Shown here piece by piece: positions 1-64,000 of a stretch of 64,000 nt of DNA. Made by a program: the position numbers and the translations under genes. The notes below the pieces were generated by a model, which was not told the DNA's origin, ran no database searches, and saw only the letters and a program-made list of their open reading frames with translations. Numbering within the stretch: position 1 is the stretch's first letter; each line of letters begins with the position of its first letter. The stretch comes from Steromphala cineraria (Eukaryota > Mollusca > Gastropoda > Trochida > Trochidae), in the NCBI GenBank assembly GCA_916613615.1, contig OU744731.1, forward strand, positions 53,815,289-53,879,288, read 5' to 3'.

Positions 1-523
1 TCCTTCTGGAACTGGAGAAGAAGATGAAAATAGGTTTTTAAAGTTGTGACCCCTGTGACCCTATTTGGGGTCACAGGGTCACCAAAGTTACAAATTAGAA
101 TCTCCATTGTCCAAGGAGTCTACACATATCAATATTAACTCTCTAGTCCTTTTAGAACTGGAGAAGAAGATGAAAATAGGTTTTTAAGGTTGTGACCGGT
201 GTTGCACGGAGCTCGTAAAGTATTCGATCAGCTGTTTAGGAGTTCATTTGGTTCAGAGCGTTCACTGTACGTGTACAGTTTCGTTGTTGTTTTTGATTAA
301 TAATTGGTCACCAAAGTTACAAATTAGAATTTCCATATGCTAAGGTACTTGTACACAAAATTTCAGCTCTCTAATGTGTATGGTTCATGAGGAGAAGTCG
401 AAAGTGTCAAAAGTTTACGGACGGACGGACGACGGACACAACCGGACGACGGACGACGGACGGACGCCGGACGACGGGCCATGCCATAAGCCCATCTGGA
501 CTTTCAGTCCTGATGAGCTAAAA
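1..523 (-). repeat. Dispersed AGCTCATCAGG repeat, minus-strand copy
   Basis: Read on the minus strand it begins TTTAGCTCATCAGGACTG near 523, runs through a (GGAC/CGGA)-rich purine stretch (415-475), then a GGTCACAGGGTCACC module and two copies of an AACTGGAGAAGAAGATG module (1-60 and 141-200). The same start sequence recurs at 8737 and 44828. Interrupted by the 112-bp element at 195. Confidence 0.55.
195..306. repeat. 112-bp element, copy 1
   Basis: Identical base for base to 1290-1401 by eye (starts ACCGGTGTTGCACGGAG, ends TTAATAATTG; contains palindrome GTACGTGTAC). It interrupts the older dispersed repeat between TGTGACC and GTCACCAAAG, so it arrived later. Confidence 0.75.
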
Positions 524-799
524 ATGTACACTTTAAAAGTCATTTTCAAATATAGTTACATAAATTTATGTAAAACAGTCATTAATCTATCAATGAATAA
601 ATGAATAAATATACCGTTTTAAAAGTATTGTTTCGTGAATAGGCTAGCACTTGAAAATTCAGGAACAAATTCGTGATCACTTTATTCATAAACAATATTT
701 GCCGATAATTTGTTTCCCTAAACGGCGTATGAACTGAAAAAGTCATTTTTCTTATATTCCCGACGTTACTTTGTTCGCCAACTAGCATACCACATTTTC

Positions 800-963
800 G
801 CGCCAGCACAAATGCTGATGACGTCATAGCTTCAACTATTACGTCACAATCTTAGTACTTTCGTCGCCATGTTTGTCGGTCGATGTAAGGGGAAATCAAC
901 GTCCTGTTAGATGTTATATCGGATCATGATTCGGGTGCACTGACATCGCTCTACTATTTTGAA
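800..963 (+). promoter_or_regulatory. CRE-containing promoter-like region with 5' UTR
   Basis: A perfect palindromic CRE (TGACGTCA, 819-826) and a half-matched TTACGTCA (839-846) lie just upstream of the exon 1 donor at 966/967. CREs of this type bind CREB/ATF factors and often sit in core promoters. Confidence 0.4.
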
Positions 964-2893
964 ATGGTAAGTATTTTCCTTGATCTATTAAACTTTCCAT
1001 CATTGAGTTTCAATTACACTAGACACGTCAAAATTTGAACGCATCTCGTTGACTTCTGTTGGCCTAGGCCTAGTGCCAAGGCAACTGTAGATCTAGTACG
1101 ATTATATATTATTATAGCACTAATATTAAACTATTATTTGAAAAATAGCATTTGTTTAATTAGTTAAGTGAGTCACGATGATAAAAGAAAGTCATAGGTT
1201 CAAAACTTCTGCTGTCATTCAACTTGTGTCCGCAACATTGTTGAACTCCGTACAGTGTTGTGGCATAGCATAAAGTGCTTGATACCGTAACCGGTGTTGC
1301 ACGGAGCTCGTAAAGTATTCGATCAGCTGTTTAGGAGTTCATTTGGTTCAGAGCGTTCACTGTACGTGTACAGTTTCGTTGTTGTTTTTGATTAATAATT
1401 GTCTACTCTCAGCATCAGCTTGAATGAAACAGCAGTTGAATTGTTATCATAGAGTGGCAATGAGTGCATCATAATCAGCGTTGTCCTGTATTATTTTTGT
1501 AGGAAAAAGATCATGAAAAGGGTTGTGTTTAAACCGGGTAGATTGGCAATCATCTCAGTTTAAAACTATATAATTTTGATCAATTATTTGAATGACTCCG
1601 GCACTTGAACTATGATCACGTCATAGAAAGATATGGCTACTTACGTTTAATACGTTAGGGTTGTTGTAATAGTGTTGTTCCCAATTGCGTCATATTCATG
1701 AACGACATCAAATATTCACATATCATACTATTTGGACATTTATACATGTACATGTAGGCCTACAGTATTGATGTAATTGGTATTCAATAATAATAACTGA
1801 AATATCATTTGCCAAAAGTATAAATTATACGCCCATATTTAAGAACAAGAAGGGCTCCAGCTATATTAAATTGATTTTATTTTCATTGTTAACTTTATTA
1901 ATTTTGTATCAGACTAATCATATAATTATGTTCAAATATGACGGAATGATGGCATACCACATACTTTTTTCTGAACTGTTGATGGATGAAATTCGTTTTC
2001 AATTGTTTATTTCCTTGCAAAACACAATATTACCAGTGACCAGACCATCTAATATTTTAATGCATGACAGTTTAGCATTATATCTATATGACTTAAAGAT
2101 TGATATCAACTCACTTAAGCTTGAACCGACATGTACGATTCATTGTATAATTATAATGTGTAGTGTATATACAAATTAATTTTAAGGCAAATTCCTCACT
2201 GACACCTTTTCACTTCCATTACAGTTATGTTTTAAGGAATCCAAGAATCAAGAAGTGTTTTAAAGAAATGTGTTAGGATATTATTGTTTATATTTGAATA
2301 TAATACATCAATATTATAAACTTTTCTCAGAGTCTGCTGATTGAGAGGGGGGAGAGAGCTGGAGACTGGCGAAGCAGAGAAGATACATGCACGTGCTTCT
2401 GGGAGTTGATCTGTCAAACTACCCTCAGGTATACATATATAGTGTATACTGTTGTAAATGCCATTCCGATGATTCGACATTCATTTCATTTTTATTTTAC
2501 CAGTTTCAAATGTTAAATAAGTTAACAATTAAACAATAAATCAGTTACAATGCACACAAAAGTCATTCAAGGCAGGATTCAAAAGAGCAGAACAAATTAT
2601 TAGCACATATTTGATAAGGGATCGACATATACAATTTATGTGATTGATTTTTCACTTCATTTACTTTTATCTTTCTTTTGGACAGAACTTTGCTGATGGT
2701 CAACGCTGTGAAGAAACATATACAAGAATACATGATAAGACTGCTTTTCATAGAAATGTATAAAAGATTAATAAACATTTATGTAATCATTATCTCGGTT
2801 TGTTTTTTACTTGTTAATTTGTTGGTTGAATTTATACAGCTATTCCCGACGATATACCATATTTTTTTTATGATACGATTCCGGTCTCTATGA
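964..2893 (+). CDS. Candidate three-exon small gene (102 aa) or spliced non-coding RNA
   Basis: An ATG at 964-966 sits directly on a consensus donor (GTAAGT). Exon 2 (2331-2428) has acceptor CTTTTCTCAG and donor CAG/GTATAC and is open only in the frame set by that ATG. Exon 3 (2686-2893) follows acceptor CTTTTGGACAG and stays open to a stop. The 102 residues start MSLLIERGERAGDW and contain one likely membrane segment (IYVIIISVCFLLVNLLV). An AATAAA at 2770 could end the RNA inside exon 3, which would fit a non-coding transcript. No homology is recognised, and an earlier short uORF-like ATG lies at 869. Confidence 0.3.
1290..1401. repeat. 112-bp element, copy 2
   Basis: Same orientation and the same sequence as 195-306, with different flanks (GATACCGTA and TCTACTCTC). 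No obvious target duplication. It lies in the first intron of the candidate small gene. Confidence 0.75.
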
Positions 2894-2979
2894 TTCTCTG
2901 CAGTGTTATATACATTGAAAAACGTCTCTCATCATATCTATTCAGCATCATTAGAAATGGGATTAACTTTTTACCAACG

Positions 2980-3245
2980 TTGCAGCAACATCGTATCAAC
3001 GTTGTATCAATGTTAAAGCCATGTTGTATCGACGTTGATGTCGCGTTAAAAATACGTCAATAAAACGTTGTTTCAACGTTGATACAATATCGTATATACG
3101 TCGAGACAACGTTATACCAACGTTGTTGCGACGTCGTATCTATTAACGTCATTTCGCGGCAAATTTCAAATCCAATCAAAATTCGACGTCAATTCAACGT
3201 TGATAAACGACGTTGTTTCAACGTTGGTTCAACGTTAAAATGGCT
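2980..3245. repeat. CAACGTTG-rich palindromic patch
   Basis: About 260 bp with many perfect or near copies of the 8-bp palindrome CAACGTTG, spaced by GAT, TTT or TAT triplets. It has no reading frame of note and looks like an iterated palindromic satellite or MITE core. Confidence 0.6.
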
Positions 3246-5636
3246 GCTGGGAACGGTTTGTGACGTTGAATTTGATTGATCAAATCGAAAATTCGTTTTT
3301 TGCATATGAAAGGTCACCGGGACGACCTCTCACACTGGTCAATCTTAGATCAACAGTATGACCAAATATTAAACCTGTTGATCTAAATTTATTTAGATTG
3401 ACTGAAAACAGAAAGGCTGAGTAACCACCCGTCAGCAATACGGCTGAGTGACCATAGCAGGATATCAGGGGATATGTTGTAGCATAACTCAGAGTCGACA
3501 TATATACGCTGATGTATGATGATGTAGCAGGACGTGATATATGATAAAATGGTTACAAAATGTCACTTTTCGTATCATATACCTAGCTCATATCCGCCCT
3601 CGACCCATATCAGCCCTCTGGCCTGCGTCTCTCGGGCTGATATGATGGTTTCAGGCTTATATGAGGTAGGATTTGAAAATTTACATGTTATAACCTCTAT
3701 ATATATCACATGAAAAACAGAAAACGCCATGGATACATTTGTCAACAGTACTGCCTGAAAATTCAACCAATCAGAATTCATGTTATCGGTTAGCCACTTA
3801 AAGAAGGGCTGCATAACCTTTTTTAAATATATTTTTCAAAAGATATTGGTCAAATAACTATATAACATAAATATTAGGCCAAAACAGCAACGATACACAG
3901 TTTGTCAATGAAGCTACAGCTAAGTAAACATTGCGTAACAAGGCGTCTGCTTGTCGCCGTCCAGCGACAAACCAAAACAAGGCTGAGAGGCCACGGGCAG
4001 GGGATACCGGAAGTGACGTGGCAGTAGGCGAAGCGTTCGTCTGCTTATATGGAAAATGATAGGCGAAATCCGCAGTTCTGCCTTTTCAAAGCGCTTAACA
4101 GTATGCTATATCATTGTGTTGCTGTCAACTGTCCTAGAATATCTCCTGATGAAGTCTCCGTAGACAATTTCCCATCATATTGATAGTTTCACGCCAAATT
4201 GACCCGCTGTGTTAGGTCAAACAGAGCAATGTGACAATCTACATCGAACTCACGTGTTCCGATCACTACACCGATTTTCTGCTTCGAGCTCGCATTTTCA
4301 CTGAATGAACAGTTTGGCATGCAGAGAAAAGGGAGATTAGTAAAATATAAAACATAGCAGAAAGTATTGGGCTGATTTATGGTAATAATCCTAATATACA
4401 ATGCTCACATTTAGATTTGAACGTTGTGTAAAAAGGTTGAATAAATAATGACATTGGTCTGCAGGTGTTAATTACTTTCTTTAGATCAGATACTCACTTA
4501 TTGCACAATTACTTTACTGTCTATCGTATTTCCTGTCTGTTTCCTAATTAGATGATATCAAATGATGACTATAGCAGGTAGGTTATATAATGCACAATCA
4601 TCAACACCTGGCTATTTTATGACATCAGCTAATTAGGTAACATCAAATAGCAATTGTATTCCTTAAAGTAACATCCCTTTTTTCTCCGATTGGTAAATTA
4701 TAACCTATTAACCTTAAATTAGGAATACCGTTTTTGCTCTATCTGATAACTATTTTGGATAAGGTTCATTTAATAAATCTTCATTCTGTTTGGCCATGTA
4801 TCGGCTATTGTTGTGGAAAATATCACTCTATGTACAAGAGTGAAAACATTAAGATTTTCAGTGAAATGCCCTATTAAAATAATGTTTTAAACAAGACATC
4901 AGTGATCATCCAATACATGTCTTTCATTGAGAATTGTAACTTGTCCATCACTAAATGAAATAACTAAGAAAAACGTATATATTTTGTATCCTGTTACAAA
5001 ATGAAGTCAAAGGCAATTCTTAAAAAATGGGTTAAATGTAAAAATAAAATAGTATTGTATAATTACATCCTTTCTGCTGTGCTACTAAAGTAATATTCAA
5101 TAACAACCAACAACTGTGCACGAAGATAAAGCAGTTCACACGGGAGCAATTGTTTACATATACATCCGGGTTCTCACGTGCAGTCTTATGACAACATTGC
5201 GCAAAGCGAGACCATCTAGGCCTACATGCTGTAGCATTATGCGCACAACTTCGTTTTTAATCAGGGTCTTACGTTTTCATCAATACAAATTGCCAGTTGA
5301 ATAAATAAACTACCGATTTATTGAAGGTTTGAGATGTTTGGATGTTGTTTAGGGTGTTTAATCGACGGTTAAACATCGAGCTGTACTGTTAGCTTGTGTT
5401 GTTTTACATAACGAGGGCACACAAGGGGGTATCACATCGCCTACTAACACGTCACGAGGCAGTCACGCTTCAGTGCGTTTTATTCTGTTCGCCGGCCTAA
5501 TTAGGGGGTGTTCTTTATACAGTCGTTATTAAGCCGTTTCTAGGTCGATTTCAGAAATTTAAAGTTGAGTCCATGTGAAATTGTTATCACTATTTCATGA
5601 ATCCCGAAAGTTGCCATATAGCATTTCAGTCCCTCT
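3246..5636. other. Intergenic DNA
   Basis: No supported gene. A short stem-loop with arms CATATCAGCCC / GGGCTGATATG lies at about 3603-3640. The rest is low-complexity AT-rich sequence without recognisable coding or RNA features. Confidence 0.4.
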
Positions 5637-5640
5637 TTAA

Positions 5641-5780
5641 CGGCCCCGAAACTCAGGTTTCTGGGCCGCTTCTCAGCCCTGTAGAAACGACGTCTGGTGG
5701 AGATGGCGATAGACCCCAACCCACTTCCAAGGCAGTTTTAGATATGTTAGCTGGCGTGTCATAATATACTTTCGGGGCCG
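5641..5780. mobile_element. 140-bp TTAA-flanked MITE
   Basis: Terminal inverted repeats CGGCCCCGAAA (left) and TTTCGGGGCCG (right) are flanked on both sides by TTAA, the target site of piggyBac-type elements. It has no coding capacity. Confidence 0.6.
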
Positions 5781-5784
5781 TTAA

Positions 5785-7054
5785 GTGGCTAGTTATCGGT
5801 CTACCTCCGAAACCACCAGTTTCGGATTGTTTAGGTATGGAAACGTTCACATCATTTCCAACGACATATAAACACGGCAATACGTACTCAAAATGAAGAT
5901 GAAACGCTTGGGAAACCTGCCCTGTGTCAAGCTCTCGTTGATATGCTGGCAGCGCGCCTGCGTGGAATCGATATCCGGGTCCAAACAAATGGAAATATTA
6001 GCGGGCACGTGGGATCGCTGTCGAGCTGTCGTCTTGTTCATTTCTCTAATGATTGCAACGGACACAGTTGATCCCGATATATATTCACACGCTTTGGTTT
6101 GATTAATCTTCATAACACTGATTTTCATGATTGACTTATTTTTAATTTGATTTCTTGTGTTGTCACAGTAATTGTGCGTGCTTTTGTCAATCAAAGCTAT
6201 GGGTAGATTTGTAAAATAAGTTCAAGTCTCTAGGAAGGTGCTATTATAAAGACAAAAATGTGTATTTTATTGGATTATTTTATTAGGACAAAGCAAGCAT
6301 AGAAGATGATCTGAATGAATGCAATTATCAAAATATGGGGAAGCCGTTAGGCTACCGGAAAAGGGACCATAGATAACGTCTTTGAGAGAAAAAGGGACCA
6401 TTCGAGCGGGTTTTTTTTCTGTGGAAACGATATTCAGAAGGACTTTCCTGTTTGCAGTTATATATGATTTTTACATGATAATTTCATACTTAATTTCAAA
6501 TATGTTTGTGATGTTAGCATTTCAGTTGTTCATGATTAAACAATTTGCCAAAGAATAAAGTGTATAGCTAAAACAAAAACCATAGTGAAATGAATCAAAT
6601 CATCGAAGCTGCGATCGTGGAATGCATTACTACGACAATGCTGTCGTAACTGATAACTTTTATTATGAGTTATTTGTAAATATGCTCCTCTTCTATCAAT
6701 CAAGTATTTACTTCTTTATTTTGTTAGTGAATTAGCATAATACAGCACGTTTGTTTTCTCGCAATGCTAACGTTTCAAAATGGCGGATGCGTAATTGTGT
6801 TTGGCTAAGACATAGTCATTCATTAACACCTCTTCTTTATGTGCAAGGTATCATATTGCTAAATGTTCTTCGATAAATTCATAAACAACATTATTATCAA
6901 AAGGAGCAAAATGGGACCACATGGGCAGAGGGACATGTTATCCCTTTATGCAGGGATGTTAGAACATGTATTATACTTCCCTGCTTTATGTTGTAAGTTG
7001 TCAAGCAGATATTTTATGTTCGCTTATAAATCAAGCGTGAGTAAAAGAACAGCA
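5785..7054. other. Intergenic DNA with an old dispersed repeat
   Basis: 6460-6790 is homologous to 31720-31849 plus 32217-32330 (shared words TTCAAATATG.TTGTGA, CAGTTGTTCAT, GCATAATACAGCA, TTTCAAAATGGCG). At 6670 it shows the site before insertion of the palindromic element at 31850. No gene is seen. Confidence 0.5.
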
Positions 7055-8486
7055 GTAGGGGAGACCGGGGCCGGTACGTCCCCTTTTCACTAAATTACAG
7101 ATAATGAGTCGTTCTCTTGCAATATACTAGTGTACGTTTGTACATATATTGAGACATATCTTAACTTTATTGCAATAATTGTTGAAAGTGCCTAACTCAA
7201 ATACAGTCAGTGGCCAAAAGTCTGTTCGCACTGACGTAATTCCCATAGACTTCCATGTTAATTTTCAATTGCGAGAATAATTTTCATGAACGAAACATTT
7301 GTTGATTCATTTTGAAATCTCTACCAGCATGTCGAAAATCATCAGGGCTATAATATCATAATTTTCATTCAATTACCCGATGATTATTAAGAAATATACA
7401 TGTTATTTGATAAAACACATGAAACATGTCGATTACGTTAAACATGGCCGTCAATGGGACAATGAAGTCAAAAGATGTACATGTGATGATTAAATGTGTA
7501 TCATCCAATAACTAATCAACGCAGAGATAGATGGTTATTTCATGAATGTAGCCGAGATGATTTCTAAGCCATATGCAAAATATCACAACAAATGGACTTT
7601 TATTTATTTCATAAAAATTATTCTTGTCATTGATAATTAACATGTCAGTATATGAGAAATTACGTTGGTGCGAACAGACTTTTGGCCGCTGACTGTAGTT
7701 TGCCTATAACTATGCTTTTAAGACGACGAGTTGAAAAGACGAACATGTCCAGCATCGGGGTAGGTTCGGTTTTCCTCAGGGGCAGGTTCGTTCATCGTTG
7801 GGAACAATTAGTACATGTTCAGGATACAAGAATTAAACAGAGAAAACATGCTATTCACAGTAATCGATATTTGGGACAGAAAAAATACTACATTACTTCA
7901 CAAAGATATATTTTATAATGATGTAGAATCAGCGAACTTTCTTATACGAAAATGATTCCGATTTCTTTCTAATTAGAGGAGCCTGCTTTTCAAGGACCTT
8001 CAAGAGGGTCCTTTTGAGGAGGAGGACCTTTAGAAAATGGTTTCGAGGACGACCTAAATTTTTGGCGACTCGTCCTCACGGCCGAATGTGCCCCGCCTGT
8101 AATGACCGAACGTACCCTACACACCACGTTTGTTCTTTTTGCTATGCGAAAATACACAGCCCTCATACCAAAATAACTCGTTCGTTTCATATAGGTCTCG
8201 GCATGTTGGTTTATGCTCACTTAAGAAAATTGTTTCAAACACAGTCAACATTTGTCAAAAACAAAGTGAACTGAAGTCGAATAAGTTACTCAGCTACATG
8301 AAAAACGGTTTTCCTTCCACAGTTTGTCAAGAACATGTTGGACTGTCGCCATTTCAAAGTCAATGTGAGAGTAAAGTCATGTTGTCTCTTAGAAATTACC
8401 AATTTTAGTTAAAGTGGACACCAAACAAAAATGATTAAGAAAAGACGAACATGCCCCGGGGCCGTGCCTGCCCCGGTCTCCCCTAC
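7055..8486. mobile_element. TIR DNA element with ends GTAGGGGAGACCGGGGC
   Basis: The left end GTAGGGGAGACCGGGGC and right end GCCCCGGTCTCCCCTAC-like form inverted repeats of about 25 bp with a few mismatches. No transposase frame is seen inside, so it is non-autonomous. A partial second copy starts at 62949. Target duplication is unclear, so no superfamily is assigned. Confidence 0.6.
7204..7695. mobile_element. 492-bp TA-flanked MITE (Tc1/mariner-like) nested in the 7055 element
   Basis: Inverted ends CAGTCAGTGGCCAAAAGTCT and its complement, with TA on both sides. The related copy at 63091-63100 reads TCAACTAGTTTGCC without the insert, so the empty site is visible in the same window. No transposase frame. 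Confidence 0.8.
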
Positions 8487-9653
8487 TTGATAGGTACCTT
8501 CTCCCCTTGAAGATACGTTCACAACAGTTAGAAGTTATAGACAGCTTCAATACCCCAATGCATTACCCGTTGTTCAACTTTAAAATATATATATTTCCGT
8601 CGAAATACAAGGAAAATCATACATGAATCATTATAATCTTTAGTTATAAAATGTATATAATTATTTGATCAAAATCGCAATATATTATGACAAAGTGGTT
8701 CGTTCATGATAAGAGCGTTGTAATTAATATTTTTTAGCTCATCAGGTCTGTCTGTCATGCCAACTGTCAATGTCACCACCAAGGAACTGTATCGCTCTCA
8801 AAAAATGTTTAACGCCTTAAAGTTTTATTGTAGGAAGGTTATGACCCATGCTCATCAATAATTCTAAACTTTCACTTAACTATTCAAAGCAATTCATCAA
8901 TGTCACACTTATAACAAACCGATAAATCAAATATTGAGCAGAATTGAGCAATGTATATAAAAATCTGGTCACACAGGACGCATATAATAATAGAAAATAT
9001 ATATAATAGTTGTGAAAGTATATATACACATGAGTCAATGGCTACACTTCTTAGTACTGCAATTAACTGTGATAAAACATGAATGTGATCAAACAATTGA
9101 CGTAAGTAGTACTACATGAGGAAATGATTTTAGCATTATCTCAAGAAAAACGATTTCTCTCTCGATTTTGTGTCCACAGCACGGTAAAAGATGAACAGTA
9201 ATCCTATCTATTCATTCATTTCATTTTGGATTGTCTGTTTTTCTATCCGTAGGTCGGTCACTAAAAGGAAACCGATAAACCATCGTTATGCGACGTCATA
9301 GTTACAACATCATGTTATTTAATGGTGCCTGCTTTCTGTTCCACCTCTCATGAATATTCAAATCAGATAGCAATTATCCCTCATACCCAGAAATCGTTTC
9401 TTAATGGGATCAAAGTTAATTTTAGAGCTATCAACGTGATGTTTAGCGGGCGTCTGGTTGAATTTATAGATGGTGATAGAGGTCACTTGGCACAAGCCCC
9501 ATAGAGCATTACTATGGTCAGAAGTACGGTCAGATACGAGTAAAAAACCTATATTGTACAATCTACTTTACTTTTTTTTATGAATTTGATCGAAGGTAAA
9601 CAAAGAATTTTAAAACAACTGACACATTTGTTTCTCAAATGTGACCCATTTGA
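8487..9653. other. Downstream flank of gene A
   Basis: Contains a short AGCTCATCAGG repeat fragment (about 8737-8760) and AT-rich sequence. This is where the 3' UTR of gene A should lie. I see no clear AATAAA close to the stop on the minus strand. Confidence 0.35.
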
Positions 9654-10879
9654 TTATTTCTTTTCTTTCGTGTTTCGACGCGGAGGACGACTTTTGGGTA
9701 AAGGGGGTGGTTCCATCAGAGGTTCTTCATAGTCTGTTTCGTTGTTTTCCGGTGACAAACCAAAATGAACTCTGCCCGTTGGCATCGTAGACAAGGGCGC
9801 ATTTTCATGTATGTATGGCGTTGGAGGAACAGTTGATCTTCTCACTGGATGTGGGGACAAATTCTTGTCATGGGAAGTCGCGGAAGGGTTGGACGAATCT
9901 GAACGAAGTGGCCCTATGGATGAATTTGCTCCCCGGTCTCTGGGAGGCAGGAGTGGTGCAAAGTATTCCTGCTGGACAGTAGAAATAGCTTCTGGTCTTT
10001 TGGTTTGTGGGTTGTTTTGATACGGGTTTGCTGTAATTTCACGCGACGATGGCAAATTGTCTCGTCGAGGCTTCAGAGTTGATTCTGGTACAGATTGTCG
10101 AGGAACACCTTCTCGCGTCTTTGGCAAAGGTTCCGAATTTAGCGAACACATTTCATAATTGTCATCGTCCTCATATTGTGAGGATGTGTCCAGTGAATGA
10201 GAGGGTTGTTTGTAGATCCGAAGATGTGGTGGAGGTTTCTTAGGCACTGGTGGAGGTATTTTAGACGCAGGGAGGCTTTTTGTGTTCCTGAAGTTTTCTT
10301 CTACTCTCATTGGGGACAAAACATCGCTGCCAATGTCCGAAGGCGTTGCCACACTATTGAAAGAAGCCGAATGCTCTAACGAACGTGCTGGAGGAATTGT
10401 GTTAACGGCTGGAGCACCTACACCAGGCAGCTGTTCAGCTAGCTTCAACTGACTTCCAGGTGTGGCCTGATGCTGGCTTCTAGATGTGGCTTGATACTGG
10501 CTTCCAGACGTGGCTTGATACTGGCTTCTAGATGTGGCTTGATACTGGCTTCCAGACGTGGCTTGATACTGGCTTCTAGGTGTGGCTTGATACTGGCTTC
10601 CAGACGTGGCTTGATACTGGCTCCCAGACGTGGCTTGATACTGGCTTCTAGATGTGGCTTGATACTGGCTTCCAGACGTGGCTTGATACTGGCTCCCAGA
10701 CGTGGCTTGATACTGGCTTCTAGATGGGGCTCGATATTGGCTTCGTTGATCATCATAATACGAACTGGTACTGGCTGATGGTTCAGGTTGTTGTGACATG
10801 AACTTTTCCATATGCTCCTGTTTCCCTGATGATTCATCGCCATACCTCCTCAACATCGGAATGTTGTGTGTCTCTGACT
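9654..10879 (-). CDS. Gene A exon 18: octapeptide-repeat, proline-rich and pTyr-motif tail with stop codon
   Basis: Residues 1246-1653. Acceptor CCATACACAG gives Glu at the junction. About 12 copies of the octapeptide SQYQATS(G/R) come first. Then come SH3-type polyproline motifs (PPPVPKKPPP, LLPPRDR, PPPLPKSRPPRR) and candidate SH2 sites (DNYEMC, TDYEEP). The stop TAA follows KEKK. The tail looks disordered and suited to recruiting SH3/SH2 partners. Confidence 0.87.
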
Positions 10880-13800
10880 CTGTGTATGGAATAATTATAA
10901 TAATTTGAAACATTGTTCACTTCATTGAATGGGTATATATTTCAAAATGTATGAAATAGGTAATTGATTGTGAAAGTGACCAGTGATATTAAAGAAATAT
11001 GTACCATAGGCCTATGCGTGCATTTTCCCGCAGCAGCATAATTTGCAGTTCGCTACCCCATATGATTGGCATGAAGGTAGAATTTTATTTTTGCGAAATG
11101 GATATAAGATATGACTTTCAAAGACAGAAATAAAATGACACATTGTGAAAATTGCTTAGTTTATAGGTGTTGCACAACGCATATTCTTCTAGAAAATAGA
11201 CTGTTAAAATATAGTTTGACTTTTAATATTTTTTACTTTTTATAAATATTAAACAACAATACGATCACCCAAAAGAAATGAAAATATGTTATATATTACT
11301 GTGTGTATCCGAGTTTAACAAAGTTTTTTAATCTACCAAAAACCCAAACTGCTCACATTGTCCTACGCCTAACTATATTTATTAACAAATTACATTTACA
11401 TAATCAACTCTGTACATGATTTTATTACCGCATCAAAACGATTTACTCTATTTTGAGTTTTAAGTATTCTATTCTTGCCCTTTATTGAACTAACACACGT
11501 TGGAATAAGAATGAATATATACATGCTCATGTTGTGATTTTGTGCTTGTTATTATGTATACTTTTGTAATCATAAGACTTTATGTACGTCGCATATATTA
11601 TGTTATGGAGAGGCATTAATATAAGCCATTAGCTTGTTTGCCAATCCAGTTTCTGTAGATTTATAGAAATAAATATGTTTAAAACAAATTACATATGGAA
11701 TTATGCTCATATTAATGTATCGACCGTAACAGCGCTCTAATGTAACATACGAAAAAATGTCGTTTGTACTATTGGCCTCATGGCCACTCTACCAAATAAA
11801 TGTCTGTCTGTCTATCTATGTATCAATTGAATGGTTCGGGGTAATAAATAGATAACCCACACATTTCTACTTTTGAGAAAATCGCGTTTGAAACTTTTTA
11901 CACGTTAGATAGTTTTTTGGGGGGCAAAAACATGATAGCCCCACTTCCCAATAAAAAAACCTTTTAACTTTCCACAAAAGATATGGTTAAGAAGCTGGAA
12001 CTATCTTATTTTGATCTCATGATGTTTTCTCATAATTAGAGTGCAGTGTTATGCCATTATTTTCTATGTATGAAGAACAAGTATCATCTAAAAAATAAAT
12101 TTCTGTTGCCATTATTTGAGGGTTGTCACATTTTTACCAAACGAAATCGAAAATGTTGTGGCTTATCACAAGGCAGGTATGATGCAACTCCAAAACTGTA
12201 AGAGCTAAGGGAGGTAATGCATAAGAAAACGAAACATGTGCCTCTTGCTACCCACAAATGATAAAAATGTTGGAAAAATGGGTTTTGAGGGTTGTCTACT
12301 TATTGCCCCAAGCCCTTCAATTTACCTTGTGTAGAGATAGTGGTTGGGACTGTTGATGGTGCTATATCTCCGATATCGTAGACTTGAGACTTCGATCCAA
12401 GGGAACAATCTGGGCCGTCGTTAAATATGTTGTGTATGTCTTCGTACTCATAGATATCATCTGCGTCGTTGTATATATCCTCCACACTTGAAGCAGCAAA
12501 CGACCTGAAGTCAACCACAATCACTTATTATAATACCAGCGATCAACCAATATTCAACAATGAATAATAATAATAACGTGCATACTTCTATTGCGACTTT
12601 TCCACGTCCTTAGACATGCTCATGTGCTACATTATTACCCCGAAGGAGTGTTCTTTCACAGCTGCTACTAAGCGTTAATCACGACCACGTAGGTCAGTAC
12701 ATCTTGTTGTCAGGTACCCATTTTAACTGCTGGGTGGACTGAGTGTAATGTTGATAAAGTGCCTTGCCTAGGGACACAATTGTGTCTCAGGGATTATATG
12801 TGATCTTCCAGCATTATTGGAGATCCGTTAGATATACCATCAAATTTCGATAAAGTTGTAACATAACCCATTAAATATTTTTGTAAAAAACACTTTTGAT
12901 ATATATGACATAACAAACTATAAATTTATGTTTATAATATGTTTCATGCTTTCATACAACGAAAGTCATTCAACAATAAACGATATAACTTGCAGTATAA
13001 AACCTATATTTATACATGTATGATATATCGGCATGTTGCCTGAAAATATAAATACAATTCTTCTTAAATAAGGCACTACAGATTTTACGAACGCTTCCTG
13101 GAGGCAGCGTGATAATTTCAAAGAGTATCAACCGACAATACGTAATAGATACATGATGACACAAGGGGTGTATACGAAATATCAGCGAGCTATCATCTCA
13201 CGAGGGGGCGGAGCCCCCGAGTGAGTGATAGCAAGCTGATATTTCGTATACGCCCCGTGTGTCAATCATGTATCTGTTTTATCCAATGGGAAACGTCTTG
13301 CGACCTTTCACCCGACATCAACACTCCGTGCATGATCATCTTTAGATCAGTCTGAAGAAATCGTCCAGCGACGAATGTCGGAATGATCCTTTTTCCTTCT
13401 TAAATTTAAAATGATAAATAGATGACCTGGCCTTCTCTCATCTAAGCAGGCATATGCAACTTGTATTTACTAAAATAAGGTAACACTATTTTTTTCTGAA
13501 GATGTATTTCATTTAATTGGAAATGTAAGTTTTACAACCAGTGCTCTAAATTTCATGAATTGTTTGTTTTCACCGAATTATTTTGGTCCTTTTCGTAAAT
13601 TATTTGTGATAGTGGTTAACGTTTAATGAACGAAATGTTCAGCCACCGAATTTCTGCACTTAGCGGTTTTCATTTCTTTGATCTTGGCCTACATGTTTGA
13701 ATTTGCAACAATGTTGAACTTTCTCAAGGTCGTCGGCCAGATATTGCTAGCTCCGCCCTCAAGCTGCCTCTCTCCTTCATGATTGTCGAATAAGCATGTC

Positions 13801-16800
13801 GGAAATAACTGTGGTAATATTTTCGTGACGTAATAGATATCAGCTCGAGTTTTCTTGGTACATGATTTACCATTGCGAAAAGATCAAAGGAAAATATGCC
13901 GCCCATTGGATAACTAATCCTAAAACGCCAGTTTTCGAACTGTCAATCAGAAACTTGCGTTTTATGCTTAGGGAGATACCGAAGTCGGTGGTCATATTAC
14001 TTTTATGAAACGAGAATAAAGTGTTGTACAGTATTTTCCGAGCGAGAGCGATGGCAATACACAAAGTTGCATGATTTTCATTGAACAGTTTACGTACTTG
14101 GATTGTATGTACTCGTTGAGTTTGTTGAAAACCATTGCCATTGAGGGTCGGTCGTGTCTCTCCGGTGTCCAGCATAGCTTGAGCAGTTCGTAGATCTCCT
14201 GGGGACATTCGCTGGGGCGTGGCTGTAACTCACTTCCGGGTTCCGTTGTCAGGAACTCATAGAGCTATGGATATCAATCAATTCTTCATTTCAGTATGAA
14301 GCCCATATACATACATATATAACACATAAAATTAAGTATTTACACGCCCAACTGCATACAAATTTATGAAAATTAACCGATATACACAATTTTGGTTTAT
14401 AATGATACATGAAACAAAACAAACAAAATATGATATATGCTAGATCAAATATAAAATTGTGACTTATAACATTATTATTCTTGCAGTATCTTACATTTTC
14501 GTTCATATGAATGCATTATAAAGAAGCTGAACATCTTTAAACTATGGACAGTGTTTGTGGTAAGCGGATTAAAATAAAACATAATTGGCTGAAAGTTATT
14601 TGATAAATATTTGCGACGTAAATCATCATATGGTATATATGGTATCATGGTATTCGTTTTCTACGCCAGTGTGACAAATAGGACATATTTTTGCCCTCGT
14701 CCTCCGTTAAAAAGTTAAAAATTCGGGTTGCAGACCCCTTTTAACAACAAAAATGAACGGAATATAAACTGTTCTCACCTCACTTGTTGGCAAAAGTTCG
14801 ATCTTGTTAAAATCATGGTAGATATCTTCGAGTGCTGCCAGCACGTCGCAAACCACATGGGCGAAGCTGAAGACATCACAAGCGGTGGAGTACGTTCCGC
14901 CATGGATAACCTCAGGAGCCGATCTGTTGGGCATTCAAAATTCTGTAGTGACAATCATCGTCGAGAAGAAAGACACTGAAGGCAATTGAAGTCAAAATTT
15001 TAAGGCTAAAAACGACACAATGGATAGGACAGTTTACTCCTTGATGGATCTATACTGGCTCCCAACCTGAGCCAGAGTTCAACACAAGGTCCTGAGCCTG
15101 GCCTACCAGTGTTACCACCTGAGCCAGAGTTCAACACAAGGTCCTGAGCCTGGCCTACTAGTGTTGCCACCTGAGCCAGAGTTCAACACAATGTCCTGAG
15201 CCTGGCCTACCAGTGAAACCACCTGAGTCAGAGTTCAATACAATGTCCTGAGCCTGGCCTACCAGTGTTACCACCTGAGTCAGAGTTCAACACAAGGTCC
15301 TGAGCCTGGCCTACCAGTGTCACCACCTGAGCCAGAGTTCAACACAAGGTCCTGAGCCTGGCCTACCAGTGTCACCACCTGAGCCAGAGTTCAACACAAG
15401 GTCCTGAGCCTGGCCTACCAGTGTTACCACCTGAGCCAGAGTTCAACACAATGTCCTGAGCCTGGCCTACCAGTGTAACAACCTGAGCCAGAGTTCAACA
15501 CAATGTCCTGAGCCTGGCCTACCAGTGTAACAACCTGAGCCAGAGTTCAACACAATGTCCTGAGCCTGGCCTACCAGTGTAACAACCTGAGCCAGAGTTC
15601 AACACAATGTCCTGAGCCTGGCCTACCAGTGTTACCACCTGAGCCAGAGTTCAACACAATGTCCTGAGCCTGGCCTACCAGTGTAACAACCTGAGCCAGA
15701 GTTCAACACAATGTCCTGAGCCTGGCCTACCAGTGTAACAACCTGAGCCAGAGTTCAACACAATGTCCTGAGCCTGGCCTACCAGTGTTACCACCATACT
15801 GCTCCAGATTACCTTGTCGGCCTTGTCACGAAGCACAATCCCTGTAGATCAAGGTGTAGATAAACACCTATTTACTATTCCCAGACATAACTCTCTACCC
15901 CAGAAATAACTTTGTATATATGTGATTTTAATGTGATGTGATACCTCACTTCCGGTCTCGTTGCTATGGTTCCCTTTGTTTTAACTGCATTATAATATTA
16001 TATATAATAATATATTTTAATGGTGTATTGACCGTTACACCTCTACTTTTCTTATACACCTACATTTTAGTTGTTCATATCTACACTTAGTCAGGTGAAG
16101 AGATCTCTAGAATTTTAAATTGTTGAAACTACTAAACAACGATGGTGGGAATCGAACGCGGGAGCTTTATTTAGTAGAGCAGCGACTCTGCCGACTGAGC
16201 TACAGAGGATTGATACAATCGTAGAAACTTTCAGTTATGTCATGTCTTTATTGGTATTTTGCCTATATAAGCCTATGTATAGGTATGTGGCAGTGTCTAC
16301 TAGTTTGTGACCAAATTTGAATATAATGAAGGTAGTATGTACATTATAAATTAAAGTAGTATTGTTTATATGCCATTGATCTAGTAAGGTCAAACGTATA
16401 TACAAAGAGAAGATGGAAAGCTCTTTTTCGTCAAATGTAACTCGACCGGAGAAGGGTAGAAGTCAGGTACGAATTATAGGTTTGGAATGATTTAAATGAG
16501 ATTGATATCAAATATAGCACTGTTCTTACCTCCGGATCACCACATCTTCCTCAGGGGGTTGAGCAACATCACTGACAATACCAGTTCCGTCGTCACGTGA
16601 CTCCCGCATATAGGCCAGTTCAGAGAAATACACCTTCAAGGAAAGAAATTCTGAACAGCATTTAAAGGAACAGTCCTATCAGGGTATTCGTTGTGGAAAC
16701 GAATTCAAAGGAATATTTCAGTTTATGCATAATTATTATGTTGTTAGGAAATGATTATAGCACCACCAAGTAAAAACTTGGCACTGGGGGGCAACACCTT

Positions 16801-19800
16801 TGTTGATTTATATTTGACCACAAAAAACACCCCGATAAGCCTGTCCCTTTAAATTGGTTAGGCACCAAAAGGACACGAATCGGTCAGAATATAAATGAGA
16901 TATAGCCACTTTATTATCTTAGAGGCCATCTTGGAAGCCATCTTGGATTAAACCCCTTTCCGATAACCCTTTCAAATACCACCATCAACAGTTGAAAACC
17001 CTTTCCTAGGAATTTGTTCAGGGTCAGCTACCATATATCCCAGCCTATAGCTTCAATCTTCCGTATTATTCACATCTTCCTTTACAAAGATTAAAACGCC
17101 AATCGCTTATCTAACCCTTGCTGTCTATCCTTGACTTTACTGGTCCCCTAAGTGTATAACGCTGCGCTTCGACTGGCTACATACACTTAGGCTATGTTTG
17201 ATTCGCTTAAGAGGCATATACGCCGATCAAGAGTCTGCAAAAAGCTGAAGTTGAATTAAGTTTATCGGCGTATGCACAGGAGTCCGTGCATGTACCTCAA
17301 TAAATTTATTTCTTAGTTGTGTCAGACGAATCCTCTTTTGTTCAAATTAGAAACGTTTATAAAACATCAACTTTTGTTAAATGCATTCTATATAATCAGT
17401 CATGTTTGATTTTTGTCAATCATTTTGATATTTTACTGTCATAAGTAATCATGTCACAACAATAAGTTGTGAAGATAGTTGTCCACCATTATACGCCGGG
17501 TTCGCCTGTTTTTTTCAATTTGGCGTATCCGGCACACTGCTACGATGTACGCCTAATAGTATGCCGGGCTACCAATCAAGCAGAGCCGTCGGCAAGGTCT
17601 AGTTAAATGACTGCCCCCATGGGAGAAAATCATCATGGCGGCATCTTTAAAATGTGGATGTTTTAGGAGTGTTTTTGTAGAATTTTTCTCGATGCTGACA
17701 CATTCATCAGAGTTCAGTGAAAATAAACATATCTCTCAAATACTCAACTCTTACTTTTATCAGACAAAAACCAAATGGCTTAAAAAAAACGGCAAGTACA
17801 TTTACAGTACATGAATCCCGCCTGTCCCATTGTCATTGCTTACATGACTTGAAACTGTAGAGCTTGCATAACTAATAGTTAAGATAGTACTGCAATCTAA
17901 ATAAATTTAGATCAACAGGTTTTTACAACGTGAACTATTTGCTTATCATGCATCATTATTTCCGTTACAAAAATAATACAAGAAATAAACATACAATTGT
18001 CCTGTTGTTTCTAAACTTGATCCAGATATTCCTGGAACTTAGCGCTCCGTGTATCCATCTTCGACCATGCAGCTTTACCAGAGCCTGTGCGCATGCGCTA
18101 AGACACCGGATGTAGTTTAGGGAATCCTCTCCAAAATACCGATCGTTGACCAAAGATTGGAGGTTTCCTTGACAGTCGATTGGGATACTGTAAGACTGTC
18201 AACATGATGAAAATACAATTCATTACTCTTACTTCCTTATCTTTGATATGAAGAACAGACGAGTTTAAATACAGTTTTTAAATCCTCATCTCATTGAATT
18301 CTTATCACTTGCATCTCGCTGCGTTTCTGATCCCTTTTCAATTGGCTTCTAAGTGTCATGTGACCCTCGCAGTCCAGCCAATCAGCAACGAAAACGAGAG
18401 CAAGTTGATTAGCAATCCTCTGATTGTAGCAAGACCTTTATGGGACTTATATTAGATCTCATTACTCAGATCAGAACGCACCGTGGTACGAGTGATAAAT
18501 CTGATCAAATATCAGTGAGATTGTTTGACTCTCGCTGTACGATAAATTTGATCAACTTTCAATAAGATTGTTTGACCTTCGCTGTATGATGAATTGCACA
18601 GAAAACACATTTACCAATGCCTCGCCATCTTCATATTTTACAACAATCACGTGATCAGAAAATCCGTCCAGTTTGTTTGTCAGCAAAAACGATTCCTCCT
18701 CTTGTGTCAAAGGTCGCTTTTGTTCTTCCTTGACCACGAGCTTTGTTTCCTCCTGAAGTGAATGAATATAAACCGTATTTCATCTCATAAGCGCCCAGAA
18801 AAAACCCGGCGCTTACTACAGACCCGCCCTTATTTCTTTAATAAATATGGACTAACAGGTTTATTATAAGTGTTATTTGTATAAAGGGGATATCATTTCA
18901 ATGATTTATTAGAACCTAGGCGCTTATTTTCTCAACCCATAGTTCCATGGCGCTTATTAGGCCCGGTGCTTATTAAGAGGACATACGGTAGGCCTTTGTT
19001 GACTTAAATTCAAAATCTGTGTACTTAGATAAAGATCCGGCATCTGGGTTTTATAGTCAAAGAGGGAGCTACTTCTTTCACTATGAATATCATGGGTATC
19101 TTGCTTTACGACAAATAACTTAGTATATACCTCTATCACTCTGAATATCATGGGTATCTTGCTTTACGACAAATAACTTAGTATATACCTCTATAACTCT
19201 GAATGCGATGGGTATCTTACTTTTATAACAAAAAAACTTAGTATATACCTCTATAACTCAGAATACCGTGGATATCTTGCTTTTATAACAAATAACTTAG
19301 TATATACCTCTATAACTCAGAATACCGTGGATATCTTGCTTTTATAACAAATAACTAAGTATATACCTCTATAACTCTGAATACCGTGGATATCTTGCTT
19401 TACGACAAATAACTAAGTTTATACCTCTATAACTCAGAATACCGTGGATATCTTGCTTTTATAACAAATAACTTAGTATATACCTCTATAACTCAGAATA
19501 CCGAGGATATCTTGCTTTTATAACAAATAACTAAGTATATACCTCTATAACTCTGAATACCGTGGATATCTTGCTTTACGACAAATAACTAAGTATATAC
19601 CTCTATAACTCAGAATACCGTGGATATCTTGCTTTTATAACAAATAACTTATTATATACCTCTATAACTCTGAATATCGTTGATATCTTGCTTTACGACA
19701 AATAACTTAGTATATACCTCTATAACTCTGAATACCGTGGATATCTTGCCTTACGACAAATAACTAAGTATATACCTCTATAACTCTGAATGCGGTGGCT

Positions 19801-22800
19801 ACCTTGCTTTTAGGATAAATAACTTAGGGATGTACCTCTATAACTCTGAATATGGTGGGTATCTTGCTTTTATAACAAATAACTTAGTATATACCCCTAT
19901 CACTCTGAAAGCGGTGGGTATCTTGATTTTAAAACAAATAACTAAGTATATACCTCTATCACTCTGAAAGCGGTGGGTATCTTGCTTTTATAACAAATAA
20001 CTAAGTATATACCTCTATAACTCTGAATACGGTGGGTATCTTGTAGAGGAGCCTAGTGTTTGGTTCTAGAGGCATCTCCTCGCTATCAGCTTCCATCTCC
20101 GCCATACACATTTTGGAGGTCGTGCGGGGGAACACCCTGTTGTTGGCTATAGATAGAGCATGGAATTGTAATGATGAATGTTGAATACGTAGAAGTTATA
20201 TAAAGAAAACAAATAGACTAAAAAGAAAATTAAGGTCAAACATTGATATAACGTCACAGATGTTGTTTTGAAGACCTAAGTACTGCCGTGGCAGTTCAAT
20301 TAGTTTGGCCATTATGGTTATGTATTAGCTTTGACGATACAGACATACGAAGATACGATACGTAATAGGATGATAAAGAACGATATGATACATGATACGA
20401 TACACCATTTTGGCTTTTTGATGCCGGGAATAACTCGAATACTTTTCATCTGATTTTACGGTCAAATAAGCAACTTAAAATCAACGATACGTATCACAAT
20501 ACAGACATCGTATCACAAAACCTATCTTGTCAGATCAAGTAGTACAATTCTCAATGTATCGTTTCATCGTCTTTACGTTAGTAATAATCATAACTAGGGC
20601 TGTCGCAGCAAAACTTAGGTCTTCAAGACTTCGCCTTTCACCTTTATTAACTAGGACTGCCGAAATTCTTCGAAATTTCATCTTTGACGTTTGTTCAATG
20701 TTTGACCGTCATTAGTCTAGAAGTTCATAATATAAGGTACTGCACAGATATGTTGGTCTTCATCAAGCGAATAAATGTTAAACATAATTGGATCACATTC
20801 ATGGTAAAAGCGTAGTGCCCCTTTAAACTCAAGCTCAAAATTGCATAATGTGATACCTTCACTCGTTGCCTTTTTCTGTCTCATTGCTAAACCTTATATA
20901 TACCTGTAAAATTATAATTATCAAAGTCTCATATTTTAGTTGTTTGTTGTTACCTGTTTACAACAGTGTTGCTGAACCAATGACAATCAGAACCATTATC
21001 TCTTATTTAGCTAAAAATTATTTATGATATGTTTGATAAGAAAAGTCGAATTAAACTCACCGAATTCCCCTGCTGGCCCCTGAAATAATATTGATTACAT
21101 TAACCTTTGATACTAACTAAGTATATTGTTGTATGACACGGATAGTCTCTTGTTTTAGGTCCCTTCGACTGTGTTAACACAGTATGTTGCACGAGCGATG
21201 AAACTCTAATCGAACGACCATTGAGTCACCCATCTTCCTACGCAAAGCCTAAAACGCCATTCTCCGAACTGTCAGTTTTATACCTTGCTGTGTACCCTTG
21301 AGTTTTCTGTGCTTGCTCTCTTGCCTGTAGGGGCACTATAGCAGAACAGAAAAGTAAAGGGTCTGCAGCAAGGCCTAAAATAACAGTTCGGAAACTGGCG
21401 TTTTAGGCTTTGAGTAGGAGGATGAGTGTCACCTAATGCCCCTCCTGTTAAATCGAGGAGAAGGTTCTGAGAGTAACGGAAGTACGTCAATTGAAGCAGT
21501 GTTTATAAAGTACCCAAGACATGCTTACTTCTATAGGGGCATATTATAAACGCATTCAAAATAGGCTGATGTGAGGGTTAGAACGTGGGTTAAGGAAAAC
21601 AGTAACATTTGTGATTTCGGAGACCATGTGATGTTAAAATTTCATTGATTAATTGTTTGTGACAAATTAATTTTTTCATATTTTTTACAGCCTGGCAATC
21701 ATACTCAGTTGAGTATACTAGTCGTTAGCTCTAAGTGGCATCCGAGCATGCACAAAAATAGTCTGGGACTCTCTATGTGAGTCAAAGCGAACGTAGCGTT
21801 AGTGTTTATGAAACCGTACTCCGTTGATTAAAAAGAAAACAGAGGTAAGGGATAGTAAAAGATATGTAATCCCGACCTGTATTTGGGGAATAAAGGTTGC
21901 CTTAATGACTGAATTAATGTATTCCGATATTCCTCAAGGGCCCGTGTTGTTGTTATTACGTCAATCATTTCACACTTATAATAGTGAATTAAGACAATAC
22001 TTTAGGTCAAAAGAAGTTTTGGAGTTTGTCAAGTAACATATACAGACAGAAAGAAAAACAAAAACTTATTTGAACCTTGGAGATAGATAATAAACTTTAG
22101 TCGTTTTACACGGCTAAATATATATTACTCAGACAAAACAACTTGTTTTTCTGTCACCATTAAATACATGCACATATATATAGGTAAATACTAAAATACC
22201 TACCCTATGTGGATCACCATATTCCATCCTGCTCAAGTTCGGAAAATCATTCACTGTCAATTGAACTGTCCGCCGACCTAAACGATATTTGTAAAATCAC
22301 AAGTGAAAATGCATAAATCATAGAAGGCTATAGTACAAAATACGTTCCTTCTTATCTAAGTTATGACAAACTATCTGGATGTAAATTGTGGCATTTTTTT
22401 CAGATGTGCCACTGCTTGTAAAATAAGTTCAATATATTTTATTTCCTCGAATACAATCCCCAATCTAATGAGTTTAGCGTAACATTCATATAATGAGAAC
22501 TGAACAACACACGACAAGAGTAAGGGTACAACATGACGCACATGCTTTTAGTCCAGCTAGTTCAAAAGAGCTCCTACTAATAAATCGGTGTTACAGTGCA
22601 GTAAATATGATCGTATTTTAATGACAATTTCTTGCCCAAGCGGGCAAGGATATGCCGGGTATTAAAGTTTGCATAATGGTCATGGGAATTACTGTTTTCT
22701 AAAAATAACTCGCATTGATTGGTTGAGGTTGACGGAACTTTTTTTGTATCCATTCATCATGCACTTCTTTTTCAGTTGAGAGATATAGATGAAAAATCTT

Positions 22801-25800
22801 ATACTTAAATTGCGAAAGTCACACATTACTACAACATATTTAATGGGAAATCAAGGCCTTCTGATGTTTTATTTGTCGTAAATACAAGTTTAAATCTTTA
22901 ATTAAGGCGGCGCTAGGTGGGAGAGTCGCCGGCCGAACTGTCGTTATGTCATAGCTCTATGATGTCATTAAACATGACGTCATACATTCCTCACTAGGCT
23001 TGTCAAACGTTACGAAAGCTAACGACGTCTTAGTTTTCCTTCCTGGTTGTGCGCGGTCAATAAAAACGATTTTCTATTATATGAGACAATATTTCTCTTT
23101 TTCCCCCGTTTTAACGCATCAAAATTATCTTGGGTAAGAAAAAGAATAACCAACTCGATGCTCTAAATTACGGATTATATGTCCCTCGTGAATTATTGTG
23201 TCAAACTCGCTGAAGCTCGGAGTTTATCACAATAATTAACTCAGGACAGATACTCTGTAGTTCCTCGCAACCCGTTTATTATTCTTATATTATCGCCTTT
23301 GAGGGCAGTCATATCGAGGTTCATATTTTTCATGTGTTGCCCTAGGGCAAAATATCACTTTTACATTTTGACGTCACGTTATAAAAAATGGGACTACGGT
23401 ATAAATAAACAGAATATTCGTGCCCATGCGATACTATGTTTACGACATTCGTGCCTAAATATCAGTATCAGCTCTCCCTCGGGAAATACTGATATCAAGC
23501 CACTCGTGTCGTAAACATAATGTCATGGACACTCATATACTATCCTCTATGTATGCTGAGATTGATACTTAGTTCTGTGTTTGAAGAAATGCAGTCACTA
23601 TAAATGAGACCCGTTGTAAGATGACCTACTAGTAGAATTGTATTCGTGCTGAGTTTCCTCCAGTTGACATCTGGCTTCGGATAGAGACAATCTGTCATTG
23701 TCATTCGGTTTCGTACACTCCGCAATGGCGACAAATACCTTTGTAGGTATACACCTTTCTTGAGGAAGCTTCTTCGTCCCTCGTTTGATCTGCAGAAATA
23801 TGAAATGATACTTTTTAAATTCATAATCAGTGCAGTCTCGAAAACCATGTGAAAAGTTACGTTGAAGTTTATCAGTTAGTGTGAAAGATTATTTGACATT
23901 GTTAGGTCAAAAACATCTATACGAGCTTCTGGTGTAGATCTTTAGCCGAACAGGTAAGGTGTCTGACTCTTAACACGGAGGTTACGGGTGAAAATTTCAC
24001 TCGTTCTTCATTTTGCGCCCACCGTGGGCCATCTTCCTACGCAAAGCTTGAAACCCCAGTTTCCGAACCGTCAATTTTATGCCTTGCTGCCGACCCTTGC
24101 GTCTTCTGTGCTGATATCAGGGCTCCTACAGGCTATTGTTAGCAAGATCCAATTAGCTTCTGATTGGACTTCTGCTTTTTCTCATAGTAAGCTAGAGAGC
24201 AAGCACAGAAAACTCAAGGGTCGACAGTAAGGTATAAAACTGACAGCTCGGAAACTAGCGTTTTAGGCTTTGCGTAGGCCGAAGCTATTCCTTAATACCC
24301 TGGACGTCACTTAGTAACTATTTAAAACTATTATTAGATACCAATACTTAATGATCAGTGATATGAAGGAATCATCTTTGTATGTCAAAATCTTTAACTT
24401 GTTTAAATCGTTTATTTGAGGTCGTCTCAACATATATTTTATTCTACGTATATTTATATTCATATCTTTTCGTGAGCCCTCATGTTTCCAACCTTACCAA
24501 TTCCGCCACTTCCGCCTCCGATTTCCGGTCCAGATCTGAGTACGGCAGAGTCCCGTGAGTGATGACCTCATAGATGAGATGACCCACCATCCAATTGTCA
24601 GACCGGAAGGAGAAGTGACACTGGCTCAAGGACTCAGGGGCAGACCACCGTGTTGGAATGCCGGAACACTTCCGGTCTGGATAAGTACCATGTCATGACT
24701 TAAGGATCTTCGTTTTTCAGCGGCAATTAAATTTGAACTATTATTTATATTGGTGACAATTGATGATTTCATATGTAATGCCTCAAAGTCGACAACATAA
24801 TTAAGTAAAAAGAGAAATCATCACTATTGATGACACCACAAGGTCCATGGAAGCAAAGATTCGTTTGCAGAGTTTCAATGTCAAGCGTTTTCTTTCAACA
24901 AAAACAGACGTAAGCTCTAGGGGGGAAATGATTAACAATGGAACACAAAAACAGACGTCTTACTGCCGTAATTTCTAAATACTTTGTGGATCAATGATTC
25001 TCACAAGGAAGATATCTTAATTGAAAGTGATATGAAAGGTGAGATTGAATCCAACAAATATAACTCCATTACATTGAACTCAAAAAAACGAAATCCACGA
25101 GAGAAATGTAATAGTTATATGAAATGTTCACCGACACGACCTTAGCGATCATGTATTCAGACAAAAACCCGTTGCGACGTTTAGAGTTACTAGTGATAGT
25201 TTCGATCAGATATGAAAATGTAAAAGAGACCAGACATGGACCATAACTTACCAATTACAATGTCCTGGTTCACTTCACAACGTCGGGCCAGATCAAACCT
25301 GTAGAGCTTAACCTGATTGTGTTCCCTGCTGAAGGTGAAGCTTGACGCGGTGATGTCTCTGTGGACGATCCAGTTCTTCTGGAGGTACTCCAAGGCGTCC
25401 AGGGCTTGCAGTAGAAGCTCCAGAAGCTCCACGGGTTGCAGAAACTGCTTGTGCTTTGCTTTCGAGAACAGCACCTGTTGTATGACAAGTGATTATATTT
25501 CTTATCATACGCCAGACAACAAAGGATAAGGTGACTTAGCCTCCAGAAAGCGCACATGTTGTATGTCAACAGATTGTATTTCTTATCATACGCTTCTCAA
25601 AGGATAAGGTGTGCTTAGCCTCCGAGAAGAGCACCTGTTATATGATAAGAGATTGTATTTCTTATCATACACAAAACAACAAAAGAATTGTGCTTAGCCT
25701 CCGAGAAGAGCACCTGTTGTATGATAAGAGATTGTATTTCTTATCATACACAAAACAACAAAAGAATAGGTATGCTTAGCCTCCCAGAAGAGCACCTGTT

Positions 25801-28800
25801 GAATAAATAGTTATTATATTTCTTATCATCACCAGACAACAAATGATAAGGTGACTTAGCCTTTAAGAACAGCACCTGTTGTATGTCAAGTGATTATATT
25901 TCTTATCATACGCCAGACAATAAAGGATAAGGTGTGCTTGGCCTTTAAGAAGAGCACCCGTTGTATGTCAAGTGAAAAAATATGTCTTTTCATACGACAG
26001 ACAACAACGGATGAGGTGTGCTTGGCCTTTAAGAACAGCACCTGTTGTATGCAAAGTGATTACATGTCTTATTATACGCAAGACATCAAAGGATAAGGTG
26101 TGCTTAGCCTACGAGAAGAGCACGTGTTGTAATCAAGTGGTGATACGAGTATTTAAATATTTCGAAGGATAGGATAATGTCACCCTACCCAATCAGAGTG
26201 AGGCTTCTACAATAAAGCGAAAGGATTTCTCTGGTATCGCTACCGACTGGTAACTCATGGATATATTGCTTATCATGAGGTCTCTATGTTCGTTTTATAA
26301 GGTATTTAGGAGAATCAATGAAATTGAATCAGGGCAGAGTTAGCCATGATATTTGTGCCCTGATGTAGCTAGTCAGAGAGTGACCCTCCTTATATCTGTC
26401 TGATTGTAGTTCTTGTTGAACAGATGGCAAGTGATTTACAGAACTGGTATGCAATAGCACGGCAAAAAGGTTGTAGGTTCAAAACCTCGGAATCAGTGTT
26501 CTTGATTGAAAATCGATAAGTGTTAACTATAAATAAATGTTTGTCTCGGTACATTGTATGGACTTATTCTCCAAATATATACACAAAAAACTTGTGCAAC
26601 TTGTCAGATAAATTTCAGCAACAATCATATCCAGTATCATGTGCTTTATAACACTGTTAGTATCTACACCGAAACGTGCAATATAGAAGTTGAAAATCCT
26701 ACTCTTTTTATCAAACGAACGTTTCCAAAATGCCTCTCAAAGAAGTCAAGATTTCTAGGACATCCATTGGACAACCAGTACTCACCGATTGCGTGATGAC
26801 TTTTTACCTGTTTGAGGTTCGGCTGGCTGTAGTCCTCCGTCACATAGAACACAGGGATTTTCTCCAGTCTGAAGGCGAATAGAGGCAGGATGTGACGCTG
26901 TGACTTCAGCATACCAAGGATCTCCATTGTGTTTCGATGACCACAAGCAGTAGGGTCCAGAGTGCTTTTCAGTTGTTCCCTGTGGTCCGCTTCTGGAAGG
27001 GATAAAGAGGACCTTCAATGGTGCATTTTCTCTCTTCGAATAATAGTCATAATGCAACTGGCACCATTGCCTCGGGAAAAATACTAGGTGCAAAAATTTG
27101 ACGGACTCAAACTCAATAAGCTTCTACTCTGAAAGTATTCTTAAATGCTTCTGAAAACTGATGTGAACACCTCGCATACCATGATGATTAGTGGGTTTGC
27201 AGAGTTTGAAATAAAGATCATGTTGCACAAGCCCATACATAGTCGACAAGGATCCCTTTCTGTTTCTACCGCCTTTGGTATCTATCTAATACGACTCTTT
27301 GCAAGTTGACCCACGACCTCAAGTGAAGATTTAAAAGGTGATCTTTCATCTGTAAATCAGATAATGACTCCTATGTGTGCTGAAAACTTCATTTAGTGTT
27401 GGCTATGATGGCTTGTACATCTTTTTACGTATATATATACGTATACGAAATGTTTAATCGAGTGTATGAGATGAGCACATGATATTATCATTAAGCAGGA
27501 AGTGAAGTCAGAGTTATTTCCCTTGGTGCTACTGAGTAAAGCTCACAAGTAGCTTCAGATTTAAGTATAATGGACTCTGTGAAAAATAATTGATAATCTA
27601 TTCCTTTGAACAGAATTGTAAAAAAAACCAAAGCTGTAAGTACCTTCAGGTAGATGAATATGGAGCATCGTTCTTTCCGAAACTCTTCCAACCGGAAGTT
27701 TCAACCAGGAGTCACTCTTAGGACTTCCGCTCTTGCGCTGAGCTTCTGTCAGGTCAATGTTGATAGGCTGCAACTTGTCAGATATATCAGATAAAGCCAT
27801 GAAATGCACGATGTCTGAATAAAGGTTGGTGTTTGTCAGCAAGGAGAGGCAATTTTGCCGTATAAGGTTGTTGCTGGAGAAGACGAGATCTCGCGCGACC
27901 TTAATGTTACCCGAGAGCACATCCGGGCACTTTTTTAAAACCTCAAAGGCAGCGTTTATTTCCTTCGTGAAATCCTCTCCAGTTCTTTCCTCTGTAAAAG
28001 AATTTAACATCCTTCTGATGGATAATGATGATGATAATGATGATGATAATGATGATAATAAATCATCGGTAATTAGGGAAACATAAAAGTTTTTGAAAAA
28101 ATAATGTTTTCTTATGAATTTAAAACCAGTCTAAGTACCTCCGACGATGTCTACTCTCAAATGGATAAACAACATATCCTCTTTTATCACCGGAACGTCA
28201 GTTTGAAAATAAGTCGATCATCCACAAATTGACGTTGACGTTGTTTTGTCTTTACAAATCTTACCAACAGACTTGAGGAAGGAGGTGATTCCAAAGGTAA
28301 TCAGGTTGCACACTCGGGGATGTGGTCTGACTTCGGACCGTCCAAGTATCCGTTGTCCGCCCTTATTGGGTTTGAGGAGGTTCGTAAGCGTCAGAAAAGC
28401 TTCATGTCTCGCCTTCACGTCTCCATGGAATATCTGTGAATGTTAATACACGACACTAAGCCATTTGTACCAGATTCCTGTCTTGTAAGCATGAACCAGT
28501 GGAATGAGGGATGTATTGGCCTAAAATGCACATATTTTTCATTGTTTTAAGGCACTAAGAAATACTGTTGTTACATTGTGAGAAATTCTGGCCTTAGGTA
28601 GAGGGTTATATCTTTAGCCGAATCGGTACAGTGACTGCCTCTCAAGGTCCCAGGTTCGAATCCCGGTTGAGGTGATCTCACAATCACTTCTGTTACATTG
28701 TCAAAAGAAGCTTAAATTACAATTCTTTGTTAAACCATAGAACTCACTCTTGTAAAAGAAAAGTCGTGTCTTGTTTCAATGCAAAAGAATAACAAATTTC

Positions 28801-31800
28801 AACACATACCTCCATTATTGTCCTCAAGGCCACGATAAACTGGCTCTGCCAAATTTTCTTATTTTGAAAGTCTTTCCCGTCTGCAGCTCTCATGGCACGA
28901 ATGTACAAATCTCTCCTGTCTCTGAAATCTTCTACAAAAGCTTTGACGTCATCTAGTTTGTTTTCCGTCGTTTGAAGGACATGAATCCTTCTGGCAAAGA
29001 AAGGTGACGTTGGTTTATTGTGGTCAACCGAAGCGACGATTTTATGTACGATTGTTACGAGGTAGATACATATGACCTCTGAGGCTTCGTGAGAGTTATC
29101 TTTCCTTGCCTTGAGACTCATTGCTTGATCAAACAAAGTCTGTTCGGCTGGTTTTATTGCTGGTTCTGAAATGTAGCCAATTTCCTTCGAGAAAAGGATC
29201 TTCATGAAGACCTGTTGCGCCTTTTCTCTGATGAGAGCAATTTGTGATTTGAGTAACACAGCCACGGAGGCAACATCGCAGGACCTGGCGACTTCCGGTA
29301 GAACTTTTGTTTGGAACCAAAGAACTGTTTTGGCAAGATTTTCTCGTGTATACAGCTCAGATCGGGAATAGATGTCCTCTAGGTCACGGGCTCTGGAAAC
29401 TGTTGAGATAAACTCCGTCTAGTTATTTACTTTTTTTAAATATTTCAACTGCAAAATAAACTATAATATAAATGTACGGTTTAGAGAATTGCTGATGGCA
29501 AAGACAAAATTCTAATTGGGCCATTTTTATTTTTACGATAATTGATCTAATTTCCAGACATTAAAAACATTTATCATACCTTGCATCGATAGAATATTTA
29601 TAAATTAACAAATAAAGATTGATAGGAGAAATACAAGTATATGGAACTACAACTTCTTTATTGCAAAGAGCACGTGACGTTTCGGTTTAGATACTAACAC
29701 CGTTTTCAAGCATTTGCTACACCGAAACGTCGCATCTCTTTGCTATAAAGAAGTTGTAAATCCATATATTTGTATTTCTTCATCAAACCAACTTCTTAAA
29801 TGCCCCTGAAGGAAAATGATTGAAAGTCTACTGATACCCAGTCTAGCTAAAACTTGAGGACTTATTGGACGTATACAGCTAGTTTTAAACTAGATGTAAA
29901 GGTTACCAGTCGAGTTTTGAGTGGGTATGAATTGTAACACCGATGCACGTGCAGTGCGTGACACCGAGCCGCGAAGCGGCGAGGTGTTACGCACTGCACG
30001 TGCATCGGTGTTACAATTCATACCCACTCAAAACGAGGCTGGTAACCGTCTTACCGATCAACAAGTTATTTATTTAATTCATTTGTTCATTTGATGAAAA
30101 GACGTCGAGTTGGAACGACGTAGTTTAAAGCGCAAAAAGCACAAATTAATTTCATTAAATTCGAGGAGAGCGGAATAGACCTCAATAGTCAAGAACTGTT
30201 TATTCACCAATCCCCTGTGGACTACTGGTACAGTCTTGGACTACAATTTGAAAGGTTATGGGTTCGAATCCCATACGCTCTACTTTTTTAAATTTTACAT
30301 TTAGATATTTTACTTGAACGCTAGAGGATGAGGTTGTCGTAAATTTCATATAGCGAAAAATAATCACATTTCTAAAATATAACGTGAACAGTGAAAATTA
30401 ACATTTAATGTTGGAGGAGAGCAGAATAGATATCACAAATCAATCCCTTCTTAGTCACCAATCCTTTGTGGTCTAATGGTATAAGTCTTGGGCTACAGAG
30501 CGAAGGGTTGTAGGTTCGAATCCCGCGGTTTCGCTTCTGAAAATTTTGGAGATCGATTACCTTATCGGTCTTTGAAATTATGTGGTGCGAAACCTCCTTG
30601 GGACTTGAGGTATATAATGCAGTGTATACCACCTGAGCACGAGCAAATAAGAGGTGTGTAAGGAGGTTACCACCCTGGTACAAACAATGGAGTTGATCGG
30701 TAATGGTTGATACCCTGTCATGCTGGATCATAACTCCGAATCGTTAAATCGATGACTCGTTTCACTTAAAGGGACAGTCCAATCGGAGACGAAATTCAGG
30801 AGGACTTCCCTAAATATATAGAGACTACTTCATTGTTTTTGCCGAATATCATTTCTATCTCATCGAGTGGAGTGAGAAAGTGATATTTTCACGAGCGGCG
30901 CAGCCACGAGTGAAAATGACACTTTCTCACTTCACGAGATGAGATGGAAATGATATTCGGCAAAAACAATGAAATAGACTATTTATTATAAAATTTAAAG
31001 ATCATAAAACAGAGTTGTCGGACATCGAAAGGCAAACTTTTCCTGTTGTGATGAATGAGAGTCTAGCAACTCCATTTATAATTTCTCGGTAAAAAGAAGT
31101 TCGATAGAAATAATGCGATATTTAACCGGAAATTGTTTTTCGAAAAATATATAATTGTGTGATTGTTAAATGATATCAGATCTACAATATGACATTGTTT
31201 TTGGTTATAATTAGGTGAAAAAAAGGCTTCTTACCTTTTTTGGAAAGTCATGCAGTTTTGACGCGAACGGATACAGTGAGGGAAGCGCTATGTCGGTGCG
31301 TCAGATCTCTCGCTTCGTAAATTTATTTGGCGATAAAATGAACAATTATTAACTACAACAACAGGATATGAACTTCTGGTTGTATTCCGATATCGAAGGA
31401 TACATTATCACTGCAAAATGTTAACAATAGCATACCGAAAACATCGTAAAGAGTCGTTTTTCTTCAATCCTAAACAACGCCGTGACGCGAGGCGTGCGTT
31501 CGATTTCCTCAAAGGGAGATAATCGTGTTTCTATATCGTGTTTCTAGGGGAGGTAATAGGTTCTGTCCTACTTTTCTCACCGCAGTGAAACTATGGATTA
31601 TATTTTCACTGCAGTGAAAATATGACTTTCCACTGCTTTTCTTAAAATATGGATTATATTTTCACTGTATAACCCTATATTTCATTGCTAATCATATAAT
31701 AAATATGATGTTACATGTTTTTCCCCCACTTAATTTCAAATATGATTGTGAGGTTAACATTTCAGTTGTTCATCGGAGTAACGAGCGAAGAATACATTAC

Positions 31801-34800
31801 TTCGACAAAACATTGTCGTAACTGATAACCTTTAATATGAATTATTTGTTATAATACCAACGAGGGCAGTCATATCGAGGTTCATATTTTGCCCTAGGGC
31901 AAAATATCACTTTTGCACTGTGACGTCACGTAATAAACAATGATTTGACGTCACGGTGCACCTATGACGACACAATGTATACGGGCCGCCGCCCGCTAGT
32001 CTGCCTGTGCTGAGAAGTAGGTTTTGATCATTTTCTTCAATTTTGGGACTACGGTAATAAACTGAATATTATATTCGTGCCCATGACATACTATGTTTAC
32101 GACACTTGTGCCTAAATATCAGTATATCCCTCGCTCTCGCTCGGGAAAAACTAATATTTAGCCACTCGTGTCGTAAACATAGTATGTCATGGACACTCAT
32201 ATAATATCCTCTATATATGCTCCTCTTCTATCAACAAATAACTTATTTTTTTAATTGTGTTGATAAATTAGCATAATACAGCAAATTCGTTTTCTCGTAA
32301 TGCTAAAATTTCAAAATGGCGAATGAAAGCTAAAAGATAGGTGTTTTTAAGATGTTGATTCTATTTAATAATTTAAGACATTTGTCGAATTTAAAAATTT
32401 CATGAAAGTAGATAGGCGTACAATTAGTAGAAGCATATTTCAACTTGGTTATTAAAAATAATGTATTAATAACAGCAATGTACAAACAGGATTGTCCAAT
32501 CGAATTTCATTTCCAAAAAAGATACATAGTGAGTAAGCGAGTTGGAGTGTCCAACGTTTGGGCAATATTTCGACCATTAGAGGCGTGTACATCCAATTGA
32601 CTCTTTTTTAACGTTTGTATTCATATTTCTCCAAGATCAAGATTAAAAGTGAAATATCCCATTAAAATCATCTGGAGAGGAGAGAACCTTTAGCATCGTA
32701 GTTTCCGAACATATTGCATAGAGAAAAATGAAAGGAAACCAAAGACTTTATCAAAACGCGAATACGTTCTGCATAATCAGTCAAACAGAAACGCATAGTA
32801 AAGTGATTAAGGCACAGACAAGGTTCACACAACGACAACGGTTATTCAAGATGTTAAGATAAAGTGCATATATACTAGTTACAAAAAGATTGGAAGGAAA
32901 TTGACGATCAAACATTCGTTAGTAGGCCAAGCAGAGTCTTGAAGACCTAAATACAGTTGCAGCAGTCCTAGCTTAGTTATGACTTCTGTAGCTCTAACCG
33001 TTAAAGATAGAAATACATATATAAAATGAAAAATAATCAGCTTTCTATTTCCAACATCGTTAAAAACATTCGAACGAATTTTAGAGTTAAGAAACACTAT
33101 AACAGCAAAATAAGTGAAAAAAATCACTTTTTTACCACAAAACAATGAAAAATGTTTAAAATTTGCGAGGCCTCTCGATTTGTATGTAATACGACGGGTA
33201 TATAGTCTCTACAATAATACAAAATCTCATGCTTTCATCATGATGTTCACAAATCAACTAAAAGATTGTACTTATATCCGCTGGGTTTTAAGTCTATGCG
33301 ATAAAATAGCTCGTGTTTATCGATATTGCTATCAAAGTTGAAACCTTACTCATAGTAATATGACATGACGTGTATTATTCTGAATTTAAGTTGAATTTAA
33401 AACCGGAATTGTATTTAACTCATAGTGATTGTTCCATTTCCCGTCGCGAAATGACGAAACTTCGTATCGGTATGGTAAGACTTCAAGTTGAACTTGGGCG
33501 ATATAGTAATGTTATGAGATCACTGCGCTTATGCAGAGTATGTAAACTGGATCATATTGAAGATGAATTTCATTTTATTATGGTTTGTCCAGCCTTTAAC
33601 GACTTGAGATTAACATATGTACTGCCTGTCTGCAGACCATATGATTTAAAATACAGTTTCATCAATGTAATGTCACCATGTGATACAGACGTTACAGCTC
33701 TTTTATTCATCATGCACTCCGTCTGAGGAGCCAATTGTTGTTGTTACATCGCCAACCTGCTCACCGGAGGCCACGCATACCGAAATAAAGAATTGACATG
33801 ACGTTATCTACATATCTTTAAAAAAAAATAAAAAATAACAAAATACAGTCAAAATATCGATTTCACCAAACAGAAACGATTTTTTTAGAATTCTAAACCT
33901 CTGTACAGAAAGAAAAACAAATTAAAGTAACACCATCAAATCAGAAACTGCTCTACAAATTTGTAAAGAAAGTAATTCGAAGTAAGAAATTATTAGACAA
34001 AATGTGACCATACCAATCAGAAATGAAAAGATAATCTACCGAAAAAAAATATTAGTCCTAGACGGTAATTCACACTTTTGTGAATAAGGTTAACTAACAA
34101 ATAAGAAATGATTAAATAATTGTGGTTGGTTTTAATTTGACCAAAACCAATCAGAAATCAATAGATAATCTACCGACAAATCCTTAACAACAAATCTTAA
34201 ACGGTAGCTCATACAGTGAATAAGGTTAACCAACAAATAAGAAAACATATTACAGGGCCCCCTTTCACAAAGCCCTAAGGTCGTAAGTTCTTATGGTAGC
34301 CTTAGCGCAAGTTAAGGAATGGGAGTTAAGGTTGCTTTGTGAAAGGGGACCCAGACCTATATAAATACTTTTACCAAGAAATAAGAAATTGACTTTGAGA
34401 TACGTGTCGATTAAAGGGGTAGTATCACGTTTTTTGATAATTTTATATTTAAAATTGTTCACTTATAATTGTAAGTTTATGCTAAATGTATTTAATTGAC
34501 AGTGTCAACATTCTCATTACACAAGCCAATCACCCATAGTCAGAGGCCAAAGTATGAGGATTCACATAAAATCCATTGGCGGCCATTTTTTTGTGAACAC
34601 CTTTAATTCATTTTGTGTAAGAAAAAGGAATCGCATGGCTAAACGTAACGTTATGTATTTGAATTATTACTGCTTCATTTAGTTTAAATACATTGTCTTT
34701 CAATTGGAACCATTTATTTTCATTTTCCTGACATCACCTTATATCCCCCTAAAAACGTGCTACTGCCCCTTTAAGGGAGAGACATCCGATCAGAACAAGT

Positions 34801-36140
34801 ACAGCATAATGTTTTTTTTCATATATTTTATACCATGATGCTATTGCATATTTGTTAAACCCACAAGCATTGTTTTAAAAAGATGTAAAAGAATTGTCAT
34901 GTCATAGAATGCAAAGATATGCCATGTAAAAAAACACGATGGGGAAATCGCCTCAGAAAATGACTTCAAACAAACGATATATCCTGTTTGAAGTTTATGG
35001 TTATCAAGGAGTTTGTTATCATATTATTATCATTATATTATCTAATTTAAGTTACAACCATTTCAACTATTTCTGTACCTTTTTTTTGGTCACCAACCCA
35101 TACACATAAATACTAGATTTATTCGTGTTCTCACATCAGAGAAAGCAGGGTGCGGAATGCGACATAAATACTAGTTTTATGTATGTACTCACATCAGAGA
35201 AGACAGGGGTCGAAATGCGACATAAATATTAGTTTTGTGTGTACTCACATCTGAGAAGACTGGGTCGAAATGCGACATAACTACTAGTTTTATGTATGTA
35301 CTCACATCAGAGAAAGCAGGGGTCGAAATGCAACATAAATACTAGTTTTATGTATGTACTCACATCAGAGAAGACAGGGGTCGAAATGCGACATAAATTT
35401 TAGTTTTGTGTGTACTCACATCTGAGAAGATTTGGGTCGGAATGCTTGAGTCTACTGTTGTGGTAGAGAACATCTCCAATACTTTCAAAGAACGTGACAT
35501 CCTCAGGCTCATCAGCATCGTCCTCGAAGGATAATTCCCTGGATCTAGCTCGATTAAACTGTCCTCTTTGCTCTCTTTCAGCCGGTTTTCCAGTGGTAGA
35601 AGGATGTCGCTCTAGGGAGTGTTGAGCATACGTCTTCCGTAGAGTCTGATGTTGAGGAACTGGCGGTTGTTGCGGAGCAGACGATTTGCCTGCAGCAGAC
35701 GACAGTTGTGGAGCAGACGATGATTTGTGGAGTTTTGCATGAACAAACTTTGTCAGCCGTTCGACGATATTTTTATAGTCGGACTCATTGTATAGACGCA
35801 ACCGTGTCGCATCTTTGTAAACTTTGGGAAGATCGCGCGGTGTTGATTTGGTGTTGATGTACACATACTTAGCCTGATACCGTTCATTTACTAGGATCTG
35901 TTCCACAGGGTTCAGCTTTTTAACCATCTCAGGGCACAAATGAATGACGGTATAGAAGTTCAATTCAACTTTCTCCTTGAATTTGTCCTTAAACGACCCG
36001 AAGCCATAATCCCCTCTCCCCTCTTCAACACAGACGACATCTTTCTTTTCCAGGTCCTCACACATACGGATAAACTGTTCAACACAGTCGGGATCATCGC
36101 AAGTGACAATATGAACTCCTGGGTCGAACGAGTCACCCAT
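9654..36140 (-). CDS. Gene A: TIR-like / helical / tandem pseudokinase scaffold protein, 18 coding exons, 1,653 aa
   Basis: Coding exons in transcript order: 36140-35420, 29399-28810, 28433-28265, 27991-27644, 26992-26808, 25474-25252, 24676-24498, 23789-23630, 22277-22204, 21079-21061, 20146-20013, 18752-18615, 18195-17995, 16633-16530, 14923-14779, 14264-14098, 12504-12326, 10879-9654. All have GT/AG borders, phases join throughout, and the sum is 4,962 nt including TAA. Domains: TIR/SEFIR-like (about 8-138), helical ARM-like region (about 241-590), pseudokinase 1 (about 590-858), pseudokinase 2 (about 925-1185), Tyr-rich linker (1186-1245), repeat and Pro-rich tail (1246-1653). No signal peptide or membrane segment is seen, so it is probably cytosolic. 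Both kinase domains lack key catalytic residues, so a scaffold or adaptor role is inferred. The start ATG has a good context (AACAATGG) and an in-frame stop lies 48 nt upstream. The weakest joint is exon 9-10-11, where other splice choices also keep the frame. I know no named orthologue. Confidence 0.85.
10446..10745 (-). repeat. 24-bp coding minisatellite (octapeptide SQYQATS[G/R])
   Basis: About 12 tandem 24-bp units inside gene A exon 18, each encoding SQYQATSG, SQYQATSR or a close variant. The unit has no stop codon in several frames, which explains the long overlapping open frames on both strands here. Confidence 0.9.
12326..12504 (-). CDS. Gene A exon 17: tyrosine-rich acidic linker
   Basis: Residues 1186-1245. 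Closely spaced tyrosines lie in acidic surroundings (VEDIYNDADDIYEYEDI and SQVYDIGDI), as in SH2-docking segments of adaptor proteins. Acceptor TTGACTTCAG, donor GTAAAT, phase 2 in and phase 1 out. Confidence 0.83.
12690..12795. repeat. SINE 3'-domain fragment
   Basis: The words GGTACCCATTTT, CTGCTGGGTGGACTGAG and AAGTGCCTTGCCTAGGGACACAA recur in the SINE at 45580-45690. Such a domain is shared by several animal SINE families. No tRNA head is attached here. Lies in intron 16-17 of gene A. Confidence 0.5.
13145..13277. repeat. Long palindrome A with GGA loop
   Basis: Arms of about 65 bp (TGTATACGAAATATCAGC / GCTGATATTTCGTATACG). The centre is CGAG-GGGGC-GGA-GCCCC-CGAG, centred at 13211, with the two CGAG words exactly opposed. 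A further CGAG/CAAG pair lies mid-stem. Lies between gene A exons 16 and 17. Confidence 0.85.
13917..13970. repeat. Fragment of the CTAAAACGCCAG palindromic MITE
   Basis: Shares CCTAAAACGCCAGTTTTCGA and GAACTGTCA with the fuller copies at 21231 and 24029. Confidence 0.5.
14098..14264 (-). CDS. Gene A exon 16: pseudokinase 2 C-terminal lobe
   Basis: Residues 1131-1185. RPSECPQEIYELLKLCW and RHDRPSM match the end of tyrosine-kinase-like domains closely (RP..CP.E.Y.L...CW....RP.F). The structural CW and Arg are kept, so this lobe probably folds normally. Acceptor ATCCATAG, donor GTACGT, phase 2 out. Confidence 0.88.
14779..14923 (-). CDS. Gene A exon 15: pseudokinase 2 APE motif and helix F
   Basis: Residues 1082-1130. 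RRSAPEVIHGGTYSTACDVF is a clear APE plus helix F segment (family form: RWMAPEVI..G.YS..SDVWSF). The split Arg codon with exon 14 is in phase. Acceptor GCCCAACAG, donor GTGAGA, phase 0 out. Confidence 0.87.
15040..15840 (+). pseudogene. Non-LTR retrotransposon RT relic
   Basis: Left of the minisatellite the frame reads MDLYWLPT(stop)ARVQHKVLSL; right of it YHHTAPDYLVGLVTKHNP. Together this is the LHWLPV..RI.YK.L.L.YK..H..AP.YL motif that follows the RT domain in CR1/L2/Jockey-type LINEs. It carries a stop, and its middle has expanded into tandem repeats. Confidence 0.6.
15066..15793. repeat. 52-bp minisatellite, 14 copies
   Basis: Fourteen contiguous units starting CCTGAGCCAGAGTTCAACAC, differing by a few substitutions (GTGTTACCA / GTGTAACAA variants). 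It has grown from a piece of a LINE RT relic. Lies in intron 14-15 of gene A. Confidence 0.92.
16142..16208 (-). repeat. tRNA-derived SINE head or tRNA pseudogene
   Basis: On the minus strand GTAGCTCAGTCGGCAGAG (A box and D arm) is followed by GCGTTCGATTCCC (B box and T arm). The anticodon stem does not pair cleanly, so a working tRNA is unlikely. Confidence 0.45.
16530..16633 (-). CDS. Gene A exon 14: pseudokinase 2 DFG-equivalent segment
   Basis: Residues 1048-1081. The DFG position reads SEL (1051-1053) in VYFSELAYM, so the metal-binding Asp is missing. An acidic activation-loop-like segment follows. Acceptor TCCTTGAAG, donor GTAAGA, phase 2 out. Confidence 0.82.
17995..18195 (-). CDS. 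Gene A exon 13: pseudokinase 2 degenerate catalytic loop
   Basis: Residues 981-1047. GNLQSLV opens helix D, and LVKLHGRRWIHGALSSRNI matches the catalytic-loop region. HRD is replaced by IHG (1028-1030), while the downstream Asn is kept (1036), a pattern seen in pseudokinases. The acceptor GTTGACAG is the only one nearby that keeps phase 0. Donor GTATGT. Confidence 0.82.
18615..18752 (-). CDS. Gene A exon 12: pseudokinase 2 N-lobe
   Basis: Residues 935-980. TKLVVKEE gives a strand-3-like Lys (942). A helix C segment follows, then DHVIVVKYEDGEAL, which fits strand 5 and the hinge. No glycine-rich loop is visible. Acceptor CACTTCAG, donor GTAAAT, phase 0 at both ends. Confidence 0.85.
19084..20042. 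repeat. 58-bp minisatellite spanning the gene A exon 11 donor
   Basis: About 16 tandem units of 58-59 bp (plus-strand words CTCTGAATACCGTGGATATC and AAATAACTTAGTATATAC). On the coding strand each unit holds the last ~25 nt of exon 11 and its GTATATAC donor. Confidence 0.9.
20013..20146 (-). CDS. Gene A exon 11: linker into pseudokinase 2
   Basis: Residues 890-934. An acidic, Met-rich linker (KMCMAEMEADSEEMP) runs into NTRLLYKIPTVFRVIE, the first strands of the second kinase fold. The acceptor is either CTATAG (used here) or CAACAG ten bases on, depending on exon 9/10 splicing. The last ~25 nt and the donor GTATATAC are repeated about 16 times downstream as a minisatellite. Confidence 0.7.
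21061..21079 (-). CDS. Gene A exon 10: 19-nt microexon
   Basis: A 19-nt exon between acceptor TTATTTCAG and donor GTGAGT adds about six linker residues (GPAGEF). It is supported only by its splice sites and by frame bookkeeping. Skipping it is possible with another exon 11 acceptor. Confidence 0.45.
21231..21424. mobile_element. Palindromic MITE, copy 1
   Basis: Inverted arms of about 70 bp: CATCTTCCTACGCAAAGCCT and its complement at the right end. Shares sequence with 24029-24286. GTCACC lies close to both ends and may be a target duplication. Intronic in gene A. Confidence 0.65.
22204..22277 (-). CDS. Gene A exon 9: inter-kinase linker
   Basis: Residues 859-883, a short linker (motif TVNDFPNLSRMEYGD). 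Acceptor ATCGTTTAG is in phase with exon 8 and gives Ser at the junction. Donor GTAGGT is used here; GTATTT four bases further on is a possible alternative that would shift the exon 10 frame. Confidence 0.6.
23298..23530. repeat. Palindromic element F, related to 31850-32216
   Basis: Shares GAGGGCAGTCATATCGAGG, CCCTAGGGCAAAATATCAC and the ACTATGTTTACGACA arms with the element at 31850. Its central loop has decayed (CTCTCCCTCGGG). A TTCG/CTCG pair is opposed in mid-stem. Confidence 0.65.
23630..23789 (-). CDS. Gene A exon 8: pseudokinase 1 C-terminal helices
   Basis: Residues 806-858. IKRGTKKLPQERCIPTKVF matches the kinase helix G to H region (RG.KLP.P..CP..VY), and DRLSLSEA stands where RPSF would be. 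The canonical CW tryptophan and the buried Arg-Pro are lost. Acceptor TTTCTGCAG. The chosen donor (A then GTAGGT) is the one that keeps exon 9 open. Confidence 0.8.
24029..24286. mobile_element. Palindromic MITE, copy 2
   Basis: Left arm CCATCTTCCTACGCAAAGCT and right arm CTTTGCGTAGGCCGAAGC. Same family as 21231-21424, with a longer spacer. Intronic in gene A. A degraded tRNA-like A box (TAGCCGAACAGG) precedes it at about 23944. Confidence 0.6.
24498..24676 (-). CDS. Gene A exon 7: pseudokinase 1 APE motif and helix F
   Basis: Residues 746-805. TRWSAPESL is the APE motif of the activation segment, and SDNWMVGHLIYEVITHG is the helix F signature (normally SDVWSFGVLLWE..). LPYSDL follows as in tyrosine kinases. 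The split codon with exon 6 gives Asp. Acceptor TTATCCAG, donor GTAAGG, phase 0 out. Confidence 0.87.
25252..25474 (-). CDS. Gene A exon 6: pseudokinase 1 catalytic-loop segment
   Basis: Residues 672-745. Helix E is followed by IVHRDITASSF. HRD is kept at 709-711, but the metal-binding Asn of HRDxxxxN is Ser, and the DFG position reads RFD (730-732), so catalysis is doubtful. The acceptor (CATACAACAG) and the first bases of the exon are repeated about eight more times upstream in the intron as a minisatellite. Donor GTAAGT, phase 1. Confidence 0.87.
25474..26130. repeat. ~80-bp minisatellite spanning the gene A exon 6 acceptor
   Basis: About nine units spaced 79-83 bp (plus-strand words GAGAAGAGCACCTGTTG and TTATATTTCTTATCATACG). 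On the coding strand each unit carries an ACAACAG acceptor followed by the first ~25 nt of exon 6. Confidence 0.88.
26808..26992 (-). CDS. Gene A exon 5: pseudokinase 1 N-lobe
   Basis: Residues 610-671. The motif LKSQRHILPLFAF matches the kinase pattern L(R/K)HPNILPLxG after helix C. IPVFYVTEDYSQPNLKQ matches strand 5 and the hinge of tyrosine-kinase-like domains. Acceptor CTTCCAG, donor GTAAAA, phase 1 in and phase 0 out. Confidence 0.85.
27644..27991 (-). CDS. Gene A exon 4: end of helical region, start of pseudokinase 1
   Basis: Residues 494-609. Acceptor TTTTACAG, donor GTACTT; the split codon with exon 3 gives Glu. Helical to about residue 570. The last 40 residues (motif DSWLKLPVGRVSERTML) sit where a kinase N-lobe begins, but no GxGxxG glycine loop is present. 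Confidence 0.85.
28018..28060. repeat. GATGATAAT microsatellite
   Basis: Short run of GATGATAAT-type triplets in the intron just upstream of the gene A exon 4 acceptor. Confidence 0.7.
28265..28433 (-). CDS. Gene A exon 3: helical region
   Basis: Residues 438-493. Acceptor CATTCACAG, donor GTAAGA, phase 0 in and phase 1 out. A helix with the motif HEAFLTLTNLL continues the ARM-like region, followed by a basic stretch and a second hydrophobic helix ITSFLKSV. Confidence 0.85.
28604..28676 (+). repeat. tRNA-derived SINE fragment
   Basis: A-box-like TAGCCGAATCGG and a perfect B box GGTTCGAATCC (28653-28663) lie only about 35 bp apart, too close for an intact tRNA of this type. Intron 2-3 of gene A. 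Confidence 0.45.
28810..29399 (-). CDS. Gene A exon 2: helical (ARM-like) region
   Basis: Residues 241-437. The exon completes the codon split at exon 1 (T+TT, Phe), has acceptor CTCAACAG and donor GTATGT, and ends in phase 0. The sequence is almost all amphipathic helix, including SQIALIREKAQQVFMKIL and VDHNKP loops, like ARM/HEAT repeats. Intron 1 (about 6 kb) separates it from the TIR-like exon. The ARM label is a fold-level guess. Confidence 0.85.
29630..29780. mobile_element. Palindromic MITE with GAAATACAAGTATATGGA ends
   Basis: Left GAAATACAAGTATATGGA and right TCCATATATTTGTATTTC are inverted. Further in, CGTTTCGGT is opposed to ACCGAAACG. A diverged relative lies at about 26660-26760 (ACCGAAACGTGCAATATAGA). 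Confidence 0.6.
29901..30047. repeat. Long palindrome B with GAA loop
   Basis: Exactly 72 + 3 + 72 bp. Arms begin GGTTACCAG and end CTGGTAACC. The loop GAA (29973-29975) is closed by CCGC/GCGG. CGAG words sit exactly opposite each other at 29965/29980 and again at 29911/30034. Lies in intron 1 of gene A. Confidence 0.92.
30168..30290 (+). repeat. tRNA-headed SINE-like unit, copy 1
   Basis: A box TGGACTACTGGT (30218) and B box GGTTCGAATCC (30261-30271). It is preceded by GGAGAGCGGAATAGA, which is shared with the next copy. The anticodon arm does not pair well, so it is not called as a functional tRNA. Confidence 0.5.
30410..30540 (+). repeat. tRNA-headed SINE-like unit, copy 2
   Basis: A box TGGTCTAATGGT (30469-30480) and B box GGTTCGAATCC (30513-30523), with the same leader GGAGAGCAGAATAGA as copy 1. 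The two B boxes are 252 bp apart, so this looks like a tandem pair. Confidence 0.5.
30822..30980. repeat. Long palindrome C with GCA loop
   Basis: Arms of about 78 bp (TTTTTGCCGAATATCATTTC and complement), centre at 30901. The loop GCA is closed by GGC/GCC. CGAG is exactly opposite CGAG at 30892/30907 and again at 30864/30935. Confidence 0.92.
31850..32216. mobile_element. Palindromic element E, inserted in an older repeat
   Basis: The inner palindrome (about 32060-32210) has arms ATGACATACTATGTTTACG. On the minus strand its centre is CGAG-C-GAGA-G-CGAG. A mid-stem CTCG at 32165 is exactly opposite CTTG at 32105. The older repeat at 6670 lacks the insert (TTATTTGTAAATATGCTCC), which shows the empty site. 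Confidence 0.8.
32400..33842 (+). pseudogene. LINE 3' end with C-terminal zinc finger
   Basis: 33370-33726 encodes MTKLRIGMVRLQVELGRYSN and CRVCKLDHIEDEFHFIMVCP, the conserved C-terminus of a group of invertebrate non-LTR retrotransposons (C..C....EDE.HF...C). AATAAA and an A-rich tail follow at 33783-33842. The RT domain upstream is gone or unrecognisable, so the left limit is uncertain. Confidence 0.65.
34256..34352. mobile_element. Short hairpin MITE
   Basis: Inverted ends GGGCCCCCTTTCACAAAG and CTTTGTGAAAGGGGACCC around about 60 bp. No coding capacity. Confidence 0.6.
34415..34770. mobile_element. 356-bp TTAA-flanked MITE, copy 1
   Basis: Ends AGGGGTAGTATCACGTTTTT and AAAAACGTGCTACTGCCCCT, with TTAA at 34411 and 34771. 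Same family as 47660, 55829 (truncated) and 60434. The TTAA target suggests piggyBac-type mobilisation. Intron 1 of gene A. Confidence 0.82.
35131..35425. repeat. ~58-bp minisatellite spanning the gene A exon 1 donor
   Basis: Six units spaced 54-60 bp, counting the real junction (plus-strand word ACTCACATCAGAGAA). On the coding strand each unit carries TTCTCTGAT followed by a GTGAGTAC donor. Confidence 0.9.
35420..36140 (-). CDS. Gene A exon 1: start codon and TIR/SEFIR-like domain
   Basis: Residues 1-240. The first 138 residues alternate predicted strands and helices in the TIR/SEFIR order: strand VHIVTCD, a helix, strand VVCVEEG, a helix, then a hydrophobic strand FYTVIHLCP, then YVYINT. 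The WCxxE-like motif of NADase TIR domains is not visible, so it may be non-catalytic. Residues 139-240 are a Ser/Gln/Pro-rich linker ending in an acidic patch. The exon ends one base into a codon at a GTGAGT donor. That donor has been copied several times just downstream in a minisatellite. Confidence 0.85.
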
Positions 36141-37436
36141 TGTTGGAATCTCACATTCAAATTCCAATGGTTGACAGTTCAATCTTTAATGTTAATTCCA
36201 TTCAATCTGTACATACAAAGCTACGAGCTATATCACACAATCCATATGCTATATTCAATTTGACCTATATAGTAATTAAGGCATGACTCATTCTTGTCGT
36301 TTTATACAGGGAAGATCCGGAATCAGTCATGTCAACTAGCACAGATTCTCGAAAAGAAGGCAAGGTTCAGTCCAGAATGTAAACCCTTATATCGTAAATA
36401 ATCCTTGAGCACTTCCGGTATGCCATGGCCTGCCTATCTGACAGTTCAATGTAGTCGCCTCTCCGTGTTAGATCATATCTCAATGGTTGCGTCACGTGTT
36501 CTGAAGATTCGTAACCGTGCCTTTTCAATATACTATAAAACACGACCGATTGAAAATGACAGGATCATCTCTATTAACGGAGATAGAGACACGGGAAAAC
36601 CCGTGACATACCTCTCCTTGAGACGGCGTTTCGCTGAAAGGGGACGGACAGGTTACATCGATATCTGCTATCAAGCGTGACTCCGCAACTAATGTCACTA
36701 TTATAAACAGTTGACAAGAATAGACAAGTATAAAGCAATGTGGCTCGTACATTTAACCTGACACTCTCCGGAGGCCTAACGTCGTACTAGTGCACCCGTA
36801 ATCGCAAAATAAGTTGTTTAAATCACTGTTAGAAGATAACAGAAAGTGTTTTTAAGTATAGGATATATTGTTTCCCATTGAAGGATATCACAATGGGAAT
36901 TTACGTATTTACACATTTGCATGATATCTTATTTTACAAAGTGATTATATCTCAGGGTGCCTCTAAGTGTTTTAAGTATAGGTTTCTCGACTCCCATCTT
37001 AGGTTATAACAATGTGAATTTACGACAGAACGTTATGTATTTAGTAACTATTTACATATTTACATGATATTTTATTTTACATCGCGATTATGCAGGGCAC
37101 TGCAATTAATATTTACAGTTTAAAGCATGCAATGCATACACTTTACATTGCATAGCCGGATGCGCGCACTTCAATGTAACTTCACAAATGTGTTGATGCT
37201 TGGTTATTCAGGTCGCATTGAGGACTTCACGACAGCATTCACATAGTGTATAGTCTGTGTCAATAGTGAATGAAGATATAACGGGAATGACACGAATTAA
37301 GTAGTTTATTGCGTACGTCAGAAGACTATGGGCCCGTTGACATACATTTGAAACAACATATTAAACAAGGTATAGACGAGACATATAGTATTAACAAAAC
37401 ATACACTGTGATCATTAAAAGTAAATATATAAATAC
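36141..37436. other. Upstream flank of gene A
   Basis: The promoter and 5' UTR of gene A should lie here on the minus strand, but I cannot place a start site. An imperfect tandem duplication (about 36845-36950 and 36968-37090, shared words TTTTAAGTATAGG and CATGATAT.TTATTTTACA) is present. Confidence 0.35.
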
Positions 37437-37526
37437 ATACACACCTACATACATACATACATACACACCTACATACATACATACACACCTACACCTACAC
37501 ACACACACACTCACACACACACACAC
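37437..37526. repeat. ATAC/CA microsatellite
   Basis: Runs of (ATAC)n, CACACCTAC and (CA)n. Confidence 0.95.
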
Positions 37527-37907
37527 GGAATCGTTGGTATTACTGGATACCCCGGACCGTTGGTCGGGGGTATAATTATAAAGTATTTAGGTTCATATTT
37601 GTTTTTAACAGTTCATCTCTTAGAGACATGGCATAGGTTACATACTCTGTCAAAACGCGCAAATATATTACAGAAAATATGAATTTTATACTTATCACTA
37701 TCAAAATCAAAACAAGATTAGGCCCTACTTTCATATAATACACTCGAGGGCAAACGAAACGAAACCATATAAAATGCATAATAGGTTAAGCCAAGAGTGG
37801 CTGAAACAGGCTTATATTTCATGTCTTCAAGAGCCAACTGAACTAAGTTCTTAATTTTAAAGCTATATCTGTTGATGCTTTTGAAAAACACGCCTTTCAC
37901 AAAAAGA

Positions 37908-40010
37908 TATCGTCTTATATTTAGTTATTGGCTGGACGAGCAAGATGACCAAGGTTGAAATAATGCTTAAAACTGTAAATTTTAATACACTTAATTTTCG
38001 GAGTGAAAAAATGAGAGTGATGTTAACATCATTATTCAAAAACTAAAATGAAAGGAATAAACATAAAAGATATAACATGTTAAAATCGGTATGTCCGCTT
38101 CTGAATTCTATCTCGTCAATAACTAAATTATTTTTTTCTTTTATAGGATAATTGTTGATTGATCTGAAATGTACATTTGTAAGTTTACCATACAGAGGAC
38201 ATAGGATGAAATGTGGAAATAAATGATTTTGTTGACTGAGGTTGACTGAGATGGCAACAAGATTTTATGGACGCTTTACTTTAATTCATTTCGTCAATAT
38301 CTTACATGGTTTCTGATATATTGGTAAATATTTATCTACTGACAACTGACCATTTCATTTTGAAAGGAAAATGTGTAAATAGTGCGCATCTTGCTACTAA
38401 TAAAATAGATTTTTGCTACAATTTGGACAAAAAGTGGTGTTTCTGTTCTATTCTTATCAAGAAAAATCTCAAAGGAATCATATATTTTCCCAATTTATTG
38501 TACAAATTTTGTAGGAATCTGTTGACCTCTGTTTTACAATCCTAAAACGGTAAGATGGAAATGTTTCCAATGTGGTACAAACAAACTTTTACATGTGCAT
38601 TGTATGAAACAACCCAATGTAAATGCCACAGGAACCATGTTTATTTGTAATTCATATTAAGAATCAAGTGACTCAGATGATACTGTCTTTTGCTTTGTAA
38701 GATAGGCACTGAAAGGAAGGCCTACATTCCTCAATGAATATTGACTATATGTTAAAAAATGTAATATGATGGTGTTAAAACTGTAACATTACTATTTTGG
38801 ATTTGATGTCATTAAACAGTATATATCACTTATTTGTGAACAAAAGAGGTTAGAGTTGTATTCATTGAAATTTGTATCCATTTCACAATAAAGATCCAAA
38901 TCCAATTTTTGATATATTGTTCATTTCACTACATACCTCATATACATACAGGTTAATACATAAATACAAGAGATTGTTTGCATGGAGTGTTATATGTGAA
39001 CATTGGAGTGATCAGATAGGAAAGGGATCCGTATAAATATAAAAAATGAAAGAAATTAGTTGTGATTTGGCAATGCACTCCTCCAATGAGAGAAGAATAC
39101 TAGAATGCTTTTCCGTAATAGGTCGGACACAAAATGTCATCGGACGGAGGGACGGAGGGACAGACGGACGTAATCGTCGTTATTACTATATACCCTCGAC
39201 CAAGCTCTCATCATGTTTATGTTCTGTTTACTGGGGATCGCTAATAACTGAATTCCATTCCTTAATGTTTATGACTTCAAGTTTGTACCAAAAGTCATGT
39301 TATTAGTTATATATATATTACTGTCAAAGATTATCATCAATCGTAAAAATATCCTGTGATATATTTATAGGGGCGGATATATATACAGGATTTTTGTTTG
39401 TGAGGAGTCGTCCTTCAGGTTTGTATCTCAAGTAAAACTATATTGAATTTATTAATTCGGATGAAAAAAATATTTTGATTTAAGTTTCCTCTCAAAACCT
39501 TTTTGGTATACTTTTAGCAGTAATGAGAAAAAAAGAATCTCAAATTGACAATTTTTTTAACTCGATTGAAAGGGGTGGGACCCCCACACACCTTTCTATA
39601 AATATCATTCTCAACACAAATCGAAGAAAGAAAAGCTGGATACCCTCTGATGCAGAAATTCTATTGGAATTTACTGTCCTTCACTGGAATTTGCATCCAA
39701 AATATATCGTATTCTCAAAATGAAAGAACAAGAGCTTAATCATCCTTCAAAGAATGCTTTTAGGCGTTTTTTGGTTTATGTTAAAAAATGAAATTTATTC
39801 ATTAACAAAGAAGACATGTGGAAATCAATAAACGTGCCTATTTACCACATGTTGGGGACGGCGATAGTGTAAATTCTATTCCTTACCTCTGCCTACATTA
39901 AACGAAGACATATAAACAAACACCAATTATTTTATTCAAGCTACTGCAGATATGTTTATTGTAAACGTGCCATAACTTAATACATCACATGTTTCGTATT
40001 CAGCTCAAAC
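37908..40010. repeat. Large dispersed repeat, copy 1
   Basis: Homologous to 58067-61205 in the same order: GGCTGGACGAGCAAGATGAC, CAACAAGATTTTATGGACGC, TTTACATGTGCATTGTATGA, AATAAAGATCCAAATCCAA, then ATTTTATTCAAG.TACTGCAG at 39930. About 940 bp (38985-39925) is present only in this copy. The AATAAAGATCCAAATCC block looks like a retroelement 3' end. Confidence 0.75.
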
Positions 40011-42775
40011 AAAAGCTCAAGCCATCTTGAAAAAGTACCGACCTACAAATGGAGAAATGGAAACATCTTGTTTCGGCCGTAACCTTGTGAACATGAGCTG
40101 AAGCATGGTGTTAATTTCATACTTTCACGAAAATCGATTTAATTTTCTTCTTAGATGATACGTCTTGAAAATTGTGCTTTCACTTTATCGTTACCCATGA
40201 TATGTCATTTTGAAGTTTAAGTTTGTGATCCAGTATTGTAAGGCTAAAAAGGGTTTTATTTCGGTACAATATTTTATGTTCAATTATGAAAATGTTTTAT
40301 CAGTAACTTGACACATGACATTCTTACAATTCATCCATAGAACGCATTACCAGCTATTAGAGTCAGTTTCTGAAATTATCTCCCCTTAGCTCGATAATCG
40401 ATCGAGTGTGACGAATGACCTGTGTCCCAAGACACTACAGGAGGTTTGACCTCGTTGCGTCATTGAGACTAAGTAAACACACTTGGCTATCACTATGTAA
40501 CAGGTCAAGCTGAGCTACTGATTTCGGTCAGGTAAAGTTTGAATTTAGCCCTGTTCCATGATCGTGGAAAAACAAGGATCCCTTGATACAGTCTAGGTCC
40601 TCGCTTAGCAAATCTAGAATTATGAGGGTTTTATTTCTTCATCCGTGCGAGTAACAAAACATTTAGATTAGAACGTAGAAATAGAAGATGGACAAAAGCT
40701 GGACGACAGAATTGAACGCATCTTGTCTGATGGCTTAAAGGTCACTTCTTGAGTTTGTGAGCAAACCTATATCAGTAGTATCATTTACAGGAAAGCCTAA
40801 TTTTAAAAGGTAACCTACGTGTCCATAGGGAGGTTTGAAGTTGGGAATTATGCGCCTCAATCGGAAAACGTGATGTTGGGAACTTAAAACACTATATTTC
40901 TAGTTTTCATGTAAATTTGACCTGTGAATTAGCTTCCGAATATCTATGACTTAAATATTTTCACTTAAAACAAGTATTTATCATCTGTCATTTTGGGATG
41001 AATATTGGAGAAGTTTTAAGTTTATATAATGAATCGAGGTTTCATGTTCATGTCAAAGCAAAACAATATAAGATGAATATCATGAAGTGACTCTTTGATT
41101 ACATCTATGCTTAACTACTCATATCTAATACTATTTAACTCAGCGCCTAATTGATCGTAACATTAATTAAAAAAGCAAGAAAGGATCCTAAAGATATCCA
41201 CAAAAACTGCATGCTGATGTAAAGATGTAAATTTCGGGATGTAACAAACGCTGTGTTATTCAACCACTACATTTTCTTAGCGGTTGTAGCCGACTTTTTT
41301 ATATTTCAATGAACAAAACGCTATGTCAAAAATAGTTAAGTATGTTCTATCACTTAAAGTTATGAAAGAATCGACTATAGTATAACGGAAATAGAAATAA
41401 AATGCTTTTTGTCGATTATTTGTTTATTTGAAACTAACTGGATATTTGAATTCTTCCTCAACTTTTGTTTCAACATTTTCTGTAAAATCCCCCGAAATAT
41501 ATGAATTGACGAAAAAAAACGTGTCATTTTCACGCCTCGAAATTATTTCTAAGTCGAAATGTTTTCTGATGCAAGCTATTATAATACAGTATGCAGATGA
41601 TGTGAAATCTCAGTTCCGTCCGCTAAAATATATAGAATATATATGTACAATACTCTTATATCTTATGTCCTCTACTATTCCTATCATATATGATTTAAAA
41701 ATTCATAAAATGATTGAAAAAGAACGTGGCTTTCTTTAAATTTGCAGACATACCAACTACTATTCTTACGAGTCAATTCATAACTCCAGTTATCAATTGC
41801 TGAGTTGCTATGGCAACACACGTGTATCTGCAAATTCAGGTAAATAGAGCGTTGCAGGTTTATTGTCACACGCATTCAGGCCTACCACACAAACGGCATA
41901 CAAATCTTCAAAACTGAAAATATTGCTGATAGTGACGTTAGCTATAGTAGGTTTCGAAATGTATTGAAAATTTGCTAAATTTGGGCAGTTTTACCTGAAC
42001 AAAGTCAACTTAAAGTATTTGTTGCAATGACTTCATAAGGCATGCTTGGGAAAAAAATTAGTAGTTTGAACATCTGTAAGGATTACCTACATTAGTCGAG
42101 AAGTATAAAATATACGCCAAAAAACATTTTATTTCTATTTCCGTGAGTACTTTAGCATCACTTGTTTTTACAGTTGTGAAGCATTAATACCAAACTAATA
42201 TAATTATTCATTAAATTAAAAGGGATATCCAAGGAATTACATGAAAACCCTTGGGATATCTTTTAAGATTTTGAGTTGGCAATGGGTCGTCTTCTTATTC
42301 TTTTCTCAGATATAACCATTACGCATGGTTAATAACATTTGACACTGATGAACCTCTTGATCCTCAGATTGTCCCTCTTATCGTTGTCATAAAAGCTTTA
42401 AAGAAGTTTTTTGTTATATCTATAATGCTGTGTTAATGACTTAATATGTTCAACAGAATAGTATTGTGTATCTTACAACATAATCATTTGCGGATCAACA
42501 GGTGGTGGGGGAGTTCCAAATATAGTAAATTACTAAATTTTGAGAGTTGTATTTTACATTCACTTAGTTGTTAATATGCGTTTAACTTCCCAATCCATTC
42601 AATAAGATAATTTTCCTGTGTACAGATATTTTGTACCCAGAGTTTTTCAAGGGTTGTTATACTGGTTGTTGGAGCTCACCATCAATACAAACATTTTGTA
42701 TCCGTCCTTTACAAATTTAAGTAACGAATAAATTTAAATTGCCAATATCAAATCAGTAATGCTGGAGCAACTAAT
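40011..42775. other. Gene-poor DNA
   Basis: AT-rich sequence. A few open frames shorter than 105 codons lack splice context or recognisable motifs, and I see no RNA gene or clear repeat. Confidence 0.35.
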
Positions 42776-43446
42776 GCCCTTTTTACATGCGCACTTTACT
42801 CCTGAGAGTATAATTACTCCTAGGAGAATTTTTGCTCCTAGCAGTAAAAGTATATTTACTTTACGTTCCATTGGAATTTAAGGACCCTTAAGTATTTCAT
42901 GATTTGCTTACAGTAGAAATATATTTTTTCATAGAAAACTCAATGTGTGAAATGCAAATCTTGAGGCAGAGAAGAATTTATCACAATTTTACCATAGATT
43001 TTGTTTGGTCAATCAACTTCTAGTGTAAAAGGAGTGAACGCAGCTGGTTTTCGGTTTTAAAAGAATGACACCAACAACAAAAACCCACATTTCCTTCATT
43101 AGGAAACATGCTCTCGACAAGTTAAAAAGAATATTCTTGAATGCAAGTTATTATTGATGAAAACACAATAGTAGAGTTTAAAAACTATATAAATGCAAGT
43201 CATTTACCTCAACCTAATCATTCAACTATGCTAATACTATAGAAAATGACAGGATACTCACAGGAGTAAAAGTAAATATACTTTTACTTTACCTCTAGGG
43301 GTGGAGTATTAACTCCTAGGAGTAAATATACTCCTGTAAGTAAATCTGTTTTGGGCTGTTTACATGGCACGTTTACTCCCTGTAAGTATATTTACTCCTA
43401 GGAGTAAATATACTCCTAGGAGTAAACGTGCGCATGTAAAAAGGGC
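42776..43446. mobile_element. 671-bp TAA-flanked TIR element (PIF/Harbinger-like)
   Basis: Ends GCCCTTTTTACATGCGCAC and GTGCGCATGTAAAAAGGGC, flanked by TAA once one more base is added on each side. A 3-bp TAA/TTA duplication is typical of PIF/Harbinger. Inside, ACTCCTAGGAGT palindromes recur near both ends. No transposase. Confidence 0.65.
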
Positions 43447-44819
43447 TTAAGTTATACAGCTGGGAGCACTTTGGCTAACGAAGGGAATCATTTAAAGCTT
43501 ATATTTCAATGCAAACATAATTAAAGACCTCCCACTGTTACGAATTACCAGATACTCTGATCAGCGAAGCATGTCACATAATTTCTCAGTTTTTCACTAT
43601 TTTCAAACGTTGCAGGAGCAATAGGTAATTGTGTTAAAGTAATTTTGAATATATTTCTGTAAAGAAGAACCTTTCGTCTCTTTATCGCGAACCTTGAATT
43701 TTGAAACACATAAGTAGAAATAGTTAATTTTGCCTGTGAAAGATACCCTGTTCGGCAAAATCTGATCATGATATACATGTTTGTAAGGGCAGAAATGTAT
43801 TTTGAAATGCAATTTGTAAAAACGATCAGGAACAAACACATATTAATTTAAAATAAAATTAAAAATATCATCGTAAAGAGCATATATTAATCTTTATACT
43901 TTGAACCTTGAATTTTGGGTAGTTGCAAGGGTTATTTAGTTACATGAGTCTAAAGACCAGCTCCTACAGTAATCATCTACAAAGTATTTCTCTACCGGAG
44001 AGATTCTCGCGCATGCGCTCAAGGGGGTGAGTATAATAGCTGGTAATGTTTCCAATTGCTTTATCCTAGTTTATGGAGAATTATTCCCCTTTTTCAAACA
44101 TTGATTGCAAAGTAATTGGATATATTTACACTAGTTTAAACACTAGTGAAGTTAGAGTAAAATTACTACGAAAATATCATATTATTTTAAAGTTGACCAT
44201 CCTCAAAGATTATATTTTTTGGCTCATTTGTTAGAGATAAGTTTCCTTTCTCTCTAAAGGAAATAATGTTGCAAAGTGTGTATTCAATTACATTCATACT
44301 CAATCTAACTGCATTATAAAAGTTAGTTTTAGTTCATCTACCATCTTTTACAGAAACTACAAACACTTGACACGAAAATACATTTGAACGCAGTGGAAGC
44401 TTGTTTTCAACGTCGAACAACAGAGCACTTTGGTCTTGAAATTCAGTTATATTAGAAGACAAAGCCAAAATATCTCCACAAATCTATGCAATGACAGTAA
44501 AGTTTCGTTTATGACACTTATGTCCGAAAAAAACCTTATTAGTGACAAAAAACCGCAAAATAATGCAACTCTGTTGTTCTACTGCACTCAAAACACGAAT
44601 ATCAAAACTCACGAGAAACCACGAACATGTGAATTATGAAAATAGGAAAATATTTTGCAATTAACATTCGAATGGTATATACAAATTAAAGTCTACAAAC
44701 AAGTCCTGAATTACATCTTGTTTGTAAAGATGATATATTATGAGAGGCAGCCGCCAAGAAACGCGACTGCTCTCAACAAAGCCAAAATCAAAACCTCCTC
44801 AAATCAAATAACAATGTGC
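43447..44819. other. Gene-poor DNA
   Basis: No supported gene or named repeat. Short AT-rich open frames only. Confidence 0.3.
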
Positions 44820-44823
44820 TATG

Positions 44824-45420
44824 TTTAGCTCATCAGGCCTGAAAGTCCTGATAGGCTTGTGGCATGGCATAGTGTCCGTCCGCCCGTCCGTCTTCTCAAG
44901 AAGCATATGCCCTAGAAAGCTGAAACTTTGTATACAGACTCTTTGACTAGTGAGGATAATAATTTATAGTTTTAGTGAACGTGTTTTCATCATCTCCTCC
45001 AAAAGCATTAGGCCTAAAAAGCTGAAACTTTGTATACAGACTCTTTGACTAGTGAGGATAATAAATTATAGCTTTAGTGAACCTGTTTTCATCTTCTCCT
45101 CCAAAAGCACATGGCCTAGAAAGCTGAAATCTTATTTAATTACTCCTTGACTAGTGAGTTATAGCTTATAGCACACCCTTAAAACCTATTTTTATCTTCT
45201 TCTCAGGAAGCATAAGGCCTGGAAAGCTGAAATCTTGTGTACAGACCTCTTGACTATATAGTGAGGATTATTTTTATAGCTTTGGTGGCCCTGTGGCCCC
45301 TAATTATGGCTTGGTGAACCTTTCGATCCGATGTCCTAAATTATCAATTGCATATTATGCTAGTTTTACTACTCAGTTGAGGGTTGGTCTGTTACATCTT
45401 TTTACATTTTCTTTCAATGT
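44824..45420 (+). repeat. AGCTCATCAGG dispersed repeat with internal ~102-bp tandem units
   Basis: Begins TTTAGCTCATCAGGCCTG. A GTCCGTCC stretch is followed by four diverging units (starts near 44914, 45013, 45115 and 45217) with the word AAGCTGAAACTTTGTATACA. Same family as 1-523 (minus). Confidence 0.65.
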
Positions 45421-45479
45421 TGGGGCAATTTAATAATAATAATAGCTTTCTTATACAGCCAATTTATCCATGACAAAGC

Positions 45480-45765
45480 ATGGTCAAAGCGCCATGATTA
45501 TTATAACCCTGGAGGGATAGTACATTCGGTGCCGCCGATTAACAAGAGTTCCGCGCGTCCGTATAGGTCCATGCTTCCCCCTTGTTCAGGTACCCATTTG
45601 TACAGCTGGGTGAACTGAGTGCAATGTAGATGAAGTGTCTTGCCCAGGGATACAACACAGGATGAGACCCAAGTCACAATTGTTTTGTGTCTCCACCGGG
45701 ATTCGAACCCGGGTCTCTGGCGTGAGAGGCAAGCATGCTAACAACTACACCGCTGTGCTCCATTT
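45480..45765 (-). mobile_element. SINE with tRNA head
   Basis: On the minus strand the tRNA-related head (GTTGTTAGCATGCTTGCC and B box GGTTCGAATCC, 45699-45709) is followed by a conserved body with TTGTGTC, CCTGGGCAAGACACTTC and CAGTTCACCCAGCTGTAC. The head has CTC in anticodon position, like tRNA-Glu, but pairing is poor. A body fragment also lies at 12690. Confidence 0.65.
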
Positions 45766-47655
45766 CTGAATTGTTTACTGGTATCTAAGATCACATTGCT
45801 TACTTTCTTAGTTTAGAATTGGTGACCCTGTCGCCTCTTCAAAGGGGAAAACCACATTTGCCACCCCTTAAGAAAATATTAAAGACTGGTATAAAACCTG
45901 ATGATCTACAGAGCTAATGAATCTATTTTTAAGTAATTATGCATGAATTTACTACTGATATAGACTCTGTGTTTACTGCAGTTTAATGTTCTATGCAACA
46001 TGTTTCCTTTTAAATAAAACCTGCCAACGAGAAGTACTTGAAAACATGGTTACAAAATATGCGAGTCACTATGACATTAAGTACGTGTTGTAAACCCGTT
46101 ATATGATACGACAGGGTTGGCCGATTAACAAGACGCTTTAATAGGATTGATGACTGAATGACTAACTGTGTTATCATTTTACGATTTGTAATAATATACA
46201 ATATTTTAAAATAATACAAAAATCTCCTTTCATATTTCAAATAGGAATTAATTTTTTTAATATATTTTACATAAAGTAAAAAGTCAAGAAATTACAGAAG
46301 ACGTAGGCGTATATATGTATAAATAAATGACTACTTATTTTTAAAGACACCAAAACTGGATAATGGTACATATGCAAGCGTATTCTATACACAAAGATTG
46401 AAATATGATACATTTAACCCCGACAAGCCAGGGAGCATTAAGTTTGTTCACGGCCTGATACAACAAGATCGATGTCTTTTGAGACCACGCAATAGAGCGG
46501 ACAACTTCTTTGTCGGTAACTAATGTAAACAAAACCACTTGATCGGTTAATAGTCATGTTACTTGTTCAACACAACCAGTGTTACTTTGCTACACACTCA
46601 ACACCAATTCGTTGTCCCTTCATCTACAGTAACGGGGAAAAGGTTGATAGACACTTTGACTAAATTACATTCTGAAACCATCGTTTCGACGACCATCTTT
46701 ATGATGAACATGAATTCCTCTTCTTAGCTAACCACATGCCAGCTCTCAGTTTAGAAGATCAAAGTGCATCACGGAAATAGGGCTCGGATTTGGTTTTCTA
46801 ACAATCAAGGTATTTCTCATAACTATGAATTTAATATAAATTCTAAGCTAATCATTTAAGGTTTTATGTCTTGAAATTGTGTATGCTAACTTTTATTCTT
46901 CCCAATAAACGTCTGACCTCACAGTGACAAAAGATTAAATGTAGTGAGGTAGCACCCTGCCCCCTCCACTTATAGGTATAAAGAGGTATTATGAGAGATA
47001 TTTCTCGACTTTTTCTTAATGCCCAACGTTTACAGCTTGGCAACCAATTGACTCATTGGCATCGCCTTGGACATAAACGTTCAAACTCTAGCTAAGCCAC
47101 GCCCAAATATTGTAAAAAATGCAGGTATCAGGTGATAAGATAAGCTCTTAAAACTAGGTCAGTGCATGGATGCGGCATTTGTAGCGTTCTAAGGACACGC
47201 CGAGGTCATCAACTTGAGCTGAAAGAAACTGGCCAGTTCGGTTATTTCAAGAAGAGAGAACTTGTGGTGATTCCGAATGAACGCGCAAGAACTCACTTTC
47301 GCCCCACTCATAGGGTCACTCAGTGTAGAGACCAAACACCTACAACCCTCACACAAACTCTTTATTGGAAAAGGACTGCGGTCGGAATTTATTTGAGAGG
47401 GCTCTCTTTATCGTTACACCGGTGATAAACGGCACCCAAGTGGTCAATATTGAACTTTAAACAGATACAATATTGCATTCTTTTTCGAATAACAGTTGAT
47501 TATTTCCAGTATTGATGTCTATAGGAAAGGAACAAAATTGAGACAATAATTAATTAGGCTTTTATTTGACCTTAACCATGACACCGGGGATAAACGACAC
47601 CCAGGTGATCAATATAGAACTTAAAGTGAGATAACCATCTTTTAGTATTGGAACA
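45766..47655. other. Gene-poor DNA
   Basis: No supported gene. An 87-codon open frame at 47162 is without recognisable domains. No repeat family is identified. Confidence 0.3.
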
Positions 47656-47659
47656 TTAA

Positions 47660-47993
47660 AGGGGCAGTAGCACGTTTTAGGGGGAATATAAGGTGATGTT
47701 AGGAAAATGAAAATTAATAGTCCAAATTGAAAGACAATGTATTTAAACTAAATGGGTCAGTAATAATTCAAACATATCATGTAAAGTAAAGCCACAAAAT
47801 GAATAAAGGTGTTCACACAAAATGGCCGCCAATGGATTTTATGTGAATCTTCATACTTTGTCCTCTGCCTATGAATGATTGGCTTGTGTAATGAGATTGT
47901 TGACACTGTCAAAATAATATATTTAACATTAACTTACAATTTTCAGTGACAAATTTAAGATTTGAAATTATCAAAAAACGTGCTACTGCCCCT
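47660..47993. mobile_element. 334-bp TTAA-flanked MITE, copy 2
   Basis: Ends AGGGGCAGTAGCACGTTTTA and AAAAACGTGCTACTGCCCCT, with TTAA at 47656 and 47994. The orientation is opposite to the copies at 34415 and 60434. Confidence 0.82.
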
Positions 47994-48349
47994 TTAATGG
48001 ATTGTCCCAAGGTTTATGATAAATATTTCATTTTTATGATTGAGACATTTGTAAGTGTTTTGTACTGCCGACAAACTGTCGGATGCACGGTAGACTGTCG
48101 GATGGTGTTTGTATATGTATCCATAATTCACTGAAGAACATGCACATACAAAAAACATTGGAAATATACAATTTCGTATGTTTGAAATTCCTAAAGAAAT
48201 TCTTTGCAATTTATAAAGACATATATCTTTTATGTAGGCTACCTACACCCTACCCCTTTTATTGGTTCGACATATCATCAGCACATAAATCATAAGTGTA
48301 ATATCAAGCAGTTATATAATTAGAGCACTATCGAATCTCAATGACTTTT

Positions 48350-50130
48350 CTCACACTGCTATTTGTGGTGATTTGAATACCCAAAACAGGCCAACAGAAC
48401 AACTTGACGGTTAGCCTTGATAATGATTATATGAACCATATTTTCCAAGCGAGTATGGATGACGTTGGTTATTATCCTATTGATGATCGAAGTTCACGTG
48501 ACAATGTCGTTAATAATTCCTCTATAAGAAGATTTATTCTTGAATGCCAGGCAGAATTAGGCAAAAAATATTCAACTTCCGATCATATATTTACACTTTA
48601 TGCAATAATACAAAAATGTTAATCTCATACTAAACATGAACTCATGTAGCATTCGTTGAATTTAAAAGGCGCTTGACGTTATGGATCGTCATAAACTATG
48701 GCATTGTTTAATAAAAGCTTTTTTAATTGGAAGATGTATTCTATATAAAAATCAATGTACTCAACTATCAAATCATATGCCTGGTTTAAGGATGGTGTCA
48801 ATGTTTATTTTGATTAACCCATTGGAGTTCGACAAGGGTGCATTTTAATCACAAAATTGTTTTCCTTTAAGAGAACTTTATTATGTATTTCCAATTCAGG
48901 TAACCATGGTGTGCAAAGGTTCCCAGCTGTCTTCATTCTTCTCTTTGCCGATGATGTTATCGTAGTTTCAGATACTGTTATCAGTTTTCTAGATCAACTG
49001 AATGTTTTGGAAAGATATACAAATGAGAGAACATTGTCAGTTTTGAAAATAGTTATCTTTAGAAGGGCTGGCTCTGTCGCCTTGAAGGAAAGATGGTTTT
49101 GAACACCAAGCAAGTATACCTACCTCGCATAGCAACACCAAATAACATGGTCTATGAATGTGGGAGATACCAAATATTAAGATTCACACATAAGATGCTT
49201 AAAATTTTGGTTGATGATCCTGTAAATGCATGAAGAAAGATTACCAAAACAAACTGTTAATATGTTTCATCACGACTGACCTTCCAATCTTGACAATAGT
49301 ACAATAAATCATCTGTGTAGATCACACAAGAATCTAATCCAATCTGAATTGTACCTTTCTATATTGAAATCAAGAATTATTAACGATACTTCCTATACAG
49401 CCTGTGAGATTTTTTGTGCCGTCATTATTCTGACAATTCATTTTCAGAATTTTGAAATTTTATTTGTAAAATTTATGCAAATATACTACCGATAGAAAAT
49501 AAGAACTGTTAATTTGATTGCAGCTAATATTTAGGTCGACATGCGTGTGACATTGCAACTGAACGCATTTGTTAATCACGAGGAAATTTCACATACAGCT
49601 TAAACAGATTTTTTTTGCACATGCACACAAACACATCTCTGTACACTTCTTTGAAAACTAAAAACCACCAATGCAATTGAGATGAACAAACGCTGCAAAC
49701 GCATCTGAGACGGTATCTCTATTTACTGACAAATTGAAGAAAAAGGGGTGCGACAGAGGGAGTTACACCAGTGGGACAAGTTGTGGCAACAATCGGTAAC
49801 TGAAAAACATTAATCCGACACACTGCCCACCAGTTCCATTAAACAGGAAGGGGTTATGATGAGACCATGTCGTTTTTGAGCAAAATCAGCAAAACTTTCC
49901 ACATTACAATAATTAATCTATGCAAGATATTCAAACCACCATGTATTTATTTGCAACATCAAGACGACAATTTTCAATCTCAATGTGCACTTAAATGACT
50001 TAGCCGACGTTTGAAGCAGTACTATATTCACTGTAATTTCGTCAGTTCCCTTATTTCTTGTACCATATCTTTGAAACCGTGTACCATTTGTATATGGGCC
50101 GGAGCCCTAATAAAGTACAATAAACTTCTT
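48350..50130 (+). pseudogene. Decayed LINE (endonuclease and RT fragments, 3' end)
   Basis: CGDLNTQNRPTEQLDG at about 48369 is an APE-type endonuclease motif. SDHIFTLYAIIQK at about 48580 is the start of RT. LLFADDVIVVSDTVISF (48930-48990) is the RT catalytic FADD block. Parts between these are missing and stops are frequent. The 3' end may be the GGGCCGGAGCCCTAATAAAG block at about 50097. Confidence 0.7.
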
Positions 50131-51211
50131 TGATTTCTACTGTGACTGTAACGCATACGTAGGAGGCAACTTTCCTAATATGTTGCAATTACAAAACGCC
50201 TATGTCTTGTCCAACGTTTGTATAACCGGTGATTTTGGGTAGGTAATCTCCTCATCTATAGATATGTGCATTTTCACCTTATAGACATTGAATTTATAGT
50301 TTATTTTGGCTCTTTATGTAAAGAAGAAAGAATGCTTATGTGTTTCCTTTTTTTGGGGGGGAGTATATTTCGCAAAACCGTTTGACTGACTTCGTTGAGT
50401 CATCTAACACTTAAATGTTGAACTTAAACCCCTTTAACGACGCCAATTGACCCCTATTTTAATTTGTGACTCTATGAAGCTTGCATTAATGCTATTGGAA
50501 TTTTTTTTAGTATAGTGGTATTGTCTGTGTGTTTTACTTAACATGAAATTTAATTTTTGAATCATTTCACCACGTCAGAAACGTTATATTTTCAATATTC
50601 TCTTCTTATTTATATGGTAGGGGGAACATTAGAAACGCTATGTTTGTGATTTCAGAAAAGTAATCAGTATACGAAAAAATATTTAAATGCGTTCCATTTA
50701 TTTTTTTAAATAATAATAAGTTATTTAAGAGAACTGCATAATTGAAAGTAAAATGAAATATTTGAGGGGCAATGAAGAAGGAAGACACGGAAATTATGTT
50801 GGTGAACAACTTCTTCATTTCAACAATGCATTGTTTTGGTATCGCATTCTGTAGATTTTCCATCATGTTGCGAAAAAAGGGGTACAGTACTGTGTACTAC
50901 ATCGTAATATATGGGTATGATAATGGGATAACAACGGGATGAGATAGTAATAACATCAAATTTCAAAAAGGGCCATAAAGTTTGACCAAATGATGAGATG
51001 AGTGGGATGCAAGTTCAGAAGTAAGTTTATTGGCGGTGATAGATTTGAAAAGGATGAGCGAAGTCAAGATGGATAAGGGTGGTTGTAAAACAGTCTCTGT
51101 TCATGCAGTTCATGTTCGGAACGTCGCTAATGGCTGAAATATTGCCCAAGCGGCTTAAATCAACAACTCACTCGTCCACTCGAGTAATGGTGTTGAATGT
51201 AATCATCTTTA
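50131..51211. other. Gene-poor DNA
   Basis: No supported gene. A G-run (TTTGGGGGGGAG) lies near 50353. Otherwise ordinary AT-rich sequence. Confidence 0.3.
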
Positions 51212-52740
51212 TTGTTCGATGTTGAGGAAATGTTGTTATGTGCTCGATTTGGTGTTGCCTTCAGCTTTCATTTGTACTTTGATACGAATGTTTTTGAGTC
51301 TTGGGTCATTGGTGACAGAGGAAAAGTTGATGCATTCCAGTTTAGTTTTGGGAGGTACATAAGATTGAAAAGGAATGTTCTGGTCAGTGTGCATGTGTTA
51401 ACGGTAAACAGATGTGTTGATAGTGTGTTACTTTGGCATCTAGCAAGGGGAAAATTAGTTTCAGTGAATAAGATCCGAAATGCTCATGCATTTCTTAACA
51501 AGGGTGAGTGATGGGGCCTGTTGACTAACGACAAAGGTGTCGTTAGACACAGGTGAGCACATACAGCTGCGTATCTTAAGTTTGTTTACTTACCTGCGTT
51601 TTAGTGCAAATATAATGTAATTTTGCAATGTGAAAACGAAACAGATAATGATGAAATTTAAAGACACAAGTTAACATTCAATTTGCGTTAATATATTTGT
51701 ATGTCCTACCTTAGGGATAACCGTAACTAATTTTGCAGGGCCTTGAAATGACCAGGGGTCAAAATTTCTACACTATTTTGTATTTTCGTTACAAAATCGT
51801 TACCAGTGATCAGTGAGCTTTAGACCTTAGTCATATTTGTGCCTTTTTATTAATGCAAAGTAATTGTACCGTTTTCTTTCTTACAATGTTCCTATGAATC
51901 ATTTTAAATCGAATTTTAAGAAAATCTGAATTTCACATCTTTTACCCCATCTGTCTATTTAATCATGCCAAATATCTAAATTCAGTATCAGTGACAAGAC
52001 GATCCCGAAATAAGGTGTGGGAATGATAATTTTACTAATGGATAATTGGCTGTCGTTTGTAGGTGCTCCTGGAGTTATTTTATGGACGTCAAAATGAAAC
52101 CCAATTTACATGATATTTGCACTAGGATACACAAGCAAGTGATCAAACTTAAGATACGCAGATGTACTGTTCTGTTTCAGAAAGGATGGGAAAAAGGGTG
52201 TCGATGAATTTGCTGTTAGAGGTCATCATCCCAGGTGAAATAAGACGAGGTGATGTAGTTAGAAATGCTGGTGTCAAGACGGAGGAACTGCAAGGTTTTA
52301 ATATTGGAAACACTGGTGAATAAAATTTTACCAGGATTCATACACAATCTTTTATGAATTCGACAAAGTCTGTTAGGTGTCAGCAGTTTTGCCGATTGGG
52401 GTCAGGACTTTGGCAGAAGTTGAGCCATGTTTTGTAGCATAAGCACACAAGAAATCCAGCTTTTGGTGGGAACTTATGAATTTCAAAGTGGCATGCTTCT
52501 GATGTAAGTCAAGAGTTTTAATTGAAACGGAGGTTGCATTGTCTTGTCTCTAGAGATTCTTGGTTTTATCCTTCTGAATCTTGCGGTATGTAGTGATGTC
52601 ATCCAAATCCAGAGTCGAGTTCCCCTTGTCATCAAGAATAAGATCAGCGGAGATTGACGAGGGCACTTTTGTTGGTGACATTCTATGTTGTAGATGACAT
52701 CGTCATGATTCCGAAATGGCTTGACACAGACAAATTTAAG
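51212..52740. other. Unrecognised possibly ex-coding tract split by a MITE
   Basis: GC content rises and a 99-codon open frame lies on the plus strand (51212-51511). On the minus strand near 52600-52690 a frame reads SADLILDDKGNSTLDLDDIT. Neither matches a family I know, and both have stops beyond these segments. It may be a decayed transposon gene or pseudogene. Confidence 0.3.
51564..52164. mobile_element. 601-bp TA-flanked MITE
   Basis: Inverted ends CAGCTGCGTATCTTAAGTTT and AAACTTAAGATACGCAGATG with TA on both sides. No transposase. Tc1/mariner-like by target site. Confidence 0.72.
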
Positions 52741-53176
52741 TTGTTCGTATAGATGGTTAATCCAGTCCTGTGTGAGGTTCTTTGAGGTTCACCTCTCAGG
52801 TCTGGGTCTCGGTTCCGTTCTTTCTGCAGATGTGCAGTACTAATTTATGAAAGAATTTTCGAATTTTAACTTTTGTAAAAATATAAATTTTTGTCCTCAG
52901 AATTTAATGAGATAATACATGTTCAAACTTTCAGAAAAAACTATTTTCCATCTATATCAATATTTATTTCAGTATTGAATCAGACTGCTGCTAATGGTCT
53001 AATAGATATTACCTAATGGATATTGGGTTTCTAAGTTAAAGGAAATAAACAGTAATTTAGTTGGTCCGAGGTAATAGTTAGCCTTTAGCTTAACTTTTGC
53101 TTGTAGATAATACAAAATAGCAATGACAAAGGCTACAAAATACGGCAAAATTTTAAATTCGATTTTGAATTGCAGA

Positions 53177-54140
53177 ATGTCACAGATCGTTTCAAACCTG
53201 AAGGAGGTGATTATAGAGTGTCCTATTTGCACTGAGTTCTTCAATGAGGAACCTCTGGTTCCGCGTCGGATGCCATGTTGCAGTCAAGCAATCTGCGAGC
53301 GCTGCCTGGAAACCATTATTGGAAGACGCCCTGCTTTTTCCTGCCCCATGTGTAAAACAAGAAACAACCTGCCTAATGGGGCGAAATCTCATCCTAAAGA
53401 AGTGGTGGTCCTTCGGTTCCTGGAAGCCCTCAAGACAGAGAGAAATGCTGTCCCTCTTTGCACGGACTGCCCAGACGACAATAGAGCCATGTCCAAGTGT
53501 GACCACTGCAGTGTTTATCTCTGTCAGCCCTGTCTAACTGCACACAAACGACACAAGGCTACAAGGGAACACAAAACAACCACCTTTGAAGAAATGAAAA
53601 CGAACTGGCAAGCTCGACCAAGCTCTGCTATGAGGAAGCGACCCTCGGAATTGACGGAAAAGCTAAAAACTGTATCAGCTAAGGTAAATCAACTCTCGGA
53701 AATGTTGACCAATGTCGACAAGTCAAAGAAAGCAGCCCAGTCCCTTATCAACAAGAGCTGTGACGAGCTTGTAGATGAAGTGCAACAAAGAAGAGCGATT
53801 CTCCTCTCCCAGTTGGAAGAAAAAGCTGCTGCTGAGAGGACCTCAATCAATAGAGTCCTTGACTCCCACAAGCAGTACCAGGAGAAGCTGAAGAAAGTCT
53901 CCACTGAGAAGCAGCCTGCAGCGTCAACCAGAGCATTGCTTCAAGAAGCACCGACCGACCTGAAGCAGCAGAGAGTTGGCCTCATCTTCACTGAAGCAAA
54001 CCTGCAGCACATTCTGGAGGCAGTCAGGTCAGCAGGTTTGGTGAGAGTGGTCACCTTCACCCCCGCAGAGAGGCCATCTTGGGCTGCTGAAACTGCCTAT
54101 TATGATGCGGTCAAAATCGTACCGGACATTTTCCCACAAG
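53177..54140 (+). CDS. Gene B exon 1: RING, B-box, coiled coil
   Basis: Encodes residues 1-321 and ends one base into a codon at donor GTAGAA. A long uninterrupted zinc-finger and coiled-coil exon is usual for TRIM-like genes. Codon use is much more GC-rich than the surrounding DNA. Confidence 0.9.
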
Positions 54141-57017
54141 GTAGAATGACAATACAATAGTAGAACAAATATTAAAAAAACATTCGATCAAAACAGATAT
54201 TTGTTTCTCTGCCTTAGTGAAAACCTTTATACGAGAGGAATACTTGATGTTGTTTTCAAAAAAACTATTGATACAGTTCATGATTACAGAATTATTTTGA
54301 ATTATTAATTCAACTATTTTAGTAACCTTAGATCGACAGTTCTAGATTACATTAACGCTCACCTTTGAATTGACTTATCACATTAGGAGTTGAACAAAGG
54401 CCAAATTATGTATGCAATAAGAGTCTTCAATAGAAATATTACATTATAGTTTAACTCCCAGATAATTATTTATTTGCAAAGTAAGTTTCTCTGTGATATG
54501 CATCAATATTTATCATTTACCCTTAGAATCTTCAATAAATCAAGAATAAAATGACGAATAAACACTAGTCAGTGGCCCTGTATCTTATAAGGCTATATAT
54601 GGTTTATTATACAAATGACAAAAGGGTTACCAACTAAGGGATCAAAGGATCAACAAAGCTTTTGTTTTAGGCACCAAATTCTCAATTAATAAGCTAGTCA
54701 ACTCACACAGCTTAAGCTTATGCTTTTTAGAGTTGATGAAAAATTGTTTTGTTATGCAAATTTATTTAAATATGTATGAGGTTGAAATAAGTATATGTTG
54801 CCCTTTTTAGGGATCATATGGTCAACAAATCTAAAACTTTATTCACCTTCACCTAAAGAATCTGTACACATGATTTCAACTGTTTAGGCCTTTTCTTTCT
54901 TGAGGGGAATGCAAATAGGTTATAGGTCAGGGCTATAGTGCTAAGAAGTTGTTGCAATGAAGTAACCAAAAAGAGATGCTTTATACGTTTTTTAGTTTGA
55001 TCATCGCCGCTTTATTTCTCGCAAATTAGTCAAAACAAAATTTTGTTGATATATTCTAAAAATACAAATAAATACTCAATGCTCTATTCAATTTAATTTA
55101 TTTCTTAGAAAAATATTGTTTGACATAAACAGCCTGAAACTAAAATAAGTATTAGACAAACCTTTTATTTACATATTTGCATATTTTACACCTATTGTTC
55201 TACTTTGTCAGCATGTGACACTAAAATGATATTGTCACGATAAGGTACATTGTACGATGCAAGTGTTACCTTTTCATAATGTTCATAATGCTATATGTGT
55301 ACTACACATAGTCCAAAACAAATGTTGAGAATTTGTAATGTACCTAATCATAAGTCATGACAGTAAAAAAACACACATTGTACCCTTTTATATCGAGTTA
55401 AAAGAAAGAGATGTAATGATTATTATTTAAATCATAAGAAACGTTGGCCAATCACAAAATAAAGGTGTACCTCGTTGCATAGCAAGCATGTAACTATGTC
55501 TTTTTTTAAAGCATGATGCGTTTCCACTTGTGGTTCTTTGTTGTATCAAATTATACTATAATGAAAGTCCATGAACATGATACGCACCGAAATAAAGTAG
55601 TAGACGTACACAGGTATTTATGAGCGTACATGATACGCTTGAAATTTTATTTTCAGTCGTTCTTCGTCCTTTTGTCTAAAAAAAATGAATCGCTAGCTAA
55701 ACTGTACATTATATATTTGAATTACTACTGCTCCATTTAGGTTAAATGCATTGTCTTTCAATTGGAACCATTAATTTTTATTTTCCTGACATCATTGTAT
55801 ATTCCCCCTAAAAACGTGCTACTGCCCCTTTAAGGCGGCGCCTGTGTGATTGGGCATTTTGGTAATTGCCTGATCGCAGCTTGTTATTGATCATACTAGA
55901 TCAACATATAACCTCATATTTAACAAAACCCTCTTGAGATAAAGTTATTTAACTTGTATTCTTTCAGTTATTGGAGGTGATCGAACCATCGTAGTGGCCA
56001 ACAAGGCAATATCATGTAAGTATGCAATTTCTTTCATAATATGACTTATCGAAGTGCTCACTAACAGACTATTGCGAAATGCAATAAATATATGTGATTT
56101 AACAATTTCCGTGATCCATTGTTATTTCACCTGAATTAAGAACATTTATATTATTTTATATTAACTATTGATATATCAGCCAATCAAATAACTTTGAAGC
56201 TTGGATTACTCAATCAGAACCGTCTATCCGTCTCTTAGTTCACCTAGATATTAAAAAGTAATTAAGTAACATTTTGCGAACTCATATGTTCTAAAGTATA
56301 GAAATAGAAGTTTTTAAATAGACATTACCCATAATTTGATTAAATGATACTGCTTCATATCCACATTTCTATTAAGGTCCTCAATTGGAATGGGAAAAGA
56401 GCATGGCAGGCGGTAACATGACAGTGACCCCTGCAGAGATGTGCAACACATGTACAACTACCGTCCCTTCTAAACTGGACACGGGCTGCAGATTGAGGAT
56501 TGGAAATACCGCAATTGCATCAAGACCACTTGTAGTTGATGGAAATCGTATCCTTTTTAGGCTGAACCTGCGATTCAACCTCAAGACGTTGCTGCCAAAT
56601 TTAATTTATGTATTTCAAATGTGTCTGAATACCAATCCAATTGATACTGGCAAAAGCAATATAAGTTTCTTCAATGTGCGCATCATGCGATCTGTAACAG
56701 AAGAAGATAAAATTCTTTACTATATCAGTTTTGAAGACAGAGAAACAAGAATTGAAGTCTCCAAAAACATGGTCGGTGCAACATGTGATCTTGCCCATTA
56801 CCTCCTGTTAGACGGGGTAGATGGGAAGATGCACATGGTAGATGCCCATGATGGAAGTGTCCTCTTCTCTACAAGCTGCTCGTTTGACAACCCGCTCTGG
56901 ATCATGAGTTATGTTGGTGGTACTGCCCGCGTTGATATGACACATGAGATCGTTTCTGGGAGGAAACTTTCACTGAATATGAAGATGGAAAACTGTCTTG
57001 CTAATTTGCTGAAATAA
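53177..57017 (+). CDS. Gene B: TRIM-like RING / B-box / coiled-coil protein, 3 coding exons, 550 aa
   Basis: Exons 53177-54140, 55968-56015 and 56377-57017 join in phase (both split codons carry 1+2 bases). I chose ATG 53177 because an acceptor-like TTGAATTGCAG lies one base upstream. An in-frame ATG at 53123 would add 18 residues. RING: C15, C18, C35, [Gln37], C40, C43, C56, C59; the usual zinc-binding His is Gln (PCCSQAICERC). B-box: C95, C98, C108, C111, C116, C119 and H123/H126/H132. A coiled coil covers about 150-265. The family is mostly E3 ubiquitin ligases. The C-terminal ~230 residues look like alternating strands and are neither NHL nor B30.2/SPRY by eye. Gene context gives no further clue. 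Confidence 0.87.
55676..55829. mobile_element. Truncated TTAA MITE, copy 3
   Basis: Matches the right half of the 34415 family (CATTGTCTTTCAATTGGAAC and AAAAACGTGCTACTGCCCCT) and ends at TTAA 55830. The left half is missing. Lies in intron 1-2 of gene B. Confidence 0.75.
55968..56015 (+). CDS. Gene B exon 2: 48-nt linker exon
   Basis: Acceptor TTCTTTCAG and donor GTAAGT enclose 16 codons (motif IGGDRTIVVANKAIS) that join in phase on both sides. It opens the C-terminal domain. Confidence 0.8.
56377..57017 (+). CDS. Gene B exon 3: C-terminal domain and stop
   Basis: About 212 codons to TAA. A cysteine pair (MCNTCTTTV) comes first, followed by repeated hydrophobic strand patterns (NRILFRLNLRF, KILYYISFED, HYLLLDGVDGK). 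The domain family is not recognised. The acceptor TTCTATTAAG is weak in pyrimidines but is the only one in phase. Confidence 0.83.
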
Positions 57018-57355
57018 GCAGAAAAGAATTGATGTCTCTGTGACTGTTCAGTAACCAGCTATATGATCAGTTGACTACCTCCAGCCTGCACATTACTATT
57101 TTTGGACACTGAACTAATATGTCCTTCAGATCACACACAGGTAGAGATCATTAAAGAAGGGAAGGGAGTTCCATATCATACCCCATATATATGTCCCTTC
57201 TTTGAATGTTAGAGTTGACTGAACTGAGATGTGTCATCAATTACACAGTTTGAAAGGGTCAAAATTATTGTTTTGAAAGGATTTCTCCATTACATTTATG
57301 AACAAAATCTATGTGATACTTAATGTCCCTAAATCATTGTAAAAGTGAAATTGTA

Positions 57356-57495
57356 TATAAAGAATCTCACCCGAAGTGTCTTCTGATATCATATATATCA
57401 ACACAAGTTGATAAAAGTAACAAATACCCGAGGCTTACTCAACGAGTGTTGATATATTTGATATCAGAAGACACGAGGGTGAGATTCTATTTATC
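57356..57495. repeat. Long palindrome G
   Basis: Arms AGAATCTCACCC and TGTCTTCTGATATCA with complements. CAAG (57404) is exactly opposite CGAG (57443), and CGAAG lies opposite CGAG in the outer stem. The centre is degraded, with AGTAA/TTACT still able to pair. Confidence 0.7.
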
Positions 57496-57569
57496 ATCCA
57501 AAATCATTAAGCATCACATTTGCAGGAACAATTTTCAACTTTGAACACTGCATAGCCCTAAAACTCCGA

Positions 57570-57690
57570 TACCAGTGATGTCATAGCATTGTGACGTCAT
57601 GGTGTTTATGAAATCATAGCATTGTGTTGTCATTGTGTTATGACGTCATAGCATTGTGACGTCATTACTGATGATGGAAAACGTTTGTGA
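57570..57690. repeat. GTGACGTCAT / CATAGCATTG iterated patch
   Basis: The words TCATAGCATTGTG and TGACGTCAT alternate several times in 120 bp. The TGACGTCA palindromes are CRE-type sites, but the iteration looks like a simple tandem repeat. Confidence 0.6.
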
Positions 57691-58354
57691 TGTCATGAAT
57701 TTTATGATTACAGGTCATTGTTCAAAATCAAAATATTGGTTTTTTTTGTAAGTACTTATTCTCAACCGTTTGTTTTGATAAGTCAATTTCCTTTGCCAAA
57801 ATGATTAGGGTAAACGGTAATTTGCCCTGGACTAGAAATTATCATGTTTTGCGGGACATCCGAGGAAAATATGTTCAGCCTCGTGGGTGATTACCGTTAA
57901 TACAACTGACAAACTGTTGAAACAATACTGGTAAAAGCGTGGTTAATAAAGGTTATTAAATAGGAAAAGTTGACGTTCAGAGGAACTGGATGGCATTTTA
58001 ACTTTAGTAAAGCAAGAGCATAAGCATATTAGTGATAATTTTTGTGCTTACTGTTTTAAGTTTTCTTCTTATATTTAGTTATAGGCTGGACGAGCAAGAT
58101 GACCAAGGTTGAAATAATGCATAAAACTGTAAATTTAATACACTTAATTAACGGAGTGGAAAAATGAGAGTGATGTTAACATAATTATTCATAAACTAAA
58201 ATGAAAAGCATCAACATTAACATAACAGATACAACATGTTAAATTGGTATATCCGGTTCTCTATTCTAATTCGTCAGATAATTACTAAAAAACTTTTTTC
58301 TTTATAGGATAACTGTTGATTGATCTGAAAATGTACATTTGTCAGTCTACCATA

Positions 58355-59768
58355 CATAAACCTACTAACGTTACAAGGAAAATACTATTTCAAAATCAAG
58401 ACGTTGTATTTATCATATATGGTGAAAAGTAGTACATAGACGGAACCTTAAATGCAATAACATTTTAAAATAACAGACATAAAACGTTTCATTCTCTACT
58501 TTATCCTTTTTCTAATGAATCATTTTATTAAAATGTAGCCCAACTGACAATTGAGAATAAAGCTGAGTGTGTTACGACGAGGCTTTGACTATGGTAAAGG
58601 CTTTATCAAAAAATTGTGCTTTCTTTAGAATTCCTTCTGAAATTGGGGAAAATATGGGTGGGATCACGCTTGCACCGAGGTTAAGACATCATCTACAGCT
58701 GCTGGGCGGTCTACCGACAAAAACGTGGGGTAAATTGGTGAATTCGTGCGTCCTCGGTACAGACGCCGTACCGATTTTGGACAAATTTGGAGCACGCAGA
58801 CTCGTCGTAGAACTTTAGTGCATGCAGAACTTTCGCTGCGTGCAGTCTACGAACGGGCTACGAATTTTCCTCCGTACGATCGACGTGCGTGCCCTGTACG
58901 ACAACCGCACGCACAACGCACCGAAATCGTGCGTTTTTTTCAAGCTTACCCACTCACACTTTCTCTACGAACGACGCACGTTGCACGTGCGTACAACGTG
59001 CGTTGTACGTGCGTAGTTCTTGCTTACTCGGCACATCTAAAGTTTAACTATCAAATAATTAAAGAAAACTCACGTCGATCGTACCGAGTAAGCACGTACA
59101 ACGTACCGGGTAAGCACGTACAACGCACATTTTTGGGCACCTTTTTTAGGATATAAGCCGAGCCGACGGACGATTGCCATCATTTGAAGAGAACATGCCG
59201 CCAAAGAAGTGTGCTGCCATCTGAAGTTGCTCTTGCAGCATTTGGACCCGGAGCGGTGGAATGGGCGGCATCTTGTGGCGCCAGCACATGTGACAATGTG
59301 TACCAAGCACCTGTCAATCGGGCGGGAAAAACCTCATTGCACTCGCACGCACTTACAACTTGCGTGGTGTAAGGACACTGTACGTGAGACGCACAATGTG
59401 ACAATCGCACATCACACGCACGTTGTACGCACGCCACACGCATGTACCACGCACGTACCACGCACGTACCACGCACGTACCACGTGCGCATCGTACGATG
59501 CACGCAGCTCATCACTGCCAGACGTGTCGACGGGCCACGTACGTACGACGTGCGTTTGACGTGCTTACAACGTGCGTGTGGCAAACTCCCTCTCTGTTCT
59601 TGATAAATCCACCCTACGTTTTCAGAAAAACCGTGGCCTCCCCAAAAAACGTACGAACGAATTGCACGCACGATGGGTTGTGACGGGCTTTACGCAACTA
59701 AAAAGATTCCTCGCACTCTCATTACCTTGGATGATCAGTGTTGTCAGACCTGGGTATGGTGTCCCTTT
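58355..59768. repeat. ~1.4-kb GC-rich insert with ACGCACGTACCACG iterations
   Basis: Absent from the paralogous copy at 38195. From about 58850 to 59600 it is dense in CGTACGT, ACGTGCGT and ACGCACGTACCACGCACGTA words on both strands. No TIRs or target duplication are obvious. Open frames here follow from the repeat composition. Confidence 0.6.
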
Positions 59769-60433
59769 AATGATGAAATGTTGAAGTAAATGTTTTTTTG
59801 GATAGGTTGATTGAGATCGCAACAAGATTTTATGGACGCTTTACTTTAATTTATTTCGTCAATATCTTACATGGTTTCTGATATATTGGTAGGTATTTTC
59901 ATACACCGAGAACTGACCATTTCATTTGAACGGAAATGCATAAATAGTGCGCAACTAGCTACAAATACAATAGGCATTTGCTATAATTTGGCAAACAAAT
60001 TGTTATTCTTATCAAGAAAAATCTCAAATGAGTTGTATTGAACGTTAGTTTGCATAATTTTTTGGAAACTTTTTAGGGAATCTGTTGAACTCTGTTTCAC
60101 AATCCTAGAAGTGTAAGATGGAAATCTTTGCTTAACGTGTGATGATGAGTATCATATTTCAGTTTATTATACATGTAGGAACAGTATTCCCCTCCTCTCA
60201 TGAATAATCAAATCAAATCTTATGGCCAAATGATGTTTAGAAGGCGTACATCATCAATTTGCACTAGTATAACTTGGTAAGTAAATGTTTTAAAACTCTG
60301 TTTTACAATCCTAGAAGGATAAGATGTAAATGTTACCAATGTGGTGAAAACAAGATTTTACATGTGCATTGTATGAAACAACCCAATGTATTGTTAATGA
60401 AAATGAACCATGTTTATTTGTAATTCATGTTAA

Positions 60434-60789
60434 AGGGGCAGTAGCACGTTTTTTGATAATTTTCTATTTAAAATTTTTCACTGACAATTGTAAGTTAATG
60501 TTAAATGTAATATTTTGACAGTGTCAACAATCTTATTACACAAGCTAATAATCCGTAGTCAGAGGACAAAGTATGAAGATTCACTAAAAATCCATTGGCG
60601 GCCATTTTGTGTGAACACCTTTAATTCATTTTGTGTAAGAAAAAGGAATTGTATGGCTTAACTTTACCTTATATATTTGAATTATTACTGCTCCATTTAG
60701 TTTAAATACATTGTCTTTCAATTGGAACCATTAATTTTCATTTTCCTGACATCACCTTATATTCTCCCTAAAAACGTGCTACTGTCCCA
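60434..60789. mobile_element. 356-bp TTAA-flanked MITE, copy 4
   Basis: Ends AGGGGCAGTAGCACGTTTTT and AAAAACGTGCTACTGTCCCA, with TTAA at 60430 and 60790. The paralogous site at 38657-38660 has a single TTAA and no element, so insertion with TTAA duplication is directly visible. Confidence 0.88.
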
Positions 60790-61205
60790 TTAAGAATCAA
60801 GTGACTCAGATGATAGTGTATTTTGCTTTGTAACTCAGGCAATGAAAGGAAGGCCTACATTCCTAAATGAATATTGACTAAATATTACAAAATTGGATAT
60901 GATGGTGTTCAAACTGTTACATTACTATTTTGGATTTGATGTTATTAAACAGTATATACAATTTATTTGTGGACATATACAAAAGAGGTTAGAATTGTAT
61001 TCATTGAAATTTGTATCCATTTTACAATAAAGATCCAAATCCAAATTTTGAAGTATTGTTCATTTCATTACATACCTCATATACGTACAGGTTAATGAAT
61101 AAATACAAGAGGTTGTGAATGGAGAGTTTATTTTATTCAAGTTACTGCAGATATTTGTTATTTTAAACGTGCAAAGATTTAATACATCATACGCTTCGTA
61201 GGAAG

Positions 61206-61499
61206 GCTGAAGTTAGCAGCGGATTAGTTATTCGTTAATCGTTATTCGTTATTCGAATAACGAATAACTGACGCAGCAGCGGGTTCGTTATTCAAATAGC
61301 TGATCTCTGTTTCAAGTAAATTCCTACCAGATTCAACTTTCAAAAAAAGGATTAAAATCATCGGGATTTAAACAGAATTAACATAAATCGTCTGTCCATT
61401 AGTTGATAAGACCATATGCCAATAATAATTGCGTTTCCAGAACACAACTTAAAGATCTAGTTGTTGAAGCTTGGTATTGTGATCAGTCAATATTATAAG
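61206..61499. other. Short intergenic stretch with TTATTCG palindrome
   Basis: GTTATTCGTTATTCGAATAA (about 61240-61266) is a perfect small palindrome made of TTATTCG words. Nothing else is recognised. Confidence 0.5.
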
Positions 61500-61619
61500 T
61501 TATACCATTCAAAGGCGGGGTGCACGGGGAGATATCCGCCTCGAGCCGAAGGCGAGTTGCATAACACCAAGCGAGAGGCGGATATCTCCCAGTGTACCCC
61601 GCCTTTGAATGGTATAACG
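61500..61619. repeat. Long palindrome D with GAA loop
   Basis: Arms GTTATACCATTCAAAGGCGG and complement (about 43 bp). The centre is CGAG-CC-GAA-GG-CGAG, followed by 19 extra bases that end in another CGAG before the right arm starts (AGGCGGATATC). Confidence 0.85.
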
Positions 61620-61979
61620 AATGTATCTTACCGAATGTTTAAACAAAACGCATATAATATGAAGATAAAGGGTAAGAAATTCGTAAGTCATTTTACTATA
61701 GTTTGTTCAAAGCTACATATCAGTTGATCAAAAGTAACCAGCTTAATCATGTGTTCGAGGTAACATACATGGTACATTTCAAGACGCTGAATCTGCACGC
61801 TTTTTTCATGCTTTTTATAAATGATTTATTACCCCGCTCAAGAGCGGGATATCAGTATTTATTCAGGGTCACGTGGACCAATCAGAGATCGAGATTCTTA
61901 CATGAGGTAGGATAATTGCAGATGACCCTTAAGGGATTTTAACGTTTTTGGATATCTACTTTTAGTTGTTTCAGAAGAT

Positions 61980-62225
61980 ATGAACTACTCTTAATAAGGA
62001 TTTGAATAACTGATCAGACATTCAGACAGACATTCAAACATTCAATTTATACTCTTATTAGGAACTTGAATAACGGATCAGAGATTCAGACAAACATACA
62101 AATCTACTCTTACTAGGGATTTGAATAACTGATCGGAGATTCAGACAAACATTCAAACATTCAAATATACTCTTACTAGGGATTTGAATAACTGATCAGA
62201 GATTCAGAGATTCAAACATTCAAAT
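61980..62225. repeat. Imperfect tandem repeat, ~4 units
   Basis: Units of about 55-65 bp with the words ACTCTTACTAGGGATTTGAA and TAACTGATCAGAGATTCAGA. Confidence 0.75.
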
Positions 62226-62948
62226 CTGACAGACATTACGGTTGTCATATATCGATGTACAGATGCTTAAAGCATTGCTCAAAATACGACAAACTTTTGA
62301 AATCAGTTTTGGACTGTGAGAAAACGACAAGACGTCAACATAAGATTTTATTAACATTCTTAATTTTCCAATTTGAAATTCTACTGTGTGATTAAGCAAC
62401 TTTCGGCAATGTAAGGTTTTAACACTTTTGCAATATATATATTTATACATGTATATCATTCCACTTTATCATTATTATTTTATACACAGCAAGAAATTTC
62501 ATTTAAGGCCTTCCTGAGGAGAGTGTTCTACAATTGCTGAGAGGTCAGATGGACATTGAGGTCATTGGTGGTCCAGCCTCTTGTAAGGTTATCCATCAAC
62601 CTAATGACTTGTGAAACCATGTTTCATCATATATATACATCCTTTTGTTGTATAATAGAAACGCAATGTGAAATTGTATTGTTTCTAACAAGCTGCATCA
62701 GCAATGTAGGCAAAAATCAACGAGTTATCTTAGTTTAATGGACCTTGATGCAGTGATTGAACATGGCGTCAAGCACATTGTTCTGGTTCAGATCATCAGT
62801 GTTGCTGTGTCACAAAGGGTCATGGATTCGAATGCAACATGAACCATTCGGACTTTCTTTGATCCCATTGTCCTCGGCTCCGTATCTATAAACTTTACAA
62901 ACTTAACACATTTGTCGGCGTTTTAGAATAAGATAGCTGTTTCGGGCT
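62226..62948. other. Intergenic DNA
   Basis: No supported gene. A B-box-like GGATTCGAATGC lies at about 62824 without a matching A box. Confidence 0.3.
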
Positions 62949-63215
62949 GTAGGGGAGACCGGGGCCGGTACGTCCCCTTTTCACTAAAATAGAGATAACG
63001 AGTCGTTTTCTTGCAATATAATAATGTACGTTTGTACATATATTGAGACATATCTTAACTTTATTGCAATAATTGTTGAAAGTGCCTAACTCAACTAGTT
63101 TGCCTATAACTATGCTTTTAATACGACGAGTTTAAAAAACGAACATGCCCCGCATCGGGGTAGGTTCGGTTTCCCTAAGGGGCAGGTTCGTTTATCGTTG
63201 AGAACAGCTGATATG
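62949..63215 (+). mobile_element. Truncated copy of the GTAGGGGAGACC element
   Basis: Matches 7055-7200 and 7696-7800 almost base for base. It lacks the nested MITE and the right half of the element. Confidence 0.75.
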
Positions 63216-63454
63216 TGAAGAATTTATATGCAATTGTGCCTTTAATGATACAAGCATGAAATTTGGTACACAGTTAGGGGGTACCCTTAGAGTGAAATTT
63301 GGATATAAGGACATTCCAGATTCCCTCTAAGATTTAAGTGGCGGCTACAAACTAATGAATGAAATTAGTTAATGAATTACACCAACCAGTTCAAATCCTT
63401 ATCACGTGTGTTTGGTGTAAAACACAATTTAGGTATTATGTAATTACTTGTTGT

Positions 63455-63745
63455 GCATATGCTATCAGTCTAAGTAAACCTAGCCTCAATAATACTCGTT
63501 TCATTCCACTTTTAAGTCTAGCAAGATGTAGTAGAAGGTCGCGTCAGCCGATCTTTGGAATTGACCAATCAGGGATCGTCTTACCAAATTGCAATAGTAT
63601 GCATTCACACATATAACGTTGGGGGGGGGGGTCATAGGTCGGCGAAAGGTTGGCCGACGCGACCTGCTACTCCATCTTGCTAGACTCAATATCGGAGTGA
63701 AGCGAGTATCATTGAAGCTAGGTTTACTTAAACTGATATGCTGTG
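63455..63745. mobile_element. Long inverted-repeat element (~95-bp arms)
   Basis: The left arm contains AAGTAAACCTAGCCTCAATA and TCTAGCAAGATGTAGTAGAA; the right arm carries their complements (TCTACTCC-like, CTTGCTAGACTC, TAGGTTTACTTAA). The spacer of about 95 bp holds a run of ten G. Foldback-type MITE. Confidence 0.7.
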
Positions 63746-64000
63746 CAATTATTTCATACTGAGCTAAAAAAAAGCATCTGCAGTGGGTAAAAAAAAAGAT
63801 TTTTTAATTGCTATTGCAGAATTCGGCCCGCCGATTAGATATCTAACTCCACAGGACTTCAGTCTATGCTTGTTGATAAAACATTTGTTCAAAAACTCTC
63901 TTAACAATTATCAGTTTCACAATATTTTCAATCCGAGACTGCATTATTGGTGTTGCATATTGCGTGACTTACAATGGCTAATAAACAATTCAAGCTTTTT

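Follow-up and report, generated by a model that had tools for sequence, protein, structure and literature searches.

Palindromes marked by tandem G·A mismatches form ends of dispersed mobile elements in Steromphala cineraria and may act as folded single strands

The 64,000-nucleotide stretch analysed here (the window) holds a set of long palindromes, denoted below by their first positions, two of which form the 5′-ends of non-autonomous elements, one of them Crypton-like (Table 1). A first-pass annotation had described five palindromes with unrelated arms and a shared apex, and direct reading with the arms aligned agrees with it: all five are present, their loops (GGA, GAA, GCA, GAA and GAGA at 13144, 29901, 30816, 61499 and 32057, respectively) are each closed by a C-G pair, and CGAG flanks the small apex stem on both sides in every one. 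No mutual blastn match was obtained between families 13144, 29901, 30816, 32057 and 61499 at E 0.01 (the 29901 family entering as a database sequence only), so the arms are unrelated by this comparison and do not form one old repeat family from which the apex might simply have been inherited. Some palindromes nevertheless share a family: 32057, 23411 and L015:3826 together make up family D, and 30816 is related to L029:65-274. The assembly searched for further copies comprises 1.27 Gb in 281 contigs.

Table 1 Palindromes and associated elements in the window
Feature	Position	Strand	Details
Palindrome	13144-13278	+	Loop C-GGA-G; facing CGAG 13201/13218; CGAG/CAAG at 13186
Older family D copy	23411-23541	-	TGAG/CGAA; one apex CGAG lost
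Non-autonomous Crypton-like element, 808 bp	29896-30703	+	GTAA at both ends; 5′-end is the 29901 palindrome
Terminal palindrome, 147 nt	29901-30047	+	Loop C-GAA-G; facing CGAG 29911/30034 and 29965/29980
Subterminal inverted repeat TTACCGATCAAC	30051-30062	+	Just within the palindrome; partner 30692-30703
Right-end inverted copy GTTGATCGGTAA	30692-30703	+	Terminal
Non-autonomous element of a young family	30814-31705	+	5′-end is the 30816 palindrome; right end from L069-L071
Terminal palindrome, 171 nt	30816-30986	+	Loop C-GCA-G; facing CGAG 30864/30935 and 30892/30907
Inverted repeat CTATTTATTATAAAATTTA	30979-30997	+	At inner palindrome edge
Right terminus TAATCATATAATAAATA	31689-31705	+	Imperfect inverted copy of 30979-30997 (by eye)
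Family D palindrome, 160 nt	32057-32216	-	Apex CGAG-C-GAGA-G-CGAG; CGAG/CAAG and TGAG/CGAA along arms
Palindrome, probable decayed member	57355-57494	+	CAAG facing CGAG in arms
Palindrome	61499-61618	+	Near-perfect 44-nt arms; hairpin CGAG-CC-GAA-GG-CGAG; third CGAG at 61572

Facing CGAG words are over-represented at short spacing: the window contains 10 occurrences of CGAG-N4-14-CGAG where 3.11 would be expected, and 100 shuffles gave at most 8. A strict apex was then defined as a paired stem closed by C-G, with a GNA or GNRA loop and CGAG on both sides, and was sought in the window together with 20 random 10-kb stretches (nine contigs, 264 kb in total). All six matches lie inside palindromes, five of them centrally, and correspond to the five window palindromes plus L015:3888-3901(-) of family D. 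No match arose in 40 Markov-simulated sequences of 264 kb each. In this sample the strict motif is confined to palindromes. A seventh apex, with a TTCA loop, occupies a palindrome centre at 23206-23219 (-), and at 61499 the small hairpin sits off-centre within a 32-base interior that also holds the third CGAG. The sequence d(GCGNAGC) is a stable DNA mini-hairpin.

Arm-versus-arm alignment revealed that the mark is wider than the apex, since facing CGAG (or TGAG/CGAA) also occurs within the arms; examples are the outer pairs at 29911/30034 and 30864/30935, CGAG/CAAG in the 13144 palindrome and TGAG/CGAA in family D, and L017:3403-3581 carries four exact G·A sites and a fifth inside a three-base mismatch. 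Among ungapped two-base mismatches flanked by pairs, tandem G·A makes up 12 of 42 across 20 palindromes, compared to 0.53 expected from base composition, in rows that are partly dependent (32057 and 23411 are one family, and 30816 and L029 are related). The share in the 200 kb outside the window is 5 of 15. Every one of the 12 sites has the context Py-GA-Pu, which favours sheared pairs in DNA, and the sites are kept in arms that are otherwise well paired. Four of the other 30 mismatches are one step off (CGAG/CAAG twice, CTTG/CTCG and CGAA/TAAG), as CpG decay would produce in most of these cases.

The first-pass annotation had further attributed the shared apex to selection on, or generation through, a folded single strand of defined polarity. 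Persistent G·A sites, their placement on one strand, an excess of G·T and compensatory changes all argue for selection; this support does not extend to generation through the fold. Three palindromes (29901, 30816 and L017) have several exact G·A sites, and within each of them these all fall on the same strand. On the CGAG strand, 27 G·T face 13 A·C in 14 palindromes (one-sided binomial P = 0.019; rows are non-independent, related ones are included, and polarity is doubtful for 23142 and L015:1898). Because the strand was chosen by its own G·A sites, only the G·T count is an independent measure, and we regard it as a modest, indeed weak, polarity signal. The CGAG strand is also predicted to fold better than its complement in five of five window palindromes with both DNA and RNA parameters, by 0.7 to 8.5 kcal/mol (DNA) and 1.0 to 18.1 kcal/mol (RNA); for 13144, 30816 and 32057 these values refer to the central part alone. 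Such modelled energies cannot tell DNA from RNA. Diverged palindromes L044 and L051 share 102 and 95 of 131 bases with 29901 (78% and 73%) and keep 9 and 12 compensatory pairs, respectively, with five broken pairs each, counted on the 29901 structure and in rows that are related to one another. Their loops are GGA in L044 and TGA, which is not GNA, in L051. Between families, the structure is common where the arm sequences are not alike.

The 29901 palindrome is multicopy (at least 88 matched stretches, with 40 of 60 candidates scored), and its copies define the ends of an element. In all 11 copies compared, the window included, the left side is unshared sequence up to GTAAA, which is followed by GGTTACC (GGTTATC in L008), the palindrome and GTCTTACCGATCAAC (a variant in L006). 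At the right, GTTGATCGGTAA, the inverse of TTACCGATCAAC, is followed by unshared sequence in the six of 11 copies that reach it within the fetched stretch, and the right end of L009 was located in L052. GTAA stands at both ends, given the left GTAAA and the right-end GTAA, in the six copies with both ends compared and also in L009+L052 and L006+L053. No target duplication beyond GTAA was seen by eye in the six copies, where the bases outside vary. No inverted repeat occupies both of the very ends; of the 12-bp pair, one copy forms the right terminus and the other lies 155 bases inside the left end. Central deletions occur in L007-L011 of the main copy set. Two tRNA-like stretches with GGTTCGAATCC boxes at 30261 and 30513 lie at 30170-30540 inside the element, and a further box is found at 28653. 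Across the whole window, Rfam at gathering thresholds returned only one match, a tRNA. The distal flanks of L011 and L008 contain a tandem array of ~146-bp units common to both loci.

The 30816 family repeats this arrangement. The best 40 of 1306 first-look candidates, the window included, all show at least 98% identity, and in 14 of 14 copies compared by eye the flanking sequence is common on the right but not on the left. When three longer right flanks are set against the window, the right end falls at ~31705. The 29901 and 30816 families consequently show the same order of terminus, palindrome, inverted repeat, body, inverted repeat and terminus. In the 30816 family only ATA is a possible direct repeat, and the apparent targets are A/T-rich. 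Family D (32057, 23411 and L015) starts with ATAGAG on the CGAG strand and continues past its palindrome; it has the TATA-box-like 5′ start ATATAGAG in common with the 30816 family, which indicates that some families are remotely related. In the L017 family, two copies agree to the right of the palindrome and, by eye, not to its left. On the CGAG strand the order terminus, long palindrome and body is therefore common to the four families with copies seen (29901, 30816, D and L017): in 29901 and 30816 both element ends are defined, which makes the palindromes terminal modules of dispersed mobile DNA, and in D and L017 the body is seen on one side. Towards their distal ends, the 30816 and D elements have short palindromes of similar layout around ATTTTCACTGCAGTGAAAAT (31600-31623) and ATTTTGCCCTAGGGCAAAAT (31884-31907).

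Coding content is provided by an autonomous-size copy of the 29901 family at C2:5667225-5672873 (L006+L053; 5649 bp), which has the palindrome and matching ends, starting with GTAAAGGTTACC and ending with GTTGACCGGTAA. From separate ORF pieces, L053 gave a QRICH1 domain (PF25561, 37.8 bits; cut-off 30.8) and a C-terminal phage-integrase part that is barely above its cut-off (PF00589, 27.7 bits; cut-off 27.1), and HSLR...GHRS...Y, the latter half of the R-H-R-Y catalytic motif, can be read by eye in L053:3382-3681, where the first R was not located (introns). The gene lies on the CGAG strand. A diverged copy, L044+L054, has a left palindrome arm and, deeper inside, a complete palindrome. Its ORF pieces follow the same order as those of L006+L053, with 37-59% amino-acid identity, and include a QRICH1 domain at 31.3 bits (cut-off 30.8). 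Homology to the recombinase gene was also detected by tblastn at L009+L052 and L010, with no Pfam hit in the L009 ORF pieces, and none of the 10 element ORF pieces scanned contained a helicase, polymerase or terminal-protein domain. Since a recombinase gene occurs together with 29901-type ends, the family is Crypton-like, and it derives from a Crypton-type tyrosine-recombinase transposon. Two features of Cryptons were found within this family, an encoded tyrosine recombinase and terminal direct repeats in the 4-6 bp class.

The large copy is informative in another respect. L006+L053 retains the inner CGAG pair and has lost the outer G·A site, where its left arm is an exact complement, and its apex CGAGCCGAAGCGGCGAG has an AAG loop or an unequal stem instead of a regular C-GAA-G cap. 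The marks are therefore not indispensable to every inserted copy; at the same time, arms can evidently be homogenised, which makes the persistence of G·A elsewhere more telling.

Among known systems, Crypton A shares with the 29901 family the QRICH1-like and phage-integrase domains, a short direct repeat at both ends (GTAA here), as in fungal and stramenopile Cryptons, and non-autonomous derivatives; it differs in the 147-bp terminal palindrome and the asymmetric 12-bp inverted repeat seen here. QRICH1/ZMYM genes were linked to Cryptons by Kojima and Jurka, whose survey reported no terminal repeats in animal Cryptons (PMC3212892, available part of the text). In the present elements the ends are defined and a short direct repeat, a long hairpin and a recombinase gene occur together, which brings end recognition within reach of tests with oligonucleotides. 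As structured single-strand ends of mobile DNA, the terminal hairpins of REP/IS200-IS605 elements are alike, and differ in their HUH transposase and short stems. A palindrome that is terminal, one-sided and marked by structure, in an element with a tyrosine recombinase, also brings to mind the integron attC site. There too the palindrome varies in sequence, a tyrosine recombinase recognises its fold and strand, and unpaired bases set the polarity (PMC2727003, available part). The marks here differ in being tandem G·A and not extrahelical bases, and the ends read GGTTACC...GGTAACC on the CGAG strand, without the AAC (R″)/GTT (R′) box order of attC. Streptomyces telomere palindromes share GNA loops (GCA, GGA), sheared purine pairs and sequence-divergent stems (PMC7205883, available part); they differ in belonging to chromosome ends and not a transposon end, and in having several short stems.

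Our preferred but tentative reading is that a folded single strand of fixed polarity is the working form of the palindromes, perhaps as an attC-like recombination substrate; we assign it a probability of roughly 0.4. Tandem sheared G·A in Py-GA-Pu context, along with a GNA/GNRA cap, would make the folded strand rigid and one-sided, allowing recognition by structure instead of arm sequence. The hairpin would then function, as single-stranded DNA rather than as RNA, in recombination or replication of the element itself, in a role resembling that of attC, with the folded CGAG strand as the form presumably bound by the recombinase; a comparable recombinase link would be predicted for the other families. 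Circularisation of the element would give the junction GATCGGTAA-AGG-TTACCAGTC, whose imperfect dyad symmetry is of the type that a recombinase of this kind might require. Were the fold itself the signal, a class of eukaryotic mobile DNA would be read by non-canonical base pairs and not by sequence, and repeat finders based on sequence families would have split this class into unrelated entries. A wider proposal, which we consider rather unlikely, is that unrelated transposon families have arrived independently at a common structural code, or pass it between them: a single-strand hairpin at the terminus, with Py-GA-Pu marks and a GNA/GNRA cap, that tyrosine recombinases read. If true, this would be a eukaryotic counterpart of integron attC, with conservation limited to the non-canonical pairs and no constraint on the sequence of the arms.

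Other explanations account for part of the same evidence. The hairpin could act as RNA, in the 5′ leader of a transcript, with G·A pairs and GNA/GNRA caps that shield it from double-strand-RNA sensing or cutting or that bind a protein. This is the main rival, though we consider it fairly unlikely. In its favour, the recombinase gene is encoded on the CGAG strand, two loops are of GNRA type (family D, GAGA; L008, GAAA), the excess on that strand is of G·T(U) over A·C, ATATAGAG resembles a TATA box at the start of the 30816 and D families, and the strand difference in folding is larger with RNA energies in four of five palindromes (61499 being the exception). The 29901 family, however, has no TATA-like start, and the palindrome's place beyond the inverted repeat, at the very terminus of the DNA, is more easily reconciled with a function of the end than with a leader.

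A second possibility is a rolling-circle Helentron/Helitron2 element read in reverse, its palindrome being the 3′ terminator hairpin that follows the 3′ subterminal repeat. Helentrons/HINEs and Helitron2 likewise have subterminal inverted repeats placed asymmetrically, one of them flanked on its outer side by a palindrome. The reversed layout, with a 5′ inverted repeat at the terminus, its partner further inward, next the palindrome and last the 3′ end, matches the descriptions in the available parts of PMC4067079, PMC7492417 and PMC3627910, and HINEs have been described in Pacific oyster (PMC7492417, available part). Such elements differ in their Rep-helicase, shorter palindromes and insertion sites, whereas in the 29901 family the copy whose ends match codes for a tyrosine recombinase, with no helicase in the 10 ORF pieces; that family has GTAA at both ends, not a T/T insertion without duplication, and palindromes here measure 147-171 bp compared to 5-10 bp in mite HINEs. 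The Helentron/Helitron2 reading, already weakened for the 29901 family, is clearly unlikely.

Quite improbable, in our assessment, is a replication hairpin, acting as primer or as protection at the end of a copy that is linear or single-stranded, for which the hairpin-type ends of parvoviruses are an analogue. One arm has been lost within a few bases of the apex in 10 of 20 stretches taken from weaker, mostly partial 29901 matches (by eye), as such a hairpin might leave behind; yet apex breakage, like the central deletions of L007-L011, would equally fit the ordinary cutting of hairpin tips in chromosomal palindromes, with no special mechanism needed. Streptomyces telomere GCA/GGA loops with sheared purine pairs resist single-strand nucleases (PMC7205883, available part), which favours a protective role, but the palindrome is present at one end only and the ORF pieces scanned lack the polymerase or terminal-protein domain this would call for. 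Least credible is an origin free of selection, in which palindromes decay and re-homogenise and the mark descends from one remote ancestor: the common start of the 30816 and D families and the homogenised L006 arm are in keeping with it, but the excess of tandem G·A, all in one context, homogenisation that would itself remove such sites, arms that do not align between families and closing pairs that change in step (CGAG/CGAG, TGAG/CGAA) leave it very little room.

A protelomerase was considered and rejected: the ORF at 53123-54160 (+) gave a Pfam TelK_muzzle hit (2.1e-5, 25 bits; cut-off 27) that is a coiled-coil artefact of a RING/B-box/coiled-coil TRIM-like protein. A 23-base apex pattern had 0 matches in viral contigs, and none of the titles and abstract openings listed in literature searches contained a description of these hairpins. 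Several further structures were recorded. In L039, a copy of the 29901 palindrome is rearranged at its GCGAAGC loop, with an extra piece of arm inserted as if by template switching. Long inverted repeats at 21219-21438 and 24036-24278 have related arms (CCTACGCAAAGC...) that carry no G·A marks. Finally, another palindrome family is represented at L008:2000-2180 (-), which starts with ATATATAGAG and has the apex CGAG-C-GAAA-G-CGAG and facing CGAG in its arms.
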